Source: Streptomyces sp. NL15-2K (GTDB lineage: Bacteria > Actinomycetota > Actinomycetes > Streptomycetales > Streptomycetaceae). From it: 64,000 nucleotides of DNA. The stretch is from assembly GCF_030551255.1 (NCBI RefSeq), contig NZ_CP130630.1, forward strand, positions 3,081,501-3,145,500. The letters are read 5' to 3'. Of the stretch, positions 1-64,000 are shown piece after piece. The notes below the pieces were generated by a model. It saw only the letters and a list, made by a program, of their open reading frames with translations. It was not told the DNA's origin and did no database searches. The translations under genes were made by a program, and so were the position numbers. Positions within the stretch are counted from its first letter, which is position 1. Every line of letters starts with the position of its first letter.

Positions 1-1426
1 CGGTGAAGCCGTCGGCCGCGAGGTAGTCGGCGTAACGGCGCGGCATGCCCTCGGCACCCAGCCAGTGCTGGACCAGGAAGGTGCCGTGGAAGCCGATGAA
101 CAGCGTCCAGAAGGTGATCTTGCCGAGGCGTTCGTCGAGCATCTTGCCGGTGAATTTCGGCCACCAGAAGTGGAAGCCGGAGAACATCGCGAAGACGACG
201 GTGCCGAAGACGACGTAGTGGAAGTGCGCCACCACGAAGTACGAGTCGGAGACGTGGAAGTCCATCGGGGGCGAGGCCAGGATGACGCCGGTCAGGCCAC
301 CGAAGGTGAAGGTGACCAGGAAGCCGGTGGCCCAGAGCATCGGGGTCTCGAAACTCAGGGACCCCTTCCACATGGTGCCGATCCAGTTGAAGAACTTCAC
401 GCCGGTCGGCACGGCGATGAGGAACGTCATGAAGGAGAAGAACGGCAGCAGCACACCGCCGGTGACGTACATGTGGTGCGCCCACACCGTCACGGACAGA
501 CCCGCGATCGAGATGGTCGCCGCGATCAGGCCCATGTAGCCGAACATCGGCTTGCGGGAGAAGACCGGGATGACCTCGCTGATGATGCCGAAGAACGGCA
601 GGGCGATGATGTACACCTCTGGATGGCCGAAGAACCAGAAGAGGTGTTGCCAGAGCAAGGCTCCGCCGTTGGCTGGATCGAAGATGTGCGCGCCGAACTT
701 GCGGTCCGCCTCCAGCGCGAACAGCGCCGCCGCCAGGACGGGGAAGGCGAGCAGGACCAGGACGGCGGTCAGCAGCACGTTCCAGGTGAAGATCGGCATG
801 CGGAACATGGTCATGCCCGGGGCGCGCATGCAGATGATCGTGGTGATGAAGTTGACCGCGCCGAGGATGGTGCCGAAGCCGGAGAAGGCCAGACCCATGA
901 TCCACATGTCGGCGCCGATACCGGGGCTGCGGATCGCGTCGGACAGCGGGGTGTAGGCGAACCAGCCGAAGTCGGCCGCGCCCTGCGGGGTGAGGAAGCC
1001 GCCCACCGCGATCGTCGAGCCGAACAGGTACAGCCAGTAGGCGAACATGTTCAGCCGGGGGAAGGCCACGTCCGGCGCGCCGATCTGCAGCGGCATGATC
1101 CAGTTCGTGAAGCCGGCGAACAGCGGCGTCGCGAACATCAGCAGCATGATCGTGCCGTGCATCGTGAACGCCTGGTTGAACTGCTCGTTCGTCATGATCT
1201 GCAGGCCCGGGCGGGCCAGCTCGGCGCGCATGAACAGCGCCATCACGCCACCGATGACGAAGAACGCGAACGACGTGACCAGGTACAGCGTCCCGATCGT
1301 CTTGTGGTCGGTGGTCGTCAGCCACTTGACGACGACTTCACCGCGACGCTGGCGCCGGACCGGCAGCTCGTCCTGATAGTGGGACCCTGCTGCCGCGGCA
1401 CCCTGGGGTTCGTTGAGGATGCTCAC
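1..1426 (-). CDS. ctaD: cytochrome c oxidase subunit I (aa3 type), 3' end outside window
   Basis: Catalytic subunit of the terminal aa3-type oxidase. It reduces O2 to water at the heme a3-CuB centre in the cell membrane and pumps protons. The reverse strand has an open frame from a GTG at 1426 to the window edge, about 475 residues of a family that is usually 550-600 long. Many membrane helices are visible. The CuB motif HPEVY lies near residue 266, and AHFHYVVFG near residue 398 carries the heme histidines. The start overlaps the ctaC stop by four bases (GTGA), so the two genes are translationally coupled as in other actinobacterial cta operons. The identification is secure; only the C-terminus is missing. 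Confidence 0.96.
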
Positions 1427-2382
1427 AGGTTGTTCGTCTCCCGGTTCTTCTCGTGGCTCGTCTGCGCGATGCCGGCGGGAATGTAACCGGTCTGCCCCTT
1501 CTTGGCGAGGTCCTTGAGGTGCTGCTCGTAGCGCTCCGGGGACACGACCTTCACGTTGAACAGCATCCGGGAGTGGTCGACGCCGCACAGCTCGGCGCAC
1601 TTGCCCAGGAAGGTGCCCTCCTTGTTGGGGGTCACCTCGAAGGCGTTGGTGTGGCCCGGGATGACGTCCTGCTTCATCAGGAACGGCACCACCCAGAAGG
1701 AGTGGATGACGTCCCGCGAGGTGAGGACGAAGCGGACCGTCTTGCCCTTGGGGAGCCAGAGGGTCGGGCCGGGGTTGCCGGTCTGCGGGTTCCGCGTGCC
1801 GGGCGTGCCGACGTCGTAGACGCCGCCGGCGTTCGCCGGGAAGTCCTCCTTGAACCGGTCCGGGATCGCGTCCAGGTTCTTGTCGGTCTTCGCGTCGCCG
1901 GTGGAACCGTCGACGGGTGTGACGTAGTTGAAGCCCCAGCTCCACTGGAAGCCGACGACGTTGACCGTCACGTCCGGCTTCTTCTTGAGGCTGAGGAGCT
2001 CGGACTCGTCACGGGCCGTGAAGTAGAAGAGCACCGAGACGATGATGAGCGGGACCACCGTGTACAGCGCCTCGATGGGCATGTTGTACCGGGTCTGTGG
2101 AGGGACCTCGACCTTGGTGCGGCTGCGCCGGTGGAAGATCGCACTCCAGCAGATCAAGCCCCACACCAGCACGCCGACGGCGAGCGCGGCAGCCCAGGAG
2201 CCCTGCCACAGGGAGAGGATCCGCGGAGCCTCTTCCGTGGTCGGGGTGGGCATGCCGAGGCGGGGGAAGTCCTCGTATGTGCAACCGGTGGCGGTCGCCA
2301 GGACCAGGCCCGCGGTCAGTGCCTGCAGCAGCTTCCGCCGCATCGGGCGCCGCGGCGAGCGGTCGGAGCCGTTGGGACTCAC
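1423..2382 (-). CDS. ctaC: cytochrome c oxidase subunit II, lipoprotein
   Basis: This subunit accepts electrons from cytochrome c or the bcc complex at its CuA site and passes them to CtaD. The frame gives 319 residues from a GTG at 2382 preceded by a GGGAAGG ribosome site; longer upstream starts lack one. A lipobox ends at Cys34 (LVLATATGC), so the N-terminus is probably lipid-anchored. Two membrane helices follow (about 55-80 and 105-130). The CuA motif [12 protein letters not shown] lies near residues 260-272. It is the first gene of a ctaC-ctaD operon; the stop overlaps the ctaD start. The paired inverted repeats at 2447-2490 lie in its leader. Confidence 0.96.
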
Positions 2383-2446
2383 GTAGCGCCTTCCCGAGAG
2401 TCTCGCCCGCGCTGTTGGCTGCGGCCTTCTCGCTGGTCGGTCGCCG

Positions 2447-2490
2447 CCCTGCGTCGGGCAGGGGTTTGGATGTTTATGCGGACCAAACCC
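2447..2490. promoter_or_regulatory. two adjacent inverted repeats in the ctaC leader
   Basis: GGGTTTGG (2462-2469) and CCAAACCC (2483-2490) form a perfect 8-bp dyad with a 13-nt spacer. Next to it CCCTGC (2447-2452) pairs with GCAGGG (2458-2463). They lie 65-110 bases upstream of the ctaC start. They could be an operator or a folded leader; nothing identifies the factor. Confidence 0.4.
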
Positions 2491-2620
2491 TAGCCGACGC
2501 CCTCCGGGGGTTCGCGGGGAGGGGGGCCCAACGCGCCGTCGGTCAGCCGAAGGTCGTTCGGGGCGCCTGGTAGCTCGGGAAGTGCGGCTTGTGTGGCGAC
2601 TGCGGGTGCGTTGTGGTTTC

Positions 2621-2668
2621 TCGCGCCCACGCGGCGGAGCCGCATATCGACACAGCCCCGCGCCCCTT
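2621..2668. repeat. 48-bp interspersed repeat, copy 1
   Basis: Matches 19621-19668 at 46 of 48 positions and in the same orientation. The core has a short hairpin GCGGC-GGA-GCCGC. Sequences of this kind are, from memory, widespread in Streptomyces intergenic DNA. This copy ends 37 bases before the cysteine desulfurase start. The rest of the 323-base gap between ctaC and 2706 holds only the dyads at 2447-2490. Confidence 0.7.
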
Positions 2669-2705
2669 GGGCCCACTTCCCTTGCCGGCGTTTTAGCGTT
2701 GCTGT

Positions 2706-4082
2706 GTGGCCTACTTCGATGCTGCTTCCAGCGCTCCTCTTCATCCCGTTGCCCGGCAGGCTCTGATGGCCTCGCTCGACGAGGGGTGGGCCGACCCCGC
2801 GCGGCTGTATCGCGAGGGGCGGCGCGCTCGGATGTTGCTGGACGCGGCGCGGGAAGCCATGGCCGAGGCTGTGGGGTGCCGGGCTGACGAGTTGGTGTTC
2901 ACGTCGTCCGGGACGCGGGCGGTGCAGGCGGGGATCGCGGGGGCGCTGGCGGGGCGTCGGCGTGTCGGGCGCCACCTGATCGTGTCGGCCGTCGAACATT
3001 CTTCGGTGCTCCATTCGGCCGACGCGCACGAGGCGGACGGCGGCACGGCGACACAGGTCGCCGTGGACCGTACGGGCGCGGTGACCGCGGCGTCGTACGC
3101 GAATGCCCTCCGTCCGGACACCGCGCTGGCCTGTCTGCAGTCCGCCAACCACGAGGTGGGGACCGAGCAGCCGGTGGCGACCGTTGCCGAGGTGTGCCGT
3201 GCCGCCGGGGTGCCGTTGCTGGTGGACGCGGCGCAGTCGCTCGGGTGGGGGCGGGTGGAGGACGGCTGGTCGCTGCTCACGGCGAGTGCCCACAAGTGGG
3301 GCGGGCCCTCGGGGGTCGGGCTGCTCGTGGTGCGCAAGGGCGTGCGGTTCGCGCCTCAAGGGCCCGCGGACGAGCGCGAGTCGGGGCGGGCGGCCGGGTT
3401 CGAGAACATTCCGGCGATCGTGGCGGCGGCGGCTTCGCTGCGGGCGGTGCGGGCCGAGGCGGCGCAAGAGGCGGTACGGCTGCGGGAGCTGACGGAGCGG
3501 ATCCGGGCGCGGGTGCCCGGGCTGGTGCCGGACGTGGAGGTGGTCGGGGAGGCAGAGCGGCGCCTGCCGGGCATCGTCACCTTCTCCTGTCTCTATGTCG
3601 ACGGGGAGACACTGCTGCACGAGCTGGACCGTGCCGGTTTCTCCGTGTCGTCCGGATCGTCCTGTACGAGCAGCACGCTGACGCCCAGCCATGTGCTGAA
3701 GGCGATGGGCGTGCTGAGCGAGGGGAACGTGCGGGTGTCGCTGCCGCCGGGGACCGCGCAGGAGGACGTCGAGCGGTTCCTGGAGGTGCTGCCGATGGCG
3801 GTGGCGGGTGTGCGGGAGAAGCTGGGGGCGCCGGTCGCGGAGGCGGTCGTACAGGAGGATGCCCTGGTCGTGGACTCCCTCGGCAAGCGCTGCCCGATTC
3901 CGGTGATCGAGCTGGCGAAGGTCATCGGGGACGTGCCGGTGGGCGGCACGGTCCGGGTGCTGTCGGACGACGAGGCGGCGCGGCTGGACATCCCGGCGTG
4001 GTGCGAGATGCGGGGGCAGGAGTACGTGGGTGAGGAGCCGGCGGACCGGGGTTCGGCCTACGTGGTCCGCCGGCTCTCCTGA
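2706..4082 (+). CDS. cysteine desulfurase fused to a TusA-like sulfurtransferase domain
   Basis: Two activities in one chain of 458 residues. Residues 1 to about 370 are a class V PLP enzyme of the NifS/IscS type that takes sulfur from cysteine. The PLP lysine sits in SAHKWGGPSG (about K197), and the persulfide cysteine sits in SSGSSCTSS (about C319). Residues about 385-458 form a TusA/SirA domain with its CPIP motif near residue 395, which receives and passes on persulfide sulfur. Sulfur could thus move within one protein; that is inference, but the fusion itself is plain in the frame. The start is GTG at 2706. The gene is convergent with the PfkB kinase, only 16 bases away. Confidence 0.9.
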   Translation: MAYFDAASSAPLHPVARQALMASLDEGWADPARLYREGRRARMLLDAAREAMAEAVGCRADELVFTSSGTRAVQAGIAGALAGRRRVGRHLIVSAVEHSSVLHSADAHEADGGTATQVAVDRTGAVTAASYANALRPDTALACLQSANHEVGTEQPVATVAEVCRAAGVPLLVDAAQSLGWGRVEDGWSLLTASAHKWGGPSGVGLLVVRKGVRFAPQGPADERESGRAAGFENIPAIVAAAASLRAVRAEAAQEAVRLRELTERIRARVPGLVPDVEVVGEAERRLPGIVTFSCLYVDGETLLHELDRAGFSVSSGSSCTSSTLTPSHVLKAMGVLSEGNVRVSLPPGTAQEDVERFLEVLPMAVAGVREKLGAPVAEAVVQEDALVVDSLGKRCPIPVIELAKVIGDVPVGGTVRVLSDDEAARLDIPAWCEMRGQEYVGEEPADRGSAYVVRRLS

Positions 4083-4098
4083 GTCCGGGTGCGTCGAG

Positions 4099-5073
4099 TC
4101 AGCCCAGGTGCGTCTGGACCTCGGAGGCGGCCTCGTGGCCGTACGCCTTGGTGAAGCGCTCCATGAAGTGGGTGCGGCGCAGCTGGTACTCCTGGGTGCC
4201 GACCGTCTCGATGACGAGCGTGGCGAGCATGCAGCCGACCTGGGCGGCGCGCTCCAGGGGGACGCCCCAGGCGAGGCCGGAGAGGAAGCCGGCCCGGAAG
4301 GCGTCGCCGACGCCGGTGGGCTCGACCTTGCGCTCCTCCTCCGGCGTGCCGACGACGATCGGCTCCGCGCCATCCTGTTCGATGCGCACGCCCTGCGCGC
4401 CGAGGGTGGTCACGCGGTGGCCGACCTTGGCGAGGATCTCGGCGTCGGTCCAGCCCGTCTTGGACTCGATGAGGCCCTTCTCGTACTCGTTCGAGAAGAG
4501 GTACGTCGCGCCGTCCAGCAGGATCCGGATCTCTTCACCCTCCATGCGGGCGATCTGCTGGGAGAAGTCGGCGGCGAAGGGGATGGAGCGGGTGCGGCAC
4601 TCCTCGGTGTGGCGGAGCATCGCCTCCGGGTCGTCGGCGCCGATCAGGACCAGGTCGAGGCCGCCGACGCGGTCGGCGACGGTCTTCAGCTCGATCTGGC
4701 GGGCCTCGCTCATGGCGCCGGTGTAGAAGGAGCCGATCTGGTTGTGGTCGGCGTCGGTGGTGCACACGAAGCGGGCGGTGTGCAGCGTCTCGGAGATGCG
4801 CACCGAGTCGGTGTCGACGCCGTTCCGGTCCAGCCAGGCACGGTACTCGTCGAAGTCGAAGCCCGCGGCGCCGACCAGGATCGGCCGGGTGCCCAGCTGC
4901 CCCATACCGAAGGCGATGTTGGCGCCGACGCCGCCTCGGCGTACGTCGAGCTGGTCTACCAGGAAGGAGAGCGAGACCGTGTGCAACTGGTCCGCGACGA
5001 ACTGGTCGGCGAAGCGGCCAGGGAAGGTCATGAGGTGGTCGGAGGCGATGGAGCCGGTGACTGCGATGCGCAC
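4099..5073 (-). CDS. PfkB-family carbohydrate kinase, probably adenosine kinase
   Basis: A 324-residue ribokinase/PfkB-fold ATP-dependent sugar or nucleoside kinase. The N-terminal signature RRGGVGANIAFGMGQLG and the C-terminal catalytic motif GVGDAFRAGF (Asp near residue 255) are intact. Actinobacterial members with this sequence pattern, such as Mycobacterium Rv2202c, act as adenosine kinases, so purine salvage is the likeliest role; the substrate cannot be proven from sequence. The start is GTG at 5073, with AGGAGA about 10 bases upstream. It is divergent from the small gene at 5205. Confidence 0.88.
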   Translation of the reverse strand: MRIAVTGSIASDHLMTFPGRFADQFVADQLHTVSLSFLVDQLDVRRGGVGANIAFGMGQLGTRPILVGAAGFDFDEYRAWLDRNGVDTDSVRISETLHTARFVCTTDADHNQIGSFYTGAMSEARQIELKTVADRVGGLDLVLIGADDPEAMLRHTEECRTRSIPFAADFSQQIARMEGEEIRILLDGATYLFSNEYEKGLIESKTGWTDAEILAKVGHRVTTLGAQGVRIEQDGAEPIVVGTPEEERKVEPTGVGDAFRAGFLSGLAWGVPLERAAQVGCMLATLVIETVGTQEYQLRRTHFMERFTKAYGHEAASEVQTHLG

Positions 5074-5204
5074 GGCGTTGACTCTCCTGAGGGGAGACGG
5101 CGTTGACAGTTCACGCTATCGGGTCTGCGCGAGGCTCTGAAGCCGCCTAAACTACCCGATAGTAGATCTTACTTCGCATGCCTGACCGAGCCTACGGTGC
5201 CGTT

Positions 5205-5414
5205 ATGACGAACCTCGAGCTCCATGCTCCCTCTCCGGCCGATCTGGAAGGCGACCTGGCGTCGCTGCGCGGCGACTGCGCCCGGATGGCTCCCCACTGG
5301 GCGGTTCCCGACCGGATCACTGCCCTTCCGGTCTCCCCGTCACTCATCCACGGCGTGACCGTGCCGCCCGCCTCGGCGCGGCTGCTGGACGCCATGTGGG
5401 AGTACGGAGACTGA
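5205..5414 (+). CDS. small hypothetical protein
   Basis: A 69-residue frame with GC-rich third positions typical of the genome. No domain, signal or membrane segment is recognised. I chose ATG 5205 (MTNLELHAPS); an in-frame ATG at 5178 would add nine residues. Neither has a convincing ribosome site, so a leaderless message is possible. It lies divergently from the PfkB kinase and ahead of the large membrane protein. Function unknown. Confidence 0.55.
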   Translation: MTNLELHAPSPADLEGDLASLRGDCARMAPHWAVPDRITALPVSPSLIHGVTVPPASARLLDAMWEYGD

Positions 5415-5565
5415 GGCGGCGCTGTTCAGGGAACCGTGCGCTCCCCCGCTGCGTCCCATCGGCGTCCCCCGTAAAGGGGATGCGGGATACGACCCGCCGG
5501 ACCGGCCGCTTTGACAGGGCCGGGTCAGGGTCATGGGACAGATGCACAGCCGAAGGAGCGATGCG

Positions 5566-7464
5566 GTGAACACCGAGCGACCCGACAACGACGACACCGG
5601 CTCCGCCGAGGAGCGGGTTGCCGGCGGCTCCGCCGAGGCGCGGGGCGCCGCTGAGAAGAAGGGTGTCTCGGAGGAGCGGGGCGTCCCGGAGGAGCAGGGT
5701 GCCGCCTCGGTTGAGACTGCGGGTGAGGCTGCGGGTGCCGGGGAGGGCGGCGGCGAGGCTTCCGGTGACGTAGAGGGCGACGTAGCGAGCGGCTCCGCCG
5801 AAGCCGGGGACGCTGAGGAATCCGCAGCCGCTTCCGATGCCGCCGAGACCGAGGTCGCCGCCGACGCCGACACCGACGCCGACGAGAGGCCCACCGCTCC
5901 CGCCCCTGCCGAAGCCGGTGCCGAAACCGATGCCGGTGCCAGTGCCGGTGCCGAACCCGCCGGCCTCCCCGCCGACGCCGGTGCCGACGACGAACCCGCC
6001 GACGCCCCCGACAACGAGGTCCGCCGGGACGACGAGGCCCATAAGGCCGACGGCGTCCGCTCCGCCCGGCGCCGTTCCCCCGCCGTCGTCGCCTCCGTCG
6101 CCGCCGCCGTGCTGCTCGTCGGGGGCGGTGGGGCGTACCTCGCCGCGACGGCCTCCGGGGACTCCGGCGGGCGTACGACGTCCGGGGCGTCCGGCGACGA
6201 CACTCCCCCGCCGCTCGCCCTCGAGGGCTACTCCGAGAGCGGCGGCACGGACAACGGCATCGCACCCGGCGAACCCAACCCGTACGGCGTCACCTACCGC
6301 GCCGACGGCACGCTCCCGGACGGCCCCGGCTCCGCGCCCGTGTACCGGGCTCAGGGCGCGGTCGACAAGGAAGAGGTGGCCGAGCTGGCCGAGGCGCTCG
6401 GGGTCGACGGGGCCCCGGTGGCGCAGGGGCAGGCATGGAGGGTCGGGGCGAAGGACGGCTCGGGGCCCACCCTGCAGGTGAACCAGCAGGCGCCTGGCAC
6501 CTGGACCTTCCACCACTACACACCGGGCACCGACGACGCCGCCTCCCCGGTGAGCGAGGCGGCCGCGAAGAAGGCGGCCGCGCCGGTCCTGAAGGCGTTG
6601 GGTCAGGACGACGCGAAGGTGGTCGCGAGCCAGGTCATGGGCTCCCAGCGGATGGTGAACACCGATCCCGTCGTCGACGGGATGCCGACCTACGGCTGGA
6701 CGACCGGCGTCTCCGTCAACGCGCAGGGCAAGGTCGTGGGCGGCAGCGGCCAGTTGCAGGCGCCGGCGAAGGGGGACACGTACCCCGTCCTGAGCGCGGA
6801 GAAGACGCTGGCCCTGATGAACGCGGCGCCCGGGACCAGCCACCGTATGGGCATCGGCGGCTGCGCCACCCCCGTACCGCACAAGGACCGGATGGAAGCC
6901 TCCTGCGAATCCTCCGGCACCGCCGCGAAGAGGGAGACGATCACGGTCGACAAGGCCGTGTTCGGGCTGGCCTCGCACGTCGTGGAGGGGCGACCGGCGC
7001 TCGTGCCGTCCTGGCTGTTCGAGGCGCGGGCGGCCGGCGCGAAGGACGGCTTCACGGTGACGTATCCGGCGGTCGACCCGAAGTACATAACCTCCGGGGA
7101 GCCGTCCGGGCAGCCCAGCCCGCGGCCCTCCGCGCCCGGTGACGAGCCGACCGCGGCGCCGGCCCCGCGGGATGTCCAGGTGGACGGCTACACGGCCGAG
7201 GGCCGGGAGCTGACCGTGGCCTTCACGGGCGGGGTGTGCGCCGACTACAAGGCGACGGCGAGCGAGAGCGGGGACAAGGTGACGGTCGAGGTGACCGAGA
7301 CCCCGTGGCCGGACAAGGTCTGCATCCTGATCGCCAAGGTGCATCACCAGACCGTGCAGCTGGACGAGCCGCTCGGCGATCGCAAGGTCGTGGGTTCGGA
7401 CGGCAAGGCGATCCCGCTGGAGAAGCCGGGGGCGCGGCTGCCGGAGAAGTCCGGGGCGCGGTAA
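5566..7464 (+). CDS. large membrane-anchored protein with acidic low-complexity N-terminus
   Basis: A 632-residue protein. About 160 N-terminal residues are rich in Ala, Glu, Asp and Gly and look disordered. One membrane helix follows a basic stretch (SPAVVASVAAAVLLVGGG, near residue 185), with a C-terminal part predicted to be outside the cell that contains four or more cysteines. This C-terminal region has no family I recognise. Start GTG 5566 is chosen because GGAG lies seven bases upstream; an ATG at 5533 would add eleven residues. A TTGACA (5511-5516) upstream lacks a good -10. It ends just before the fold-back element. Confidence 0.8.
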   Translation: MNTERPDNDDTGSAEERVAGGSAEARGAAEKKGVSEERGVPEEQGAASVETAGEAAGAGEGGGEASGDVEGDVASGSAEAGDAEESAAASDAAETEVAADADTDADERPTAPAPAEAGAETDAGASAGAEPAGLPADAGADDEPADAPDNEVRRDDEAHKADGVRSARRRSPAVVASVAAAVLLVGGGGAYLAATASGDSGGRTTSGASGDDTPPPLALEGYSESGGTDNGIAPGEPNPYGVTYRADGTLPDGPGSAPVYRAQGAVDKEEVAELAEALGVDGAPVAQGQAWRVGAKDGSGPTLQVNQQAPGTWTFHHYTPGTDDAASPVSEAAAKKAAAPVLKALGQDDAKVVASQVMGSQRMVNTDPVVDGMPTYGWTTGVSVNAQGKVVGGSGQLQAPAKGDTYPVLSAEKTLALMNAAPGTSHRMGIGGCATPVPHKDRMEASCESSGTAAKRETITVDKAVFGLASHVVEGRPALVPSWLFEARAAGAKDGFTVTYPAVDPKYITSGEPSGQPSPRPSAPGDEPTAAPAPRDVQVDGYTAEGRELTVAFTGGVCADYKATASESGDKVTVEVTETPWPDKVCILIAKVHHQTVQLDEPLGDRKVVGSDGKAIPLEKPGARLPEKSGAR

Positions 7465-7469
7465 CCACT

Positions 7470-7670
7470 AGGGGGTGTTTTGAAAGTCCCGTGCGGTGCC
7501 CGCGGTGTTCGGTGCGTGCCCTCGGCGTGCCGGACGAAGGCCCTCGATGGGGGTCCCCCCGCTCGAGCGAAGCCGAGAGTGGGGGAGGAGCTAATTGGGC
7601 CTTTGGCCGGTGCGGCGAGGGTGCGTGCCGGGCGCCGTGGGTGCTGTGCGGGACTTTCAAAACACCCCCT
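7470..7670. repeat. 201-bp fold-back (MITE-like) element
   Basis: Terminal inverted repeats of 22 bp are perfect (7470-7491 and 7649-7670; core GTGTTTTGAAAGTCCCG). Pairing continues to 74 positions per arm (7470-7543 with 7597-7670): 56 Watson-Crick pairs, 16 G-T pairs and 2 mismatches. The 53-nt loop holds a copy of the 42-bp repeat. No transposase is encoded. It lies between the convergent genes ending at 7464 and 7750, so it may act as a terminator. A mobile or fold-back origin is inferred from the terminal repeats. Confidence 0.75.
7546..7587. repeat. 42-bp GC-rich interspersed repeat, copy A (loop of fold-back)
   Basis: The sequence runs GATGGGGGTCCCCCC to GTGGGGGAG. It also occurs at 30134-30175 in the same orientation and at 17817-17858 in the reverse orientation. 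It can fold: CCCCCGCTC pairs with GAGAGTGGGGG. This copy is noncoding and nested inside the loop of the 201-bp element. Confidence 0.8.
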
Positions 7671-7749
7671 GGAGCCCCGGACACGCGCGAAGGCGGCGGC
7701 CCTGTCGGAGGGGGCCGCCGCCTTTACGTTCGCGCGGTGCCGGCTGGGC

Positions 7750-8106
7750 TCAGCTGAAGGAGTCGCCGCAGGCGCAGGAGCCCGTCGCGTTCGGGTTGTC
7801 GATCGTGAAGCCCTGCTTCTCGATGGTGTCGACGAAGTCGATCGACGCACCGCCCAGGTACGGGGCGCTCATGCGGTCGGTGACGACCTTCACACCGCCG
7901 AAGTCCTTGACGACGTCGCCGTCGAGGGAACGCTCGTCGAAGAAGAGCTGGTAGCGCAGGCCGGAGCAGCCACCGGGCTGGACGGCGACACGCAGGGCCA
8001 GGTCGTCACGGCCTTCCTGGTCGAGCAGGGCCTTGACCTTCGCCGCGGCGGCGTCGGACAGGATGATGCCGTCGGTGACGGTGCTGGTCTCGTCCGATAC
8101 GGACAT
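7750..8106 (-). CDS. erpA: iron-sulfur cluster insertion protein, A-type carrier
   Basis: A 118-residue HesB/IscA/ErpA-family carrier that delivers Fe-S clusters to apoproteins. The three conserved cysteines are present: one in QPGGCSGLRY and two in the C-terminal CACGDSFS. Length is typical. The ATG at 8106 has GGGAGAGA about 6 bases upstream. It lies divergently from nadA, whose product needs a 4Fe-4S cluster, a plausible functional link. The C-terminal side faces the fold-back element. Confidence 0.94.
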   Translation of the reverse strand: MSVSDETSTVTDGIILSDAAAAKVKALLDQEGRDDLALRVAVQPGGCSGLRYQLFFDERSLDGDVVKDFGGVKVVTDRMSAPYLGGASIDFVDTIEKQGFTIDNPNATGSCACGDSFS

Positions 8107-8144
8107 CTACATCTCTCCCGGGTTGTACGGAGACTGCTTGCCGA

Positions 8145-8156
8145 CGGTTGCAACCG
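8145..8156. promoter_or_regulatory. palindrome upstream of erpA
   Basis: CGGTTGCAACCG is a perfect 12-bp palindrome about 40 bases upstream of the erpA start, flanked by further CGACGG/CCGTCG-like bases. Possible operator; regulator unknown. Confidence 0.35.
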
Positions 8157-8288
8157 ACGGGGCCGCGGATTCATTCCGGGCGGCACTTGTTCTTTTCGCC
8201 TGTTCCTTCATGCTCGCACACAGGCGCTGAAGCGAACAGCGACCTTCTTCCCGCCTCCGGGATTCCCGTCACATCGACGCTATGACCG

Positions 8289-8317
8289 TCGTCAAAGTGA
8301 CGTGAAGCGTTTATGAT
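8289..8317 (+). promoter_or_regulatory. candidate nadA promoter with overlapping palindrome
   Basis: TCGTCA (8289-8294), a 17-bp spacer and TATGAT (8312-8317) resemble a sigma-70-type promoter 42 bases before the nadA start. A dyad CGTCA-AAG-TGACG (8290-8302) overlaps the -35, as expected for a repressor site. No factor can be assigned from sequence. Confidence 0.45.
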
Positions 8318-8358
8318 AGATAGCGTCAGTTCGACGAAAAGTAGAAAGGGTGCGTGTC

Positions 8359-9555
8359 GTGACCACCGCCCAGACCCCGGAGCTCGACGTACAGCCGACT
8401 CCTCTTGCCCTGCTGCTCCTCGGCCGTGAGGCCGACCCGAAGAGCGAGCGCGGTGTCGAGTGTCCCGGCGACCTGCCCTCGCCGTCCGACCCCGACCTGG
8501 TCGAGCGCGCCCGCGCGGCCAAGGAGAAGCTCGGCGACAAGGTGTTCGTGCTCGGCCACCACTACCAGCGCGACGAGGTCATCCAGTTCGCCGACGTCAC
8601 GGGTGACTCGTTCAAGCTGGCCCGGGACGCGGCCGCGCGCCCGGAGGCCGAGTACATCGTGTTCTGCGGTGTGCACTTCATGGCGGAGTCCGCGGACATC
8701 CTGACGTCCGACGACCAGAAGGTCGTGCTGCCCGACCTGGCGGCCGGCTGCTCCATGGCCGACATGGCGACGGCCGAGCAGGTCGCCGAGTGCTGGGACG
8801 TGCTGACCGAGGCCGGCATAGCCGAGCAGGTCGTGCCTGTCTCGTACATGAACTCCTCCGCGGACATCAAGGCGTTCACGGGCAAGCACGGCGGCACGAT
8901 CTGCACCTCCTCGAACGCGAAGCGGGCCCTGGAGTGGGCCTTCCAGCAGGGGGAGCCCTCGACGACAAAGGTCCTGTTCCTGCCCGACCAGCACCTGGGC
9001 CGCAACACCGCGGTCCGCGACATGGGCATGTCCCTGGACGACTGCGTGGTCTACAACCCGCACAAGCCGAACGGCGGCCTGACCGCGGAGCAGCTGCGCG
9101 CCGCGAAGATGATCCTGTGGCGGGGTCACTGCTCGGTGCACGGCCGCTTCAGCCTCGACTCGGTGAACGACGTGCGCGAGCGCATCCCCGGCGTGAACGT
9201 CCTCGTCCACCCCGAGTGCAAGAACGAGGTCGTGGCGGCGGCGGACTACGTCGGCTCGACCGAGTACATCATCAAGGCGCTGGAAGCCGCGCCGGCCGGT
9301 TCCAAGTGGGCCATCGGCACGGAGCTGAACCTGGTCCGCCGCCTGGCGAACCGTTTCGCGCCCGAGGGCAAGGAGATCGTCTTCCTCGACAAGACGGTCT
9401 GCTTCTGCTCGACGATGAACCGCATCGACCTCCCCCACCTGGTCTGGGCCCTGGAGTCCCTGGCCGAGGGCAACCTGGTCAACCGCATCGAGGTCGACAA
9501 GGAGACGGAGGCGTTCGCGAAGCTGGCGCTGGAGCGGATGCTGGCGCTGCCGTAG
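8359..9555 (+). CDS. nadA: quinolinate synthase
   Basis: Condenses iminoaspartate with dihydroxyacetone phosphate to quinolinate in NAD biosynthesis, using an oxygen-sensitive 4Fe-4S cluster. The 398-residue protein shows GHHYQRDEV, the cluster cysteines in VFCGVHFMA, VHPECKNE and TVCFCSTMNR, and PHKPNGGLT, all family hallmarks. I place the start at GTG 8359, eight bases after AAAGGG; the GTG at 8350 is too close to that site. The gene is alone rather than followed by nadB and nadC in this window. Confidence 0.95.
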   Translation: MTTAQTPELDVQPTPLALLLLGREADPKSERGVECPGDLPSPSDPDLVERARAAKEKLGDKVFVLGHHYQRDEVIQFADVTGDSFKLARDAAARPEAEYIVFCGVHFMAESADILTSDDQKVVLPDLAAGCSMADMATAEQVAECWDVLTEAGIAEQVVPVSYMNSSADIKAFTGKHGGTICTSSNAKRALEWAFQQGEPSTTKVLFLPDQHLGRNTAVRDMGMSLDDCVVYNPHKPNGGLTAEQLRAAKMILWRGHCSVHGRFSLDSVNDVRERIPGVNVLVHPECKNEVVAAADYVGSTEYIIKALEAAPAGSKWAIGTELNLVRRLANRFAPEGKEIVFLDKTVCFCSTMNRIDLPHLVWALESLAEGNLVNRIEVDKETEAFAKLALERMLALP

Positions 9556-9573
9556 CCCTGTTGCCGGCCCCGT

Positions 9574-9893
9574 TCACCCCGAGGCGGGTTTCCGCTCGGG
9601 TGGGCGGGGCTGCCGCGGCTCGGCGTCCCGGAGCGGGCCCCGGTCGCGGATCCGCTGCGCGAGCGAGCGGCCGGGCACGTACTGGGTCGCCGTCCACGGC
9701 CGTGTCGCCTCCGGGTCGGCGTCCACGACCGGTGCGGTGAACGCGCCGCTCACCTTACGGACGGCCTCGCTCTCCTGCCGGAAACGGGCGCGGAAGACGC
9801 CGTCCGCGGCGTACTGGCGTGCACCACCTTGACGGCGACCTCGCGTCCGGACCGCGCCCTGCCCCGGTGGACGACCCCATGCCCCGGCCCCGA
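9574..9893 (-). pseudogene. decayed fragment of a Ser/Thr protein kinase N-lobe
   Basis: Reading the minus strand, one frame (about 9893-9816) gives GVVHRGRARSGREVAVKVVH, the end of the glycine loop and the VAVK lysine of bacterial Ser/Thr kinases. The next frame (9816-9574) continues as QYAADGVFRARFRQESEAV, then APVVDADPEATRPW and a stop. The join near 9816 is a one-base frameshift. No HRD, DFG or APE motif follows, so only about 100 residues remain. This is a relic, not a working kinase. Confidence 0.65.
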
Positions 9894-9907
9894 GCCGGGC
9901 ACACAAC

Positions 9908-9950
9908 GGCGGCCGGGCACCGAACCGTTGGGGTTCGGTGCCCGGCCGCC
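9908..9950. terminator. strong hairpin terminator
   Basis: A 19-bp perfect stem (9908-9926 with 9932-9950) around a five-base loop. It lies 13 bases past the stop of the RND transporter gene (minus strand) and also faces the nadA side, so it may stop transcription in both directions. There is no T-run, as is usual in high-GC actinomycetes. Confidence 0.8.
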
Positions 9951-9963
9951 GGGGACACCGCTG

Positions 9964-12900
9964 TCACACGGACGCGGGTTCCGGCTTCGGCTGCTCCGGC
10001 ACCTCCGCCTTCTTCGCCCGCTTGGCCTCCCGCTTCTTCGCCCGCCGCTCCTTGCGGAGCTCCAGCATCGCGTAGAGCGTCGGGACCAGGAGCAGGGTCA
10101 GCAGGGTCGACGTGATCAGGCCGCCGATCACGACCACGGCCAGCGGCTGGGCGATGAAGCCGCCCTGGCCGGTGATGCCCATGGCCATCGGGAGGAGGGC
10201 GAAGATCGTCGCCAGGGCCGTCATGAGGATCGGGCGGAGTCGGTGGCGGCCGCCCTCGACGACCGCTTCGACGACGCCGTAACCCTGCCTGCGGTACTGG
10301 TTGATCAGGTCGATCAGCACGATCGCGTTCGTCACGACGATGCCGATCAGCATCAGCATGCCGATCATCGCCGGGACGCCCATCGGGGTGTCCGTGGCCA
10401 CCAGCAGGCCGATCGCGCCCGTCGCCGCGAAGGGGATGGAGACGAGCAGGATCAGTGGCTGGACGAGCGAGCGGAAGGTCGCGACCAGGAGCATGAAGAC
10501 GATCGCGATCGCCGCCAGCATGGCCAGGCCCAGGTTCTTGAACGCGTCGTCCTGGTCCTGGGAGACACCGCCGATCTCGGCCGTGGCGCCCGCCGGGAGC
10601 TTCAGCGCGTTGATCTCGGACTGGAGGTCCGTGCTCACCGCGCCCGTGTTGTCGCCCGTGGGCTTCGCGGTGATGGTGGCCGCGCGCTGACCGTCGATCC
10701 GCGTCATGGACACCGGGCCGTCGACCAGCTTCACCTCCGCGATGTCACCCAGCTTCACCGCGCCCAGGGACAATTGCTTCAGCTGCGCCAGCGTCTCGGC
10801 CGGCTTCGCCGACTTGATGACGACGTCCCGCTCGGTGTCGTCCAGGACCGCCTTGGCGGCGGTGGTGCCGCGTACGGCCTGGGCGACGGCCGCGCCGAGG
10901 CTCTGGTCGTCGAAGCCGGCCGCCGCGGCCTTCTCGTTGGCCTTCACCGAGATGCGCGGCACGCTCTGCGAGAGGTCGCTGGTGACGTCCGTGACGTCGT
11001 CGAGGCCGGCCACCGTGTCCCGGACCTGCTCCGCGGTCTTGCGCAGGACGTCCCCGTCGGCGGCCTTCACGACCACGCTGAGGTCCTGGCTGCCGAAGCC
11101 GTCACCGGCCGCGATCGTGGTGGTGCCGATGCCGGAGAGCTTCTTCAGCCCCGTCTCGATACGGTCCTGCACGTCCTCGGAGGACGCCGAGTCCTCCAGC
11201 ATCACCTGGTACGACGCCTGGTTGGTGTCCGTACCGCCGCCGAAGGCCGCCATGAAGCCGGAGGAGCCGATCGTGACCTGGTGGTCCTTGACGCCCTCGG
11301 TGTCGCCGAGCACCTGCTCGACCTTCTTCGCCTCGGCGTCGGTCGCCGCCAGGCTCGTGCCCGGCTTCAACTCCTGCTTGACGGTGAGGACTTCCTGCTC
11401 GCCCTGGTCGAAGAAGTTCGTCTTCAGCAGCGGGGCCATGCCGAACGTGCCGATGAGGATCACGACCGCGAGCGCCACGCTGGTCAGCCGGCGCCGGGTG
11501 GCGAAGCGCAGAACGGGGACGTAGAGGCGCTGCAGGCGGCTCTTCGCCTCCTTCTCCTCGGCCTTGCGGCGGGCTTCCTCGGCGTCCTCGGGCGTGCCCT
11601 TCGGCGCGCGCAGGAACCAGTACGACAGCACCGGTACGACCGTCAGCGAGACCAGCAGGGACGCCAGCAGGGCCGCCGTGACCGTCAGACTGAAGGAGCC
11701 GAACAGCTCGCCCACCATGCCGCCGACCAGGCCGATCGGCAGGAACACCGCGACCGTGGTGAGCGTCGAGGACGTCACCGCGCCGGCCACCTCACGGACG
11801 GCGTTCAGGATCGCCGACTGGCGCTCCTCGCCGTAGCCGAGGTGCCGCTTGATGTTCTCCAGGACGACGATCGAGTCGTCGACGACCCGGCCGATGGCGA
11901 TGGTCAGCGCGCCGAGAGTGAGCATGTTCAGGGAGAGGTCACGGGTCCACAGCACGATCAGGGCCAGGACCACGGACAGCGGGATGGACACCGCCGTCAC
12001 CAGCGTCGAGCGGATCGACGCCAGGAAGACCAGGATGACGAGGACTGCGAAGAGCAGACCCAGCGCGCCCTCGGTCGTCAGGCCCTCGATGGCCTTGGAC
12101 ACGGCCGGGCCCTGGTCGCTGACGACGGTGACCGTCGTGCCCGCGCCGAGGTCCTCGCGCATGTCCGCCAGCTTGTCCTCGACCGCGTCGGAGATGGCGA
12201 CCGCGCTGCCGTCGTGGTCCATGGTGACCATGACGGCGAGGCTGGGCCTGCCGTTCGTGCGGGTGATGGAGTCGGCCGTGGCCTCCTGCTGCTCGACCGT
12301 CGCCACGTCACCGAGGCGTACGGGCTTGTCGACGCCCTCGCCGGTGACCATCAGGTCCTGGATCTGCTTGAGCGAGGTGAAGCCGCCGCCGACCTGGACG
12401 GTGCGGTTGCCGCCGTCCTCGTCGAAGGAGCCGGCCGGGACGGTCGCGCCGCCCGCCTGCAGCGCCTGCGCCAGGACCTGGGTGTTCAGTCCCGCCTTCG
12501 CCAGCTTCGCGTCGTCGGGCGTGACGGTGACCTGGAGGTCCCGTACGCCGTCGACCGTGACCTGACCGACGCCGTCGATGTCCTCCAGATCCGGTACGAC
12601 GGTCGTGTCGAGCCGGTCGGCCAGCGCCTGCTGGTCCTTGTCGGAGGTGACGGCGAGGACGACGGTCGGGATGTCGTCCGTCGAACCGGCCACGACCTGC
12701 GGGTCCACGTCGTCCGGGAGCTGGACGCGGGCGCGGTTGACGGCCTGCTGGACGTCGGCGACGAGCTGCTGGGTGTCGTTGCCGTAGTCGAAGGACGCCA
12801 TGATCAGGGCGTTGCCCTCGCTCGCCGTCGAGGTGACGCCCGAGATGCCGTCGACGGCCTCCAGGGTGTCCTCGATGGGCTCGACGACCTGCTTCTCGAC

Positions 12901-13077
12901 GACGTCCGGCGAGGCGCCCTGGTAGGGCGCGACCACGGACACCATCGGTAACTCGATGGTGGGCAGGAGTTGCTGTTTCAGCTGCGGGATCGCGATCGCC
13001 CCGAAGGCGAGCGCGATGATGGACATCAGGCCTATCAGGGCCCGTTGCGCGAGGCTGAATCGGGACAGCCAGGACAT
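9964..13077 (-). CDS. RND-family efflux transporter (AcrB/HAE-type)
   Basis: A 1037-residue proton-driven inner-membrane exporter. One N-terminal helix, a large outside loop, a bundle of helices, a second large loop and a second bundle reproduce the two-fold RND layout. The motif GRVVDDSIVVLENI near residue 394 holds the paired acidic residues used for proton relay. The C-terminus is Lys/Glu-rich and cytosolic. No periplasmic adaptor or outer-membrane channel gene is nearby, as expected for a Gram-positive. The two-component genes upstream on the same strand may control it (inference). Substrates unknown. Confidence 0.92.
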   Translation of the reverse strand: MSWLSRFSLAQRALIGLMSIIALAFGAIAIPQLKQQLLPTIELPMVSVVAPYQGASPDVVEKQVVEPIEDTLEAVDGISGVTSTASEGNALIMASFDYGNDTQQLVADVQQAVNRARVQLPDDVDPQVVAGSTDDIPTVVLAVTSDKDQQALADRLDTTVVPDLEDIDGVGQVTVDGVRDLQVTVTPDDAKLAKAGLNTQVLAQALQAGGATVPAGSFDEDGGNRTVQVGGGFTSLKQIQDLMVTGEGVDKPVRLGDVATVEQQEATADSITRTNGRPSLAVMVTMDHDGSAVAISDAVEDKLADMREDLGAGTTVTVVSDQGPAVSKAIEGLTTEGALGLLFAVLVILVFLASIRSTLVTAVSIPLSVVLALIVLWTRDLSLNMLTLGALTIAIGRVVDDSIVVLENIKRHLGYGEERQSAILNAVREVAGAVTSSTLTTVAVFLPIGLVGGMVGELFGSFSLTVTAALLASLLVSLTVVPVLSYWFLRAPKGTPEDAEEARRKAEEKEAKSRLQRLYVPVLRFATRRRLTSVALAVVILIGTFGMAPLLKTNFFDQGEQEVLTVKQELKPGTSLAATDAEAKKVEQVLGDTEGVKDHQVTIGSSGFMAAFGGGTDTNQASYQVMLEDSASSEDVQDRIETGLKKLSGIGTTTIAAGDGFGSQDLSVVVKAADGDVLRKTAEQVRDTVAGLDDVTDVTSDLSQSVPRISVKANEKAAAAGFDDQSLGAAVAQAVRGTTAAKAVLDDTERDVVIKSAKPAETLAQLKQLSLGAVKLGDIAEVKLVDGPVSMTRIDGQRAATITAKPTGDNTGAVSTDLQSEINALKLPAGATAEIGGVSQDQDDAFKNLGLAMLAAIAIVFMLLVATFRSLVQPLILLVSIPFAATGAIGLLVATDTPMGVPAMIGMLMLIGIVVTNAIVLIDLINQYRRQGYGVVEAVVEGGRHRLRPILMTALATIFALLPMAMGITGQGGFIAQPLAVVVIGGLITSTLLTLLLVPTLYAMLELRKERRAKKREAKRAKKAEVPEQPKPEPASV

Positions 13078-13126
13078 GGGTTACGGGTCTCTCTTCTGTG
13101 AGCGGCAGAAGCGGACGCAGGCGTGT

Positions 13127-13152
13127 TGACGCACAGGTGTGACGCACAGGTG
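13127..13152. repeat. 13-bp direct repeat upstream of the RND gene
   Basis: TGACGCACAGGTG occurs twice in tandem (13127-13139 and 13140-13152), 50-75 bases upstream of the transporter start and between it and the response regulator gene. A tandem binding site for the neighbouring regulator is possible but unproven. Confidence 0.4.
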
Positions 13153-13257
13153 AGCGCCCGCCCTTACACCCTGAGCCATCGCCGGTGCCGATCCGTAGGC
13201 CCCAGGTCCCGTTCCTTATGCGGCGCCTACTCCGGGCGCAGTACGGGAGGGTTGAGC

Positions 13258-13941
13258 TCACTCCACCCTTGGACGTACCAGCCCCGACTCGTACGCGATC
13301 ACCACGAGCTGGGCCCGGTCGCGGGCGCCCAGCTTGGCCATGGCCCGGTTGACGTGCGTCTTCACGGTGAGCGGGCTGACCTCCAGCCGCTCGGCGATCT
13401 CGTCGTTGGAGTGGCCGCCGGCGACCTGCACCAGCACCTCCCGCTCCCGCACGGTGAGCGCGTCGAGGCGCTGCGCGCGGGCGGGGTCGCGGCCGTCGTC
13501 CGCCGCGTCGCCCTGCGCGAGGAAGCGGGCGATCAGGCCCTTGGTGGCCGTCGGGGAGAGCAGGGCCTCGCCGCCGGCCGCGACCCGGATCGCGCTGAGC
13601 AGCTCGTCGGGCTCGGAGCCCTTGCCGAGGAAGCCGGAGGCGCCCGCGCGCAGCGACTGCACGACGTAGTCGTCGACCTCGAAGGTGGTCAGGATGACCA
13701 CGCGGACATGGGCGAGGGAGGGATCGGCGCTGATCATGCGGGTGGCCGCGAGGCCGTCCGTGCCCGGCATCCGGATGTCCATCAGGACGACGTCGGCGCG
13801 CTGTTCCTTGGTCAGCCGCACCGCCTCCGCGCCGTCGGACGCCTCGCCCACGACCTCCATGTCGGGCTCGGAGTCGACGAGCACGCGGAAGGCGCTGCGC
13901 AGCAACGCCTGGTCGTCGGCGAGCAGGACGCGGATGGTCAT
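13258..13941 (-). CDS. NarL/LuxR-family response regulator
   Basis: A 227-residue two-component regulator. The N-terminal receiver has its acidic pocket in LLADDQALLRS, the phospho-acceptor Asp in ADVVLMDIRMP (about D54) and the conserved Lys in LGKGSEPDELL. The C-terminal LuxR-type HTH is in LTVREREVLVQVAGG and LEVSPLTVKTHVNR. Its ATG overlaps the kinase stop by four bases (ATGA), so kinase and regulator are made together. The RND pump lies just downstream and is a candidate target. Confidence 0.94.
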   Translation of the reverse strand: MTIRVLLADDQALLRSAFRVLVDSEPDMEVVGEASDGAEAVRLTKEQRADVVLMDIRMPGTDGLAATRMISADPSLAHVRVVILTTFEVDDYVVQSLRAGASGFLGKGSEPDELLSAIRVAAGGEALLSPTATKGLIARFLAQGDAADDGRDPARAQRLDALTVREREVLVQVAGGHSNDEIAERLEVSPLTVKTHVNRAMAKLGARDRAQLVVIAYESGLVRPRVE

Positions 13942-15167
13942 GCGGGTTCCCCCGGGTCTCCCGTGGCGGTGGTGCGGGTCTTGACCGGCAGGATCGCATG
14001 GACCCGGAAGCCGCCTCCGTACCGGGGACCGGTGGTGAGGGTGCCGCGCAGGGCGGTGACGCGCTCGCGCATGCCGAGCAGTCCGTGCCCGCCGCCGCTG
14101 TCCGGGTCGTCGTCCTCGACGCCTCCGTCGTCGAGGACGGTGATCTCGATGTTCGGGCCCACGCGTACGACGCTGACCTCGGCCTTCGCCTCCGTACCGG
14201 CGTGCTTCTGCACGTTGGTGAGGGCTTCCTGGATCACGCGGAAGGCGGCCAGGTCGACGGCGGCGGGCAGGGTGGTGCCGTGGTCGGCGCGGGCCACCTC
14301 GACGTGCAGGCCGGCGCTGCGGAAGGTGCCGACGAGTTCGTCGAGGCGGTCGAGGCCGGGGGCGGGTTCGGTCGGCGCCTCCGGGTCGCCGGACTGACGG
14401 AGCAGTCCGACGGTGGCGCGGAGTTCGTTGAGCGCGGAGCGGCTGGCCTCGCGTACGTGCGCGAGGGCCTCCTTGGCCTGGTCGGGGCGCTTGTCCATGA
14501 CATGGGCGGCGACTCCGGCCTGGACGTTGACCAGGGCGATGTGGTGGGCGACGACGTCGTGCAGGTCGCGGGCGATGCGCAGGCGTTCCTCGGCGACGCG
14601 GCGGCGGGCCTCCTCCTCACGGGTGCGCTCCGCGCGCTCGGCGCGTTCTCTTATGGCGTGGACGAAGGCGCGGCGGCTGCGGACGGCGTCGCCCGCGGTG
14701 GCGCCGATGCCGGTCCAGGCGAAGATCGCGAGGTTCTCCTGGGCGTACCAGGGGAGGGGGCCGGCGAGCATCGAGGCGCCGGTCAGGACGGTCATCGTGA
14801 GCAGGCCGACGCGCCAGGTGGTGAGGCGGTCGGTGGTGGAGGCGACGGTGTAGAGCGCGATGACCGCGGACATGGCGACGGGGGCGCGGGGGTCGCCGGT
14901 GACGGACTCGATGAGGGAGAAGGTGCCGGTGAGGGCGAGGACCGTCATGGGGGAGCGGCGACGGAACACCAGGGTGGCGGCGGCGAGGGCGATGAGAACC
15001 AGGCTGAGTACGTCGGGGGTCCGGAAACCCCAGCTGACCTCGCGTTCTCCGTGCGGGTCCACGAACGAGCCGGCCACCATGCAGGCGAGGACGCCGGCCG
15101 CGAGTATGGCGTCCAGCGCCAGGGGGTGCGCTTTCAGCCGGAGCCGGGCGCGTTCGATGGTGCTCAC
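13938..15167 (-). CDS. sensor histidine kinase (NarL-partner type)
   Basis: Membrane histidine kinase of about 409 residues. Four to six N-terminal helices are followed by a HisKA_3 dimer domain with the phospho-acceptor His in ARDLHDVVAHHIALV (near residue 204) and an HATPase domain with GGHGLLGMRERV. I chose GTG 15167 (VSTIERARL); GTG 15203 would add 12 residues and neither ribosome site is strong. It is co-transcribed with the response regulator through a four-base overlap. Signal unknown. Confidence 0.92.
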   Translation of the reverse strand: MSTIERARLRLKAHPLALDAILAAGVLACMVAGSFVDPHGEREVSWGFRTPDVLSLVLIALAAATLVFRRRSPMTVLALTGTFSLIESVTGDPRAPVAMSAVIALYTVASTTDRLTTWRVGLLTMTVLTGASMLAGPLPWYAQENLAIFAWTGIGATAGDAVRSRRAFVHAIRERAERAERTREEEARRRVAEERLRIARDLHDVVAHHIALVNVQAGVAAHVMDKRPDQAKEALAHVREASRSALNELRATVGLLRQSGDPEAPTEPAPGLDRLDELVGTFRSAGLHVEVARADHGTTLPAAVDLAAFRVIQEALTNVQKHAGTEAKAEVSVVRVGPNIEITVLDDGGVEDDDPDSGGGHGLLGMRERVTALRGTLTTGPRYGGGFRVHAILPVKTRTTATGDPGEPA

Positions 15168-15274
15168 GCCTGACAAGGTACGGGGCGTCGCTGTGACCGT
15201 CACTGGGGGCTCCGCCCCCGGGCGCAGGGGCCTGGTCGGCCGAGAGGTGCTCCTCGGCTGCGGCCGGCCGGCGT

Positions 15275-15559
15275 TCAGATGTTGCCCGGGATCAACCCGT
15301 CGTCGCTCAGCAGTTCCCGGACCTCCTCCAGCGTGGCGTCCGGCGACGGCAGGATGAGTTCCGAGGGCTCCAGGGAGTCGTCGGGCAGCGGGGTGCCGAG
15401 CTCCCGGACCTTGTCCAGGAGCGCGTGCAAAGTGGCGCGGAAGCCGGGGCTGTCGCCGCTCTCCATCTCGGCGAGCAACTCCTCGTCCAGCTTGTTCAGT
15501 TCGGCGAGGTGGCTGTCGGCCAGCCTCACCTGCCCCTCCCCCATGATCCGTACGATCAT
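15275..15559 (-). CDS. pspAA: PspA-associated protein PspAA
   Basis: A 94-residue protein matching the PspAA domain: N-terminal MIVRIMGEGQVRL, then an acidic helical stretch (NKLDEELLAEMESGD) and a C-terminal LPSPDATLEEVRELL. These small proteins travel with actinobacterial pspA and are thought to bind it. The ATG has GGAGGG seven bases upstream. The gene follows pspA by 39 bases on the same strand, so the pair is an operon. Confidence 0.85.
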   Translation of the reverse strand: MIVRIMGEGQVRLADSHLAELNKLDEELLAEMESGDSPGFRATLHALLDKVRELGTPLPDDSLEPSELILPSPDATLEEVRELLSDDGLIPGNI

Positions 15560-15598
15560 GTCGCCCTCCTAGGCGTGGGCCCCGGCTCTCGTCCGGTG

Positions 15599-16393
15599 TT
15601 ACTGCTTGTCGAAGCGGGGGGTGTCCTGCGGCTGCTGCTGGGACTGCTGCTGGCTCGTGCCACCTTCGATGGCCTGCTGCTCGGAGCTGCCGCCGGCCAG
15701 CTCCGCCTTCATGCGCTGCAGTTCCAGCTCTACATCCGTACCACCGGAGAGCCGGTCCAGCTCGGCCTGGATGTCGTCCTTGTGCATGCCCGACTGGTCG
15801 TCCAGGGCGCCCGAGGCGAGCAGTTCGTCGATGGCTCCGGCCCTCGCCTGGAGCTGCGCCGTCTTGTCCTCGGCGCGCTGGATGGCCATGCCGACGTCGC
15901 CCATCTCCTCGGAGATGCCGGAGAACGCCTCGCCGATCCGGGTCTGCGCCTGGGCCGCCGTGTACGTGGCCTTGATCGTCTCCTTCTTCGTGCGGAAGGC
16001 GTCGACCTTGGCCTGGAGCCGCTGGGCCGCCAGGGTGAGCTTCTCCTCCTCGCCCTGGAGGGTCGCGTGCTGCGTCTCGAGGTCCGTCACCTGCTGCTGG
16101 AGCGCGGCGCGGCGGGAGAGCGCCTCACGGGCCAGGTCCTCGCGGCCGAGCGCGAGCGCCTTGCGGCCCTGGTCCTCCAACTTGGTCGACTGGGACTGCA
16201 GCTGGTTGAGCTGGAGTTCCAGGCGCTTGCGCGAGGTGGCCACGTCGGCCACGCCACGGCGCACCTTCTGGAGCAGCTCCAGCTGTTTCTGGTACGAGTA
16301 ATCGAGGGTCTCGCGCGGGTCCTCGGCCCGGTCAAGGGCCTTGTTCGCCTTCGCGCGGAAGATCATCCCCATACGCTTCATGACACCGCTCAT
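15599..16393 (-). CDS. pspA: phage-shock protein A / IM30 family membrane-stress protein
   Basis: A 264-residue, almost wholly helical coiled-coil protein that binds the inner face of stressed membranes. The N-terminal amphipathic MKRMGMIFRAKANKALDRAE and the long heptad region (about 30-190) are family hallmarks; the C-terminus has a Gln-rich tail. I use ATG 16393 (MSGVMKRMGM), with AAGGGGG 12 bases upstream, rather than the longer frame that runs past 16470. In S. coelicolor the homologue protects against envelope stress. It forms an operon with pspAA. Confidence 0.93.
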   Translation of the reverse strand: MSGVMKRMGMIFRAKANKALDRAEDPRETLDYSYQKQLELLQKVRRGVADVATSRKRLELQLNQLQSQSTKLEDQGRKALALGREDLAREALSRRAALQQQVTDLETQHATLQGEEEKLTLAAQRLQAKVDAFRTKKETIKATYTAAQAQTRIGEAFSGISEEMGDVGMAIQRAEDKTAQLQARAGAIDELLASGALDDQSGMHKDDIQAELDRLSGGTDVELELQRMKAELAGGSSEQQAIEGGTSQQQSQQQPQDTPRFDKQ

Positions 16394-16674
16394 GGGCTTC
16401 GCGCGCCCCCTTCTGACGGACTCCAGCTCCAGCGACTGCAACAGAACCCACAGTACGGGCCCTGCATCCATTACCGCACTGTTCGGGGACGGATGCGCTC
16501 ATCCCCAAGGACGACTGACCAAGCCATTGCTCCGGCGTAAGGAGTAGGTGACCTTCAGGGTGAGCAGTAGGTCACCGGACGTCCTCTCTGTCCTCACTAC
16601 AGACGACTGGTGTTGCCGGATCGTTCCCCACCGGGCGGGGGTCCATGCCCCCGAACCCCGTACCCTTGGGTTTT

Positions 16675-17274
16675 GTGTTCCGTAGCCGTGCCAAGGATGA
16701 GAAGGCCGCCACCGCCGCCAAGGCGTCGCTGACCGACTCCAATCAGCCCCGAGACCCGCAGGCCCCGAAGGGCCGCCCGACGCCCAAGCGCAGTGAGGCC
16801 CAGGGCCAGCGCCGCAGCGTCGCCAATACGTCGATGACGCGCAAGGAGGCCGCCAAGCGTCAGCGCGACGAGCGGCGTGCGCAGATGGAGAAGCAGCGCC
16901 AGGCGCTCGCCGGCGGTGACGAGCGGTACCTGCCGGTGCGCGACAAGGGCCCGGTCCGCAAGTTCGCGCGCGACTTCATCGACTCACGGTTCAACGTGGC
17001 GGAGTTCTTCCTGCCGATGGCCGTGGTCATCCTCGTGCTGAGCATGGTGCGGGTGGGGGCGCTGCAGAGCATCGCGCTGCTGCTGTGGTTGGTCGTGATC
17101 GTGCTGATCGTGCTCGACTCGATCGCCACCGGGGTCCGCCTGAAGAAGCGGCTCGCCGAGCGCTTCCCGGACCAGAGCCGCAAGGGCGCGGTCGCCTACG
17201 CACTCATGCGCTCCCTCCAGATGCGTCGGCTCCGGCTGCCGAAGCCGCAGGTCAAGCGCGGGGAGCGGCCCTGA
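16675..17274 (+). CDS. DUF3043 family membrane protein
   Basis: A 199-residue actinobacterial protein of unknown function. The N-terminal half is highly charged and probably cytosolic (KEAAKRQRDERRAQMEKQRQ). Two membrane helices follow (about residues 110-128 and 133-153), then a basic tail. GTG 16675 (VFRSRAKDEK) is preferred to an ATG at 16645 because conserved family members begin with this sequence. Its stop overlaps the start region of the methyltransferase (CTGA at 17271-17274). Confidence 0.85.
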   Translation: MFRSRAKDEKAATAAKASLTDSNQPRDPQAPKGRPTPKRSEAQGQRRSVANTSMTRKEAAKRQRDERRAQMEKQRQALAGGDERYLPVRDKGPVRKFARDFIDSRFNVAEFFLPMAVVILVLSMVRVGALQSIALLLWLVVIVLIVLDSIATGVRLKKRLAERFPDQSRKGAVAYALMRSLQMRRLRLPKPQVKRGERP

Positions 17275-18095
17275 GTACGACGCCGTTCACCGGGGGCGCG
17301 GCGGATGCCTGGCTGAACAAGACGGGTGGGCTGCGGGATGTCGTACGCCAGGAACTGGTGGCCCGGCAGCTCGACGAGCAGATAGTCGGGCGGTTCCCGG
17401 TCGGGCGGCGGCTGCGGGTGCTCGACGTGGGGATGGGCCAGGGCACACAGGCGCTGCGTCTGGCTCGGGCCGGGCATCAGGTGACGGGCCTGGAGCAGGA
17501 CACCAAGATGATCGCCGCGGCCCGTGAGGCCCTGTCCGCCGAGCCGGAGGGCATCCGGGAGCGGATGCGGATCTTCGAGAGCGACGGGCGGGACACCGGC
17601 GTGCACTTCCTGCCGGGCAGCTTCGACGTGGTGCTGTGCCACGGCGTGCTCATGTACGTCGAGGAGCCGGATCCGCTGCTGGCGGGGCTGGCGCGGATGC
17701 TGGCCCACGGCGGGCTGCTGTCGCTGCTCGTACGCAACGGCGACGCGCTGGCGATGCGGCCGGGACTGTCCGGCAACTGGGCGTCGGCGCTCGGCGCCTT
17801 CGACACCACCGCCTACCTCCCCCATTCTCGAACAAACTCGAACGGGGGGACCCCCATCCGGCTGGGGCTCGACGTGCGGGCCGACCGGCTGGAGACGCTC
17901 ACCGCGACGCTCGCGGGCATCGGGGCGCCGCTGCAGGCGTGGTACGGAGTGCGGGTCTTCACCGACACGGCGGCCGACGGCGTGGAGATCCCGGCCGACG
18001 TGGAGGCGCTGCTGGCGGTCGAGGAGCGGGCCGGGCGGACGGATCCGTATCGGGGAGTCGCGGCGTTGCTGCATCTGTGCGGGCTGCGCGGCTGA
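17271..18095 (+). CDS. class I SAM-dependent methyltransferase, apparent CTG start
   Basis: About 274 residues with a Rossmann SAM-binding motif LDVGMGQGTQALRLARAG near residue 50, followed by FDVVLCHGVLMYVEEP; substrate unknown. The homologous region starts at STTPFTGG, directly after a CTG (17271) that overlaps the TGA of the upstream gene and has GGGGAG six bases before it. No ATG or GTG lies in frame nearby; the next GTG (about 17356) would remove conserved sequence. I therefore infer coupled initiation at CTG. Residues about 183-196 (LPHSRTNSNGGTPI) are encoded by the 42-bp repeat. Confidence 0.8.
   Translation: MSTTPFTGGAADAWLNKTGGLRDVVRQELVARQLDEQIVGRFPVGRRLRVLDVGMGQGTQALRLARAGHQVTGLEQDTKMIAAAREALSAEPEGIRERMRIFESDGRDTGVHFLPGSFDVVLCHGVLMYVEEPDPLLAGLARMLAHGGLLSLLVRNGDALAMRPGLSGNWASALGAFDTTAYLPHSRTNSNGGTPIRLGLDVRADRLETLTATLAGIGAPLQAWYGVRVFTDTAADGVEIPADVEALLAVEERAGRTDPYRGVAALLHLCGLRG
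17817..17858. repeat. 42-bp repeat, copy B, in frame within a methyltransferase gene
   Basis: Reverse-orientation copy of the 7546-7587 repeat, with a more diverged centre. Its length is exactly 14 codons and it keeps the reading frame of the methyltransferase, adding LPHSRTNSNGGTPI. It sits between a conserved TTAY and RLGLDVRADR, probably in a surface loop. Confidence 0.8.
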
Positions 18096-18151
18096 GCCCG
18101 TTCGGGTGTGCAGTACAAGCCGGACATTCACCCTAAAGGGAAACTCGGGGC

Positions 18152-19213
18152 ATGGATGCCTCTCGTACCCGTGCCCTGCGGCTGGTCGCCGTGCTCGCGT
18201 GTTCCGTCGCGCTCCTGTCCGGATGCACCGGATCGGATTCCTCCGGCGAGCGGGAGAACCCGACCACACAGGCCGCCGTTCCCGCCGTGGACAGCGATCT
18301 GCAGAGCGACTACCAGAAGGTGATCAGGGACGTTCTGCCGTCGGTCGTGCAGATCCAGGCCAGGAGCGATCTCGGGTCGGGCGTCGTGTACGACGGCCGG
18401 GGGCACATCGTCACCAACGCCCATGTCGTCGGGGACGAGAAGACCTTCCAGGTGACGACCGCCAACAGCGAGGACGCCCTCGACGCGACACTCGTCTACT
18501 CGTACCCCGAGCAGGATCTCGCCGTCATCAAGCTGGACCGGGTTCCGGGCGGGCTGAGGGCCGCGTCCTTCGGGGACTCCTCGAAGGTGGAGGTGGGGCA
18601 GATCGTCCTCGCCATGGGCTCGCCGCTCGGGCTGTCGTCCAGCGTGACGCAGGGGATCGTGTCGGCGACCGGGCGGACCGTCACCGAGACCCAGGCGGAC
18701 GGCGGTACGGGCGCGACCATCGCCGACATGGTGCAGACCTCGGCCGCCATCAACCCCGGCAACAGCGGGGGTGCGCTGGTGAACCTCGACGGGCAGGTCA
18801 TCGGCATCCCGACGCTCGCCGCCACCGACCCCGGCCTCGGGGACAGCGCGGCGCCCGGCATCGGGTTCGCGATCCCGGCGTCGACGGTGAGGACCATCGC
18901 CGACCAGATCGTCAAGCAGGGCAGGGTCACCGACTCGGGACGGGCCGGGCTCGGCATCACCGGTCGTACGGTCGTCGACGACGACTACCGGGCCGCCGGG
19001 GTGGCCGTGGTCGAGGTGACGGGCGGTGGGGCCGCCGACAAGGCCGGCATCGAGGCCGGGGACGTCATCACCAAGTTGGGTGACACGGACATCACCACCA
19101 TCACCTCGCTGACCGAGGCGCTGGCTGCCCGGAGGCCGGGCGACAGGACATCGGTCACCTTCACGCGCAACGGCGATGAGAGAACCGTGGAGGTGACCCT
19201 GGGTGAGCGGTGA
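18152..19213 (+). CDS. HtrA/DegP-like serine protease with PDZ domain, lipoprotein
   Basis: A 353-residue S1C protease exported as a lipoprotein (lipobox VALLSGC, Cys near 25). The catalytic triad is intact: His in VTNAHVV (about 90), Asp in EQDLAVIKL (about 121) and Ser in NPGNSGGAL (about 205). A PDZ domain (about 270-350; GGGAADKAGIEAGDVITKLG) would bind exposed C-termini of substrates. Likely role: quality control of proteins at the outer face of the membrane. The ATG at 18152 has CGGGG close upstream. A hairpin follows at 19217. Confidence 0.92.
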   Translation: MDASRTRALRLVAVLACSVALLSGCTGSDSSGERENPTTQAAVPAVDSDLQSDYQKVIRDVLPSVVQIQARSDLGSGVVYDGRGHIVTNAHVVGDEKTFQVTTANSEDALDATLVYSYPEQDLAVIKLDRVPGGLRAASFGDSSKVEVGQIVLAMGSPLGLSSSVTQGIVSATGRTVTETQADGGTGATIADMVQTSAAINPGNSGGALVNLDGQVIGIPTLAATDPGLGDSAAPGIGFAIPASTVRTIADQIVKQGRVTDSGRAGLGITGRTVVDDDYRAAGVAVVEVTGGGAADKAGIEAGDVITKLGDTDITTITSLTEALAARRPGDRTSVTFTRNGDERTVEVTLGER

Positions 19214-19216
19214 GGA

Positions 19217-19239
19217 GGGCGGCCGGCGCACGGCCGCCC
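19217..19239. terminator. hairpin between convergent genes
   Basis: GGGCGGCCG (19217-19225) pairs perfectly with CGGCCGCCC (19231-19239) around five bases, right after the protease stop. The facing minus-strand gene ends at 19268, so it may serve both. Confidence 0.6.
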
Positions 19240-19267
19240 CGGTCCGTCCCGCTCCGTCTACCCCGTC

Positions 19268-19483
19268 CTACGCCTCCTCGGCCGCGCGCAGGCTCATCGG
19301 GCCGTAGATCTCCGTGGAGTCCTCGAACAGCCGCACCTGCTCCGCGCCGCCTTCGAGCAGTGCCTTCCAGTGCTCCCCGAGCCAGGATTCGGCATCCCCC
19401 TGCGTGGTGAATTCCTCGGGCTGCACCGCGGGCTGGACCTCCGCCCCGTCGGCCTTCTCGAATCGCCACGTCCATGCCGCCAT
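19268..19483 (-). CDS. small conserved hypothetical protein
   Basis: A 71-residue soluble acidic protein (MAAWTWRFEKADGAEVQP to SLRAAEEA). ATG 19483 is set by GGAGG seven bases upstream; a longer frame to 19645 runs into the repeat at 19621 and is unlikely. No domain is recognised. I recall very similar short proteins in other streptomycetes, which supports a real gene. Function unknown. Confidence 0.75.
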   Translation of the reverse strand: MAAWTWRFEKADGAEVQPAVQPEEFTTQGDAESWLGEHWKALLEGGAEQVRLFEDSTEIYGPMSLRAAEEA

Positions 19484-19620
19484 GTACGCCTCCAAGGTGT
19501 CAGCAGTGCAGAGCAGGGTCGGATCTTGGTCCGACTCCTCTCCGCAGCCTATTCGCTCCGCTGGGTGCGCAGGTGAAAGACCTTGGGTGATCTGCCGTGT
19601 GCGGGCCGGTTGAGGGTTGA

Positions 19621-19668
19621 TCGCGCCCACGCGGCGGAGCCGCATATCGATACGGCCCCGCGCCCCTT
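19621..19668. repeat. 48-bp interspersed repeat, copy 2
   Basis: Same orientation and 46 of 48 bases identical to 2621-2668. It ends 51 bases before the cobU start, so both copies sit just upstream of a plus-strand gene. Confidence 0.7.
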
Positions 19669-19719
19669 AAGGGGCGTCTCGATCGCGCAAGGTCATAAGG
19701 GACCGGCGAAAATCGAGTC

Positions 19720-20922
19720 GTGGAACTCACTCTGCTTGGCACCGGTGCCCCCGCGGGGCTGCCCCGTCCCTCCTGTCCCTGTGCGACCTGTGCCACCGCG
19801 CTCGGCGCGGATGCCCGGGCGGCGACCGCGCTGCTCGTGGACGGGACGCTGCTGCTGGACCTGACACCCGGGGCGGCGTTCGCGGCCGCCCGGGCGGGGC
19901 ATTCGCTGGGCGGCGTACGGCAGGTGCTGCTGTCGCATCCGCACGAGGGGCCGGCGGTCGAGGTATCGGCGGGGCTGCCGCAGCCCGGGCGGGTGCCGGA
20001 CGGGCGGGAGTTGGCCCTGCTGACGGGCCATCGGGTGCGGGCCGTGGCGATGGACGCGCCCGGGACCGGGTACGCGGTGACCGGCCCGGACGGGCAGCGG
20101 CTGCTGTACCTGCCGCCGGGGGGTGCGCCGGCCGGTCTCGAGAAGGGGGCCGTCGAGACGTACGACGTCGTCCTCACCGACGTCGTGGGCCGGCCGGACG
20201 CCCTGGCCAAGCTGCGGGCGGTGGGAGCGCTGGGCCCGACGACCGACGTGATCGCCGTACATCTCGACCACGACGTGCCGCCGGGGGCCGAGGTGCGGCG
20301 GCGGCTGGCCGCGGCGGGGGCGCGGGCCGTACCGGACGGGACGACGCTGGTGGTGGGTGTGTACGAGGACGTGCCGGATGTGCCGCGGCGGACGCTGGTG
20401 CTGGGCGGGGCGCGCTCGGGGAAGTCGTTGGAGGCCGAGCGGCGGCTGGAGGCCTTCCCGGACGTGCTGTACGTGGCGACCGGCGGGTCCCGCAACGGCG
20501 ACGGCGAGTGGGCCGCGCGCGTCGCCGCGCACCGGGAGCGACGGCCGGGTTCGTGGCGTACGGCCGAGACGTGCGACCTGGTGCCGCTGCTGAAGGACGA
20601 CGGGCCGCCGTTGCTCATCGACTGTCTGTCCCTGTGGCTGACGGACGCGATGGACGCCGTCGGGGCGTGGGACGACGCGGAGTGGGCCGACGGCGGGGAG
20701 CGGGAGCTGCGCGCGCGGGTGCGGGAGTTGACGGGGGCGGTGCGGGCCACGCGGCGGACCGTGGTCGCCGTGTCGAACGAGGTGGGGTCGGGAATCGTGC
20801 CGGCCACGGCGTCCGGGCGCCGCTACCGGGACGAACTCGGGCGCCTGAACGCGGCGTTCGCGAGCGAGTGCGAGCAGGTGCTGCTGGTGGTGGCGGGGCA
20901 GGCGCTGGTGCTACGGGGCTGA
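19720..20922 (+). CDS. cobU: adenosylcobinamide kinase/guanylyltransferase with N-terminal degenerate hydrolase domain
   Basis: Residues about 225-400 are CobU/CobP, which phosphorylates adenosylcobinamide and attaches GMP. The P-loop is LGGARSGKS (near residue 228), and LLIDCLSLWL and VSNEVGSGIVP are family motifs. Residues 1-215 resemble a metallo-beta-lactamase/PhnP fold (MELTLLGTGAPAGLPRPSCP), but the metal motif reads HPHEGP instead of HxHxDH, so it is probably not a metal hydrolase. CobU alone is about 180 residues, so this is a fusion. Start GTG 19720. cobT and cobS are nearby and complete the nucleotide-loop pathway. Confidence 0.88.
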   Translation: MELTLLGTGAPAGLPRPSCPCATCATALGADARAATALLVDGTLLLDLTPGAAFAAARAGHSLGGVRQVLLSHPHEGPAVEVSAGLPQPGRVPDGRELALLTGHRVRAVAMDAPGTGYAVTGPDGQRLLYLPPGGAPAGLEKGAVETYDVVLTDVVGRPDALAKLRAVGALGPTTDVIAVHLDHDVPPGAEVRRRLAAAGARAVPDGTTLVVGVYEDVPDVPRRTLVLGGARSGKSLEAERRLEAFPDVLYVATGGSRNGDGEWAARVAAHRERRPGSWRTAETCDLVPLLKDDGPPLLIDCLSLWLTDAMDAVGAWDDAEWADGGERELRARVRELTGAVRATRRTVVAVSNEVGSGIVPATASGRRYRDELGRLNAAFASECEQVLLVVAGQALVLRG

Positions 20923-21609
20923 AGCATCGCGTCGGGCGATCAGGCGGTAGGTGTTCGAGAAGCGGGTGAGGCTGAGCAGCGGTGCCAGGGCGAGGTCGAT
21001 CGCCTTGGCCGCGGCCAGCAGCGGAAAGACCACCCATGACTTGGGCAGGACCACGGACAGCGCGCCCGACAGGTCGTGGGGGATGTGCGCGATCCTGCGG
21101 TCCCTCTTGACGATCGTGCAGCCCAGGGACTCCAGCTCCGTGCGGAGTTCGTCCAGGGACAGCAGGTGGAGGGGGCCGGGCCGGGCCCCCGGGGACCATC
21201 GCCTGCCGAGGAGTACGGCGAAGACGCTCCGCGGGTCGGGGGCTTCGACGAGCAGGTGGCCGCCGGGGCGCAGGACGGCCACGGCGGCACGCAGTTCCTG
21301 GCGGGGGTCCCGGGTGTGCGGCAGGTGATGGAGCATGCTGACGACGTCGTAGCGGGCGCGCAGCCGGGCCGTGATCCGCGGGTCCGTCAGATGACCCACG
21401 TGCGCCTCCTCGATGCGCTCGGCCAGGCGGGCCCAATCGACCCTGGGGTTGGCGTCCAGGCCGTCGAAGGACGTGTAGGGGAACAGTTCTCTGGCCGCTT
21501 CGGGCAGGTGGGCCTCGCCCGTGCCCACGTCCAGCCAGCTCTCCGGCTCGGGGAACGGCAGCATCGCCCGGACCGAGGAGCGAAGGCGTCGTGCGGGCGG
21601 TGCGGACAT
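20911..21609 (-). CDS. class I SAM-dependent methyltransferase
   Basis: A 232-residue methyltransferase. SAM motif I is SWLDVGTGEAHLPEAAREL (near residue 25); YDVVSMLHHLPHTRDP and LRPGGHLLVEAPDP are further family motifs. The C-terminal part contains a possible membrane-associated stretch (WVVFPLLAAAKAIDLALAPL). I use ATG 21609, with GGGAG five bases upstream, not the longer frame to 21798. Its 3' end overlaps the end of cobU by 12 bases (convergent). Substrate unknown; a cobalamin role is not supported. Confidence 0.82.
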   Translation of the reverse strand: MSAPPARRLRSSVRAMLPFPEPESWLDVGTGEAHLPEAARELFPYTSFDGLDANPRVDWARLAERIEEAHVGHLTDPRITARLRARYDVVSMLHHLPHTRDPRQELRAAVAVLRPGGHLLVEAPDPRSVFAVLLGRRWSPGARPGPLHLLSLDELRTELESLGCTIVKRDRRIAHIPHDLSGALSVVLPKSWVVFPLLAAAKAIDLALAPLLSLTRFSNTYRLIARRDASAP

Positions 21610-21769
21610 GGGCGGCTCCCGGAGACGTGCGACAATCCGCTGCAAAACGGAACGTATGGGATGCCGATCTTGAGTGCAACGACGCCGCACGGTCGTCGTA
21701 CGGCTGTCGTGGGGCTGTCGCGGCGACGGGGCACTGACCTGTTCGATCAGGGCCGGTACTGTTCGGCGA

Positions 21770-22879
21770 ATGAGCTCGCTTAATCTCGACGACTTCACCG
21801 ATCTGATCGAGCGCCCCGACGGTGGTGTGCGCCGCGATGCCGAGGCGCGCCGGGAACGTCAGATCGTGCCGCCCGGAGCGCTGGGCCGCCTCGACGACCT
21901 GGGTGAGTGGCTGGCCGCGGCGCAGTCCGCCGTACCGGTGCGACCGATCGAACAGCCGCGGGTCGTGCTGTTCGCCGGCGACCACGGAATCGCCGAACTG
22001 GGCGTCTCGGCACGGCCCGCGGGCACGGCCGACCAGCTGGTGCGGGGGGTCCTGGAGGGCGGCCGTCCGGTGTCCGTGCTCGCCCGGCGGCTCGGGGTTC
22101 CCGTGCGGGTGGTCGACATGGCGCTGGACTGCGATCCCGGGACGCTGCCGGGCGATGTCGTACGGCACCGGGTGCGGCGCGGCAGCGGGCGGATCGACCT
22201 CGAGGACGCGCTGACCCTGGAGGAGGCGGAGGCCGCCTTCCGGGCCGGGATGGCGGTGGCCGACGAGGAGGTCGACTCCGGTACGGATCTGGTGGTGCTC
22301 GGCGATGTGAGCGTGGGCGGGACCACCGCGGCGGGTGTGCTGGTCGCCGCGCTGTGCGGGACCGACGCGTCCGTCGTGACCGGGCGGGGCGGTCAGGCGA
22401 TCGACGACCTGGTGTGGATGCGCAAGTGCGCGGCGATCCGGGACGCGCTGCGGCGGGCCCGGCCCGTGCTCGGGGACCAGTTGCAGTTGCTGGCGACGGT
22501 GGGCGGGGCCGACCTCGCCGCGATCACGGGTTTCCTGTTGCAGAGCGCGGTGCGGAAGATGCCGGTGATCCTGGACGGGGTTGTCGTGGCCGCCTGTGCG
22601 CTGGTGGGCCAGCGGATCGCGTTCCGGGCGCCGGACTGGTGGCTGGCCGGACAGAACAGCGGGGAGCCCGGACAGGGAAAGGCCCTGGACCGGATGGCCC
22701 TCGAACCGCTGCTCGACCATGGGGTGACGGTCGGGGAGGGCGCGGGGGCGCTGCTGGCGTTGCCGCTCGTGCAGGCCGCGGCGGCGCTGGCCGCCGAGCT
22801 GCCCGAGAAGCCGGAGGTCCCCGAGAAGGCGGAGGAGTCCGCGGAGCCGGAGGAGTCCGGCACGTCGGAGTGGACGTAG
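21770..22879 (+). CDS. cobT: nicotinate-nucleotide-dimethylbenzimidazole phosphoribosyltransferase
   Basis: Makes alpha-ribazole phosphate, the lower-ligand precursor of cobalamin. The 369-residue protein shows FAGDHGIAELGVSA, LGDVSVGGTTAAG and the C-terminal catalytic VGEGAGALLAL region with its Glu. A Glu/Pro-rich tail of about 30 residues (after AAALAAELPEK) is likely disordered. ATG 21770 is used; the ribosome site is weak. It lies divergently from the methyltransferase ending at 20911. Confidence 0.94.
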   Translation: MSSLNLDDFTDLIERPDGGVRRDAEARRERQIVPPGALGRLDDLGEWLAAAQSAVPVRPIEQPRVVLFAGDHGIAELGVSARPAGTADQLVRGVLEGGRPVSVLARRLGVPVRVVDMALDCDPGTLPGDVVRHRVRRGSGRIDLEDALTLEEAEAAFRAGMAVADEEVDSGTDLVVLGDVSVGGTTAAGVLVAALCGTDASVVTGRGGQAIDDLVWMRKCAAIRDALRRARPVLGDQLQLLATVGGADLAAITGFLLQSAVRKMPVILDGVVVAACALVGQRIAFRAPDWWLAGQNSGEPGQGKALDRMALEPLLDHGVTVGEGAGALLALPLVQAAAALAAELPEKPEVPEKAEESAEPEESGTSEWT

Positions 22880-22921
22880 TCACCACGACAAAGCAGTCAC
22901 CACGACAAAGCGGGCGCCGCG

Positions 22922-23686
22922 TCACCGGCGTTCGAGGGTCCGGGCCTCATCGACGTCCGGTTTGCCGCCGATCCAGTCCTGGAACTTGCGGCGGGGGCCC
23001 AGCCAGCGGCGGTCGTGGTGGTAGGCCCGCAGGCTGGATCTGGCGCGGGCGCGCGGGCGGCGGTGGTAGAAGCGCTTGGCCCACGGGGAGCCGGGGCGGG
23101 CCAGCCGGATCGCGCCCACCAAGGCGACGAGGGGGACGATCACGCCGAAGATCGCCATACGAGCCTTGCCCTTGCTCAGGGCGAGAAGGGCGAAGAAGAA
23201 GTTCACCGCCACGCTCGCGATGACGGAGCCGCGGTCCTGGAGTTCGTCGTCGCTGAGGTCGTTGACGCCGAAGGGCGCGAAACCGGCGAGGAACAGGCCG
23301 ACCAGGGCCGCCGTGAGCACCACCACCTCGACGCTCTTGCGGCCGGCCTCGGTCCAGTAGACGTCGGCGAGGTGCAGGATCAGCGCGAACTCGTCCAGGA
23401 CCAGGCCCGCGCCGATGCCGAAGATCACCGCGAACACGGCCGAGCCGACGCCGTACCGGGAACTGGCGACCGCCCCGAAGCCGCCGACGACGGTGAGGAT
23501 GACTCCGGGGACCACATGATGGACGTGCACTCCCCCGGCGCTGACGTTGCCGAAGGGCCCCTTGCCCGCTCGGATCGTGCGGGTGATGACGCGGGTGATC
23601 AGGAAGGTCAGCACGAACGCGGTGAGGGCGAGGAGCAGTGGGAGCTTGCCCGGCTCGACGATGTTCCGCTCCAACCAATGTCCCAT
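22922..23686 (-). CDS. integral membrane protein, function unknown
   Basis: A 254-residue protein with five or six membrane helices, for instance LPLLLALTAFVLTFLI (residues 15-30) and SVEVVVLTAALVGLFLAGF. Between the first two is GGVHVHHVVPGV, a His cluster that might bind metal. The C-terminal 60 residues are strongly basic (RRPRARARSS) and cytosolic. ATG 23686. It sits between cobT and cobS on the opposite strand, with no visible link to cobalamin. No family could be assigned. Confidence 0.75.
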   Translation of the reverse strand: MGHWLERNIVEPGKLPLLLALTAFVLTFLITRVITRTIRAGKGPFGNVSAGGVHVHHVVPGVILTVVGGFGAVASSRYGVGSAVFAVIFGIGAGLVLDEFALILHLADVYWTEAGRKSVEVVVLTAALVGLFLAGFAPFGVNDLSDDELQDRGSVIASVAVNFFFALLALSKGKARMAIFGVIVPLVALVGAIRLARPGSPWAKRFYHRRPRARARSSLRAYHHDRRWLGPRRKFQDWIGGKPDVDEARTLERR

Positions 23687-23746
23687 ATGCGCACTTTATC
23701 CATGGTCACCGCCCGCGCTCTCCCGACCGCCGGGTAACCTGCGCCG

Positions 23747-24544
23747 GTGTCCACGACCGACTCGCCTCCCTCCTGGCCGCACGGCCTCCGCTTCGCCTTC
23801 GGCACGCTCACCGTGCTCCCGGTGACGGTGACGCGCTGGGACCGGGAGGCGGCCCGCACCGGCATGCTGTGCGCCCCGCTCGCCGGGCTGGTGGTCGGCG
23901 CCTCGGCCGCCGTACTCGGGGGGCTCCTGCTGTTCCTGGGCGCGGGTGAGCTGCTCGCCGCCGTCGCTTCCGTCGCCGTACCCGCCGTCCTGACCCGTGG
24001 CCTGCATCTCGACGGGCTCGCGGACACCGCCGACGGACTGGGCAGCGGCAAGCCCGCCGAGGACGCGCTGCGGATCATGAAGCGGTCGGACATCGGGCCG
24101 TTCGGCGTGATCACCCTCGTCCTCGCACTGTTCGCGCAGGTGGCCGCCCTCGCACAGCTCTACGGCGACTCCTGGGCCCGGGGTGCCCTCGCCGCCGTCG
24201 TCTCGGCGACCGCCGCCCGGCTGGCCCTCACCCTGGCCGCGCGCACCGGCGTACCGGCCGCCCGGCCGGAGGGGCTCGGGGCCGCGGTGGCGGGCGTGGT
24301 GCCGGTGCGGGGCGCGGTGGTCGCCGCCGGGGCCGTGACGCTGGCGGCGGCCGGCGCCGGCGCGCTCTTCGGGTCCTACGGCGCCGTCCGCACGGCCCTC
24401 GCGGTCCTCGCCGCCCTCGCCGTCGCCGAACTGCTGCTACGGCACTGCACGCGCCGCTTCGGCGGGGTGACCGGGGACGTGTTCGGCGGACTCGCGGAGA
24501 CGGCGGCGACGACGGCGCTCGTGGTGCTGTCGCTGGGGCGCTAG
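23747..24544 (+). CDS. cobS: adenosylcobinamide-GDP ribazoletransferase (cobalamin synthase)
   Basis: Joins adenosylcobinamide-GDP to alpha-ribazole to finish cobalamin. The 265-residue membrane protein has the family motifs LRFAFGTLTVLPV, RGLHLDGLADTADGLG and RRFGGVTGDVFGG plus six or more helices. GTG 23747. With cobU and cobT it completes nucleotide-loop assembly in this region. No cobalamin riboswitch was seen upstream of any of the three. Confidence 0.94.
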   Translation: MSTTDSPPSWPHGLRFAFGTLTVLPVTVTRWDREAARTGMLCAPLAGLVVGASAAVLGGLLLFLGAGELLAAVASVAVPAVLTRGLHLDGLADTADGLGSGKPAEDALRIMKRSDIGPFGVITLVLALFAQVAALAQLYGDSWARGALAAVVSATAARLALTLAARTGVPAARPEGLGAAVAGVVPVRGAVVAAGAVTLAAAGAGALFGSYGAVRTALAVLAALAVAELLLRHCTRRFGGVTGDVFGGLAETAATTALVVLSLGR

Positions 24545-24782
24545 GTGCCTGTCCAGCGGATCATGCCGCAGACGCGGGGTCTGGCAGGCCCGCCGCGCCC
24601 GGCCCAGGACGGACCGGGGGAACCTCCCCGGGTCGGGGCGCCGAGCGTAGGCTCATGCCAGGTGTTTGCCTGTCCAGGTAAAGACCGTTTCGCAGGAGGG
24701 ATCCAGGGTCGTTCGTCGGGCCCGGTCGACCCACCCGCATTCGGCCACACCACACTTCAATCGGAAGCGAGATCTCAGCACC

Positions 24783-26324
24783 GTGACTGCTCTCACTCTC
24801 AGCACCGCCGCGGCGCCCGGCCTGCGGGCCGACGCGATCGTGATCGGTGTCGCCAAGAGCACCGAGGGCCCGGTCGTCGCACCGGGCGCCGAATCCGTGG
24901 ACAAGGCGTACGACGGCAGGCTCGCCGGCGTCCTGGAGACCCTCGGTGCCTCCGGTGCCGAGGGCGAGGTGACGAAGCTGCCCGCCCCGGCCGGCTTCAA
25001 GGCGCCGCTCGTGGTGGCGGTGGGCCTGGGCGCCGAACCCGAGAAGGACTCCGGGTTCGACGCGGAGGCCCTGCGCAAGGCCGCCGGCGTGGCCGCGCGC
25101 GCCCTTGCCGGTTCCAAGAAGGCCGCGTTCGCGCTGCCCCTCACGGACGCCGCCGACGCCGGCGCGGTCGCCGAGGGCGTACTGCTCGGCGCCTACTCCT
25201 TCGACACCTACAAGGACAGCGGCAAGGACGCGAAGGCCAAGGACGCCAAGGGCAAGAACGGCAAGGCGCCGCTCGCCGAGGCCGCGCTGCTCGGCGGCAA
25301 GCCCCGCGACCGCGCGTACAAGGCGGCCGTCGAGCGCGCCACCGCCGTGTCCGAGGAACTCAACCGGGCCCGCGACCTGATCAACATGCCGCCGAACGAC
25401 CTCAACCCGGAGGCGTTCGCCGCCGTCGCGCAGGCCGCGGCCAAGGAGCACGGCATCAAGGTGCAGGTGCTCGACGAGAAGGCGCTGGTCAAGGACGGAT
25501 ACGGCGGCATCCTGGGCGTCGGCTCCGGCTCGGCGTCGGGCCCGCGGCTGGTGAAGCTGTCGTACACCTCCTCCAAGTCGAAGAAGCACCTCGCCTTCGT
25601 CGGCAAGGGCATCACCTACGACTCGGGCGGCATCTCGCTGAAGCCGGCGGGCCACAACGAGACGATGAAGTGCGACATGAGCGGTGCGGCCGCCGTGCTC
25701 GGCGCGGTGGTCGCCGCCGCCCGTCTGGGGCTCGAGGTCAACGTCACCGGCTGGCTGGCGCTCGCCGAGAACATGCCGTCGGGCTCGGCCACGCGGCCGG
25801 GTGACGTGCTGCGGATGTACAGCGGCAAGACGGTGGAGGTGCTGAACACCGACGCGGAGGGGCGTCTGGTCCTGGCCGACGCGCTGTGGGCGGCGTCGCA
25901 GGAGAAGCCGGACGCGATCCTGGACGTGGCGACGCTGACCGGGGCGATGGTGCTGGCGCTGGGGAACCGGACGTTCGGGATCATGGCCAACGACGACGCC
26001 TTCCGTACGGCGGTGCACGAGGCCGCGGAGGAGGTCGGTGAGCCGACGTGGCCGATGCCGCTGCCGGAGCACCTGCGCAAGGGGATGGACTCCTCCACCG
26101 CCGACATCGCGAACATGGGTGAGCGGATGGGCGGCGGGCTGGTCGCCGGTCTGTTCCTGAAGGAGTTCGTGGGTGAGGGGATCACCTGGGCGCACCTGGA
26201 CATCGCGGGGCCGGCCTTCAACGAGGGCGGGCCTTTCGGGTACACGCCGAAGGGCGGTACGGGCACCGCGGTGCGGACGCTGGTGCGGGTCGCCGAGCTG
26301 ACCGCCGCGGGTGACCTGGGCTGA
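24783..26324 (+). CDS. pepA: leucyl aminopeptidase (M17)
   Basis: Cytosolic M17 aminopeptidase with two metal ions, typically hexameric, which trims N-terminal residues from peptides. The 513-residue protein contains the metal and catalytic motifs FVGKGITYDSGGISLKP, MKCDMSGAAAV and the signature NTDAEGRLVLAD. GTG 24783 gives MTALTLSTAAAP; the ribosome site is weak. It is followed by a strong terminator at 26338. The 238-base gap after cobS repeats TGCCTGTCCAG at its two ends but shows no clear promoter. Confidence 0.95.
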   Translation: MTALTLSTAAAPGLRADAIVIGVAKSTEGPVVAPGAESVDKAYDGRLAGVLETLGASGAEGEVTKLPAPAGFKAPLVVAVGLGAEPEKDSGFDAEALRKAAGVAARALAGSKKAAFALPLTDAADAGAVAEGVLLGAYSFDTYKDSGKDAKAKDAKGKNGKAPLAEAALLGGKPRDRAYKAAVERATAVSEELNRARDLINMPPNDLNPEAFAAVAQAAAKEHGIKVQVLDEKALVKDGYGGILGVGSGSASGPRLVKLSYTSSKSKKHLAFVGKGITYDSGGISLKPAGHNETMKCDMSGAAAVLGAVVAAARLGLEVNVTGWLALAENMPSGSATRPGDVLRMYSGKTVEVLNTDAEGRLVLADALWAASQEKPDAILDVATLTGAMVLALGNRTFGIMANDDAFRTAVHEAAEEVGEPTWPMPLPEHLRKGMDSSTADIANMGERMGGGLVAGLFLKEFVGEGITWAHLDIAGPAFNEGGPFGYTPKGGTGTAVRTLVRVAELTAAGDLG

Positions 26325-26337
26325 GGCCGTTGTCGGT

Positions 26338-26374
26338 GACGGGGCCCCGCGCGCGGGTAGGGCGGGGCCCCGTC
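26338..26374. terminator. terminator after pepA
   Basis: GACGGGGCCCCGC (26338-26350) pairs perfectly with GCGGGGCCCCGTC (26362-26374), an 11-base loop, 14 bases after the pepA stop. Just beyond, TCGTACGA occurs twice (about 26378-26402) and may mark the lpd promoter region. Confidence 0.8.
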
Positions 26375-26574
26375 GCTCGTCGTACGACTCTCGTACGACA
26401 TGAGAGTGCGACGTCTCACACACCGGCCCGGCGTCTCGTCCCGCCTCCACAAGTGCGAAGATGGGCCACGGCAGGACAGGGCCCCCACCGAAGGGCCGAA
26501 GAACGAGCGGCCGGACACCAGCCGCCGACCGGTCACTGGAGACCGGCGTGGCGCACATGCATGGAGGACGTGAC

Positions 26575-27963
26575 GTGGCGAACGACGCCAGCACCGTTTT
26601 CGACCTAGTGATCCTCGGCGGTGGTAGCGGTGGTTACGCCGCGGCCCTGCGCGGGGCGCAGCTGGGCCTGGACGTCGCCCTGATCGAGAAGGACAAGGTC
26701 GGCGGCACCTGCCTGCACCGAGGTTGCATCCCCACCAAGGCCCTGCTGCACGCGGGCGAGATCGCCGACCAGGCCCGCGAGAGCGAGCAGTTCGGTGTGA
26801 AGGCCACCTTCGAGGGCATCGACGTACCGGCCGTCCACAAGTACAAGGACGGGGTCGTCGCCGGCCTGTACAAGGGTCTGCAGGGGCTCATCGCCTCCCG
26901 CAAGGTGACCTACATCGAGGGTGAGGGCCGCCTGTCGTCCCCGACCTCCGTCGATGTGGGCGGTCAGCGCGTCCAGGGCCGCCACGTGCTCCTGGCGACC
27001 GGCTCCGTGCCGAAGTCGCTGCCGGGCCTGGAGATCGACGGCAACCGGATCATCTCCTCCGACCACGCCCTCGTCCTGGACCGCGTGCCTACGTCCGCGA
27101 TCGTCCTCGGCGGCGGTGTCATCGGCGTCGAGTTCGCCTCCGCCTGGAAGTCCTTCGGTACGGACGTCACCGTCATCGAGGGCCTGAAGCACCTCGTCCC
27201 GGTCGAGGACGAGAACTCCTCGAAGCTTCTTGAGCGCGCCTTCCGCAAGCGCGGCATCAAGTTCAACCTGGGCACCTTCTTCTCGAAGGCCGAGTACACC
27301 CAGGACGGTGTCAAGGTCACCCTCGCCGACGGCAAGGAGTTCGAGGCCGAGGTGCTGCTCGTGGCCGTCGGCCGCGGGCCCGTCTCCGCCGGTCTCGGTT
27401 ACGAGGAGCAGGGCGTCGCCATGGACCGCGGCTATGTCCTGGTCGACGAGTACATGCGCACCAACGTCCCGACCATCTCCGCCGTCGGTGACCTGGTCCC
27501 GACGCTCCAGCTCGCGCACGTCGGCTTCGCCGAGGGCATCCTGGTGGCGGAGCGTCTGGCCGGTCTGAAGACGGTCCCGATCGACTACGACGGTGTCCCG
27601 CGGGTGACGTACTGCCACCCGGAGGTCGCCTCCGTCGGTATCACCGAGGCCAAGGCCAAGGAGATCTACGGCGCGGACAAGGTCGTCGCTCTGAAGTACA
27701 ACCTGGCGGGCAACGGCAAGAGCAAGATCCTGAACACCGCGGGCGAGATCAAGCTCGTCCAGGTCAAGGACGGTGCCGTGGTCGGCGTCCACATGGTCGG
27801 CGACCGCATGGGCGAGCAGGTCGGCGAAGCCCAGCTGATCTACAACTGGGAAGCGCTGCCCGCCGAGGTGGCCCAGCTCGTCCACGCCCACCCCACGCAG
27901 AACGAGGCTCTCGGCGAGGCCCACCTGGCCCTGGCCGGCAAGCCCCTCCACGCGCACGACTGA
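26575..27963 (+). CDS. lpdA: dihydrolipoamide dehydrogenase (E3)
   Basis: FAD enzyme that reoxidises lipoyl groups of 2-oxoacid dehydrogenase complexes with NAD. The 462-residue protein has the FAD motif LGGGSGGYAAALRG, the redox disulfide in GGTCLHRGCIPTK (about C45/C50), the NAD motif LGGGVIGVEFAS and the C-terminal HAHPTQNEALGEA His-Glu pair. GTG 26575 is set by GGAGGA six bases upstream. sucB follows after 62 bases on the same strand, so E3 and E2 are probably one operon. Confidence 0.96.
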   Translation: MANDASTVFDLVILGGGSGGYAAALRGAQLGLDVALIEKDKVGGTCLHRGCIPTKALLHAGEIADQARESEQFGVKATFEGIDVPAVHKYKDGVVAGLYKGLQGLIASRKVTYIEGEGRLSSPTSVDVGGQRVQGRHVLLATGSVPKSLPGLEIDGNRIISSDHALVLDRVPTSAIVLGGGVIGVEFASAWKSFGTDVTVIEGLKHLVPVEDENSSKLLERAFRKRGIKFNLGTFFSKAEYTQDGVKVTLADGKEFEAEVLLVAVGRGPVSAGLGYEEQGVAMDRGYVLVDEYMRTNVPTISAVGDLVPTLQLAHVGFAEGILVAERLAGLKTVPIDYDGVPRVTYCHPEVASVGITEAKAKEIYGADKVVALKYNLAGNGKSKILNTAGEIKLVQVKDGAVVGVHMVGDRMGEQVGEAQLIYNWEALPAEVAQLVHAHPTQNEALGEAHLALAGKPLHAHD

Positions 27964-28025
27964 CCCTCGGTCGACGAACGCGACGACACAGACTTCCGCA
28001 CTTTCCGTAAGGAGCAACCGAAACC

Positions 28026-29732
28026 ATGGCGGTTTCCGTAACCCTTCCGGCGCTCGGCGAGAGCGTCACCGAGGGCACTGTCACTCGCTGGCTGAAGGCC
28101 GAGGGCGAACGCGTCGAGGCCGACGAGCCGCTGCTCGAGGTGTCGACCGACAAGGTCGACACCGAGATCCCCTCGCCCGCCGCCGGTGTCCTGGCGTCCA
28201 TCAAGGTCGCCGAGGACGAGACCGTTGAGGTCGGCGCCGAGCTGGCCGTCATCGACGACGGCACGGGCGCCCCCGCTGCCGCCCCGGCCCCGGCCGTCGA
28301 GGAGGTCGCCGCCCCGCCGGCGCCCGAGCCCACCCCGGCCGCCCAGCCGTCCACCGAGCAGGCCGCTCCGGCCCCCGCTCCCACCGCCGAGGCCGCCGCC
28401 GGTGCCGGCTCCGCCGAGGGCACGGACGTCGTCCTGCCCGCGCTCGGCGAGTCCGTCACCGAGGGCACCGTCACCCGCTGGCTGAAGGCGGTCGGCGACT
28501 CCGTCGAGGCCGACGAGCCGCTGCTGGAGGTGTCGACCGACAAGGTGGACACCGAGATCCCGGCGCCCACCTCCGGTGTGCTGCTCGAGATCACGGTCGG
28601 CGAGGACGAGACCGCCGAGGTCGGTGCCAAGCTGGCCGTCATCGGCGCTCCGGGGGCGGCTCCGGCCGCTGCTCCGGCCCCCGCCGCTCCGGCCCCGGCC
28701 CCGGCTGCCGAGGCCCCTGCCCCGGCCCCGGCTCCGGCACCCGCCCCCGCGGCACCGGCCGCTCCGGCTCCGGCTCCCGCCGCGCAGGCCACCGACGAGG
28801 GCGCCTACGTCACCCCGCTGGTGCGCAAGCTCGCCGCCGAGAACGGCGTCGACCTGGCCACCGTCAAGGGCACCGGCGTCGGCGGCCGTATCCGCAAGCA
28901 GGACGTCATCGCCGCCGCCGAGGCCGCGAAGGCCGCCGCCGCCGCTCCGGCTCCGGCCGCTGCCGCCGCTCCGGCCGCCGCCAAGAAGGCGCCGACGCTG
29001 GAGGCCTCCCCCCTCCGTGGCCAGACCGTCAAGATGCCGCGCATCCGCAAGGTCATCGGCGACAACATGGTCAAGGCCCTGCACGAGCAGGCCCAGCTGT
29101 CCTCGGTGGTCGAGGTCGACGTCACCCGCCTGATGAAGCTGCGCGGCCGGGCCAAGGACGCGTTCGCGGCCCGTGAGGGCGTCAAGCTCTCCCCGATGCC
29201 GTTCTTCGTCAAGGCGGCGGCCCAGGCGCTGAAGGCCCACGCGCCCGTCAACGCCCGGATCAACGTGGACGAGGGCACGATCACCTACTTCGACACCGAG
29301 AACATCGGTATCGCGGTGGACTCCGAGAAGGGCCTGATGACCCCGGTCATCAAGAACGCCGGTGACCTCAACCTCGCCGGTATCGCCAAGGCCACGGCGG
29401 AGCTCGCGGGCAAGGTCCGCGGCAACAAGATCACCCCGGACGAGCTGTCCGGCGCGACCTTCACCATCAGCAACACCGGTTCGCGCGGTGCGCTGTTCGA
29501 CACGATCATCGTGCCGCCGGGTCAGGTCGCGATCCTCGGCATCGGTGCCACGGTCAAGCGCCCGGCCGTCATCGAGACGGAGGAAGGCACGGTCATCGGC
29601 GTCCGCGACATGACGTACCTGACCCTGTCCTACGACCACCGCCTGGTGGACGGCGCCGACGCGGCCCGTTACCTGACCGCGGTCAAGGCGATCCTGGAGG
29701 CGGGCGAGTTCGAGGTCGAGCTCGGCCTCTGA
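28026..29732 (+). CDS. sucB: dihydrolipoamide acyltransferase (E2), two lipoyl domains
   Basis: Core E2 of 2-oxoacid dehydrogenase complexes, 568 residues. Two lipoyl domains have their Lys in STDKVDTE (about 43 and 173), joined by long Ala/Pro linkers. A subunit-binding domain lies about 260-295 ([18 protein letters not shown]). The catalytic domain ends with the acyltransfer motif [12 protein letters not shown] (His near 538). Databases often call it succinyltransferase, but in actinobacteria this E2 serves pyruvate dehydrogenase; aceE two genes away fits that. It needs lipoate, made by lipB and lipA in this window. ATG with AAGGAG upstream. Confidence 0.94.
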
Positions 29733-29803
29733 CCTGGCGGTCCGCGAGGGCCGAGGATCTCAACGAAGTCGAGTTTGGCCTGTAACCACCAACTCGCTTG
29801 TAC

Positions 29804-29838
29804 GGTGCCCCCGTCCGGAGCTTCCGGGCGGGGGCACC
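29804..29838. terminator. terminator between sucB and the minus-strand lipoprotein gene
   Basis: A 15-bp stem (29804-29818 with 29824-29838, one G-T pair) around five bases. It separates convergent genes and can serve both. Confidence 0.8.
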
Positions 29839-29845
29839 GCGTTTC

Positions 29846-30568
29846 TCACCTCGGCGTCAGCCGCTTGTCCGACCACCCCACCAGCGACTCCACCCACACA
29901 TTCGGGATCGACAGCTTCACCGCGGGCGTCAGGCGCCGCGTCTTGTACGCCTTCAGCACGTCGTACGTGGCGTCGAGGCAGTCCCGTGAGGTGAGCTTGC
30001 CGGTCTTCGGGTCGACGCCGACGAGGAAGCCCCGGGCGGCGACGGTACGGATCGTCGCGCGGGCCGCCGCCACGTCGTACGTCGAAGAGCCGGTGCAGCG
30101 GTAACGGCTGTACGGGTGCTCGGACTTGCCGGGGATGGGGGTCCCCCCGCGCGAGCGAAGCCGAGCGTGGGGGAGGGCGTCCCGCGACATCTCGCTGAGC
30201 ATGCGCGCGTACGACCCCTCCGCGTGCCAGGCGCCGATGTCGCCGCCGGGCGGCGTGTACAGCTTGCCGCTCGGGTTCTCGACCGCGCCGTACACCCAGC
30301 GGTCGCCGCCCGGGACGCGGAAACCCCAGCCGACGTGGCCGAACCGCTGTGCCCCGTCCGGCTTGATGAAGACGCAGGCGCCGCCGGGGCCGACGGGCTG
30401 TCCCGCCGCCGCGGCCGGCCCCGCCATGCCGGTGATCCGCTCCGTGCCGGTCGGTTTCGCCTCCGCCCGTGTGGACGTCTGCCGGCAGCCCGTCACGCCC
30501 ACGAGCGCGGCGAGCACGGCCACCGTGGCCGTCCAGCTCAGCGGTCCACGCAGTCCCCCGATGTTCAT
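29846..30568 (-). CDS. secreted lipoprotein, unknown function, carrying a repeat-encoded insert
   Basis: A 240-residue protein with a lipoprotein signal (lipobox LVGVTGC, Cys near 28). The mature part has a few Cys and the motif CVFIKPDGAQRFGHVGWGF, loosely reminiscent of NlpC/P60-type papain folds; I do not claim that family. ATG 30568. Residues about 132-145 (LPHARLRSRGGTPI) are encoded by the 42-bp repeat at 30134-30175 and interrupt SRD/GKSEHPYSRY. The gene still reads through, so it is not broken. Confidence 0.7.
   Translation of the reverse strand: MNIGGLRGPLSWTATVAVLAALVGVTGCRQTSTRAEAKPTGTERITGMAGPAAAAGQPVGPGGACVFIKPDGAQRFGHVGWGFRVPGGDRWVYGAVENPSGKLYTPPGGDIGAWHAEGSYARMLSEMSRDALPHARLRSRGGTPIPGKSEHPYSRYRCTGSSTYDVAAARATIRTVAARGFLVGVDPKTGKLTSRDCLDATYDVLKAYKTRRLTPAVKLSIPNVWVESLVGWSDKRLTPR
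30134..30175. repeat. 42-bp repeat, copy C, in frame within a lipoprotein gene
   Basis: Nearly the same as 7546-7587 and the same strand. Read on the minus strand it adds 14 codons, LPHARLRSRGGTPI, in the same reading frame as copy B in the methyltransferase. Confidence 0.8.
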
Positions 30569-30749
30569 GCCGTCCCCCAGTCATACCGAGGGGCACCCCG
30601 GCGGGAGCCCTCTGCCGACCGCGACACCGATCGAGCCCGCAGGGTTCCCCGTCTTGACAGAAGACACCCGGCTGAGAGCGTGTAAGCCTTGTCTCACCTG
30701 CGCGAAAGCGCCCCCGTGCGCCCCTCCCCGACGGGCGAGCGGCCTTATT

Positions 30750-30764
30750 GTCTAAACGTCAAAC
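30750..30764 (+). promoter_or_regulatory. candidate GntR (FadR-type) autoregulatory site
   Basis: TTGTCTAAACGTCAA is an imperfect dyad (TTGTC/GTCAA) 41 bases upstream of the GntR gene, similar in style to FadR-subfamily operators. Assignment rests on position and symmetry only. Confidence 0.35.
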
Positions 30765-30805
30765 GCCCGCGGGGCCGATGGGCGGCCCCTCCCTAAGGAG
30801 CCCTC

Positions 30806-31429
30806 ATGACCGCGCCCGTCGTCCACTCGCTGCGCGAGCAGATCCGCGAGCACATCGTGGAGGGGATCGTCAGCGGGCGCTGGAAGCCGGGCGAGCGGAT
30901 CGTCGAGCGGCGGATCGCCACCGAGCTGGAGGTCAGTCAGACGCCGGTGCGGGAGGCGCTGCGGGAGCTGGAGTCGCTGCGGCTGATCGAGTCGGCGCCG
31001 AACAAGGGCGTGCGGGTGCGGAACCTGACGGCGGCCGATCTGGAGGAGTCGTATCCGGTCCGGGCCGGCCTGGAGGCGATCGCGGCGGAGCTGGCGGCGG
31101 GGCGGCTGGCGGAGGACTGCTCGGCCCTGGAACCACACGTCGCCGCCCTGTACGAGGCCGACCGCAAGTCGGACGGGACGGGCCAGGTGCGGCACACGGT
31201 CGCCTTCCACCGCGAGCTGGTCCGGGCGGCGGGCAACTCGGTGCTGCTGCACACCTGGGAGGGCCTCGGCATCGAGGTGTTCACGGCGCTGTCGATCCGC
31301 TGGCTGGGGACGGTGCAGCAGTCGTATGCGGAGGAGCACGAAGAGCTGGTGGCCGCGTTCCAGCGGCGGGACCCGCGGATCGCCGAGATCGTGAAGGCGC
31401 ATGTGCTGGGGTGCGCGCCGCGTGCGTGA
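30806..31429 (+). CDS. GntR-family regulator, FadR/FCD subfamily
   Basis: A 207-residue DNA-binding protein. The N-terminal winged helix is clear (LREQIREHIVEGIVSGRWKP, then IATELEVSQTPVREALREL). The C-terminal all-helical FCD-type domain has FHRELVRAAGN with likely metal/ligand histidines. The ATG has AAGGAG six bases upstream. It stands immediately before aceE and, like E. coli PdhR, may control pyruvate dehydrogenase genes; this is inference from position. Confidence 0.9.
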   Translation: MTAPVVHSLREQIREHIVEGIVSGRWKPGERIVERRIATELEVSQTPVREALRELESLRLIESAPNKGVRVRNLTAADLEESYPVRAGLEAIAAELAAGRLAEDCSALEPHVAALYEADRKSDGTGQVRHTVAFHRELVRAAGNSVLLHTWEGLGIEVFTALSIRWLGTVQQSYAEEHEELVAAFQRRDPRIAEIVKAHVLGCAPRA

Positions 31430-31431
31430 CC

Positions 31432-31451
31432 TTGAGCGGACCCCCGCTCAA
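31432..31451 (+). terminator. short hairpin after the GntR gene
   Basis: TTGAGCGG (31432-31439) and CCGCTCAA (31444-31451) pair perfectly around four bases, starting two bases after the stop codon. Confidence 0.6.
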
Positions 31452-31561
31452 ACGCACGCTCACCTGCGAGAATCCACGACTGGCAACGACACCCGGTGCC
31501 GCCGCGGGAGGCACCCCGTGCCTACTTTCTCGTGATCAAGATGTTTTGCCTCTCAACCCTT

Positions 31562-31578
31562 TGATCGATCATCGATCA
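31562..31578 (+). promoter_or_regulatory. perfect 17-bp palindrome upstream of aceE
   Basis: TGATCGAT-C-ATCGATCA is perfectly symmetrical and lies about 146 bases before the aceE start in an otherwise gene-free 294-base gap. AT-rich bases flank it (TTTTGCCT, GTTACAG). Strong candidate operator for aceE; the adjacent GntR protein is the obvious but unproven binder. Confidence 0.55.
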
Positions 31579-31723
31579 GGGAGTTACAGTCGCCGACGGG
31601 CCAAGCGGTGGAAGCCGCGTGGTGTCACAGCACCGAGGCCCTCAGCCCTGTCCTGCCAAAGACCAAGGGCAACCCCCCAGACCCCTCATAGGGAACCCCC
31701 CTTCGACTGAGGAAGGCGGCGAC

Positions 31724-34426
31724 ATGACCGACCCCAACGCCATCCAGCAGAGCGCGCTCGACCAGCTCCCGGACCGGGATCCGGAGGAGACCGCCGAATG
31801 GCAGGCCTCGCTGGACGCGGTCGCCCAGGCGGCCGGGCCGCACCGTGCCGCGTACCTGATGCGGCGCACGCTGGAGCGTGCCGAGGGCGCCGGTATCGCC
31901 CTGCCCAAGCTCCTCGAGACCGACTACGTCAACACCATCCCCACGCCCGCCGAGCCCGCCGTACCGGGTGACGAGGCGCTGGAGGCCCGGATCACCGCGT
32001 GGAACCGCTGGAACGCGGCCGCGATGGTGACCAGGGGCAGCAAACACGGCGTCGGCGGCCACATCGCCACCTTCGCCTCCGCCGCCTGGCTGTACGAGAC
32101 CGGCTTCAACCACTTCTTCCACGGCAAGGAGGGCGACGGCTCCGGCGACCAGCTCTACATCCAGGGCCACGCCTCCCCCGGCATCTACGCCCGCGCCTTC
32201 CTCGACGGACGGCTGGACGAGTCGCACCTCGACCACTTCCGTCAGGAGGCCGGCGGCAACGGCCTGCCCTCCTACCCGCACCCGCGCCGCCTGCCCTGGC
32301 TGTGGGAGTTCCCGACGGTGTCGATGGGCCTCGGCCCGCTGTCGGCGATCTACCAGGCGCGCTTCAACCGCTACCTCACCGCCCGCGGCATCAAGGACGT
32401 CTCCCAGTCCCACGTCTGGGCCTTCCTCGGCGACGGCGAGATGGACGAGCCCGAGTCGACGGCGGCCCTCGCGCTCGCCTCCCGTGAGGAGCTGGACAAC
32501 CTCACCTTCGTCATCAACTGCAACCTGCAGCGTCTCGACGGCCCGGTCCGCGCCAACTTCAAGATCGTGCAGGAGCTGGAGGCCCAGTTCCGCGGCGCCG
32601 GCTGGAACGTCATCAAGACGCTGTGGGGTACGGCCTGGGACGAGCTGTTCCAGCTCGACGCCACGGGCGCGCTCGTACGACGGCTCCGTGAGGTACCGGA
32701 CGCCCAGGTGCAGACGTACCAGACCCGCGACGCCGCCTACATCCGCCAGGACTTCTTCGGCTCCGACCCGGCGCTCGTCGAGATGGCGAAGCTGCTGAGC
32801 GACGACAAGATCCTGGAGTGTTTCCACCTCTCCCGCGGTGGTCACGAGGCGCGCAAGGTGTACGCGGCCTACAAGGCGGCCGTCGAGCACAAGGGCGCCC
32901 CGACGGTCATCCTGGCCCAGACGGTCAAGGGCCACACCCTCGGCGAGGGCTTCGCGTCGAAGAACGCCAACCACCAGATGAAGAAGCTGACGGTGGACGA
33001 GTTCAAGGCGATGCGTGACCGGCTCGAACTGCCCATCTCGGACAGCCAGTTCGTCGACGGAGTCGTTCCCTACGGCCACCCGGGCGCCGACTCCCCCGAG
33101 GTCCGCTACCTCCAGGAGCGCCGCGCGGCCCTCGGCGGCCCGGCCCCGGCCCGCCGTACGCACGCGCTCGCCCCGCTCCCCTCCCCCGCCGAGAAGGCCT
33201 TCGCCTCCTTCGACAAGGGCTCCGGCTCGCAGAACGTCGCCACCACGATGGCGTTCGTCCGTCTGATCAAGGACCTGGTCCGCGACAAGGAGTCCGGCAA
33301 GCGCTGGGTGCCGATCGTCCCCGACGAGGCACGCACCTTCGGCATGGAGTCGCTCTTCCCCTCGCTCGGCATCTACTCGCCCAAGGGCCAGACGTACGAG
33401 CCGGTCGACCGCGACCAGCTGATGTACTACAAGGAGGCCAAGAACGGCCAGATCCTCAACGAGGGGATCACCGAGGCCGGTTCGATGGCCGACTTCATCG
33501 CAGCCGCCACCGCGTACTCCACGCACGGCGAGGCGATGATCCCGTTCTACATCTTCTACTCGATGTTCGGCTGGCAGCGCACGGCCGACCAGATGTGGCA
33601 GCTCGGCGACCAGCTCGGCCGCGGCTTCCTGGTCGGCGCGACCGCGGGACGGACCACGCTCACCGGCGAGGGCCTCCAGCACGCCGACGGCCACTCCCCC
33701 GTCATCGCCGCGACCAACCCGGCCGCGCTGACGTACGACCCCGCCTTCGCGTACGAGATCGCGACGATCGTCAAGGACGGTCTGCGCCGGATGTACGGCG
33801 AGGCGGCCCCGGGTGAGGACCCGAACGTCTTCTACTACCTCACCGTCTACAACGAGCCGCTGCCGCAGCCGGCCAAGCCGTCCGGCGCCGGCGTCGACGA
33901 GGGCATCGTCAAGGGCCTGTACCGCTTCAACACGGCGGAGTCGGCGGGTCTTTCGCCGGTCGCCAACGCCCCGCGCATCCAGCTGCTGGGCTCCGGCACG
34001 GCGATCCACTGGGTCATCGAGGCGCAGAAGCTGCTCGCCGAGGAGTGGGGTGTCGCGGCCGACGTGTGGTCCGCGACCTCCTGGACCGAGCTGCGGCGCG
34101 ACGCCCTGGAGGCCGACGGGGCCCTGCTGCGGGGCGAGGAGCGGGTGCCGTACCTCCGTCAGGCGCTCCAGGGTGCCGAGGGCCCGGTGCTGGCGGTCTC
34201 CGACTACATGCGCCAGGTGCCCGACCAGATCGCGCAGTGGGTCGAGCAGGACTACTCCTCGCTGGGCGCCGACGGCTTCGGTCTGTCGGACACCCGTGAG
34301 GCCGCCCGCCGCCACTTCGGCGTCGACGCCCAGTCGGTCGTCGTCGCGGCGCTGGCCCAGCTGGCCCGGCGCGGCGAGGTCAAGGCGACGGCGGTGAAGG
34401 AGGCGCGGGAGCGGTACGGCCTGTAG
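31724..34426 (+). CDS. aceE: pyruvate dehydrogenase E1 component (homodimeric type)
   Basis: Thiamine-diphosphate enzyme that decarboxylates pyruvate and acetylates the lipoyl group of E2. The 900-residue length is typical of AceE. The ThDP motif begins FLGDGEMDEPES near residue 235 and ends in NCNLQRLDGP. GHTLGEGFASKNANHQMKK is a conserved active-site loop. ATG 31724 is set by GAGGAAGG seven bases upstream. With sucB and lpdA upstream it supplies the full complex. It is followed by a strong terminator at 34443 and preceded by a possible operator at 31562. Confidence 0.96.
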   Translation: MTDPNAIQQSALDQLPDRDPEETAEWQASLDAVAQAAGPHRAAYLMRRTLERAEGAGIALPKLLETDYVNTIPTPAEPAVPGDEALEARITAWNRWNAAAMVTRGSKHGVGGHIATFASAAWLYETGFNHFFHGKEGDGSGDQLYIQGHASPGIYARAFLDGRLDESHLDHFRQEAGGNGLPSYPHPRRLPWLWEFPTVSMGLGPLSAIYQARFNRYLTARGIKDVSQSHVWAFLGDGEMDEPESTAALALASREELDNLTFVINCNLQRLDGPVRANFKIVQELEAQFRGAGWNVIKTLWGTAWDELFQLDATGALVRRLREVPDAQVQTYQTRDAAYIRQDFFGSDPALVEMAKLLSDDKILECFHLSRGGHEARKVYAAYKAAVEHKGAPTVILAQTVKGHTLGEGFASKNANHQMKKLTVDEFKAMRDRLELPISDSQFVDGVVPYGHPGADSPEVRYLQERRAALGGPAPARRTHALAPLPSPAEKAFASFDKGSGSQNVATTMAFVRLIKDLVRDKESGKRWVPIVPDEARTFGMESLFPSLGIYSPKGQTYEPVDRDQLMYYKEAKNGQILNEGITEAGSMADFIAAATAYSTHGEAMIPFYIFYSMFGWQRTADQMWQLGDQLGRGFLVGATAGRTTLTGEGLQHADGHSPVIAATNPAALTYDPAFAYEIATIVKDGLRRMYGEAAPGEDPNVFYYLTVYNEPLPQPAKPSGAGVDEGIVKGLYRFNTAESAGLSPVANAPRIQLLGSGTAIHWVIEAQKLLAEEWGVAADVWSATSWTELRRDALEADGALLRGEERVPYLRQALQGAEGPVLAVSDYMRQVPDQIAQWVEQDYSSLGADGFGLSDTREAARRHFGVDAQSVVVAALAQLARRGEVKATAVKEARERYGL

Positions 34427-34442
34427 GGCATCGCTCTTGTGT

Positions 34443-34476
34443 GAAGGGGGGTACGGCGTTCGCCGTGCCCCCCTTC
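34443..34476 (+). terminator. strong terminator after aceE
   Basis: A 16-bp stem (34443-34458 with 34461-34476, one G-T pair) closed by TT, in practice a TTCG-like tight loop, 16 bases after the aceE stop. Confidence 0.85.
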
Positions 34477-34536
34477 CTTGTCGCGCCTCGTCTCGCCGCC
34501 CCCTTCCTTGTCAGTGGGCCCCGGCATGATGGCCGT

Positions 34537-35514
34537 ATGCGTGCTGCCCGTCTCATCAAAATGGTGCTGCTGCTCCAGTCCCGGCCCACCATGACCGCCG
34601 CCGAGCTGGCGCGGGAGCTGGAGGTGTCCGAGCGGACCGTCACCCGGGACGCGCAGGCGCTGTCGGAGGCGGGGGTGCCGGTGTACGCCGACCGGGGACG
34701 GGCCGGCGGCTACCGGCTCATCGGCGGGTACCGGACGCGGCTGACCGGGCTGGCCCGCGGCGAGGCCGAGGCGCTGTTCCTGTCCGGGGTGCCGGGGGCG
34801 CTGCGCGAGATGGGGCTGGAGGACGCGGCCTCCGCCGCCCGGCTCAAGGTGTCGGCGGCCCTGCTGCCCTCCCTGCGGGACGCCTCTCGTACGGCGGCGC
34901 AGCGCTTCCACCTGGACGCGCCGAACTGGTTCAAGGAGCCGAAGACGCCTCAGCTGCTGCCCGCCGTCGCGGACGCGGTGTGGGACGACCGGCGGATCGT
35001 CACGCGGTACCGGAGCAGGGAAGCCGAGGTGGAGCGCGAACTGGAGCCGTACGGCCTCGTGCTCAAGGCGGGGGTCTGGTATTTGTGCGCGCGGGTGGCC
35101 GGGCACGGGTCCTACCGGGTCTACCGGATCGACCGGTTCACGGCGGTGGAGGCCGGCGAGGAGCGGTTCGCGCGGGACGAGGAGTTCGATCTGCCGGGCT
35201 TCTGGGACGAGCGGGCCGAGCAGTTCGCGCGGTCGATCCTGCGCGCGGAGGTCGTCGTACGGCTGTCCGCGGACGGGGTGCGCGCACTGCCGTACGCCCT
35301 GGAACCCCAGTCGGCCCGGGAGGCCCTCGAGGCCGCGGGCGCGCCCGGCGAGGACGGGTGGGTGACGGTGACGCTCCCGGTGGAGTCCGAGGAGGTCGCC
35401 CACGCGCAGCTCGCGGCGCTCGGGCCGGAGGTCGAGGTGCTGGCGCCCGGGAGTCTGCGGGCACGTTTCGCGAGCGACGCGATACGCCTGGCCCGGATGT
35501 ACGGGGCGCGGTGA
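34537..35514 (+). CDS. WYL-domain transcriptional regulator (YafY-like)
   Basis: A 325-residue regulator. The N-terminal HTH_11 winged helix (LLLQSRPTMTAAELARELEV, SERTVTRDAQALSEAGVPVY) is followed by a WYL domain (VELEPYGLVLKAGVWYLCAR in the expected place) and a C-terminal extension domain. WYL proteins often sense nucleic acids or small ligands. ATG 34537. Its TGA stop is the first base triplet of a three-copy 27-bp tandem repeat (35512-35592). Confidence 0.88.
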   Translation: MRAARLIKMVLLLQSRPTMTAAELARELEVSERTVTRDAQALSEAGVPVYADRGRAGGYRLIGGYRTRLTGLARGEAEALFLSGVPGALREMGLEDAASAARLKVSAALLPSLRDASRTAAQRFHLDAPNWFKEPKTPQLLPAVADAVWDDRRIVTRYRSREAEVERELEPYGLVLKAGVWYLCARVAGHGSYRVYRIDRFTAVEAGEERFARDEEFDLPGFWDERAEQFARSILRAEVVVRLSADGVRALPYALEPQSAREALEAAGAPGEDGWVTVTLPVESEEVAHAQLAALGPEVEVLAPGSLRARFASDAIRLARMYGAR

Positions 35515-35592
35515 CGCTGCCTGCCGTCCGAGACGCTGTGACGCGGCCGCCTGTCCGAGACGCTGTAACGCGGCCGGCCGTCCGAGACGCTG
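35512..35592. repeat. 27-bp tandem repeat, three copies, starting at a stop codon
   Basis: Copies at 35512-35538, 35539-35565 and 35566-35592 share the 3' half GTCCGAGACGCTG. Copy 1 begins with the WYL gene stop TGA; copies 2 and 3 begin with TGA and TAA in the same frame. The array fills most of the gap before the DUF4240 gene. Confidence 0.8.
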
Positions 35593-35660
35593 AACTGGAC
35601 ATAACAATCCGCCACACTCCACGTGCGTCCCACCCGTCCAGGGCCGATGCTGGACCCGTG

Positions 35661-36179
35661 ATGGACGAGACGGAGTTCTGGGAGCTGGTGGACGCCACCC
35701 GCGAGGCCGCCGAGGGCGACCCCGAGGAGCAGGCCGACCTGCTCGTGGACCGGCTGCTCCAGCTGGATCCGGAGATGGTCCTGGACTTCGCCCGGCACTT
35801 CGAGGCCCGCTACAACCGCGCCTACACCTGGGACCTGTGGGGCGCCGCCTGGGTGCTGCTGGACGGCGCGAGCGACGACGCCTTCGACTTCTTCCGGTGC
35901 TGGCTGATCGGCCAGGGCCGCGAGGTGTACGAGGGCGGCGTGCACGACCCGGACTCGCTCGCCGATCTGCTGGACGACTTCGACGAGGAGATCGACGGCG
36001 ACGGCGAGGAGCTCGGCTACGCGGCGGACGAGGCGTACGAGCAGCTCACCGGTACCGTCGCCCCCGACCTGGGCATCCCGCCCGCACCCTCGGAGCCGGA
36101 AGGCACGCCCATCGACTTCGAGAACGAGCGGGCCCTGGCCGAGCGCTGTCCCAAGCTCTGGGAGCGGTTCAGGGACTGA
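35661..36179 (+). CDS. DUF4240 family acidic protein
   Basis: A 172-residue very acidic soluble protein (LLDDFDEEIDGDGEELGYAA). The N-terminal MDETEFWELVDATREAAEGD matches the DUF4240 pattern seen in many streptomycetes. Function unknown. ATG 35661 is chosen; a GTG immediately before it (35658) is equally possible and there is no clear ribosome site. Confidence 0.8.
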   Translation: MDETEFWELVDATREAAEGDPEEQADLLVDRLLQLDPEMVLDFARHFEARYNRAYTWDLWGAAWVLLDGASDDAFDFFRCWLIGQGREVYEGGVHDPDSLADLLDDFDEEIDGDGEELGYAADEAYEQLTGTVAPDLGIPPAPSEPEGTPIDFENERALAERCPKLWERFRD

Positions 36180-36202
36180 GCTGTGACGCTGTTCCTGCGG
36201 TC

Positions 36203-37024
36203 TCACTTCCTGCCCTGCAGCCGTGCCGCCCGCTCCCTGATCTCCGGCAGGCGGGCGCTCAGGGCCGCGCCCGGGCAGCTGGTCATGTACCCGTCGTTGT
36301 GGCCCGCCAGGGCGGGCAGCGCGGCGGTGGAGCCGGCCGCGTACCGGCTGTGGCTGTTGCTGGAGGTCAGGCGGACCCGCGCGCGTGGGTCGATGTCGGC
36401 GAGGCTCAGCTTCCAGGCGGCGAGGGCCGCGATCGCGTCGGCCATCGCCTGCGGGACGGTGACCCCGGTCGTGAACGTGCCGAGGGCGGCGATGCCCGCC
36501 GTGCGGTGGTTGAAGCCCTGGGTGTGGGCGCCGGTGACGGGGCGGTCGGCGCCGCCCGCGCGGCCCTCGTAGACGGTGCCGCAGCGGTCGACGAGGAAGT
36601 TGTAGCCGATGTCGTCCCACTCGCGGGTGCCGGTCTGGCCGGCGGCGAGGTCGCGGATGACGCGGGGCGCGTCGGCGCAGTCGTAGTCGTTGGGCGAGTC
36701 GGTGTGGTGGACGAAGACCGCGACGACCTTGTCGTCGTAGCGCGGGGGCGGCCGGGTGCGGGCGCTGTCGACCGCCCAGGCGGATCTCGGCACGATGTGC
36801 GGCCGGGCCGCGGGGTGGGCGACGGCGGGGCGGGCCGCGACGGGCCGTGCGTGCGCGTCGACCGTGCGTTCGATTCCGGCCGCGCACAGGGGCAGCGCGG
36901 CGGCGGCGGCGAGGCCGGGCAGGCAGCCGAGGAGCACGAGCACGGCGCCCGGTATGCGCACCGGACGTGGTGTCCGCCGTCCTCTCGGTCCTCTCGCTCT
37001 CCGGATCGGTCTTGGGGCACGCAT
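36203..37024 (-). CDS. exported N-acetylmuramoyl-L-alanine amidase (PGRP fold)
   Basis: A 273-residue cell-wall amidase that cuts between muramic acid and the stem peptide. A basic, Arg-rich N-terminus with a hydrophobic core (GAVLVLLGCLPGLAAAAALPL) is a long signal peptide. The Amidase_2/PGRP domain has zinc ligands in AVFVHHTDSPND (His near 106), HTQGFNHRT and DGYMTSCPG. WDDIGYNFLVDRCGTVYEGR is the family hallmark. ATG 37024; the longer frame to 37252 lacks support. Divergent from the MarP-like gene. Confidence 0.9.
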   Translation of the reverse strand: MRAPRPIRRARGPRGRRTPRPVRIPGAVLVLLGCLPGLAAAAALPLCAAGIERTVDAHARPVAARPAVAHPAARPHIVPRSAWAVDSARTRPPPRYDDKVVAVFVHHTDSPNDYDCADAPRVIRDLAAGQTGTREWDDIGYNFLVDRCGTVYEGRAGGADRPVTGAHTQGFNHRTAGIAALGTFTTGVTVPQAMADAIAALAAWKLSLADIDPRARVRLTSSNSHSRYAAGSTAALPALAGHNDGYMTSCPGAALSARLPEIRERAARLQGRK

Positions 37025-37235
37025 GGTCCCACTGTCCGCCGGATCCGCTCCGCCCGCGATGTGTGCTGTGCCACCCGGTGGAACCATCGTCCGGGTCCGC
37101 GACGTTTTTCCAGGTGCACGCGCGCGTGGCCGGTTCCGGATCACTCCGCGCGTGCGGCTGATCATTGGGCCCGTCCCGCGCGTACTAGGGGGACGGAGGG
37201 GACGCCCCCTGAGGGTCCGACAGAAAGGCGGCTCC

Positions 37236-38420
37236 GTGGACCTGCTCGACATCCTGCTGTTGCTGGTGATCCTCGCCTACGCGGCGTCCGGCTACCGGCG
37301 CGGACTGGTGGCCGGAGTTGTCTCGTTCGCCGGCTTCGTGGGCGGTGCGGTCGTCGGCGTGTGGGTGCTGCCGTGGATGATGGACCTGGTGTCGCCGGGC
37401 ACGACGACGGCGACGGTGACCGCGGTGCTGACGGTGCTGGTCCCGGCCGCGGTGGGGCACGAACTGGCGGGGCGGCTGGCGCTCAGACTGCGCCTGGAGC
37501 TCGACCGGGGCCCGCTCAGGGTTGCCGACGGCGTAGGCGGGGCCGTGGCCAACTCGGTGGCGGTGCTGATCGTGGCGTGGGTGGCCGCGAGCGTGCTCGC
37601 CGCGTCCTCGTCCCCGCTGGTCACGACGGCGATCCGGGACTCACGGCTGCTCGGCACGGTGCAGGACGCGATGCCGGACACGACCCCCGCGTGGTTCTCG
37701 CGGGCCACCTCGGCGCTGACCGAGGCGGGTTTCCCGCAGGTCTTCAACCCCTTCGAGAACGAGTCGACGGCCGAGGTCGCCAGGCCCACCGGCGACAGCG
37801 TGACGGCGGCCGCGACGAACGCCGCCAAGCTGAGCACGGTGAAGATCGAGGGCGTCGCGGGCAACCAGGGCCGCGAGGGCAGCGGCTTCGTGTACGCGCC
37901 GCGGCATGTGATGACCAACGCCCACGTGGTGGCCGGCATCGACGACCCGAGCGTGCGGGTCGGCGGGGTCGGTCGGTCGTACGAGTCCCGCGTGGTGCTC
38001 TTCGATCCGGACAAGGACGTGGCGGTGCTGTACGTGCCGGACCTGAAGGCCCCTGTGCTGCGCTTCGACGACGGCGCCCGGCGCGGCGACTCGGGCGTGG
38101 TCGCGGGCTATCCGCAGGACGGCGATCTGAACCTCCAGGCGGCGACGGTCGCGAACCGGGTGCAGGCCAGGGGGCAGAACATCTACAACGACGAGACGGT
38201 CGTCCGCGAGATCTACTCGATCCGCTCCACCGTCCGCCCCGGCAACTCCGGCGGCCCGCTGCTGACCACCGACGGCCGGGTGTTCGGCGTGGTCTTCGCC
38301 CGCTCGACCTCGGACGCCGAGACGGGGTACGTCCTGACGGCGGACGAGGTCGCGGACGACGCCCGGAGCGCGGCGGACGCGACGGCACCGGTGGACACGG
38401 GCGAGCTGGTCACGTCCTGA
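37236..38420 (+). CDS. MarP-like membrane serine protease (CvpA plus trypsin domains)
   Basis: A 394-residue protein. Four N-terminal helices form a CvpA/colicin-V-type domain (LLLLVILAYAASGYRRGL onward). The C-terminal extracellular trypsin fold has His in MTNAHVV (about 229), Asp in PDKDVAVLYV (about 260) and Ser in RPGNSGGPLL (about 336). In mycobacteria MarP protects the cell wall at low pH by processing a peptidoglycan hydrolase, and here an amidase gene lies directly upstream, an intriguing pairing. GTG 37236 with GAAAGG upstream. Confidence 0.9.
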   Translation: MDLLDILLLLVILAYAASGYRRGLVAGVVSFAGFVGGAVVGVWVLPWMMDLVSPGTTTATVTAVLTVLVPAAVGHELAGRLALRLRLELDRGPLRVADGVGGAVANSVAVLIVAWVAASVLAASSSPLVTTAIRDSRLLGTVQDAMPDTTPAWFSRATSALTEAGFPQVFNPFENESTAEVARPTGDSVTAAATNAAKLSTVKIEGVAGNQGREGSGFVYAPRHVMTNAHVVAGIDDPSVRVGGVGRSYESRVVLFDPDKDVAVLYVPDLKAPVLRFDDGARRGDSGVVAGYPQDGDLNLQAATVANRVQARGQNIYNDETVVREIYSIRSTVRPGNSGGPLLTTDGRVFGVVFARSTSDAETGYVLTADEVADDARSAADATAPVDTGELVTS

Positions 38421-38506
38421 GGCGCATCCAGGAGCCCACCCGCTCACTCGCCCTCGTACGGGGCAATGCCGCCCGCGACGGCCGCGAGGGGCGTACCTGT
38501 GACCTC

Positions 38507-38695
38507 ATGTCACGTGCGCTCTTTCTGGCCTCGCTGTTCGCCACCGCCGCCCCGGTCCGGGACTCCGGTGTCCGTGGCTGGGTGCTCGCCGGTTTCGCCA
38601 CGGCGGCGGTGGTGGCGGGGGTGCCGCTCTACGTGGTGGTGCGCAGACGCCGTACGACCGCGGCGGCCGAGCAGGTCAGAGACTGCGCCCCATGA
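38507..38695 (+). CDS. possible small membrane protein
   Basis: A 62-residue frame with GC-rich third positions and one helix (GWVLAGFATAAVVAGVPLYV) followed by a basic stretch. ATG 38507 with GAGGGG 13 bases upstream, which is far. It overlaps the 3' end of the opposite GNAT gene by 20 bases. Plausible but uncertain; function unknown. Confidence 0.45.
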   Translation: MSRALFLASLFATAAPVRDSGVRGWVLAGFATAAVVAGVPLYVVVRRRRTTAAAEQVRDCAP

Positions 38696-39164
38696 GCACG
38701 TCGTCGACGTACTCGCCGTTCAGCAGGAACTCCTCGGGCAGGACGCCCTCCACCACGAAACCCTCGGACTCGTAGAGCCTGCGGGCCGGGGCGTTGTGCC
38801 CCAGGACGCGCAGGGTGATGCGGCGCGCTCCGTGCCGCCGTGACTCCTCCTGCGCGGCCCGCAGCAGTGCCCGGGCGACCCCGGCGCCGCGCGCCTCGTC
38901 GGCGACGGCGAGGCCCTGGATCGCGCGCACGTGGGTGTTGCAGGCGAGCGACGTCGGGTAGCCCAGCCGGATGAAGCCGACGACGCTCCCGTCGAGCTCC
39001 GCGACGAGGTGGTCCCGCGGCCCGTACCGCTCGTTGAAGAAGGGCTCGTACGGCGGCTGGGGCCGCGGTTGGACTGCGTGCAGCGGGGACCAGGTGTCGC
39101 GGTCGAGACGTCCCAGGGCGTCCTCGTCGTCGGCGGTGGCGTGGCGTATGTACAGATCCGGCAT
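38676..39164 (-). CDS. GNAT-family N-acetyltransferase
   Basis: A 162-residue acetyl-CoA-dependent acetyltransferase. The acetyl-CoA motif A is LAVADEARGAGVARALLRAA (Q/RxxGxG/A form), with a preceding beta strand VGFIRLGYPTS and a C-terminal NAPARRLYESEGFVVEG. ATG 39164 has AGGGTG six bases upstream; GTG 39173 is the alternative. Substrate unknown. Divergent from the epimerase gene. Confidence 0.87.
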   Translation of the reverse strand: MPDLYIRHATADDEDALGRLDRDTWSPLHAVQPRPQPPYEPFFNERYGPRDHLVAELDGSVVGFIRLGYPTSLACNTHVRAIQGLAVADEARGAGVARALLRAAQEESRRHGARRITLRVLGHNAPARRLYESEGFVVEGVLPEEFLLNGEYVDDVLMGRSL

Positions 39165-39237
39165 GACGATCACCCTACGACGGCGGTTCCGGGACCCCTA
39201 CGGGGATTTCCGCGGCCGCTGAGCAAGGATGGTGGTC

Positions 39238-40134
39238 ATGGAACGTTCCCGAATCGCGGTGGCCGGCGCCTCAGGTCTCATCGGCAGCGCCCTCGTGCGG
39301 TCCTTGACGGCGGACGGGCACCAGGTGGTGCGGCTGGTGCGCCGGGACCCCCGGACGCCGGACGAGGTCCGCTGGGACCCCCAGCGGAAGTACGTCGACA
39401 CGGCCGGGCTCGCCGGGTGCGACGCCGTGGTCAATCTGGCCGGGGCGAGCGTGGGCTCGCGCCGCTGGACGGACGCCTACAAGGCGAGGCTCCGGGACAG
39501 CCGGGTGCTGGGCACGGCGGCCCTCGCCGAGGCCGTCGCGGCGCTGGACGAGCCGCCGCGGGTGTTCGTGAACGGCAGCGCGATCGGCTACTACGGCGAG
39601 ACCGGCGACCGGGCCGTCGACGAGGACGCGCCACCCGGCGAGGGCTTCCTGCCCGAGCTGTGCGTGGAGTGGGAGGGAGCCGCGGCGCCGGCCCAGGAGG
39701 CGGGCGTACGGACGGTGTTCCCGCGGACAGGTCTGGTGGTGGCCCGTGGGGGCGGGGCCTGGGGGCGGCTGTTTCCGCTGTTCAAGGCGGGGCTCGGCGG
39801 GCGGATGGGCGACGGGCGGCAGTACTGGTCGTTCGTCTCGCTGCACGACGAGGTGGCGGCGATCCGCCATCTCATGGACACCGAGGGCCTCGCGGGGCCC
39901 TTCAACGTGACCGCCCCGCATCCGCTGACGAACCGTGAGATCACCGCCGCGATGGGGCGCGTGCTGCGCCGGCCGACGCTGTTCACGGTGCCCGCGCCCG
40001 TGCTGCGGGGGGTGCTCGGCGAGCTGGCCGGGGATGTGCTCGGGAGTCAACGGGTCTTGCCGATGCGGCTGTTGGAGTCGGGGTTCACCTTCGCGTTTCC
40101 GGAGATCGAGGGGGCGATCCGGGCCGCGTTGTGA
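39238..40134 (+). CDS. TIGR01777-type NAD(P)-binding epimerase
   Basis: A 298-residue protein of the YfcH/SulA-like short-chain dehydrogenase group. The N-terminal dinucleotide motif GASGLIGSALVRSL, the NLAGASVGSRRW motif and SAIGYYGETGDRAVDE are characteristic; the C-terminal DUF1731 part includes VLGSQRVLPMRLLESGF. Enzymatic role unknown for most members. ATG 39238 is 11 bases after AAGG; ATG 39229 is too close to it. Confidence 0.88.
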   Translation: MERSRIAVAGASGLIGSALVRSLTADGHQVVRLVRRDPRTPDEVRWDPQRKYVDTAGLAGCDAVVNLAGASVGSRRWTDAYKARLRDSRVLGTAALAEAVAALDEPPRVFVNGSAIGYYGETGDRAVDEDAPPGEGFLPELCVEWEGAAAPAQEAGVRTVFPRTGLVVARGGGAWGRLFPLFKAGLGGRMGDGRQYWSFVSLHDEVAAIRHLMDTEGLAGPFNVTAPHPLTNREITAAMGRVLRRPTLFTVPAPVLRGVLGELAGDVLGSQRVLPMRLLESGFTFAFPEIEGAIRAAL

Positions 40135-40314
40135 CCCTTGAGGCCGCTTTCGTGACTCGCCGCGTCCGTATGCGACCGGCGTGCGACCGTGCCCTGTCCA
40201 TGCGCGACTCCCCCTGACCGATCACGGCCCTACCCTCGTGCCGAACTCGGGTATCCCCGGAGGCAGTTGGGGGCATCACGTCTCCACCGGCCGCGCAACC
40301 TCGAGGAGGGGCAC

Positions 40315-41790
40315 GTGCTTGAGCCCGCGTACCAGGCGGACGTCGTGATCGTGGGAGCCGGGGTCGCCGGGCTCTCCGCGGCGCATCGGCTGACCAGCGC
40401 AGGAGTGACGACCGCGGTGCTGGAGGCCGCCCCGTGCGTGGGCGGCCGCATGTCGACCGAGAAGGTCGACGGATTCCGGCTCGACCGCATCGGGCAGCTG
40501 CTGTCCACGGCGTACCCCGAACTACGGCTGACACCCGGGCTGGACGGGCTGGTTCTGCGCCCGTTCGCGCCGGGGGTCCTGCTGCACAGCGACGGCCGCC
40601 ACCACCGCGCGGGCGGGCCGGCGAACGCAGGGAGCGCGAGGGGCGCACTCCATGCGGTGCGCGCCCTGGCGAGCGCCCCTCGGCCGGGCGCGGGGCCGCG
40701 GGGCCGGATGGTGCCTCGCCCGGTGTCCGGGGTCAGGGGCCGGAGCGTCCCCTGGCCGGGATCAGGGCCCAGGAGCCGAAGCCTGCCCGTCACGGCCACC
40801 GCTCCCGGGACCGCCCGCACCGCTCCCCGGGGAACGGCCCCGCTCGGCACCGCCGTCGACCAGGCCCGCCTCGGCGCCTCGCTCTCCCGGCTGGCGAACA
40901 CGCCCCTGGAGCGCCTCCTGACCCGCCCCGAACTGCCCGCCGGACAGGCCCTCGCCGCCCGGGGTGTGCCCGCCCGCACGATCGACGGCTTCCTGCGCCC
41001 GCTGCTCGCCGCCCTGCTGTGCGACCCGGAGCTGTCCACGTCCAGCCGCTGCGCGGACCTCGCGCTGCGTGCCTTCGCGCGCGGGCGGCTGTGCGTGCCG
41101 GAGGGCGGCGCCGAGACCCTGCCGGAGCTGCTCGCGCGGACACTGCCGCCGGGCACCGTGCAAACCGGCGTCCGGGTCACCGCGGTCTCCACGACATCCG
41201 TGACCACCGCCGAGCACGGCGAGATCCGCTGCCGGGCCGTCCTGCTCGCGACCGACGCCCGGGCCGCCGCCGAGCTGCTGCCCGGCCTTCGCGTGCCGGA
41301 CTTCCACCCGGTGACGGTGGTGCACCACACGACGGACGAGCCGCCGGCGACGGGCGCGTCCCTGCTGCTCGACGCCGACCGGGGCGGCCCGGTCGCGCAC
41401 ACTGCGGTGGCCAGCCGGGTCGACCCGTCCCGCGCACCCGCGGGCCGCACCCTGGTCTCGTCGACGGTCCTCGGCCCGCCCCCGCCCGACCTCGACACGG
41501 CCGTACGCATGCACCTGTCCCGCCTCTACGGCACCTCCACCCGGCGCTGGGAGACCCTCGCCGTGCACCACACCGCCGAGGCGGTACCCGCGATGCGCCC
41601 ACCGCACGACCTGCGCCGTCCGGTACGGCTGCTGGCGGGCCTGTACGTGTGCGGCGACCACCGGGACACCAGCACCGTGCAAGGGGCGCTGCACTCGGCC
41701 CACCGGGCCGCCTCGGCGATCCTGGCGGACCTGGGAGCGGCGGGCTCGATGCACGTGGCCGACCCGTTGCCGACGGTCCGGGCGGCTTAG
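40315..41790 (+). CDS. FAD-dependent amine-oxidase-like protein
   Basis: A 491-residue oxidoreductase. The N-terminal FAD motif VIVGAGVAGLSAAHRLTSAG, the GGR motif CVGGRMSTE and the C-terminal LYVCGDHRDTSTVQGALHSA bind the cofactor. Substrate unknown; phytoene-desaturase or protoporphyrinogen-oxidase-like enzymes share this layout. Residues about 120-185 are a Pro/Arg/Gly-rich stretch (GPRGRMVPRPVSGVRGRS) that interrupts the fold and looks like a lineage-specific expansion. GTG 40315 with GAGGAGGGG five bases upstream. Confidence 0.85.
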   Translation: MLEPAYQADVVIVGAGVAGLSAAHRLTSAGVTTAVLEAAPCVGGRMSTEKVDGFRLDRIGQLLSTAYPELRLTPGLDGLVLRPFAPGVLLHSDGRHHRAGGPANAGSARGALHAVRALASAPRPGAGPRGRMVPRPVSGVRGRSVPWPGSGPRSRSLPVTATAPGTARTAPRGTAPLGTAVDQARLGASLSRLANTPLERLLTRPELPAGQALAARGVPARTIDGFLRPLLAALLCDPELSTSSRCADLALRAFARGRLCVPEGGAETLPELLARTLPPGTVQTGVRVTAVSTTSVTTAEHGEIRCRAVLLATDARAAAELLPGLRVPDFHPVTVVHHTTDEPPATGASLLLDADRGGPVAHTAVASRVDPSRAPAGRTLVSSTVLGPPPPDLDTAVRMHLSRLYGTSTRRWETLAVHHTAEAVPAMRPPHDLRRPVRLLAGLYVCGDHRDTSTVQGALHSAHRAASAILADLGAAGSMHVADPLPTVRAA

Positions 41791-41843
41791 GGGTCCTCGC
41801 GCTATGAGCGCGCGCCCCGGGCGGGCATGGCGCAAGGACCCCT
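41789..41843. terminator. long hairpin between convergent genes
   Basis: AGGGGTCCT-C-GCGC at 41789 pairs with GCGC-A-AGGACCCCT ending at 41843. The first bases overlap the stop of the FAD gene and the last lie 16 bases from the stop of the regulator gene. Confidence 0.55.
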
Positions 41844-41858
41844 CAGGGACGACAGGCC

Positions 41859-43295
41859 CTATCCGAAGGCCGCCACCTTGTCCCGGTAGCCCCGTACCGG
41901 TGCCGCGTCCTTGTACGGCTCCAGCCTGCGCTCGAAGTCCCGTACGTACTCGATCGCCCGGACCGAGCGCATCTCCGCCGCCTGGCCGGCCGCCTCGGCG
42001 CCGAGCGCGCAGGCCTGGTCGAGTTCGCCCAGGCCGAGGCGGGCGGAGGCGAGGACGACACGGCAGAAGAGGCGGCTGCGGGCGTAGGTGGGGGCGCGCA
42101 GTTGCAGGGAGCGTTCCGCGTGCTGGGCGGCGGAGCGGAACTGCTGGAGGTCCCGGTGGCAGTGCCCGAAATCGTCGGCGAGCTGCGCCTCGTCGAAGAA
42201 CCGCGCCCAGTGCGGGACCTCGTCACCGGGCCGGGCGGCCTCCAGGGCGCGCTCGGCCCTCACCAGCGAGCCGGTGCAGGCCCGCACCTCGCCGAGCACC
42301 CCGTGCCCACGCGCCTCGACCGCGTGCAGCAGCGCCTGGACGACGGGCGGGGCGTTGTTGCCGACGCCCTGCTGGGCCACCCGCGCGAGCTGCACGGCCT
42401 CGCGCCCGTGCCCGAGATAGACGGCCTGGCGGCTCATGGTGACGAGGACGTAACTGCCGTACGCCCGGTCCCCGGCCGCCTGCGCGAGCCGCAGCGCCTG
42501 CACGAAGTAGCGCTGGGCGAGGCCGTGCGCGGCGATGTCGTACGACGTCCAGCCCGCGAGCCGCGTCAGGTCGGCGGCCGCCGCGAACAGGCGGCGGCCC
42601 GTCTGCTCGCCGTAGGCGCCCCGCAGCATCGGCTCGCACTCGTGCTCCAGGTAGCGCACCAGGGCCTGGCGGGCGTGGCCGCCGCCGTACATGTCGTCCA
42701 GGGAGCGGAACAGCTCGCCGACCGAGCGGAGGGCGGAGATGTCACCGCCGGTGACCTTGTGTCCGGGGCCGCGTTCGGCCTGGCCGCGCTGCCGGGGCAC
42801 CGCCGGGCGGCCCTGGGCGGGGACGCGGGCGGGGGGTTCGCCGCGGGCGACCTTGTCGTCGGGGCGGCCGATCAGCCAGTCGCGGCTGGGGACGACCAGG
42901 CCGGCCGGAGTGAAGGCGATCTTGCGGAGCTCGGCATGGCTGCCGGAGTCCTTGCGCCACAGCCCGCTGACGATGTCGACGGCTTCTTCGGGGGTGGCGG
43001 CGAATTCGAGGCCCGCGTAGACCGGGGCGCAGGCGTCCAGGCCCAGGTCCTGGGCGGTCAGGCGGCGGCCGAGGCGGCGGGTGAAGACCTCGGCGATGAG
43101 GGCGGGGGTGGTGCCGCGGGGCTGCTGCCCGCGCAGCCACCGGGTCACGGAGGTCTTGTCGTATCTCAGATCAAGCCCGTGTTCGAGACCGAGCTGGTCC
43201 ACGCGACGGGCGAGTCCCGCGTTGGAGAACCCCGCTTCTGCGATGAGCGCGGCGAGCTGGCGGTTGGGGGTGCGCTGCGCGGGTCGTTCCGTCAT
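41859..43295 (-). CDS. NsdA-like regulator with TPR-type C-terminus
   Basis: A 478-residue Streptomyces regulatory protein. The N-terminus has a helix-turn-helix-like part (LAALIAEAGFSNAGLARRVD, then RYDKTSVTRWLRGQQP). The C-terminal 250 residues are helical repeats of TPR style (RYFVQALRLAQAAGDRAYGS, AAQHAERSLQLRAPTYARS). NsdA, a family member in S. coelicolor, represses sporulation and antibiotic production; whether this paralogue does so is unknown. ATG 43295 (MTERPAQRTPNRQ). Divergent from lipB. Confidence 0.78.
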   Translation of the reverse strand: MTERPAQRTPNRQLAALIAEAGFSNAGLARRVDQLGLEHGLDLRYDKTSVTRWLRGQQPRGTTPALIAEVFTRRLGRRLTAQDLGLDACAPVYAGLEFAATPEEAVDIVSGLWRKDSGSHAELRKIAFTPAGLVVPSRDWLIGRPDDKVARGEPPARVPAQGRPAVPRQRGQAERGPGHKVTGGDISALRSVGELFRSLDDMYGGGHARQALVRYLEHECEPMLRGAYGEQTGRRLFAAAADLTRLAGWTSYDIAAHGLAQRYFVQALRLAQAAGDRAYGSYVLVTMSRQAVYLGHGREAVQLARVAQQGVGNNAPPVVQALLHAVEARGHGVLGEVRACTGSLVRAERALEAARPGDEVPHWARFFDEAQLADDFGHCHRDLQQFRSAAQHAERSLQLRAPTYARSRLFCRVVLASARLGLGELDQACALGAEAAGQAAEMRSVRAIEYVRDFERRLEPYKDAAPVRGYRDKVAAFG

Positions 43296-43592
43296 CTGCG
43301 GTGCGGTCTCCTGCCTTCGGGCCTCGCGGAGGCCCTGTGGTGCCTGCGGTGCCCGGATTGCCTGTGAGCAGCCCTTATGGCCTCGTGAACGGCGCGAATG
43401 TAGCTGAGCGTAAGCAGTCGATCGCACACTTCGACGTTCATTCATCCGATCGTGTGAGGATTGCTGGGCGAGGCTGACGCAGGCGTTCCGGATGTCACCC
43501 GGACGGGCCACTCATGCGAGCGGTCGTACAGCCAGTCGTACAGTGGCGTAGGCACCCTTCGTGCCTTACGACCTTCTAGGGAGGCGCTTGCC

Positions 43593-44390
43593 GTGAGTGA
43601 GTTGCGGTTCGTCCGCATGGGGTTCGGTCCGGACGCCGTCGAGTACCAGGAGGCGTGGGACGAGCAGCGCCGGGTGCACGCGGCGCGCTTCGCCGACGAG
43701 GTCCCCGACACCTTGCTGCTCCTGGAGCATCCGCCGGTCTACACGGCCGGCCGGCGCACGGCGGACAACGAGCGCCCCCTCGACGGCACGCCGGTCATCG
43801 ACGTGGACCGCGGCGGCAAGATCACCTGGCACGGCCCGGGCCAGCTGGTGGGCTACCCGATCCAGAAGCTGCCGCGCCCGGTGGACGTCGTCGCGCACGT
43901 ACGGCGACTGGAGGAGGCTCTGCTGCGTACGTGCGCGGAGTTCGGTGTGGAGACGACCCGGGTCGAGGGCCGCAGTGGGGTGTGGGTGCTGGGCGACCCG
44001 GTCGAGCAGCGCCCGGCGCTCGGTGGGCTCGCCCTGGACTTCGATCCCCGCCTGCACGACGACGAGTTCGACCCGCGGCTGAACGGGCCGGAGTACGCGC
44101 CCTCCAACGCCGGCCAGCGGCGCGAGGACCGCAAGATCGCGGCGATCGGGATCCGGGTGGCCAAGGGCGTCACCATGCACGGCTTCTCGCTGAACGTGAA
44201 CCCCGACAACGTGTGGTTCGACCGGATCATCCCGTGCGGGATTCGTGACGCGGGGGTCACGTCGCTGGCGAACGAGCTGGGCCGGGACGTGACGATCGCC
44301 GAGGTGCTGCCGGTTGTGGAGCGGCACCTTCGGGATGTGCTGGAGAACGCGGAGCTGAGGCCGCGGGTGGTGGAGCGGGCGTCGGCGTAG
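43593..44390 (+). CDS. lipB: lipoyl(octanoyl) transferase
   Basis: Moves octanoate from acyl carrier protein to the E2 lipoyl lysine, the first step of lipoate formation. The 265-residue protein has [17 protein letters not shown] (His near 79), [11 protein letters not shown] (catalytic Lys near 181) and [13 protein letters not shown] (catalytic Cys near 215). GTG 43593 with GGGAGG eight bases upstream. A spacer or expansion around residues 155-175 ([15 protein letters not shown]) is common in streptomycete LipB. lipA follows after a repeat-rich gap. Confidence 0.95.
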
Positions 44391-44450
44391 CACGCCGGTG
44401 GGGGGCGCGGGGTGTTCCTCGCCCCCGCCGCCCCTACCCGTCCCATCCCC

Positions 44451-44655
44451 AGGGGCTCCGCCCCTTCGACCCCGCCAGGGGGCTGCGCCCCCTGAACCCC
44501 CGCGGGGCTCCGCCCCTGCACGCCGGACGGGGTAGGAGGTGGCTGACCGGCGCTCATCACTGCACGCCCGACGGGGTGGATGTGGTGCGCCTCTCGACCA
44601 ACCGAGACGGGTGGTGGGTGGGCAAAGGCCCGGGGGTCTGGGGGCGGAGCCCCCA
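44451..44655. repeat. cluster of four GC-rich hairpins plus a direct repeat between lipB and lipA
   Basis: AGGGGC-TCC-GCCCCT (44451-44465), AGGGGGC-TGC-GCCCCCT (44477-44493), GGGGC-TCC-GCCCC (44504-44516) and TGGGGGC-GGA-GCCCCCA (44639-44655) are four short perfect hairpins with three-base loops. CTGCACGCCGGACGGGGT near 44516 recurs with one change near 44562. This fills most of the 393-base gap; the lipA promoter is presumably after it. Possible lipB terminators. Confidence 0.7.
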
Positions 44656-44783
44656 GCGAACGCCCACGCCGACGCCGGGCGCGGGAATGGCCCACGGTTC
44701 CGCAAGGTTGCCCACCCCGGGGACCGAAAACGCACGGGCGTACCCTGGTGTACGCCGAAGAATCGAAGCTACAGGGAGCCGAC

Positions 44784-45749
44784 GTGTCCGCAGTCGCACC
44801 CGACGGACGCAAGATGCTGCGCCTGGAGGTCCGTAACAGTCAGACCCCCATCGAGCGCAAGCCCGAGTGGATCAAGACCCGGGCGAAAATGGGTCCCGAG
44901 TACACGAAGATGCAGAACCTCGTGAAGAGCGAGGGCCTGCACACCGTCTGCCAGGAAGCCGGCTGTCCCAACATCTACGAGTGCTGGGAAGACCGCGAGG
45001 CCACGTTCCTCATCGGCGGCGACCAGTGCACGCGGCGCTGCGACTTCTGCCAGATCGACACCGGCAAGCCCGAGGCGCTGGACCGGGACGAGCCCCGGCG
45101 CGTGGGCGAGTCCGTGGTCACGATGGACCTGAACTACGCCACCATCACCGGTGTCGCGCGCGACGACCTCCCGGACGGCGGCGCCTGGCTGTACGCCGAG
45201 ACGGTCCGGCAGATCCACGAGCAGACCGCCGGCCGCGAGGCCGGGCGCACCAAGGTCGAGCTCCTCGCCCCGGACTTCAACGCCGTACCGGATCTGCTCG
45301 AAGAGGTCTTCGCCTCCCGCCCCGAGGTCTTCGCGCACAACGTCGAGACGGTCCCCCGGATCTTCAAGCGCATCCGCCCCGGCTTCCGCTACGACCGCTC
45401 GCTGAAGGTCATCACCGAGGCCCGCGACTACGGCCTGGTCACCAAGTCCAATCTGATCCTCGGCATGGGCGAGACCCGCGAGGAGATCAGCGAGGCGCTC
45501 CGGCAGCTGCACGACGCCGGCTGCGAGCTGGTCACCATCACGCAGTACCTCCGCCCGAGCGTGCGCCACCACCCCGTGGAGCGCTGGGTGAAGCCGCACG
45601 AGTTCGTGGAGCTTAAGCAGGAGGCCGAGGAGATCGGTTTCTCGGGCGTGATGTCCGGCCCGCTGGTCCGGTCCTCGTACCGCGCCGGGCGGCTGTACCA
45701 GATGGCCGTGGAGAAGCGCGACTCCTATGTGGCCTCGCAGGCCGTGTGA
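44784..45749 (+). CDS. lipA: lipoyl synthase
   Basis: Radical-SAM enzyme that inserts two sulfurs into the octanoyl group on E2. The 321-residue protein has the auxiliary cluster cysteines in [15 protein letters not shown] (from about 55) and the radical-SAM CxxxCxxC in [11 protein letters not shown] (about 82-89). The C-terminal VRSSYRAG contains the conserved Arg-Ser-Ser-Tyr motif. GTG 44784 has AGGGAG six bases upstream. Works with LipB to activate SucB/AceF encoded 15 kb away. Confidence 0.96.
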
Positions 45750-45845
45750 CCTGCCTGACAAACCGTCGCCCTCCTCGCCCAGCGGGGAGCGACGCAAGCG
45801 TGTGAATTCGCGCACAAGAAACTACTCGCCGGTAGCGGCCGATAC

Positions 45846-45896
45846 GACGCGGCCCTGACCGTCCTCGCAGATGAGGGCGTACGTCAGGGCCGCGTC
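45846..45896 (+). terminator. terminator downstream of lipA
   Basis: GACGCGGCCCTGAC (45846-45859) pairs perfectly with GTCAGGGCCGCGTC (45883-45896); the intervening bases can extend the pairing. It is followed by CGTTTT, the only T-run seen after a terminator in this window. Confidence 0.75.
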
Positions 45897-45925
45897 CGTT
45901 TTGGGGGGCGCCGCATCAAGGCTTC

Positions 45926-45966
45926 ATTGGTGTTTGACCGGTCGGTCATGCCCTGGTAACACCAAT
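45926..45966 (+). promoter_or_regulatory. candidate promoter inside a 9-bp inverted repeat
   Basis: TTGACC (45934-45939), a 17-bp spacer and TAACAC (45957-45962) fit a sigma-70-type promoter for the small gene at 46032. ATTGGTGTT (45926-45934) and AACACCAAT (45958-45966) are a perfect inverted repeat whose arms overlap the two promoter boxes, as expected for a repressor or for looping. Confidence 0.5.
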
Positions 45967-46031
45967 CAGTGACCCTGAAATCACGCCACGTACACCCATA
46001 CCCAAAGCGGTATCGAGGGGGGACCTCCATC

Positions 46032-46232
46032 ATGCAGGCCGCGCCCGTTCGCGCCACAGCCATTCCGTCCGTCACCGACGCACTCCGTGCCGTCGAGTCC
46101 CTGCTCATGAGCAGCGGTCAGCGCACGGCCCGCCGCAACGCCTGGACGTCCGTACTGGAGGACCGCCGCCGCGCCAAGGACAGGGTCGAGGCCCAGCGCG
46201 TGCTCGAGCAGACCTTCGCCACCCCCTCCTGA
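46032..46232 (+). CDS. small conserved hypothetical protein
   Basis: A 66-residue basic, helical protein (ALRAVESLLMSSGQRTARRN, then VLEDRRRAKDRVEAQRVLEQ). ATG 46032 with a GGGGGGA site about ten bases upstream and a promoter candidate at 45934. I recall a similar small gene after lipA in other streptomycetes. No domain or function can be named. Confidence 0.72.
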   Translation: MQAAPVRATAIPSVTDALRAVESLLMSSGQRTARRNAWTSVLEDRRRAKDRVEAQRVLEQTFATPS

Positions 46233-46302
46233 ATCCCGCCCTCCCCTTCCCCGGCGGGCACTGCCGTCGTCCGCGCTCCCGGGGCCACGTAGACTTCGTC
46301 GC

Positions 46303-47004
46303 ATGGCGAGGAAGGAAACTGCAGCGGACGCTGCTAACCCCGGGCGACTGAAGCAGATCGCCCTGACCTACAAGATGACCCGCAGGGCCGACAAGAAGAT
46401 CGGTCTTGTACTCGCGGCAGTCGGAATCGTCACCTTCGGTGTCTTCCTCGCGATCGGTTTCTTGATCGGTCACCCCATCTATCTCGGCATTCTGGGCCTC
46501 CTGCTCGCCTTCCTCGCGTCGGCGATCGTGTTCGGGCGCCGGGCCGAGCGAGCGGCCTTCGGGCAGATGGAGGGCCAGCCGGGCGCGGCCGCGGCGGTAC
46601 TCGACAATGTCGGCCGGGGGTGGACCACGACCCCCGCGGTGGCGATGAACCGCAGTCAGGACGTGGTGCACCGGGCCGTCGGCAAAGCAGGCATCGTCCT
46701 GGTCGCCGAGGGCAACCCGAACCGCGTGAAGAGCCTGCTGGCCGCCGAGAAGCGGAAGATGAACCGGATCGTCGCGGACGTGCCGGTGCACGATCTGGTC
46801 GTCGGCACGGGCGAGGGACAGGTCGAGCTGAAGAAGCTGCGCACGACCATGCTGAAGCTGCCGCGCGTGCTGACCGGTCCGCAGGTGACCGCCACCAATG
46901 ACCGGCTGCGGGCCATGGGCGACCTGATGAGCAACATGCCGCTGCCGAAGGGGCCGATGCCGAAGGGCATGAAGCTGCCGAAGGGCGGACCGAAGGCCCG
47001 CTGA
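46303..47004 (+). CDS. DUF4191 family membrane protein
   Basis: A 233-residue actinobacterial protein with two close helices (about 33-55 and 58-80; GLVLAAVGIVTFGVFLAIGF) and a soluble C-terminal domain ending in a Pro/Lys/Met/Gly repeat (LPKGPMPKGMKLPKGGPKAR). Family function unknown. The start ATG has GTAGACTTCGTCGC before it and no strong ribosome site. It is followed by a very strong terminator and faces the RDD gene. Confidence 0.87.
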   Translation: MARKETAADAANPGRLKQIALTYKMTRRADKKIGLVLAAVGIVTFGVFLAIGFLIGHPIYLGILGLLLAFLASAIVFGRRAERAAFGQMEGQPGAAAAVLDNVGRGWTTTPAVAMNRSQDVVHRAVGKAGIVLVAEGNPNRVKSLLAAEKRKMNRIVADVPVHDLVVGTGEGQVELKKLRTTMLKLPRVLTGPQVTATNDRLRAMGDLMSNMPLPKGPMPKGMKLPKGGPKAR

Positions 47005-47008
47005 CTCC

Positions 47009-47065
47009 GCTCTACGACGAAGGGGGCGCCCGGTCGACACCCGGGCGCCCCCTTCGTCGTAGAGC
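47009..47065. terminator. very strong bidirectional terminator
   Basis: A 25-bp perfect stem (47009-47033 with 47041-47065) around a seven-base loop between convergent genes. The outer part of its right arm (TTCGTCGTAGAG) is the unit that is repeated in the following 21-bp array. Confidence 0.88.
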
Positions 47066-47115
47066 CCCTTAGATTCGTCGTAGAGCCCCTTAGATTCGTC
47101 GTAGAGCCCCTTAGA
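47053..47115. repeat. 21-bp tandem repeat, three exact copies, ending in the RDD stop codon
   Basis: Exact copies at 47053-47073, 47074-47094 and 47095-47115. On the minus strand the third copy contains the RDD gene stop TAA (47111-47113), and the next two copies place further TAA codons in the same frame. The first copy begins inside the terminator arm. Confidence 0.88.
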
Positions 47116-47578
47116 TGCGCACTTCCACGGTGCGAGCCAGCCGGTCGTGCAGGCCCCGGCCGTCGCGGTCCCAGATCAGCGCCGGGAGCGCGAGGCACAA
47201 CAGGACCGTGCGCAGCAGGGCGCGCAGGGGGTTGACCGTGCCGGTGTCCAGGGCGGCCACGCGCAGGCCGAAGAGGCGCTTGCCGGGGGTGAAGCCGATC
47301 GTGCCGAGCGTCAGGACGCTCATCACGAAGAAGATCAGCAGCGCCCAGTTGGACGACGTCTGGTCATAGCTCTGAGTGATCAATTGGGATGCAATCAGAG
47401 CGCTCATTCCCCAGTCCACGGCCAGTGCGCCGAGGCGCCGTCCCGGGCGGGCGATCGAACCCGGCCCGTCCTCCGGCAGGCCGAGCTGCTCGCCCCGGTA
47501 TCCGAAGTCCACACCCGCTTCCTCGGCCGCCGCGCGGGGGCCCGAGAGCCACGATCCGATTGCTTCCCTCTTGTCCAC
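47111..47578 (-). CDS. RDD-family membrane protein
   Basis: A 155-residue protein with the RDD domain: RPGRRLGALAVDWGMSALIA (Arg and Asp signature, helix 1), a second helix around WALLIFFVMSVLTLGTIGF, the TPGKRLFGLRV motif and the C-terminal DRDGRGLHDRLART. Some RDD proteins act as Na+/H+ antiporters; the role here is unknown. GTG 47578. Divergent from glnA; its stop codon lies in the tandem repeat at 47053-47115. Confidence 0.88.
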   Translation of the reverse strand: MDKREAIGSWLSGPRAAAEEAGVDFGYRGEQLGLPEDGPGSIARPGRRLGALAVDWGMSALIASQLITQSYDQTSSNWALLIFFVMSVLTLGTIGFTPGKRLFGLRVAALDTGTVNPLRALLRTVLLCLALPALIWDRDGRGLHDRLARTVEVRI

Positions 47579-47641
47579 GCGTCCACGGTACTGCGCCCGT
47601 TTCGCGATACGGACAGGTGGGGTGCGCAGTACGATGTCCGG

Positions 47642-47679
47642 TTAACGTGCACGAAACAAATGGGTCACGCTTGAGAAAT
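47642..47679 (+). promoter_or_regulatory. GlnR box upstream of glnA
   Basis: Four half-sites at 11-bp spacing: TTAAC (47642), GAAAC (47653), GTCAC (47664) and GAAAT (47675), each pair separated by six bases. This closely fits the published actinobacterial GlnR pattern gTnAc-n6-GaAAc repeated twice. It is about 100 bases before the glnA start, so glnA is very likely under GlnR nitrogen control. Confidence 0.8.
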
Positions 47680-47777
47680 CACCCGTCCCTAGGGTCGAGG
47701 TCAGCGTGTGCCACCGCACTGGCCGCACGAACGAACTACCACCCCGGCAAGGAACGGCCGGGAGTAGGAGGAGCTGG

Positions 47778-49187
47778 ATGTTCCAGAACGCCGACGAGGC
47801 CAAGAAGTTCATCGCGGACGAGGACGTCAAGTTCATCGACGTCCGCTTCTGCGACCTGCCGGGCGTCATGCAGCACTTCACGGTGCCCGTCGAGGCGTTC
47901 GACCCGGACGACGAGCTCGCCTTCGACGGATCCTCGATCCGTGGATTCCAGGCCATTCACGAGTCCGACATGGCGCTGCGCGCGGACCTGTCGACCGCCC
48001 GGGTCGACCCCTTCCGCCGCGACAAGACGCTGAACATCAACTTCTTCATCCACGACCCGATCACCGGCGAGCAGTACAGCCGTGACCCGCGCAACGTGGC
48101 GAAGAAGGCCGAGGCCTACCTCGCCTCCACCGGGATCGCCGACACCGCGTACTTCGGCCCCGAGGCCGAGTTCTACGTGTTCGACAGCGTGCGCTTCGCC
48201 ACCACGTCGAACGAGTCCTTCTACCACATCGACTCCGAGGCGGGCGCCTGGAACACCGGTGCGCTGGAGGACAACCGCGGTTACAAGGTCCGCTACAAGG
48301 GCGGCTACTTCCCGGTCCCGCCGGTCGACCACTTCGCCGACCTGCGCGCCGAGATCTCCCTGGAGCTGGGCAAGGCCGGCCTCCAGGTCGAGCGCCAGCA
48401 CCACGAGGTGGGCACCGCCGGCCAGGCCGAGATCAACTACAAGTTCAACACGCTGCTGCACGCCGCCGACGACCTGCAGCTCTTCAAGTACATCGTGAAG
48501 AACGTCGCCTGGCGCAACGGCAAGACCGCGACCTTCATGCCGAAGCCGATCTTCGGTGACAACGGCTCGGGCATGCACGTCCACCAGTCGCTGTGGGCGA
48601 ACGGCGAGCCGCTCTTCTACGACGAGCAGGGCTACGCCGGCCTGTCGGACACCGCCCGCTTCTACATCGGCGGCATCCTCAAGCACGCCCCGTCGCTGCT
48701 GGCCTTCACCAACCCGACGGTGAACTCGTACCACCGCCTGGTGCCGGGCTTCGAGGCGCCGGTGAACCTGGTGTACTCGCAGCGCAACCGCTCCGCCGCG
48801 ATGCGTATCCCGATCACCGGCTCGAACCCGAAGGCCAAGCGCGTCGAGTTCCGTGCCCCGGACTCGTCCGGCAACCCGTACCTGGCCTTCTCGGCGCTGA
48901 TGCTGGCCGGCCTGGACGGCATCAAGAACAAGATCGAGCCGGCCGAGCCGATCGACAAGGACCTGTACGAGCTGGCTCCCGAGGAGCACGCGGGCGTCCC
49001 GCAGGTCCCGACCTCCCTCCCGGCCGTCCTCGACTCCCTCGAGGCCGACCACGAGTTCCTCCTCCAGGGCGACGTCTTCACGCCGGACCTGATCGAGACG
49101 TGGATCGACTACAAGCGCACGAACGAGATCGCGCCGCTGCAGCTGCGTCCGCACCCGCACGAGTTCGAGCTCTACTTCGACGTGTGA
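47778..49187 (+). CDS. glnA: glutamine synthetase type I
   Basis: Main ammonium-assimilating enzyme, forming glutamine from glutamate, ATP and ammonia; dodecameric and cytosolic. The 469-residue protein has FDGSSIRGF, the ATP-binding [18 protein letters not shown] and the metal/glutamate site in [11 protein letters not shown]. The adenylylation tyrosine is in [11 protein letters not shown] (near 396), so GlnE-type control is expected. ATG 47778 with GGAGGAG upstream. The GlnR box at 47642 indicates transcriptional control by nitrogen. Confidence 0.97.
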
Positions 49188-49233
49188 TCGGACCACGCGT
49201 GACCGACGCGTGAGTCACGCGTGAGCCCAGTCC

Positions 49234-49269
49234 GGCGCCCCCGTTCCTGTTTCTCAGGGCGGGGGCGCC
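49234..49269 (+). terminator. terminator after glnA
   Basis: GGCGCCCCCG (49234-49243) pairs with CGGGGGCGCC (49260-49269), with a further inner CCTG/CAGG. Between the glnA stop and this hairpin TGA-n-ACGCG is repeated three times (49185-49224). Confidence 0.75.
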
Positions 49270-49317
49270 GTCGTATTCTGGTACTGCTGTTCGACACTGA
49301 TGGCGGGGGTTACGGGA

Positions 49318-49575
49318 ATGTCCGAACAGGACGACGCTGAGCGGGAGTTCGACCTCAAGTGGGCCGACAAGGCCGAGCACAAGGAGCCCTCCGCGCGGGC
49401 CCGGATGCTGGCCGCGCGCTGGAAGGAGAACCCGCCCGCGCCGCAACCCTTCCGCGCCGACCCCGACCCGGTGAAGCCGCGCCGGTCGTCGTGGATATCG
49501 ACGGCCATCGTGCTCGGCAGCGTGGCGGCGATCATCCTGCTGCTGGGGTACGCGAACTTCCGCTCCCCGTACTAG
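49318..49575 (+). CDS. small single-pass membrane protein
   Basis: An 85-residue protein with a charged, probably cytosolic N-terminus (DDAEREFDLKWADKAEHKEP) and a C-terminal helix (ISTAIVLGSVAAIILLLGYA). ATG 49318 with GGGGG eight bases upstream; ATG 49300 is an alternative. Function unknown. Confidence 0.75.
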   Translation: MSEQDDAEREFDLKWADKAEHKEPSARARMLAARWKENPPAPQPFRADPDPVKPRRSSWISTAIVLGSVAAIILLLGYANFRSPY

Positions 49576-49690
49576 AGCCGCTGCAACCGTGAGTCTTTGC
49601 TGGTCCTAGGGCTGATCGCGACCGCCTCATGGGAAGGGACGGGTGCACACTGGGCAGTGGGGCGAGTGCCTGACTGCGGGGTGATGCAAG

Positions 49691-50611
49691 ATGCAGAGCC
49701 GCTTCCGAAGCGATCGCGGCCTGACCGTGCGCATGACGGTCACGCTGTTCCTGCTCGGACTCCTGTACGTGGCCTTCATGGCCGCGTTGATCGTGTTGCT
49801 GAAGTCGTGGGTGCTGGTCGTCGTGATCGCGGCGGCGATGCTCGGCGCGCAGTACTGGTTCTCCGACCGGATCGCGCTGTTCGCGATGCGCGGGCGCGTG
49901 GTGGAGCGCGAGGAGTATCCCGAGCTGCACGCGGTGGTCGACCGGCTGTGCGCGATCGCCGACATGCCCAAGCCGGTGGTCGCCGTGTCGGAGATGGACA
50001 TGCCGAACGCGTTCGCGACCGGCCGGAATCCCGACAACGCCGTCGTCTGCGTGACCACCGGTCTGCTACGGCGGCTGGACCCCGCGGAGCTGGAGGGCGT
50101 GCTCGCGCACGAGCTGTCGCACGTGGCGCACAAGGACGTCGCCGTGATCACGATCGCGTCCTTCCTGGGCGTGATCGCGGGGCTGATCGTGCGGTTCGCC
50201 TTCTACTCGCAGCTGTTCGGCGGCGGGCGGCGGGACCAGAACACCGCCGTCGTCTTCGCCGCCGTGATGGGCGTGTCGGCGGCCGTGTACGCGATCAGCT
50301 TCCTGCTGATCCGGGCCCTGTCCCGGTACCGGGAGCTGGCGGCTGACCGGGCGGCGGCGCTGCTCACCGGCCGTCCCTCGGCACTGGCGTCCGCGCTGAC
50401 CAAGGTCTCGGGCGACATCGCCCGGATCCCGACCAAGGACCTGCGGACCGCGCAGGCCTTCAACGCCTTCTACTTCACCCCGGCGCTGGGCTCCGAGCCG
50501 GGCATCGCGCACCTCTTCTCGACCCACCCGAGCCTGGAGCAGCGGCTGGAACAGCTCGGGCGCATCTCCGGCGAGCTGGGCGAGGCGGCCACCCCGGGGA
50601 GGGCGGACTGA
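49691..50611 (+). CDS. htpX: HtpX-like M48 membrane metalloprotease
   Basis: A 306-residue zinc protease of the cell membrane involved in turnover of damaged membrane proteins. Two N-terminal helices are followed by the zinc motif VLAHELSHVAHKDV (HELSH near residue 139), two more helices (VITIASFLGVIAGLIVRFAF, and AAVMGVSAAVYAISFLLIRA), and RYRELAADRAAALLTG with the third zinc ligand. The next gene, pspAB, starts three bases after its stop, so both belong to a stress response unit. Confidence 0.92.
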   Translation: MQSRFRSDRGLTVRMTVTLFLLGLLYVAFMAALIVLLKSWVLVVVIAAAMLGAQYWFSDRIALFAMRGRVVEREEYPELHAVVDRLCAIADMPKPVVAVSEMDMPNAFATGRNPDNAVVCVTTGLLRRLDPAELEGVLAHELSHVAHKDVAVITIASFLGVIAGLIVRFAFYSQLFGGGRRDQNTAVVFAAVMGVSAAVYAISFLLIRALSRYRELAADRAAALLTGRPSALASALTKVSGDIARIPTKDLRTAQAFNAFYFTPALGSEPGIAHLFSTHPSLEQRLEQLGRISGELGEAATPGRAD

Positions 50612-50613
50612 GC

Positions 50614-51198
50614 ATGGGGCTGCTGGACATCCTGCTCGGGCGGACGAAACCGGTCGCGCCCGACCTCGACCAGCTCTTCGCGCTGCCGTCGGCGGCGGTG
50701 ACCCTGGAGGCGGCCGCCTCCTTCACCCCGACCGGGCGGGGCGCGGTGTGCTTCGCCACGGTCGAGGGCGCCGCCTTCGAACAGACGCACCGCGAGGTCC
50801 AGGCCCTGCTGGACGCGGACATCGACCGCGAAGGACCTCCGGTGGAGCTGCGGCGGGACGCCTACGGGTACTCGTGGCTGGTGTCGGAGCGCACACCCGA
50901 CCAACTGCCGCTCCTGGTCAACGACCTGCACGCGGTGAACAGTTCGATGGAGGTCAACGGCTTCGGCCCGCAACTGCTGTGCTCACTGGCCGGCTTCACG
51001 GACCCGGAAGGCCGTCGGCTCGCGCTGGTCTACCTCTACAAGCGCGGCTCCTTCTACCCGTTCGCGCCGCTGCCCGGCGAGGCGCAGCGGCGCGACAACG
51101 CGCTGGAACTGAGGGTGAAGGCGGCGCTCGCGAACGACCTGCGCATCGAGCAGGACCTCAACCGCTGGTTCCCGGTGTGGGGCGCCCCCGGTCTGTGA
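50614..51198 (+). CDS. pspAB: PspA-associated protein PspAB
   Basis: A 194-residue soluble protein with the PspAB pattern (MGLLDILLGRTKPVAPDLDQ at the N-terminus, GYSWLVSERTPDQLPLLVND in the middle). In actinobacteria these proteins are found next to pspA or to htpX-type proteases and are thought to take part in membrane-stress handling. It is translationally close to htpX (two-base gap). A 20-bp tandem duplication begins directly after its stop (51199-51238). Confidence 0.85.
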   Translation: MGLLDILLGRTKPVAPDLDQLFALPSAAVTLEAAASFTPTGRGAVCFATVEGAAFEQTHREVQALLDADIDREGPPVELRRDAYGYSWLVSERTPDQLPLLVNDLHAVNSSMEVNGFGPQLLCSLAGFTDPEGRRLALVYLYKRGSFYPFAPLPGEAQRRDNALELRVKAALANDLRIEQDLNRWFPVWGAPGL

Positions 51199-51239
51199 CG
51201 AGGGGCGGCCCTACGGGTCGAGGGCCGGCCCTACAGGTC

Positions 51240-51530
51240 TCACTTGCCCTTCTCGCGGGCCTGCCGACGGGACTCGAAGGGGCGCTCGCGGCGGTAGCGG
51301 CGCTCCCACTTGGCCTGCCGGTCACGGCGGTCGCGGTACGCGCGGTAGTCGCCGGGCACGGGCCCCGAGGCTCCACCCGACGATGCTCCTCCCGAGGAGG
51401 ACGTCGAGGACGCGCCGCGCCCGTACTGCACGTACAGGAAGAGCACGGCGACGGCGGCGAGCCACCAGACGTGGTTTCCGAATCCCAGAACGACCAGGAC
51501 GACGGTCCCGGATATGACGATGGTGCCCAT
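51240..51530 (-). CDS. small membrane protein with basic tail
   Basis: A 96-residue protein with one or two N-terminal helices (IVISGTVVLVVLGFGNHVWW, LAAVAVLFLYVQYG), a Ser/Gly linker and a C-terminal Arg-rich segment (RDRRDRQAKWERRYRRERP). Function unknown. ATG 51530. The 229 bases between it and tpg hold no gene or obvious repeat. Confidence 0.72.
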   Translation of the reverse strand: MGTIVISGTVVLVVLGFGNHVWWLAAVAVLFLYVQYGRGASSTSSSGGASSGGASGPVPGDYRAYRDRRDRQAKWERRYRRERPFESRRQAREKGK

Positions 51531-51759
51531 GACGGGCCTCCGTGGGCGTGGGTTGGTCCGAGCGGTGATCGGTGCGGTGTCCTGGCGGGCGCTTGGGGAG
51601 GGCGTCCGGCCGACGGTGCGTAGAGAGTAGCCCCCGGTCCGCAGGGCGGTGCCGATCCTGCGGGAAGCGGTGTGGCTGACTCCGCAACGCTTGTCCAGCG
51701 TAGGGAGGCGGTCACTCCGGGTGCATCTTGTTTTTCCCGGGGAGGCGGCGGACCAGTAC

Positions 51760-52317
51760 CTACAGGTCGAAGTCGAGGTGCTCGATGTCGGTGAAGCGGA
51801 CCTCCTCCAGTTGGCCGGCGCGGCGGCCGCCGTCCTGGAAGTAGACCTCCTTGAGTGCTTCGGCGGCGATCTCCCGCAGCCGCTGGTCGGTGGCGCCCTG
51901 CTCCTGGGCGTCGAAGAGGCGGGCGGCGTACTGCGGCGGCAGCGCGACCGTCAGGTGCCGGAGGCGGTCCTCATCGGTGGAGCCGATCGGGGCGGTGTAG
52001 CCGATGCGGGCGCGGGTGTCGATGACGATGCCGCCGGTGGTCGCCGCCCGTTCCTTGGCCTTGGCGCGGATCTGCGGCTGCCACCGCTTCTTCACCTCGG
52101 CTTCCATGCGGGCGGCGAGGTCCGGGCGCGGCTTCTTGATCTGGTCCCTCACGTACCGCTCGACGGTGCGCTGGGAGATCCGCAGCATCTGGGCGACGGC
52201 CCTGGTGCCCTTGAGCTGCTTGACCAGGTACCTCATCCGCGCGCCGGCCGACTTCGGGATCGGGCGGGTGAACGCCTTCTGCACCGCCTGTTCCAGGCCG
52301 TCCCCGAACATGCTCAT
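51760..52317 (-). CDS. tpg: telomere terminal protein (Tpg family)
   Basis: A 185-residue protein that closely matches Streptomyces Tpg, the protein joined to the 5' ends of linear replicons and used as primer for end patching. Features: MSMFGDGLEQAVQKAFTRP, an HTH-like TRAVAQMLRISQRTVERYV (about 37-57), KKRWQPQIRAKAKERAATTG, VALPPQYAARLFDAQEQGA and the C-terminal DIEHLDFDL. ATG 52317 lies seven bases after the tap stop, so tap and tpg form an operon. Its presence in a conserved chromosomal interior, not at a visible telomere, is unusual. Confidence 0.88.
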   Translation of the reverse strand: MSMFGDGLEQAVQKAFTRPIPKSAGARMRYLVKQLKGTRAVAQMLRISQRTVERYVRDQIKKPRPDLAARMEAEVKKRWQPQIRAKAKERAATTGGIVIDTRARIGYTAPIGSTDEDRLRHLTVALPPQYAARLFDAQEQGATDQRLREIAAEALKEVYFQDGGRRAGQLEEVRFTDIEHLDFDL

Positions 52318-52324
52318 CGCCTGG

Positions 52325-54526
52325 CTACTCCCCGCTGTCCTGGTCGGTGACGGTGCCGTCCTTGATGTACCGGGCGAGGTTGAGCTCCGGTGCGTCGAAC
52401 TGCTCGCGGACGCCCTCGCCCCACAGCACGCTCTGGGTGCCCTCCCACTTGACCAGGCCCGGGTTCACGCCGAGTTTGAAGCCGCCCGGCAGCGGCTTGC
52501 CGTCCCGGTAGGGCAGGAAGTCCAGCGGCGATTCGCCGTCGACCGCGTACACGGCGCAGTCGGAGAGGATCGCGACCGGGTACTGGCCGGTGAAGGCGGC
52601 GTGCTTGAGGATCTTGCGGTGCATGTTGACCCGCGTGCGGGAGATGACGGCGGCGCGGATGTCCGGGCGCCACGTCGGCCGGGCCAGCGCCCGCCACGGC
52701 TCGCCGGGCCGCCAGCCCTCGCCCCGTGGCCGCTCGCGCAGCTTGCCGAGGCCCCCCTTGACGGTCGCCTTGATCGCGGACACCACGATCGCCAGTTCCG
52801 GGTCGCGCTGCCGGTAGCCGTCCATCGCCTTCAGGAAGTCCTCCGGCGACAGGTCGGCGGGCACCCCGAGGTCGGCCATGGTGGCGATGTACGCGTCGCG
52901 CAGGCGGTTGTACCAGGCGTCCAGGTAGCGGCCGTTGTCGTAGCGCACCCACGCCTGAACCGGGCGCACTTCGTACCCGAGCTCCACCGCGTAGGCGACG
53001 GTCGGCGTCGCGTACCAGGCCGGCCCCTCGGGCCGCTCGCCCTTCGGTGTGAACGGACTGGGCAACAGCTCGCTGTCCAACTCCGCCCACTCCTTGCCGA
53101 CCTTCACCCGCGACAGGTCGACGTGGGAGAGGTCGACCAGCCACGAGCCGGGCAGCTTCGGGTCGAACACCGGCTGCTTGATGGGCGTCGGCTTGCCGAG
53201 GCCGACGACCAGGCCGTTCGCTCCGGCGGCGAAGGCCATGTTCACGTCGATGCCCACCAGGTTCCGGCGCAGGCATTCGGCGTCGGTGAGCGGACGCGCC
53301 CAGTCGTACGCCTCCTCGAACAGCTTCTCCGCCGGGCCGCGGATGTGGAAGCGCGGCAGGTTCTTCAGCAGCGGATGCCCGTCGGGCGCCTCACACGGCG
53401 CGCAGTCCACCGGGTCCTTGCCCAGGCTGCCGGGGTTGTGCTCGGAGTGCCGTTTGCCGTCGGCGTCGGGCTCGGAGGCGCGGGTCGGCGGGTGCAGCGC
53501 GGTCATCAGCTCCAGGCCCGTGACGGCGGTGGAGCCGCGCGGCGTCATCACCCGGGACGCGTACGTGCCCAGGAGCCGGGCGAGTTCCGCCGGCGGAAGC
53601 TGCCCGGCCTCGCCCCAGTGGCGGGTGTCGAGCGCGTGCCATGACGGGATACACAGCTGCACGCAGTTCCGCTCCGAGCCCTGCGCCGGGCGGTAGATCC
53701 GCGCCCACGGTCCGAACCCGCGCTTCGTCAGCTTCCACTCCGCGCGCGCCAGTTGCTTGATGACCTTGTGGCCCTCCGGGATCCGCCCGGCAAGCCGCTC
53801 CTCCTCGGTGAGGGCGACCGGCAGACCGTAGCGCTCCAGCGCGGATTCGGTGAGTACGAGCAGCGGGTCGGCGTCCTTGCCCGGCCCGGACAGCTTCGGC
53901 TGCCCCAGCCTCGCCTCCTTGAGGGTCCAGTCGACCAGGGACGGGAGGGACTTGGCGGGTACGTCCAGGACCAGGCCGCCGACGCAGTACGCGAGGACCT
54001 GGCCGTCCGCGACGTCGACGACCGCGAGCGGCCCGTTCCCGAAACGCGGGTCGGCGCCGTCTGCCGGGGTGTTGGCGGGAGCGGCCTTCTTCGCACCCGG
54101 GCGGCGCGACGCGGCGGTCGGGGCCGTGGTGGCGGGGTGGGGGCGGATGTTCTCGGCAGCGGTCACGGCCGCTGCCTCGGGCGCCGGGGCCGCGGACGAT
54201 GTCCGCGCTTGCGTCGCCGGGGCGGGCGCGCCGGTGGAGGTCTCGGGCGCCGCCGTGTCCTGCCCGGGCGCGCCGGCGTTGGGGTCGGCGGGATAGAGCT
54301 CCGCGAGCTTGTTCAGCAGCCGCGCGTACGCGTCACGCTCCGGCGGCCGCGGCTCCGTCTTGCCGGACTCCCAGCCACTGACCGTGGCGCGGCGGACCTT
54401 CAGCGCCGCGGACACCTCGTCCAGCGTCAGGCCGTGCGCCTGTCGCAGCCGCTTGCGTTCCACCGGCGGCGGCAGCGGGGACCGGGATGCGACCAACGCG
54501 TCGACCGCGTCGAACAACTCGGACAT
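52325..54526 (-). CDS. tap: telomere-associated protein (Tap family)
   Basis: A 733-residue protein whose size, N-terminal helix-turn-helix and linkage to tpg identify it as Tap, which binds telomeric 3' overhangs and recruits Tpg. The HTH lies at about 20-65 (LRQAHGLTLDEVSAALKVRR, ATVSGWESGK). A Pro/Ala-rich linker (about 85-160) is followed by a large conserved region with NLVGIDVNMAFAAGANGLVV and VVSAIKATVKGGLGKLRERP. ATG 54526 has AGGAGG eight bases upstream. A palindrome at 54583 may serve autoregulation. Confidence 0.88.
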   Translation of the reverse strand: MSELFDAVDALVASRSPLPPPVERKRLRQAHGLTLDEVSAALKVRRATVSGWESGKTEPRPPERDAYARLLNKLAELYPADPNAGAPGQDTAAPETSTGAPAPATQARTSSAAPAPEAAAVTAAENIRPHPATTAPTAASRRPGAKKAAPANTPADGADPRFGNGPLAVVDVADGQVLAYCVGGLVLDVPAKSLPSLVDWTLKEARLGQPKLSGPGKDADPLLVLTESALERYGLPVALTEEERLAGRIPEGHKVIKQLARAEWKLTKRGFGPWARIYRPAQGSERNCVQLCIPSWHALDTRHWGEAGQLPPAELARLLGTYASRVMTPRGSTAVTGLELMTALHPPTRASEPDADGKRHSEHNPGSLGKDPVDCAPCEAPDGHPLLKNLPRFHIRGPAEKLFEEAYDWARPLTDAECLRRNLVGIDVNMAFAAGANGLVVGLGKPTPIKQPVFDPKLPGSWLVDLSHVDLSRVKVGKEWAELDSELLPSPFTPKGERPEGPAWYATPTVAYAVELGYEVRPVQAWVRYDNGRYLDAWYNRLRDAYIATMADLGVPADLSPEDFLKAMDGYRQRDPELAIVVSAIKATVKGGLGKLRERPRGEGWRPGEPWRALARPTWRPDIRAAVISRTRVNMHRKILKHAAFTGQYPVAILSDCAVYAVDGESPLDFLPYRDGKPLPGGFKLGVNPGLVKWEGTQSVLWGEGVREQFDAPELNLARYIKDGTVTDQDSGE

Positions 54527-54582
54527 TCGACACCTCCTGCCCACACCCTAGCCCCTTAAGCGTACGGACAGCGCATATTTCC

Positions 54583-54599
54583 CGTACGCATTGCGTACG
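54583..54599 (-). promoter_or_regulatory. perfect palindrome upstream of tap
   Basis: CGTACGCA-T-TGCGTACG, 57-73 bases before the tap start, with another CGTACG at 54561-54566. The symmetry and the HTH of Tap suggest autoregulation; unproven. Confidence 0.5.
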
Positions 54600-54632
54600 T
54601 AGCGCGTGCTGCGAGGAGTGAGGCGACACCGC

Positions 54633-54682
54633 GTCCTATGCGACACCGTGTCCTATGCGACGCCGACGCCGTGTCCTATGCG
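54633..54682. repeat. three direct repeats of GTCCTATGCG
   Basis: Copies at 54633, 54650 and 54673, each with CCG before it. The copy at 54673 contains the stop codon (CTA = TAG on the minus strand, 54676-54678) of the upstream small gene; the others lie between it and tap. Confidence 0.7.
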
Positions 54683-55032
54683 GTGCCGGGACCGTCGAGG
54701 AGCCGAAGCAGCACGGCGGCCTCCGCACGGAGCCGAGCGGCGCGGTCGGCATGCGCGGTCAACCGCGCCGCCGCCTCCAGTCGCTCGGCGGCCTCGGCGC
54801 GTACGACATCGACCACATGACGCTCGCTCAGCTCACGCCGCGCCGCTTCGGTGACGCCGACACCGACCGGCGACTGCTCGAGGGCCAAGCCGCGGAGGTC
54901 GGCGTCGTCCACCGGCACCGCCTCAGCGTTGTCCAGGGCGGCAAGCGTTGCGCACAGTGCGCTCACCGCGGCCTTGTCACGGGCGCGCATCGCTTCCGGC
55001 AGTGCTTGACGCATACGAAGACGTAAGGACAT
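54676..55032 (-). CDS. GatB/YqeY-like small protein
   Basis: A 118-residue helical protein. The N-terminus MSLRLRMRQALPEAMRARDK resembles the start of the YqeY/GatB C-terminal tRNA-binding domain family, shortened by about 30 residues. ATG 55032 with AAGG about eight bases upstream. Function unknown; it lies upstream of tap on the same strand but is separated by about 150 bases with repeats and a palindrome, so it probably has its own transcription unit. Confidence 0.62.
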   Translation of the reverse strand: MSLRLRMRQALPEAMRARDKAAVSALCATLAALDNAEAVPVDDADLRGLALEQSPVGVGVTEAARRELSERHVVDVVRAEAAERLEAAARLTAHADRAARLRAEAAVLLRLLDGPGTA

Positions 55033-55082
55033 GCCGGTGACCTTATGGCCGTACCTCCGGACTCACAACGCGAGTTCCGAAA

Positions 55083-55117
55083 GTGCCGGGCACCCCGAAA
55101 CACAGGGCACCCGGCAC
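55083..55117 (-). terminator. hairpin terminator
   Basis: GTGCCGGG (55083-55090) pairs with CCCGGCAC (55110-55117); CACCC/GGG(C) bases can extend it. It follows the minus-strand gene ending at 55125. Confidence 0.6.
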
Positions 55118-55124
55118 AACCGGC

Positions 55125-55439
55125 TCAGCGCGAGTAACGCATGAACGCCCGCACCATGTGGCACGTCGTGTCCGACGGCGGGTGGACGCCGATCATCTCC
55201 GCCGTGCTCCGGATCGTCTCGTTGCGGGCCTGGTTGGGCACGTACACGCCCGAGTCGAGCAGGGCGATCGCGAGGCGCATCGCCTTGAGGCGGCGGTTGT
55301 GAGTGACGTACCACTCACGCGGCCGCCCCGGCGGCAGCGGCCGCTTCTCCATGGGCGCGTACGGCATGTCGAGCAGGACGGGGCGCTTCGCGGTGGACTG
55401 GGTGGGCAACGGCTTCGACTTCAGAGCGGCAGCGGGCAC
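55125..55439 (-). CDS. hypothetical protein of the tap-tpg block
   Basis: A 104-residue basic protein (PLPPGRPREWYVTHNRRLKA, then a helical ARNETIRSTAEMIGVHPPSD). I place the start at GTG 55439 because AGGAGG lies exactly six bases before it; the ATG at 55445 touches that site and is unlikely. No family recognised. With the YqeY-like gene it sits at the edge of the tap-tpg block and may share its origin. Confidence 0.62.
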   Translation of the reverse strand: MPAAALKSKPLPTQSTAKRPVLLDMPYAPMEKRPLPPGRPREWYVTHNRRLKAMRLAIALLDSGVYVPNQARNETIRSTAEMIGVHPPSDTTCHMVRAFMRYSR

Positions 55440-55614
55440 AGGCATCCTCCTGTCGCGGTCAGGGCGCCGGCCCGGGGACTTCGGCGACCCCGGCGACACC
55501 CTCGAACACTGCTTCTATTCTACTGCCCGGCACTGACAATCGCCCCTGGCCACAAGGGCTTTCGGGGGTACTGTGACGCAGGTGGAGGACGGGTTTTCGC
55601 GTACCGTTGGCGGC

Positions 55615-55983
55615 ATGGAAATCTGGATCAATCCGGCCTGCTCGAAGTGCCGCAGCGCGATCGAACTCCTCGACGCCGAGGGCGCGGACTACACCGTCCG
55701 CCGCTATCTGGAGGACGTACCGAGCGAGGACGAGATCCGGGACGTGCTGGAGCGGCTTGGTCTCGAACCGTGGGACATCACCCGCACCCAGGAGGCCGTC
55801 GCCAAGGAGCTCGGAGTGAAGGAGTGGCCGCGGGACGAATCCTCGCGCGACCGCTGGGTCAAGGCCCTCGCCGAACATCCGAAGCTGATCCAGCGGCCGA
55901 TCATCACGGCGGACGACGGTACGGCGGTGGTGGGCCGCACCGACGAAGCCGTTCGGGATGCAGCGTCCCGAGTTGAGAGCTGA
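55615..55983 (+). CDS. ArsC/Spx-family thioredoxin-fold protein
   Basis: A 122-residue arsenate-reductase-like protein. The N-terminal active site reads NPACSKCRSAIELL, with two cysteines (CSKC) like many family members of unknown substrate, and RYLEDVPSEDEIRDVLERLG follows. The C-terminal LIQRPIITADDGTAVVGR with its Arg is typical. No arsenite transporter or ArsR gene is nearby, so a role in arsenic resistance is not supported. ATG 55615; a GTG at 55573 would add 14 residues. Confidence 0.85.
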   Translation: MEIWINPACSKCRSAIELLDAEGADYTVRRYLEDVPSEDEIRDVLERLGLEPWDITRTQEAVAKELGVKEWPRDESSRDRWVKALAEHPKLIQRPIITADDGTAVVGRTDEAVRDAASRVES

Positions 55984-56010
55984 CGATCCCTCACACCCCC
56001 ACACCAATAT

Positions 56011-56053
56011 GTGACGCAGGTTACTTCGTTGACTCCTGTAACCGCTGAGTAAC
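56011..56053 (+). promoter_or_regulatory. cluster of GTnAC sites (MtrA-type) upstream of a secreted-protein gene
   Basis: GTGAC (56011), GTTAC (56020), GTAAC (56038) and GTAAC (56049). The last two are a direct repeat with a six-base spacer, the form described for the Streptomyces regulator MtrA. They end 58 bases before the start of the secreted protein gene, and TTACTTCGTT/TAACTTCGTT is also repeated here. Candidate only. Confidence 0.45.
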
Positions 56054-56110
56054 TTCGTTCGGTATCTCGTACATAGCGGCGTACGCTCCCCGACCTCTCA
56101 GGAGACGCGC

Positions 56111-56740
56111 ATGTCGCGCAGGAGAACACTCGGCACGAGAAAGAAGGCCGCGCTGCTGGTCGGCGCGGCGGCGGTCGCGGGAGGCGGTGCCTTCGTCATG
56201 GCGAGCACCTCGAACGCCGCGGGGCCGCAGTCCGCGGCGGACTCGGCCGTCTGCCAGGGGCTCGCCACCGCGCTCGGCAACAACCAGAAGTTCATCGACG
56301 GTCAGCGGGCCGCTCCGGACGCGCAGTCCGAGGCCAGGATCGCCAACCGCGAGGCGGTCATCGCGGAGATCCAGCGCAAGCAGGAGGCGTCCGGATGCGT
56401 GGTCGGGGAGTCGGCTCAGGACTCCCAGGCCGCGCAGCCCTCGCAGGCGGCCGAAGCCGCGCAGCCCCCGACGAGCGCCCCCGCGGCCACCGGTGAGCAG
56501 GTGTGCGACGGCTCGACCGTCACCCTGTCCGGCGAGGGCGGCGCCCCGGCCGCGTCCAGCAACCAGTTCCCGGCCGGTACGAAGCTGAAGGTCACCAACC
56601 TGGACAACGACAAGTCCACGACGGTGGAGGTCACTTCGGTCTCCGGCAGTTGCGCGCTGCTCAACAACGCGGCCTTCGAACAGGTCCGTGAGCCCGGCAA
56701 GTTCCTGATCCGCCGGGCCGTGATCGAGAAGGTGGGGTGA
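56111..56740 (+). CDS. secreted protein of unknown function
   Basis: A 209-residue exported protein. The signal peptide (RRRTLGTRKKAALLVGAAAV to STSNAAG) has an RR pair but no full Tat motif. The mature part has Cys in SAVCQGLATAL, ASGCVVGE, EQVCDGSTVTL and SGSCALLNN, probably two disulfides, with an Ala/Gln/Pro-rich linker (about 100-125) between two small domains. The C-terminal domain looks beta-rich. ATG 56111 with AGGAGA about seven bases upstream. Confidence 0.8.
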   Translation: MSRRRTLGTRKKAALLVGAAAVAGGGAFVMASTSNAAGPQSAADSAVCQGLATALGNNQKFIDGQRAAPDAQSEARIANREAVIAEIQRKQEASGCVVGESAQDSQAAQPSQAAEAAQPPTSAPAATGEQVCDGSTVTLSGEGGAPAASSNQFPAGTKLKVTNLDNDKSTTVEVTSVSGSCALLNNAAFEQVREPGKFLIRRAVIEKVG

Positions 56741-56743
56741 GGC

Positions 56744-57613
56744 TCACAGATCGAGGAAATCGCTGAGGTGGCGGGCCAGTTCGGGGGGTGCGGTCTGCGG
56801 CACCGCGTGGTGGGACACACCGGGCAGTACGTCTGTCTCGACCCGCGGCAGCAGCGCATCCGCCCGCTTCGCCACCTCGTACGTGTCTTGGTCATGAGTC
56901 CTGCTGTTCCCGGCCAGGAGCAGCAGGACCGGCACGTCCAGTCCGCGCAGCGCGTCCGGGGCCGGGCGCGGGCCGGTCACCGGCTTGGCGGAGGGGAAGC
57001 CGGCGGCCGCCTCCTGGAGCCGGAGCCAGTCCGGGTCCAGGGCCGCTCCCCCGGTCTCCCACTCCAGGAAGGCGCGGACGCGGCGCGGCGTGGGCCGCAA
57101 CAGCATCGGCAGGGCGTGCAGCAGGTACGCCGCCTTGAACCCGGCGAAGCACTGGGTCGGGTCCAGGAGGAACAGGCGGCGCACACGGGTGGGCGCGCGC
57201 AGGGCGTAGTGCAGGGCGATCCAGGCGCCGTACGAGTGCCCACCGAGGTCGGCCTCCGCGATGCCGAGGCCGTCGAGGAGGGCGTCCAGCCAGTCGGCCA
57301 GGTCGGCGACCGTGCGGGGGTGACGGCCGGGGGCCGGTTCGCTGCGGCCCGGGGCGCCGATCAGGTCGACGGCGTAAAGACGGCGGGTGCGGGTGAGGTC
57401 GGCGGCCTGGGCGTACCAGGACGCGGAGGTCGCTCCCCCGCCGCCCGGCAGGAGGACGAGCGGGGGCGCGTCGGCGGGGCCGCACACGTTGACGTACGTG
57501 GTGCCGAACGGCGTGGGAACGCTCACCGCCTCCCGCCCGGCCGGCCACTTGGCCATGACCTTGTCGTACGCGGCCCGGAAGCCGTCGATGTCGTACACAC
57601 CTCGGACGCCCAC
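56744..57613 (-). CDS. alpha/beta hydrolase
   Basis: A 289-residue alpha/beta-hydrolase-fold enzyme. The oxyanion-hole region PLVLLPGGGGATSASW, the nucleophile elbow LGGHSYGAWIAL (Ser) and the C-terminal GVSHHAVPQTAP (His) are present. Substrate unknown. GTG 57613 is used, with GGGGAG nine bases upstream; longer frames run into the MarR operator. Divergent from, and probably repressed by, the MarR regulator. Confidence 0.86.
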   Translation of the reverse strand: MGVRGVYDIDGFRAAYDKVMAKWPAGREAVSVPTPFGTTYVNVCGPADAPPLVLLPGGGGATSASWYAQAADLTRTRRLYAVDLIGAPGRSEPAPGRHPRTVADLADWLDALLDGLGIAEADLGGHSYGAWIALHYALRAPTRVRRLFLLDPTQCFAGFKAAYLLHALPMLLRPTPRRVRAFLEWETGGAALDPDWLRLQEAAAGFPSAKPVTGPRPAPDALRGLDVPVLLLLAGNSRTHDQDTYEVAKRADALLPRVETDVLPGVSHHAVPQTAPPELARHLSDFLDL

Positions 57614-57631
57614 GAGTGACCACTCCCCTAT

Positions 57632-57665
57632 TATCTCGCCCAGCGAGATACTCGGTGAGCGAGAT
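57632..57665. promoter_or_regulatory. MarR operator between divergent genes
   Basis: TATCTCGC-CCA-GCGAGATA (57632-57650) is a perfect 8+8 dyad, and a third GCGAGAT half-site lies at 57659-57665. Symmetry, position and the adjacent MarR gene make this a convincing operator controlling both genes. Confidence 0.65.
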
Positions 57666-57683
57666 GATAGCCGGAGGAAGGCC

Positions 57684-58133
57684 ATGCCGAACCAGGGACC
57701 CGAGATGGAAATCGTCCATCTGCTGCGGGCGGTGACCGTCGAACTGGGCCTGCACAGTGCGCGCTTCGCGAACCGCAACGCCATGCATCCGACGGACGTC
57801 CGCGCCTTGATCGCCCTCATGGACGCCTCGCGCGCGGGTGAGGAGATGACCGCCGGGCGGCTCGGGGCCGTGCTCGGGCTGAACTCGGCGGGGACGACCG
57901 CGCTGGTCGACCGGCTGGAGCGGGCCGGGCATGTGCGGCGGGTGCGCGGCGAGCGGGACCGGCGGAAGGTCGTGATCGAGGTGAGCGAGGGCGCCGTGGA
58001 ACTCGGGTGGGACTTCTTCGGTCCCCTGATCGGACGGGCGGTGGACCTGCTTCAGGGGTACGACGAGCGGGAACTCGCCGCGATCCGGGGGTTCCTGGGC
58101 GGGATGCGGGAGGCGGCGGCCGAGGGGGAGTGA
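57684..58133 (+). CDS. MarR-family transcriptional regulator
   Basis: A 149-residue winged-helix repressor type. DVRALIALMDASRAGEEMTA, LGAVLGLNSAGTTALVDRLE (recognition helix) and the wing RVRGERDRRKVVIEVSEGA are clear. ATG 57684 has GGAGGAAGG seven bases upstream. It faces the hydrolase gene across a short gap with the dyad described at 57632, so it probably controls itself and the hydrolase in response to an unknown ligand. Confidence 0.9.
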   Translation: MPNQGPEMEIVHLLRAVTVELGLHSARFANRNAMHPTDVRALIALMDASRAGEEMTAGRLGAVLGLNSAGTTALVDRLERAGHVRRVRGERDRRKVVIEVSEGAVELGWDFFGPLIGRAVDLLQGYDERELAAIRGFLGGMREAAAEGE

Positions 58134-58150
58134 TCCCCGCGCCGGGTCGT

Positions 58151-58194
58151 CATTCCCCTCGCATTCCCCTCCATTCCCCTCGCATTCCCATCGC
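58151..58194. repeat. 11-bp short tandem repeat
   Basis: CATTCCCCTCG and close variants begin at 58151, 58162, 58172 and 58183. Noncoding, in the 332-base gap between the MarR gene and glnII; the gap also holds the GlnR-type sites at 58325. Confidence 0.75.
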
Positions 58195-58324
58195 ATACGA
58201 GCTGCCCCGCCGTCCGGTTCCGCGGGTGCCCACAGGGCCGGTCACCGGCTCTGTGGCCTCTCACTCTGCCGCACCCCTCCCCGCAAGCACCCTCACAGCG
58301 TGAATCGCAGCACAGAACCACCAG

Positions 58325-58362
58325 GTAACACGGGGTTCACATTCGAGCAATGGCCGGGAAAT
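58325..58362 (+). promoter_or_regulatory. candidate GlnR site upstream of glnII
   Basis: GTAAC (58325), TTCAC (58336), GCAAT (58347) and GAAAT (58358) are spaced exactly 11 bp apart, as in GlnR boxes (gTnAc-n6-GaAAc). The outer half-sites match well, the inner two only partly. It lies about 103 bases before the glnII start. TTGACA follows at 58370. Confidence 0.6.
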
Positions 58363-58465
58363 CGCCTGTTGACAGGCTCGCGGGCGACAAGCGCGGCGTT
58401 TCAGTGCCGCAGCGCCGCAGCACCCGCAAGTGCGCCTAGAGACCCACCCCCGAAGGATGTGGCCC

Positions 58466-59494
58466 GTGACCTTCAAGGCTGAGTACATCTGGATCGACGG
58501 CACCGAGCCGACGGCCAAGCTCCGTTCCAAGACGAAGATAATGGCCGGTGACGCCAAGGGTGCGGAGCTGCCGATCTGGGGCTTCGACGGGTCCTCCACG
58601 AACCAGGCCGAGGGCCACGCCTCGGACTGCGTGCTCAAGCCGGTCTTCTCCTGTCCCGACCCGATCCGTGGCGGCGACGACATCCTCGTCCTGTGCGAGG
58701 TCCTCAACATCGACATGACGCCGCACGAGTCCAACACGCGTGCCGCGCTCACCGAGGTCGCCGAGAAGTTCGCCTCCCAGGAGCCGATCTTCGGCATCGA
58801 GCAGGAGTACACCTTCTTCAAGGACGGCTACCCGCTCGGCTTCCCCAAGGGTGGCTTCCCGGCCCCGCAGGGCGGCTACTACTGCGGTGTCGGCGCGGAC
58901 GAGATCTTCGGCCGTGACATCGTCGAGGCGCACTTGGAGAACTGCCTCAAGGCGGGTCTCGCCATCTCCGGCATCAACGCCGAGGTCATGCCCGGCCAGT
59001 GGGAGTTCCAGGTCGGCCCGGTCTCCCCGCTGGAGGTCTCCGACCACCTGTGGGTGGCCCGCTGGCTGCTCTACCGCACCGCCGAGGACTTCGGCGTCGC
59101 CGCCACCCTGGACCCGAAGCCGGTGAAGGGCGACTGGAACGGCGCCGGTGCGCACACCAACTTCTCCACCAAGGCGATGCGCGAGGGCTACGACGCGATC
59201 ATCACCGCGGCCGAGTCGCTGGGTGAGGGCTCGAAGCCGCTCGACCACGTCAAGAACTACGGCGCCGGCATCGACGACCGTCTGACCGGTCTGCACGAGA
59301 CCGCCCCGTGGAACGAGTACTCGTACGGTGTCTCGAACCGTGGTGCCTCGGTCCGTATCCCGTGGCAGGTCGAGAAGGACGGCAAGGGCTACATCGAGGA
59401 CCGCCGTCCGAACGCCAACGTCGACCCGTACGTGGTGACCCGGCTGATCGTCGACACCTGCTGCTCCGCGCTGGAGAAGGCCGGCCAGGTCTGA
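58466..59494 (+). CDS. glnII: glutamine synthetase type II (eukaryote-like)
   Basis: Second glutamine synthetase, heat-labile type, found in streptomycetes and rhizobia. The 342-residue protein has AEYIWIDGTEPTAKLRSKTK at the N-terminus, LPIWGFDGSSTNQAEGHASD, the ATP-binding WNGAGAHTNFSTKAMR and the C-terminal RIPWQVEKDGKGYIEDRRPN. It is not adenylylated like GSI. GTG 58466 with AAGGA nine bases upstream. Its terminator is split by an IS30 insertion directly downstream. Confidence 0.96.
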   Translation: MTFKAEYIWIDGTEPTAKLRSKTKIMAGDAKGAELPIWGFDGSSTNQAEGHASDCVLKPVFSCPDPIRGGDDILVLCEVLNIDMTPHESNTRAALTEVAEKFASQEPIFGIEQEYTFFKDGYPLGFPKGGFPAPQGGYYCGVGADEIFGRDIVEAHLENCLKAGLAISGINAEVMPGQWEFQVGPVSPLEVSDHLWVARWLLYRTAEDFGVAATLDPKPVKGDWNGAGAHTNFSTKAMREGYDAIITAAESLGEGSKPLDHVKNYGAGIDDRLTGLHETAPWNEYSYGVSNRGASVRIPWQVEKDGKGYIEDRRPNANVDPYVVTRLIVDTCCSALEKAGQV

Positions 59495-59543
59495 TCCCGC
59501 CCCACGGCTCGTCGAGGGGGCGCCCACCAGGGGCGGTTTCTAG

Positions 59544-60822
59544 GTGTCGTCGCAACACGTGGTTGTGTTGATCAGGCGGTGAGCAGTTTATGCAGGCGCT
59601 CGGCTGGGGTTTCCCGGCCGAGCGTTTTGCGTGGGCGGCCGTTCAGCTCGGCGGCGACGGCGTCGAGGTGCTCGCGGGTGTGGACGGCGAGGTCGGTGCC
59701 CTTGGGGAAGTACTGCCGGAGCAGGCCGTTGGTGTTCTCGTTCGAGCCGCGCTGCCAGGGGCTGGCCGGATCGCAGAAGTAGACCGGGACGTCGGTGGCG
59801 ATGGTGAACGCGCCGTGGCTGCCCATTTCCGAGCCCTGGTCCCACGTCAGGGACCGTCGCAGGTGGGACGGCAGGGTCCGGACCGTGGTGACCAGCGCGT
59901 CGCGAACGCTCTCGGCGCCGTGGTCGCCGGGCAGATGCAGGAGCATGACGTAGCGGGTGGCCCGCTCGACCAGGGTACCGATCGCCGACTTTCCGTCCTT
60001 GCCGATGATGAGATCGCCCTCCCAGTGCCCGGGGACCGCCCGGTCCTCGGCTTCGGCCGGACGCTCGCTGATCATGACCATCGGGGTGGCGAACCGGGGC
60101 CGGCGCTGCTGGGCCTGGCGGCGAGGTCTGCGCCGGGCGCGTCCGGTGCGCAGGGCGCGGGCCAGTTCGCGGCGCAGCTCACCCCGGCCCTGGACGTAGA
60201 GGGCCTGGTAGACCGTCTCGTGGACCACGTGCATCTCCGGCCGCTGGGGAAACCGTGCCCGCAGAGCCTGACAGATCTGCTCCGGGCTCCACCGTAGGTC
60301 CAGGTGGTCCTGGATGAAGTTGCGCAGCTGCGGGTTCTGGCCGATCTTCCCGGGCTTCGGACGGGGCCGGCGGGCATCGGCACGGGCCTGGGCCGCGTGC
60401 GGGCGGTACTGGCCGCCCGTCGGGTGACGGTTGCGGCGGATCTCCCGGCTGACCGTCGACGGGCTGCGGCCCAGCTCCGCGGCTATCGCCCGCACGGTCG
60501 CCTTCTCCCGCAGCCGGTCGGCGATGTGAATGCGGTCTTCCTCGCGCAGGTACCGGGACGGCCCGCAGGGCGCTGCCACCGCGTTGATCGGTGGCAGCGC
60601 CTTCCGGTTACCGTATGCCTGACGACCGTTGCGCCACTTCTGGCCGGTCCGGCGGTCGATCCCGACGATCCGGCACGCTTCCCGGTTGCTCACACCCTGC
60701 TGCATGAGCCGGGAGTATGCCTCCCGCTCCCTGGCGAGCTTCTTCCTGCCCTGAGGCCTCTCCCGGTCCTTACGGATCTCGAAGTCCATCGCACCCCTTG
60801 AACTGGGGTGTTGCAACGACTC
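59544..60822. mobile_element. IS30-family insertion sequence
   Basis: A 1279-bp element with imperfect 15-bp terminal inverted repeats (GTGTCGTCGCAACAC at 59544 and the complement of 60808-60822, 13 of 15 matching). CTAG flanks both ends (59540-59543 and 60823-60826), a probable target duplication or part of a palindromic target. It holds one transposase gene filling almost its whole length. The intact gene and good ends suggest a recent, possibly still mobile, insertion. Confidence 0.88.
59572..60789 (-). CDS. IS30-family transposase
   Basis: A 405-residue DDE transposase. The N-terminal HTH parts are SRLMQQGVSNREACRIVGID and IRAIAAELGRSPSTVSREIR-like sequence (VRAIAAELGRSPSTVSREI). The catalytic triad lies in GHWEGDLIIGKD (Asp), SLTWDQGSEMG (Asp) and WQRGSNENTNGLLRQYFPKG (Glu), the signature of the family. 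ATG 60789 with AGGGG five bases upstream; a TTG at 60816 is an alternative. Complete and unbroken, with normal host-like GC content. Confidence 0.95.
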   Translation of the reverse strand: MDFEIRKDRERPQGRKKLAREREAYSRLMQQGVSNREACRIVGIDRRTGQKWRNGRQAYGNRKALPPINAVAAPCGPSRYLREEDRIHIADRLREKATVRAIAAELGRSPSTVSREIRRNRHPTGGQYRPHAAQARADARRPRPKPGKIGQNPQLRNFIQDHLDLRWSPEQICQALRARFPQRPEMHVVHETVYQALYVQGRGELRRELARALRTGRARRRPRRQAQQRRPRFATPMVMISERPAEAEDRAVPGHWEGDLIIGKDGKSAIGTLVERATRYVMLLHLPGDHGAESVRDALVTTVRTLPSHLRRSLTWDQGSEMGSHGAFTIATDVPVYFCDPASPWQRGSNENTNGLLRQYFPKGTDLAVHTREHLDAVAAELNGRPRKTLGRETPAERLHKLLTA

Positions 60823-60926
60823 CTAGAACCCAAGAGGACGGTGGGCGCCCCCTCGCGTGTGTCATGGGTGCGTCCAAGCAGTGAGAGAAGGTCCACCGGG
60901 AGGAGCGCGTCTGCTTCAATGGGGGC

Positions 60927-61049
60927 ATGGCCAGCTTCCAGAAGATCTCCGCGACGGGTCGCCGTGACCTCGAGCCCTTCTGGCCCTCCCGTCAGCACCA
61001 CGACTTCGACCGGGAGTGTTGTCGCGCGGTGAACGCGCCGGCCCTCTAA
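60927..61049 (+). CDS. 40-residue ORF between the IS and glnRII
   Basis: ATG 60927 to TAA 61047-61049 encodes a 40-residue peptide with a Cys pair near the end (FDRECCRAVNAPAL) and FWPSRQHHD in the middle. The frame is closed upstream by a TGA at 60882. The ribosome site is poor: GGAGGAG is 20 bases upstream, and GGGGG is only one base away. A TAA stop is rare in this genome. It precedes the regulator gene by 80 bases, so it could be a leader peptide or a small conserved protein. Unproven. Confidence 0.45.
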   Translation: MASFQKISATGRRDLEPFWPSRQHHDFDRECCRAVNAPAL

Positions 61050-61129
61050 AGCCACTCCTCGGCCTTCGGCCGGCGCGCAACGACGTACGTCCCCTGACGA
61101 ACCTCTCGCGCGAAAAGAGCTGACCCCTC

Positions 61130-61696
61130 ATGGCGACCACTCGCTCCCTCCCCTCCACCGCACCCCTGAACGCCCCCGCCCGGCACCGGCTGCGGGCCGT
61201 CGACCGGGACGAGGTGGTGAACGTCGCGGACTTCCTGCCGCCGGGCGCCACCTTGCTGCCCGCGCCCCCGCACACCCTGCCCACCCTGCCGGGCCGGCCG
61301 CCGATGGTCGGGTACCTGGTGCTGGTCCCGGCCGACCAGCAGCCGCCGTTCGCGCCGCCGGCGGTGCCCGAGCGGCCGGAGACGGGTGCCGGGGCCGCCG
61401 ACGACCCGCTCGTGCGGGTCGACACCGCGCAGCGCACCGCCGAGGTCGACGGGCGCGAACTCGACCTCACCTACCTGGAGTTCGAGCTGCTCGCCCACCT
61501 CGTCACCCACCCCTACCGGGTGTACAGCCGCGACCAGTTGGTCACCACGGTGTGGGGGTACGGACATGTGGGCGACGGCCGTACCGTCGACGTCCACATC
61601 GCCCGCCTGCGCCGCAAGCTGGGCGCCGAGCACCGGAAGGCGATCCAGACCGTACGCCGGGTCGGGTACAAGTACGCGCCGCCGACGGGGCGTTGA
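61130..61696 (+). CDS. glnR2: GlnRII-like winged-helix regulator
   Basis: A 188-residue protein with an OmpR/GlnR-type winged helix at about 95-185 (LDLTYLEFELLAHLVTHPYR, then DGRTVDVHIARLRRKLG). The N-terminal half has no phospho-acceptor receiver sequence (a Pro-rich segment LLPAPPHTLPTLPGRPP), so it is an atypical regulator. In S. coelicolor the gene next to glnII encodes GlnRII, which binds the glnA and glnII promoters; position and size agree. ATG 61130. Expression could be altered by the upstream IS. Confidence 0.8.
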   Translation: MATTRSLPSTAPLNAPARHRLRAVDRDEVVNVADFLPPGATLLPAPPHTLPTLPGRPPMVGYLVLVPADQQPPFAPPAVPERPETGAGAADDPLVRVDTAQRTAEVDGRELDLTYLEFELLAHLVTHPYRVYSRDQLVTTVWGYGHVGDGRTVDVHIARLRRKLGAEHRKAIQTVRRVGYKYAPPTGR

Positions 61697-61756
61697 CCCT
61701 CTGCCGACGGCAGAATCCCGTTCCGTGCCGCCGTCCGGGCGGGCAGAGTCACCGGC

Positions 61757-62833
61757 ATGAGACTTCTGCTGCTGGGTGGGACCGAGTTCGTGGGACGGGC
61801 CGTCGCCGAGGCGGCCCTCGGGCGCGGCTGGGAGGTGACCGTCTTCCACCGGGGACGGCACGCGCCGCCCGCCGGTGTGCGGTCGCTGCACGGAGACCGC
61901 ACCGCGCCCGACGGGCTCGCCGCCCTCGCGGAGGGGGAATGGGACGCCGTCGTCGACACCTGGTCGGCGGCGCCCCGCGCCGTACGGGACACGGCGCGGC
62001 TGCTGCGGGGCCGCGCCGGGCGGTACGTGTACGTGTCGAGCAGCTCGGTGTACGAGTGGCCCCGGCCCGCCGGATACGACGAGGACGCGCCCCTGGTGGA
62101 GGGCGCCCTGGCCGGCGCCGAGCAGACCGACTACGCCCGGGACAAGCGGGGCGGCGAGCTGGCCGCCGTGGAGGCCTTCGGCGCGGACCGTTCGCTGCTC
62201 GTGCGGGCCGGGCTGATCCTCGGGCCGTACGAGAACGTCGGGCGGCTGCCGTGGTGGCTGGGCAGGATGGCCCGCGGTGGGCCCGTCCTGGCGCCCGGCC
62301 CACGCGACCTGCCCCTCCAATACGTCGATGTCCGTGACCTCGCCGCGTGGATCCTCGGTGCGGTGGAGCGGGAGTTGAGCGGACCGTACAACCTCATCAG
62401 CCCGCGGGGGCACGCCACCATGGGCACCCTGCTCGACGCCTGCGTGCGCGCCACCGGCGGTCCGGCCGAGCTGCGGTGGACCGACCCGGACGTGATCCTT
62501 GAGGCGGGCATCGAGCCGTGGGTCCAGCTGCCGGTGTGGGTACCGCCGGACAGCGACCTGCACGACGCCCTGCACACCGCGGACGTCTCCCGCGCGCTGG
62601 CGACGGGACTGGACTGCCGGCCCGTCGCCGACACCGTGACCGATACCTGGAAGTGGCTGAAGGGCATCGGCGGTACGGCCCCACAGCGGCCGGACCGGAC
62701 GGCCAAGGGCCTCGATCCGGAGGTGGAGGCGAAGGTGCTGGCGAGCGGCGGAGGTGTACCTGGCACCACCCCCCTGATCCGGAGTCCAAACCCCGTGCCC
62801 CCCACCGCCCCCTCGGCGAGACTGACGCCATGA
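61757..62833 (+). CDS. NAD-dependent epimerase/dehydratase
   Basis: A 358-residue extended short-chain dehydrogenase. The dinucleotide motif is LLLGGTEFVGRAVAEAAL. YVSSSSVYEWP and TDYARDKRGGELAAVEAF contain the Ser and the Tyr-x-x-x-Lys catalytic residues. A conserved aromatic TWKWLKGIGG follows near the end, then a long Pro-rich tail. Substrate unknown. ATG 61757. Its stop overlaps the start of the kinase gene by four bases (ATGA at 62830). Confidence 0.87.
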   Translation: MRLLLLGGTEFVGRAVAEAALGRGWEVTVFHRGRHAPPAGVRSLHGDRTAPDGLAALAEGEWDAVVDTWSAAPRAVRDTARLLRGRAGRYVYVSSSSVYEWPRPAGYDEDAPLVEGALAGAEQTDYARDKRGGELAAVEAFGADRSLLVRAGLILGPYENVGRLPWWLGRMARGGPVLAPGPRDLPLQYVDVRDLAAWILGAVERELSGPYNLISPRGHATMGTLLDACVRATGGPAELRWTDPDVILEAGIEPWVQLPVWVPPDSDLHDALHTADVSRALATGLDCRPVADTVTDTWKWLKGIGGTAPQRPDRTAKGLDPEVEAKVLASGGGVPGTTPLIRSPNPVPPTAPSARLTP

Positions 62834-64000
62834 CGACCATCGAGACGAAGAGCGGCAGCGGTTCCACCAGGGTGCGGGGGGTAGGGCTCGCGGCGGTACG
62901 AGGGCTCGGGCTGGCGCTGGTGTTATTGCCGGGGACGGTGCTCTGTTTCACGCTCTCCCTGGTGTCCATGGCGTTGATACCGATCGGGATCGGGCTCGTG
63001 ACCACGCCGTGGGTGCTGGCCGGAGTGCGGGCGTTCGCGGACTGGCGGCGAGTGCTGGCCGCGCAGTGGTGCGGAGTGAAGATCCCCACGGCCTACCGGC
63101 CGATCCCCGAGGACGCCAATCCGTGGACGCGTACGTTCGCGCTGCTGCGCGACCCGGCGACCTGGCGGGATCTGAGGTGGCTGCCGGTCGACATGACGGC
63201 GGGCTTCCTCACCGCGCTGCTGCCGGCCCTGCTGTTGTTCTACCCGCTGGAGGGGTTCGCGCTCGCGGCCGGGCTGTGGCGGGTCTTCCCCGACGGGTAC
63301 TGGTACGGGTTCGTGCCGGTGACCGGGCAGGCCTCCGCGCTGGCCGCCGGCGCCCTGGGCCTGGTCATCGTCTTCTTCGCCCACTTCCTCACCCCGCGGC
63401 TGCTGGAGGGCCACTTCCGCCTCACCCGGGCCGTCCTCACCGCCGGCCAGGGCGAACTGGCCGAGCGGGTGCGGGTGCTGACCGAGACCCGGCGGGACGC
63501 CGTGGACACCTCCGCCGCCGAACTGCGGCGCATCGAGCGGGACCTGCACGACGGGGCGCAGGCCCGGCTGGTCGCCATGGGCATGGACCTCGGCACCATC
63601 GAGGTGCTCCTCGACAAGGATCCCGAGCAGGCCAGGCGGCTGCTCGCACAGGCCCGTCAGTCCTCCGTGGACGCCCTGACCGAGCTGCGGGAACTCGTCC
63701 GCGGCATCCATCCGCCGGTGCTCGCCGAGCGCGGACTGGGCGACGCCGTCAAGGCGTTGGCGCTGCGGCTGCCGGTGGCCACGGAGGTGAACGTGGAGCT
63801 GTCCGGCCGGGCGGAGGCGCCGGTGGAGTCGGCCGCGTACTTCGCCGTCAGCGAGGTGCTGACCAACGCGGTCAAGCACGGACACGCCGACCGGATCTGG
63901 ATCGACCTGCACCACGCCGAAGAAGGCGGCGGCATGCTGCGGATCTCGGTCACCGACAACGGCAAGGGCGGCGCGGTGATCGGGGCAGGTTCGGGCCTGG
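62830..64000 (+). CDS. NarL-type sensor histidine kinase, 3' end outside window
   Basis: At least 390 residues. The N-terminal part is a membrane sensor domain with several helices (GLALVLLPGTVLCFTLSLVS, AFADWRRVLAAQ, and a second pair near 125-190). The dimer domain has the phospho-acceptor His in IERDLHDGAQARLVAMGMDL (near 239), and the ATPase domain has YFAVSEVLTNAVKHGHADR and SVTDNGKGGAVIG. ATG 62830 overlaps the epimerase stop. A partner response regulator is expected beyond 64000. Signal unknown. Confidence 0.92.
   Translation, partial: MTTIETKSGSGSTRVRGVGLAAVRGLGLALVLLPGTVLCFTLSLVSMALIPIGIGLVTTPWVLAGVRAFADWRRVLAAQWCGVKIPTAYRPIPEDANPWTRTFALLRDPATWRDLRWLPVDMTAGFLTALLPALLLFYPLEGFALAAGLWRVFPDGYWYGFVPVTGQASALAAGALGLVIVFFAHFLTPRLLEGHFRLTRAVLTAGQGELAERVRVLTETRRDAVDTSAAELRRIERDLHDGAQARLVAMGMDLGTIEVLLDKDPEQARRLLAQARQSSVDALTELRELVRGIHPPVLAERGLGDAVKALALRLPVATEVNVELSGRAEAPVESAAYFAVSEVLTNAVKHGHADRIWIDLHHAEEGGGMLRISVTDNGKGGAVIGAGSGL

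Follow-up and report, generated by a model that had tools for sequence, protein, structure and literature searches.

We analysed a window of 64,000 nucleotides (C1:3081501-3145500) of the genome of Streptomyces sp. NL15-2K, an assembly of 12.40 Mb in three contigs, of which C1 measures 12,347,483 bp. On the minus strand of the window lie tpg, encoding a terminal protein of 185 aa (51760..52317), and, 7 bp upstream of it, tap, encoding a telomere-associated protein of 733 aa (52325..54526). Tap covers the whole NF047542 profile (1-695 of 695) with 1123.5 bits (curated cut-off 600) and has an N-terminal helix-turn-helix (HTH_3 at residues 25-72), and Tpg matches NF047541 with 300.6 bits (curated cut-off 90). 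Both genes are thus intact and far over the cut-offs of their families, as expected from the original prediction of a complete tap-tpg operon at 51760..54526. Residues 113-115 of Tpg are STD, and Ser113-Thr114 aligns with the published site T114, described as the deoxynucleotidylation site of Tpg (PMC3572947). Along the window branch, the ratio of nonsynonymous to synonymous rates was 0.17-0.24 for tap and, with small counts, 0.20-0.34 for tpg (five triples each), a ratio that spans the whole branch since the relatives with 86% identity, so that much of it may predate the insertion described below.

A presumed tap promoter/operator (54560..54600, minus strand) carries GTACG-like sites at positions -72, -61 and -39 relative to the tap ATG, with intervals of 11 bp or multiples thereof. 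From 91 tap loci, we took the 86 that matched from the first residues and added the window; at least two GTACG were present in 81 of these 87 upstream regions, which are not independent because some genomes are present twice, vs. 0.9% of single-base shuffles. Across tap upstream regions, 11 bp was the commonest spacing of the GTACG-like sites. Three imperfect direct repeats of 17-23 bp (54623..54686) follow where the region upstream of tap meets a third gene (54676..55032, minus strand; 118 aa, or 104 aa in the protein database version). This gene matches PF09424 weakly (E 4e-4; 20.9 bits, cut-off 27), and its relatives are named GatB/YqeY; we call it YqeY-like. It belongs to an inserted unit (54656-55073) of about 420 bp, and a similar unit was found in ten other genomes, at other places. 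When nine of these units were compared with the first one, similarity spanned 413-505 bp only, so the neighbourhoods of the unit differ, and the YqeY-like gene seems to have a history of its own.

The genes to either side are those of a conserved chromosomal interior. On the left are htpX (49691-50611), pspAB (50614..51198, plus strand; PF22742, 255 bits) and a small gene of 96 aa (51240..51530, minus strand), which adjoins pspAB in most relatives and is the last flank gene before the insertion. The first flank gene past the insertion encodes 106 aa (55125..55445, minus strand), and is followed by a gene for an ArsC-like reductase (55573..55983, plus strand), which scores below the cut-off of TIGR00014 (89.3 bits, cut-off 106) and above that of PF03960 (51 bits, cut-off 24), by a SCO2207-family gene (56111-56740), and by glnII (58430-59494; NF041605). 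The predicted location between pspAB and glnII is therefore correct. The original prediction also placed two unfamiliar small genes beside the operon. One of these is the YqeY-like gene, a weak match to its family that does lie in inserted DNA; the other is the 106-aa gene, which relatives also have next to arsC as a conserved gene and which is not part of the insertion.

We next compared the interval with that of relatives, using 29 loci around pspAB, of which nine came from a pspAB search and 20 were picked from genomes with both flanks on one contig among the matches listed. Two loci without a right flank (L144 and L151) were dropped, leaving 27. None of the 27 contained tap, tpg or the YqeY-like gene between the flanks. 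Instead, a gene for an AlkZ-like DNA glycosylase (PF06224) was present in 26 of them, an alpha/beta hydrolase gene in 15 and a DUF2252 protein gene in 15. The distance from flank to flank ranged from 0.75 to 7.8 kb in these relatives, which makes this a variable spot. A full-protein search (E <= 1e-5) returned no AlkZ-like gene from the genome of NL15-2K, and did return one from each of three other genomes and from the source of the query. As the AlkZ-like gene is found in 26/27 relatives and missing here, the comparison places tpg-tap and the YqeY-like gene where it would otherwise be. Within the relatives sampled, the interior pair is strain-specific by gene content, and the block was found at the same locus in none of the 27, in keeping with the acquisition that had been proposed. 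A wider look gave the same picture: neither tap nor tpg was seen near pspAB in the 24 genomes other than our own that have pspAB (25/31 in all; loci reaching about 1.5 kb past pspAB), and in 80 named loci, the highest-ranking of 319 confirmed ones, the DNA compared around tap (up to 8 kb on each side) contained no htpX, pspAB, ArsC or SCO2207, neither of the small flank genes and no YqeY-like gene.

At the left junction (51735..51759), the last position similar to the core varies among relatives from 51727 to 51753, and tpg similarity begins at about 51760; at the right junction (55074..55085), the YqeY unit ends at 55070-55073 and the core resumes at 55078-55085 in the farthest-reaching relatives. 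When 392 genomes of the genus were searched with sequence across the left (51199-52000) or the right junction (54400-55500), our own genome alone spanned either one among the matches listed. Rows from other genomes matched flank or cargo, never both, again among the matches listed; these are a part of all matches or the best rows, from which a match of low identity across a junction could be missing. Between the flanks we recognised only tpg, tap and the YqeY-like gene, and no integrase or transposase by profile match; among the repeats listed, no pair joined the two junctions. Three telomere end queries had no match in the window or in the region at 1.84 Mb of C1, and two control ends did match. 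Similarity to other tpg loci ends a few bases from the tpg stop codon among the matches listed.

This location is unusual. The pair lies 3.13 Mb from the left end of C1 and 2.63 Mb from dnaA (at 5.77 Mb), and so lacks the subterminal position that is usual, though not obligatory, for archetypal tap-tpg. A Tap match at E <= 1e-60 was present in 84/121 genomes of the genus, our own included, and exceeded the family cut-off in 80/121. In the 14 genomes assembled as a single contig, 17 of 18 tap loci over the cut-off were no more than about 0.6 Mb from a contig end, and the exception (G090) was 1.20 Mb from the end. This tally is approximate because sizes were rounded to 0.1 Mb and dnaA was placed only in G090 of the 14; it leaves out G007 and G118, in which dnaA is near the contig start. 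One further genome (G109) has a partial tap, below the cut-off, 1.57 Mb inside. Apparent interior copies in the one-contig genomes G007, G118 and G400 (tpg) were set aside, since dnaA at 0.24, 0.001 and 0.001 Mb, respectively, indicates that these are probably rotated assemblies.

Does the strain have no set other than the interior pair, as one option of the original prediction had it? A search of the whole genome excludes this. Full-length, stop-free tap and tpg over the cut-offs occur as a pair at two places only, the window and C2:19325-22122. The C2 pair is 69/66% identical to the window pair (tap/tpg), and C2 Tpg has Ser-Thr at 114-115, aligned with the priming site at 113-114 of the window Tpg. 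Both ends of C1 align to C2, from 22,021 and 22,477 to base 1. In per-kilobase bins, the inner bins are identical save one gap, and the remaining mismatches and many gaps fall within the terminal 7 kb of C1 on the left and the terminal 11 kb on the right. Since the differences cluster at the tips of C1 and the inner part matches, C2 is best read as a terminal inverted repeat that the assembly has collapsed (38,342 bp), and the broken tap and tpg at either tip of C1 as badly assembled versions of the C2 genes; formally, C2 could also be a 38-kb linear plasmid that shares sequence with the chromosome ends. Stops and frame breaks at the ends of C1 had suggested that the terminal copies were decayed, leaving the interior pair as the sole intact one. 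We rejected this because, save one gap, C1 and C2 differ at the contig tips only, and because both genes on C2 have open frames. From base 10, the far end of C2 matches bases 10-444 of two Streptomyces anthocyanicus linear plasmid records (78%), and its last 250 bases fold as single-stranded DNA at z = -6.0 vs. shuffles; the plasmid-end match and the folding score suggest that this end is probably a telomere from which at most a few bases are missing. A recent duplication of the terminal pair was also rejected as the source of the interior pair, given the 69/66% identity and a distance of 0.76 in the Tap tree, vs. 0.24 from the window Tap to its nearest neighbour. Finally, a third, window-like tap (C1:1835925-1837473; 78-81% aa identity) is split over two frames and broken, with a lone tpg nearby at 1.842 Mb of C1 (the broken tap being at 1.836 Mb) and a transposase-like fragment a few kilobases off.

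Among 7996 best-sharing candidates scored, the nearest full-length Taps were 86% identical to the window Tap, and one was 89% identical over 78% of the length. With the nearest at 86% and low support in the Tap tree, no donor was conclusive. The relatives at 86% include a Tap encoded on a linear plasmid of strain NBC_01224, and this plasmid ends in sequence that aligns with the pSV2 end starting at base 14 (28/28 bases). The start of pSV2 is, we assume, of the archetypal telomere class. In the 40 listed of 482 matched plasmid records with a window-like Tap, archetypal-like telomere sequence was present in 17, that is, 16 found by the pSV2-end search and NBC_01224. Fifteen of the 16 archetypal rows listed were at the record end (including pSV2 itself, and one by 41 bases only), and in NZ_CP108553.1 the sequence was internal, at 22.5 kb. 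The other 23 of the 40 had no archetypal sequence among the 60 of 82 archetypal rows listed. A full C2-class end was found in none of the 40 listed; in two of them, 99 bases from the inner part of that end were matched. Archetypal ends are described as the most common class (PMC8743542), so that their link to the window-like Tap is weak evidence.

Of records with a C2-like Tap (81-89% identity), five were listed, of six counted in that identity band, and three of the five contained C2-class sequence: at the end in two S. anthocyanicus plasmids (NZ_CP109572.1 and NZ_CP109231.1), which are nearly one sequence, and internally in S. nigrescens SNP1, with 21% of the query matched, 13 kb from tap. 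The remaining two had no C2-class match at the left end, where they were checked, and the 60 archetypal records listed (of 82) included none of the five. Tap type is thus associated with telomere type in a small, partly related sample. The tree does not cleanly separate the classes, because the window and C2 Taps share one 32-member clade (support 0.2), at the distances given above. From the pairing in this sample, the interior pair looks like one of a class to which the strain's own end does not belong. The proposal of a second set with different telomere specificity therefore holds for the second set, and for the specificity to the extent that sequence association in a few records can indicate it. 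In the rest of the genome, a search with 400 bases of an archetypal telomere end gave no match, a weak negative with no positive control, and a 19-base telomere pattern, found in only 2/10 genomes and once at a contig start, gave a weak negative too.

The mechanism by which Tap and Tpg cap telomeres is textbook knowledge. Our window pair resembles the archetypal operon of pSV2 and of the S. lividans/S. coelicolor chromosome in gene order, gene sizes, the helix-turn-helix of Tap, Thr114 of Tpg and scores over the family cut-offs. Unlike the archetypal setting, the window locus has no telomere-like sequence found in the window, and the pair is 3.13 Mb inside, whereas archetypal operons are described as 'often' within several hundred kilobases of the ends (PMC7205883). 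The same source suggests that selection could hold tap and tpg near the telomeres that they serve. The C2 set, like its relatives on NZ_CP109572.1 and NZ_CP109231.1, has the families and gene order of the window pair but differs from it in sequence, at the identities given above, and in the telomere class alongside. Multiple or plasmid-borne sets are known from S. clavuligerus (pSCL4, pSCL2), where the authors suggest two sets for different replicons (PMC8743545), and from S. rochei (pSLA2-L, -M), where the ends of one replicon are served by the set of another (PMC6662830), and S. hygroscopicus chromosomes have two tap copies (PMC8743542); the sets of S. clavuligerus and S. rochei are on linear plasmids, and in NL15-2K, by comparison, one set is in the chromosomal interior. 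In open-licence PMC text (main text, in the passages retrieved), we found no published case of tap-tpg in a chromosome core.

How did the pair enter? The original prediction considered a captured piece of a linear plasmid. The nearest full-length Taps do include one from a linear plasmid, but the locus shows no plasmid gene, no integrase or att site, no boundary telomere and no block boundary shared with linear plasmids; such a piece is possible, and the marks of an integrated linear plasmid are not seen. No integrase, transposase or repeat pair was recognised at the junctions, and entry was probably by illegitimate (end-joining) repair, a guess by analogy with S. ambofaciens. There, breaks were repaired with insertion of pieces of the own genome that measured from 30 bp to 18.8 kb, and the authors speculate that DNA from outside could be captured in the same way (PMC5869714). 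The analogy differs in that the breaks in S. ambofaciens were induced, and the passages of PMC5869714 that we draw on do not describe insertion of tap-tpg into the core.

We consider it probable that the interior pair is a captured, complete second set with a different telomere specificity that acts in trans, if at all. In this model, tpg-tap and the YqeY-like gene would have come to lie in a variable spot of an otherwise conserved interior, replacing the gene for the AlkZ-like glycosylase. Archetypal Tap binds the folded 3' overhang, and priming depends on Tap (PMC4513846). By extension from published systems, the window Tap would bind archetypal telomeres at their folded 3' overhang and let Tpg prime end patching from Thr114. 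The resident ends would be of another class, for which the terminal-repeat set provides; as they have their own set, the interior one, if active, would serve archetypal replicons such as incoming linear plasmids in trans. The main rival is that the pair arrived by chance, has no present role and will decay like the tap relic at C1:1835925-1837473. That a second window-like tap of this genome is already broken, and that C2 supplies the chromosome with an intact set, fit such a stranded passenger; the intact genes, the promoter-like repeats and the low rate ratio (perhaps mostly from before the insertion) speak against it. We regard it as possible but on balance unlikely.

Somewhat less probable still is that the pair is redundant, serving the resident ends together with the terminal-repeat pair or as a backup. 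Both pairs pass the same family cut-offs, both Tpgs have a Ser-Thr priming site, and service of ends in trans has been published for S. rochei (PMC6662830) and S. clavuligerus (PMC8743545); against this, the two pairs share only 69/66% identity, and the two Tap types accompany different telomere classes in our small sample. An assembly error or contaminant sequence joined at the locus is very improbable. The tips of C1 are error-rich and the contamination estimate is 2.38, but such an error would need two wrong joins at one intergenic spot in one contig, both flanks are colinear with relatives, and the usual AlkZ gene was not found elsewhere in the genome. We give almost no credence to the idea that tap and tpg are ancestral core genes lost by other species: no observation in its favour was found, none of 27 relatives carries them at the locus, and pspAB, htpX, arsC and SCO2207 are near none of the 80 named tap loci (in up to 8 kb a side).

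The mechanism is known, and what is new is the interior place, the gene replacement and the apparent mismatch of class. A further, quite doubtful reading is that the chromosome once had archetypal ends and switched class by acquiring a terminal repeat in its entirety, tap-tpg included, while an archetypal set built into the core was kept. This would let the lineage keep archetypal linear replicons, or regain an archetypal end after loss of an arm without circularising; in S. ambofaciens, arm loss or replacement that removes tap/tpg leads to circular chromosomes (PMC5869714). If true, telomere maintenance would be uncoupled from the ends. The strain offers a test of whether an interior set can rescue linearity after arm loss, and of how strict the specificity of Tap for its telomere is. 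Together with the S. anthocyanicus plasmids, C2 hints at another telomere class, a second one, for which its Tap-Tpg is the candidate cognate set.

The interval between pspAB and the 106-aa gene, in which the interior tap-tpg pair lies, is a variable spot of the core, ranging from 0.75 to 7.8 kb among 27 relatives (loci L143-L150 and L176-L195). In 26 of these 27 it holds an AlkZ-like DNA glycosylase, with companion genes that change from one relative to another. The YqeY-like gene next to tap belongs to a unit of about 420 bp (54656-55073 in the window) whose neighbourhoods differ among ten genomes (L196-L205), as if the unit had moved by itself. An IS30-family transposase (59572-60816, minus strand) directly follows glnII. 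GTACG-like sites with an 11-bp spacing recur in a set of 87 regions upstream of tap, in the window at 54560-54600; they may form an operator, either for Tap itself or for another regulator.

Elsewhere in the genome, the most plausible reading of the 38,342-bp contig C2 is that it represents the chromosome's terminal inverted repeat, collapsed into one copy. The tips of the chromosome contig C1 are error-rich copies of C2 sequence (C1 ends compared with C2; L027-L033, L141), and for this reason tap and tpg seem broken there; on C2 their reading frames are open. A lone tpg, with an identical score each time, occurs at three places, all within the terminal repeat (C2:670-1209, C1:20820-21359 and C1:12325770-12326309); against the window tpg it gives 44%. 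At 1.84 Mb of C1 (L034, C1:1828000-1846000) there are also a broken, window-like tap (L034 7875-9471) and a lone tpg (14280-14813), neighboured by a transposase fragment, an ABC transporter and a terpene-synthase-like gene.

Telomere-like sequences were also seen inside plasmid records. The linear plasmid record NZ_CP108553.1 carries an archetypal one 22.5 kb inside, at 22546-22689. Streptomyces nigrescens plasmid SNP1 has a C2-class telomere-like sequence at an internal position (L226 18001-18238), with roughly 13 kb between it and a C2-like tap; the arrangement looks as though a fusion had enclosed a former end.
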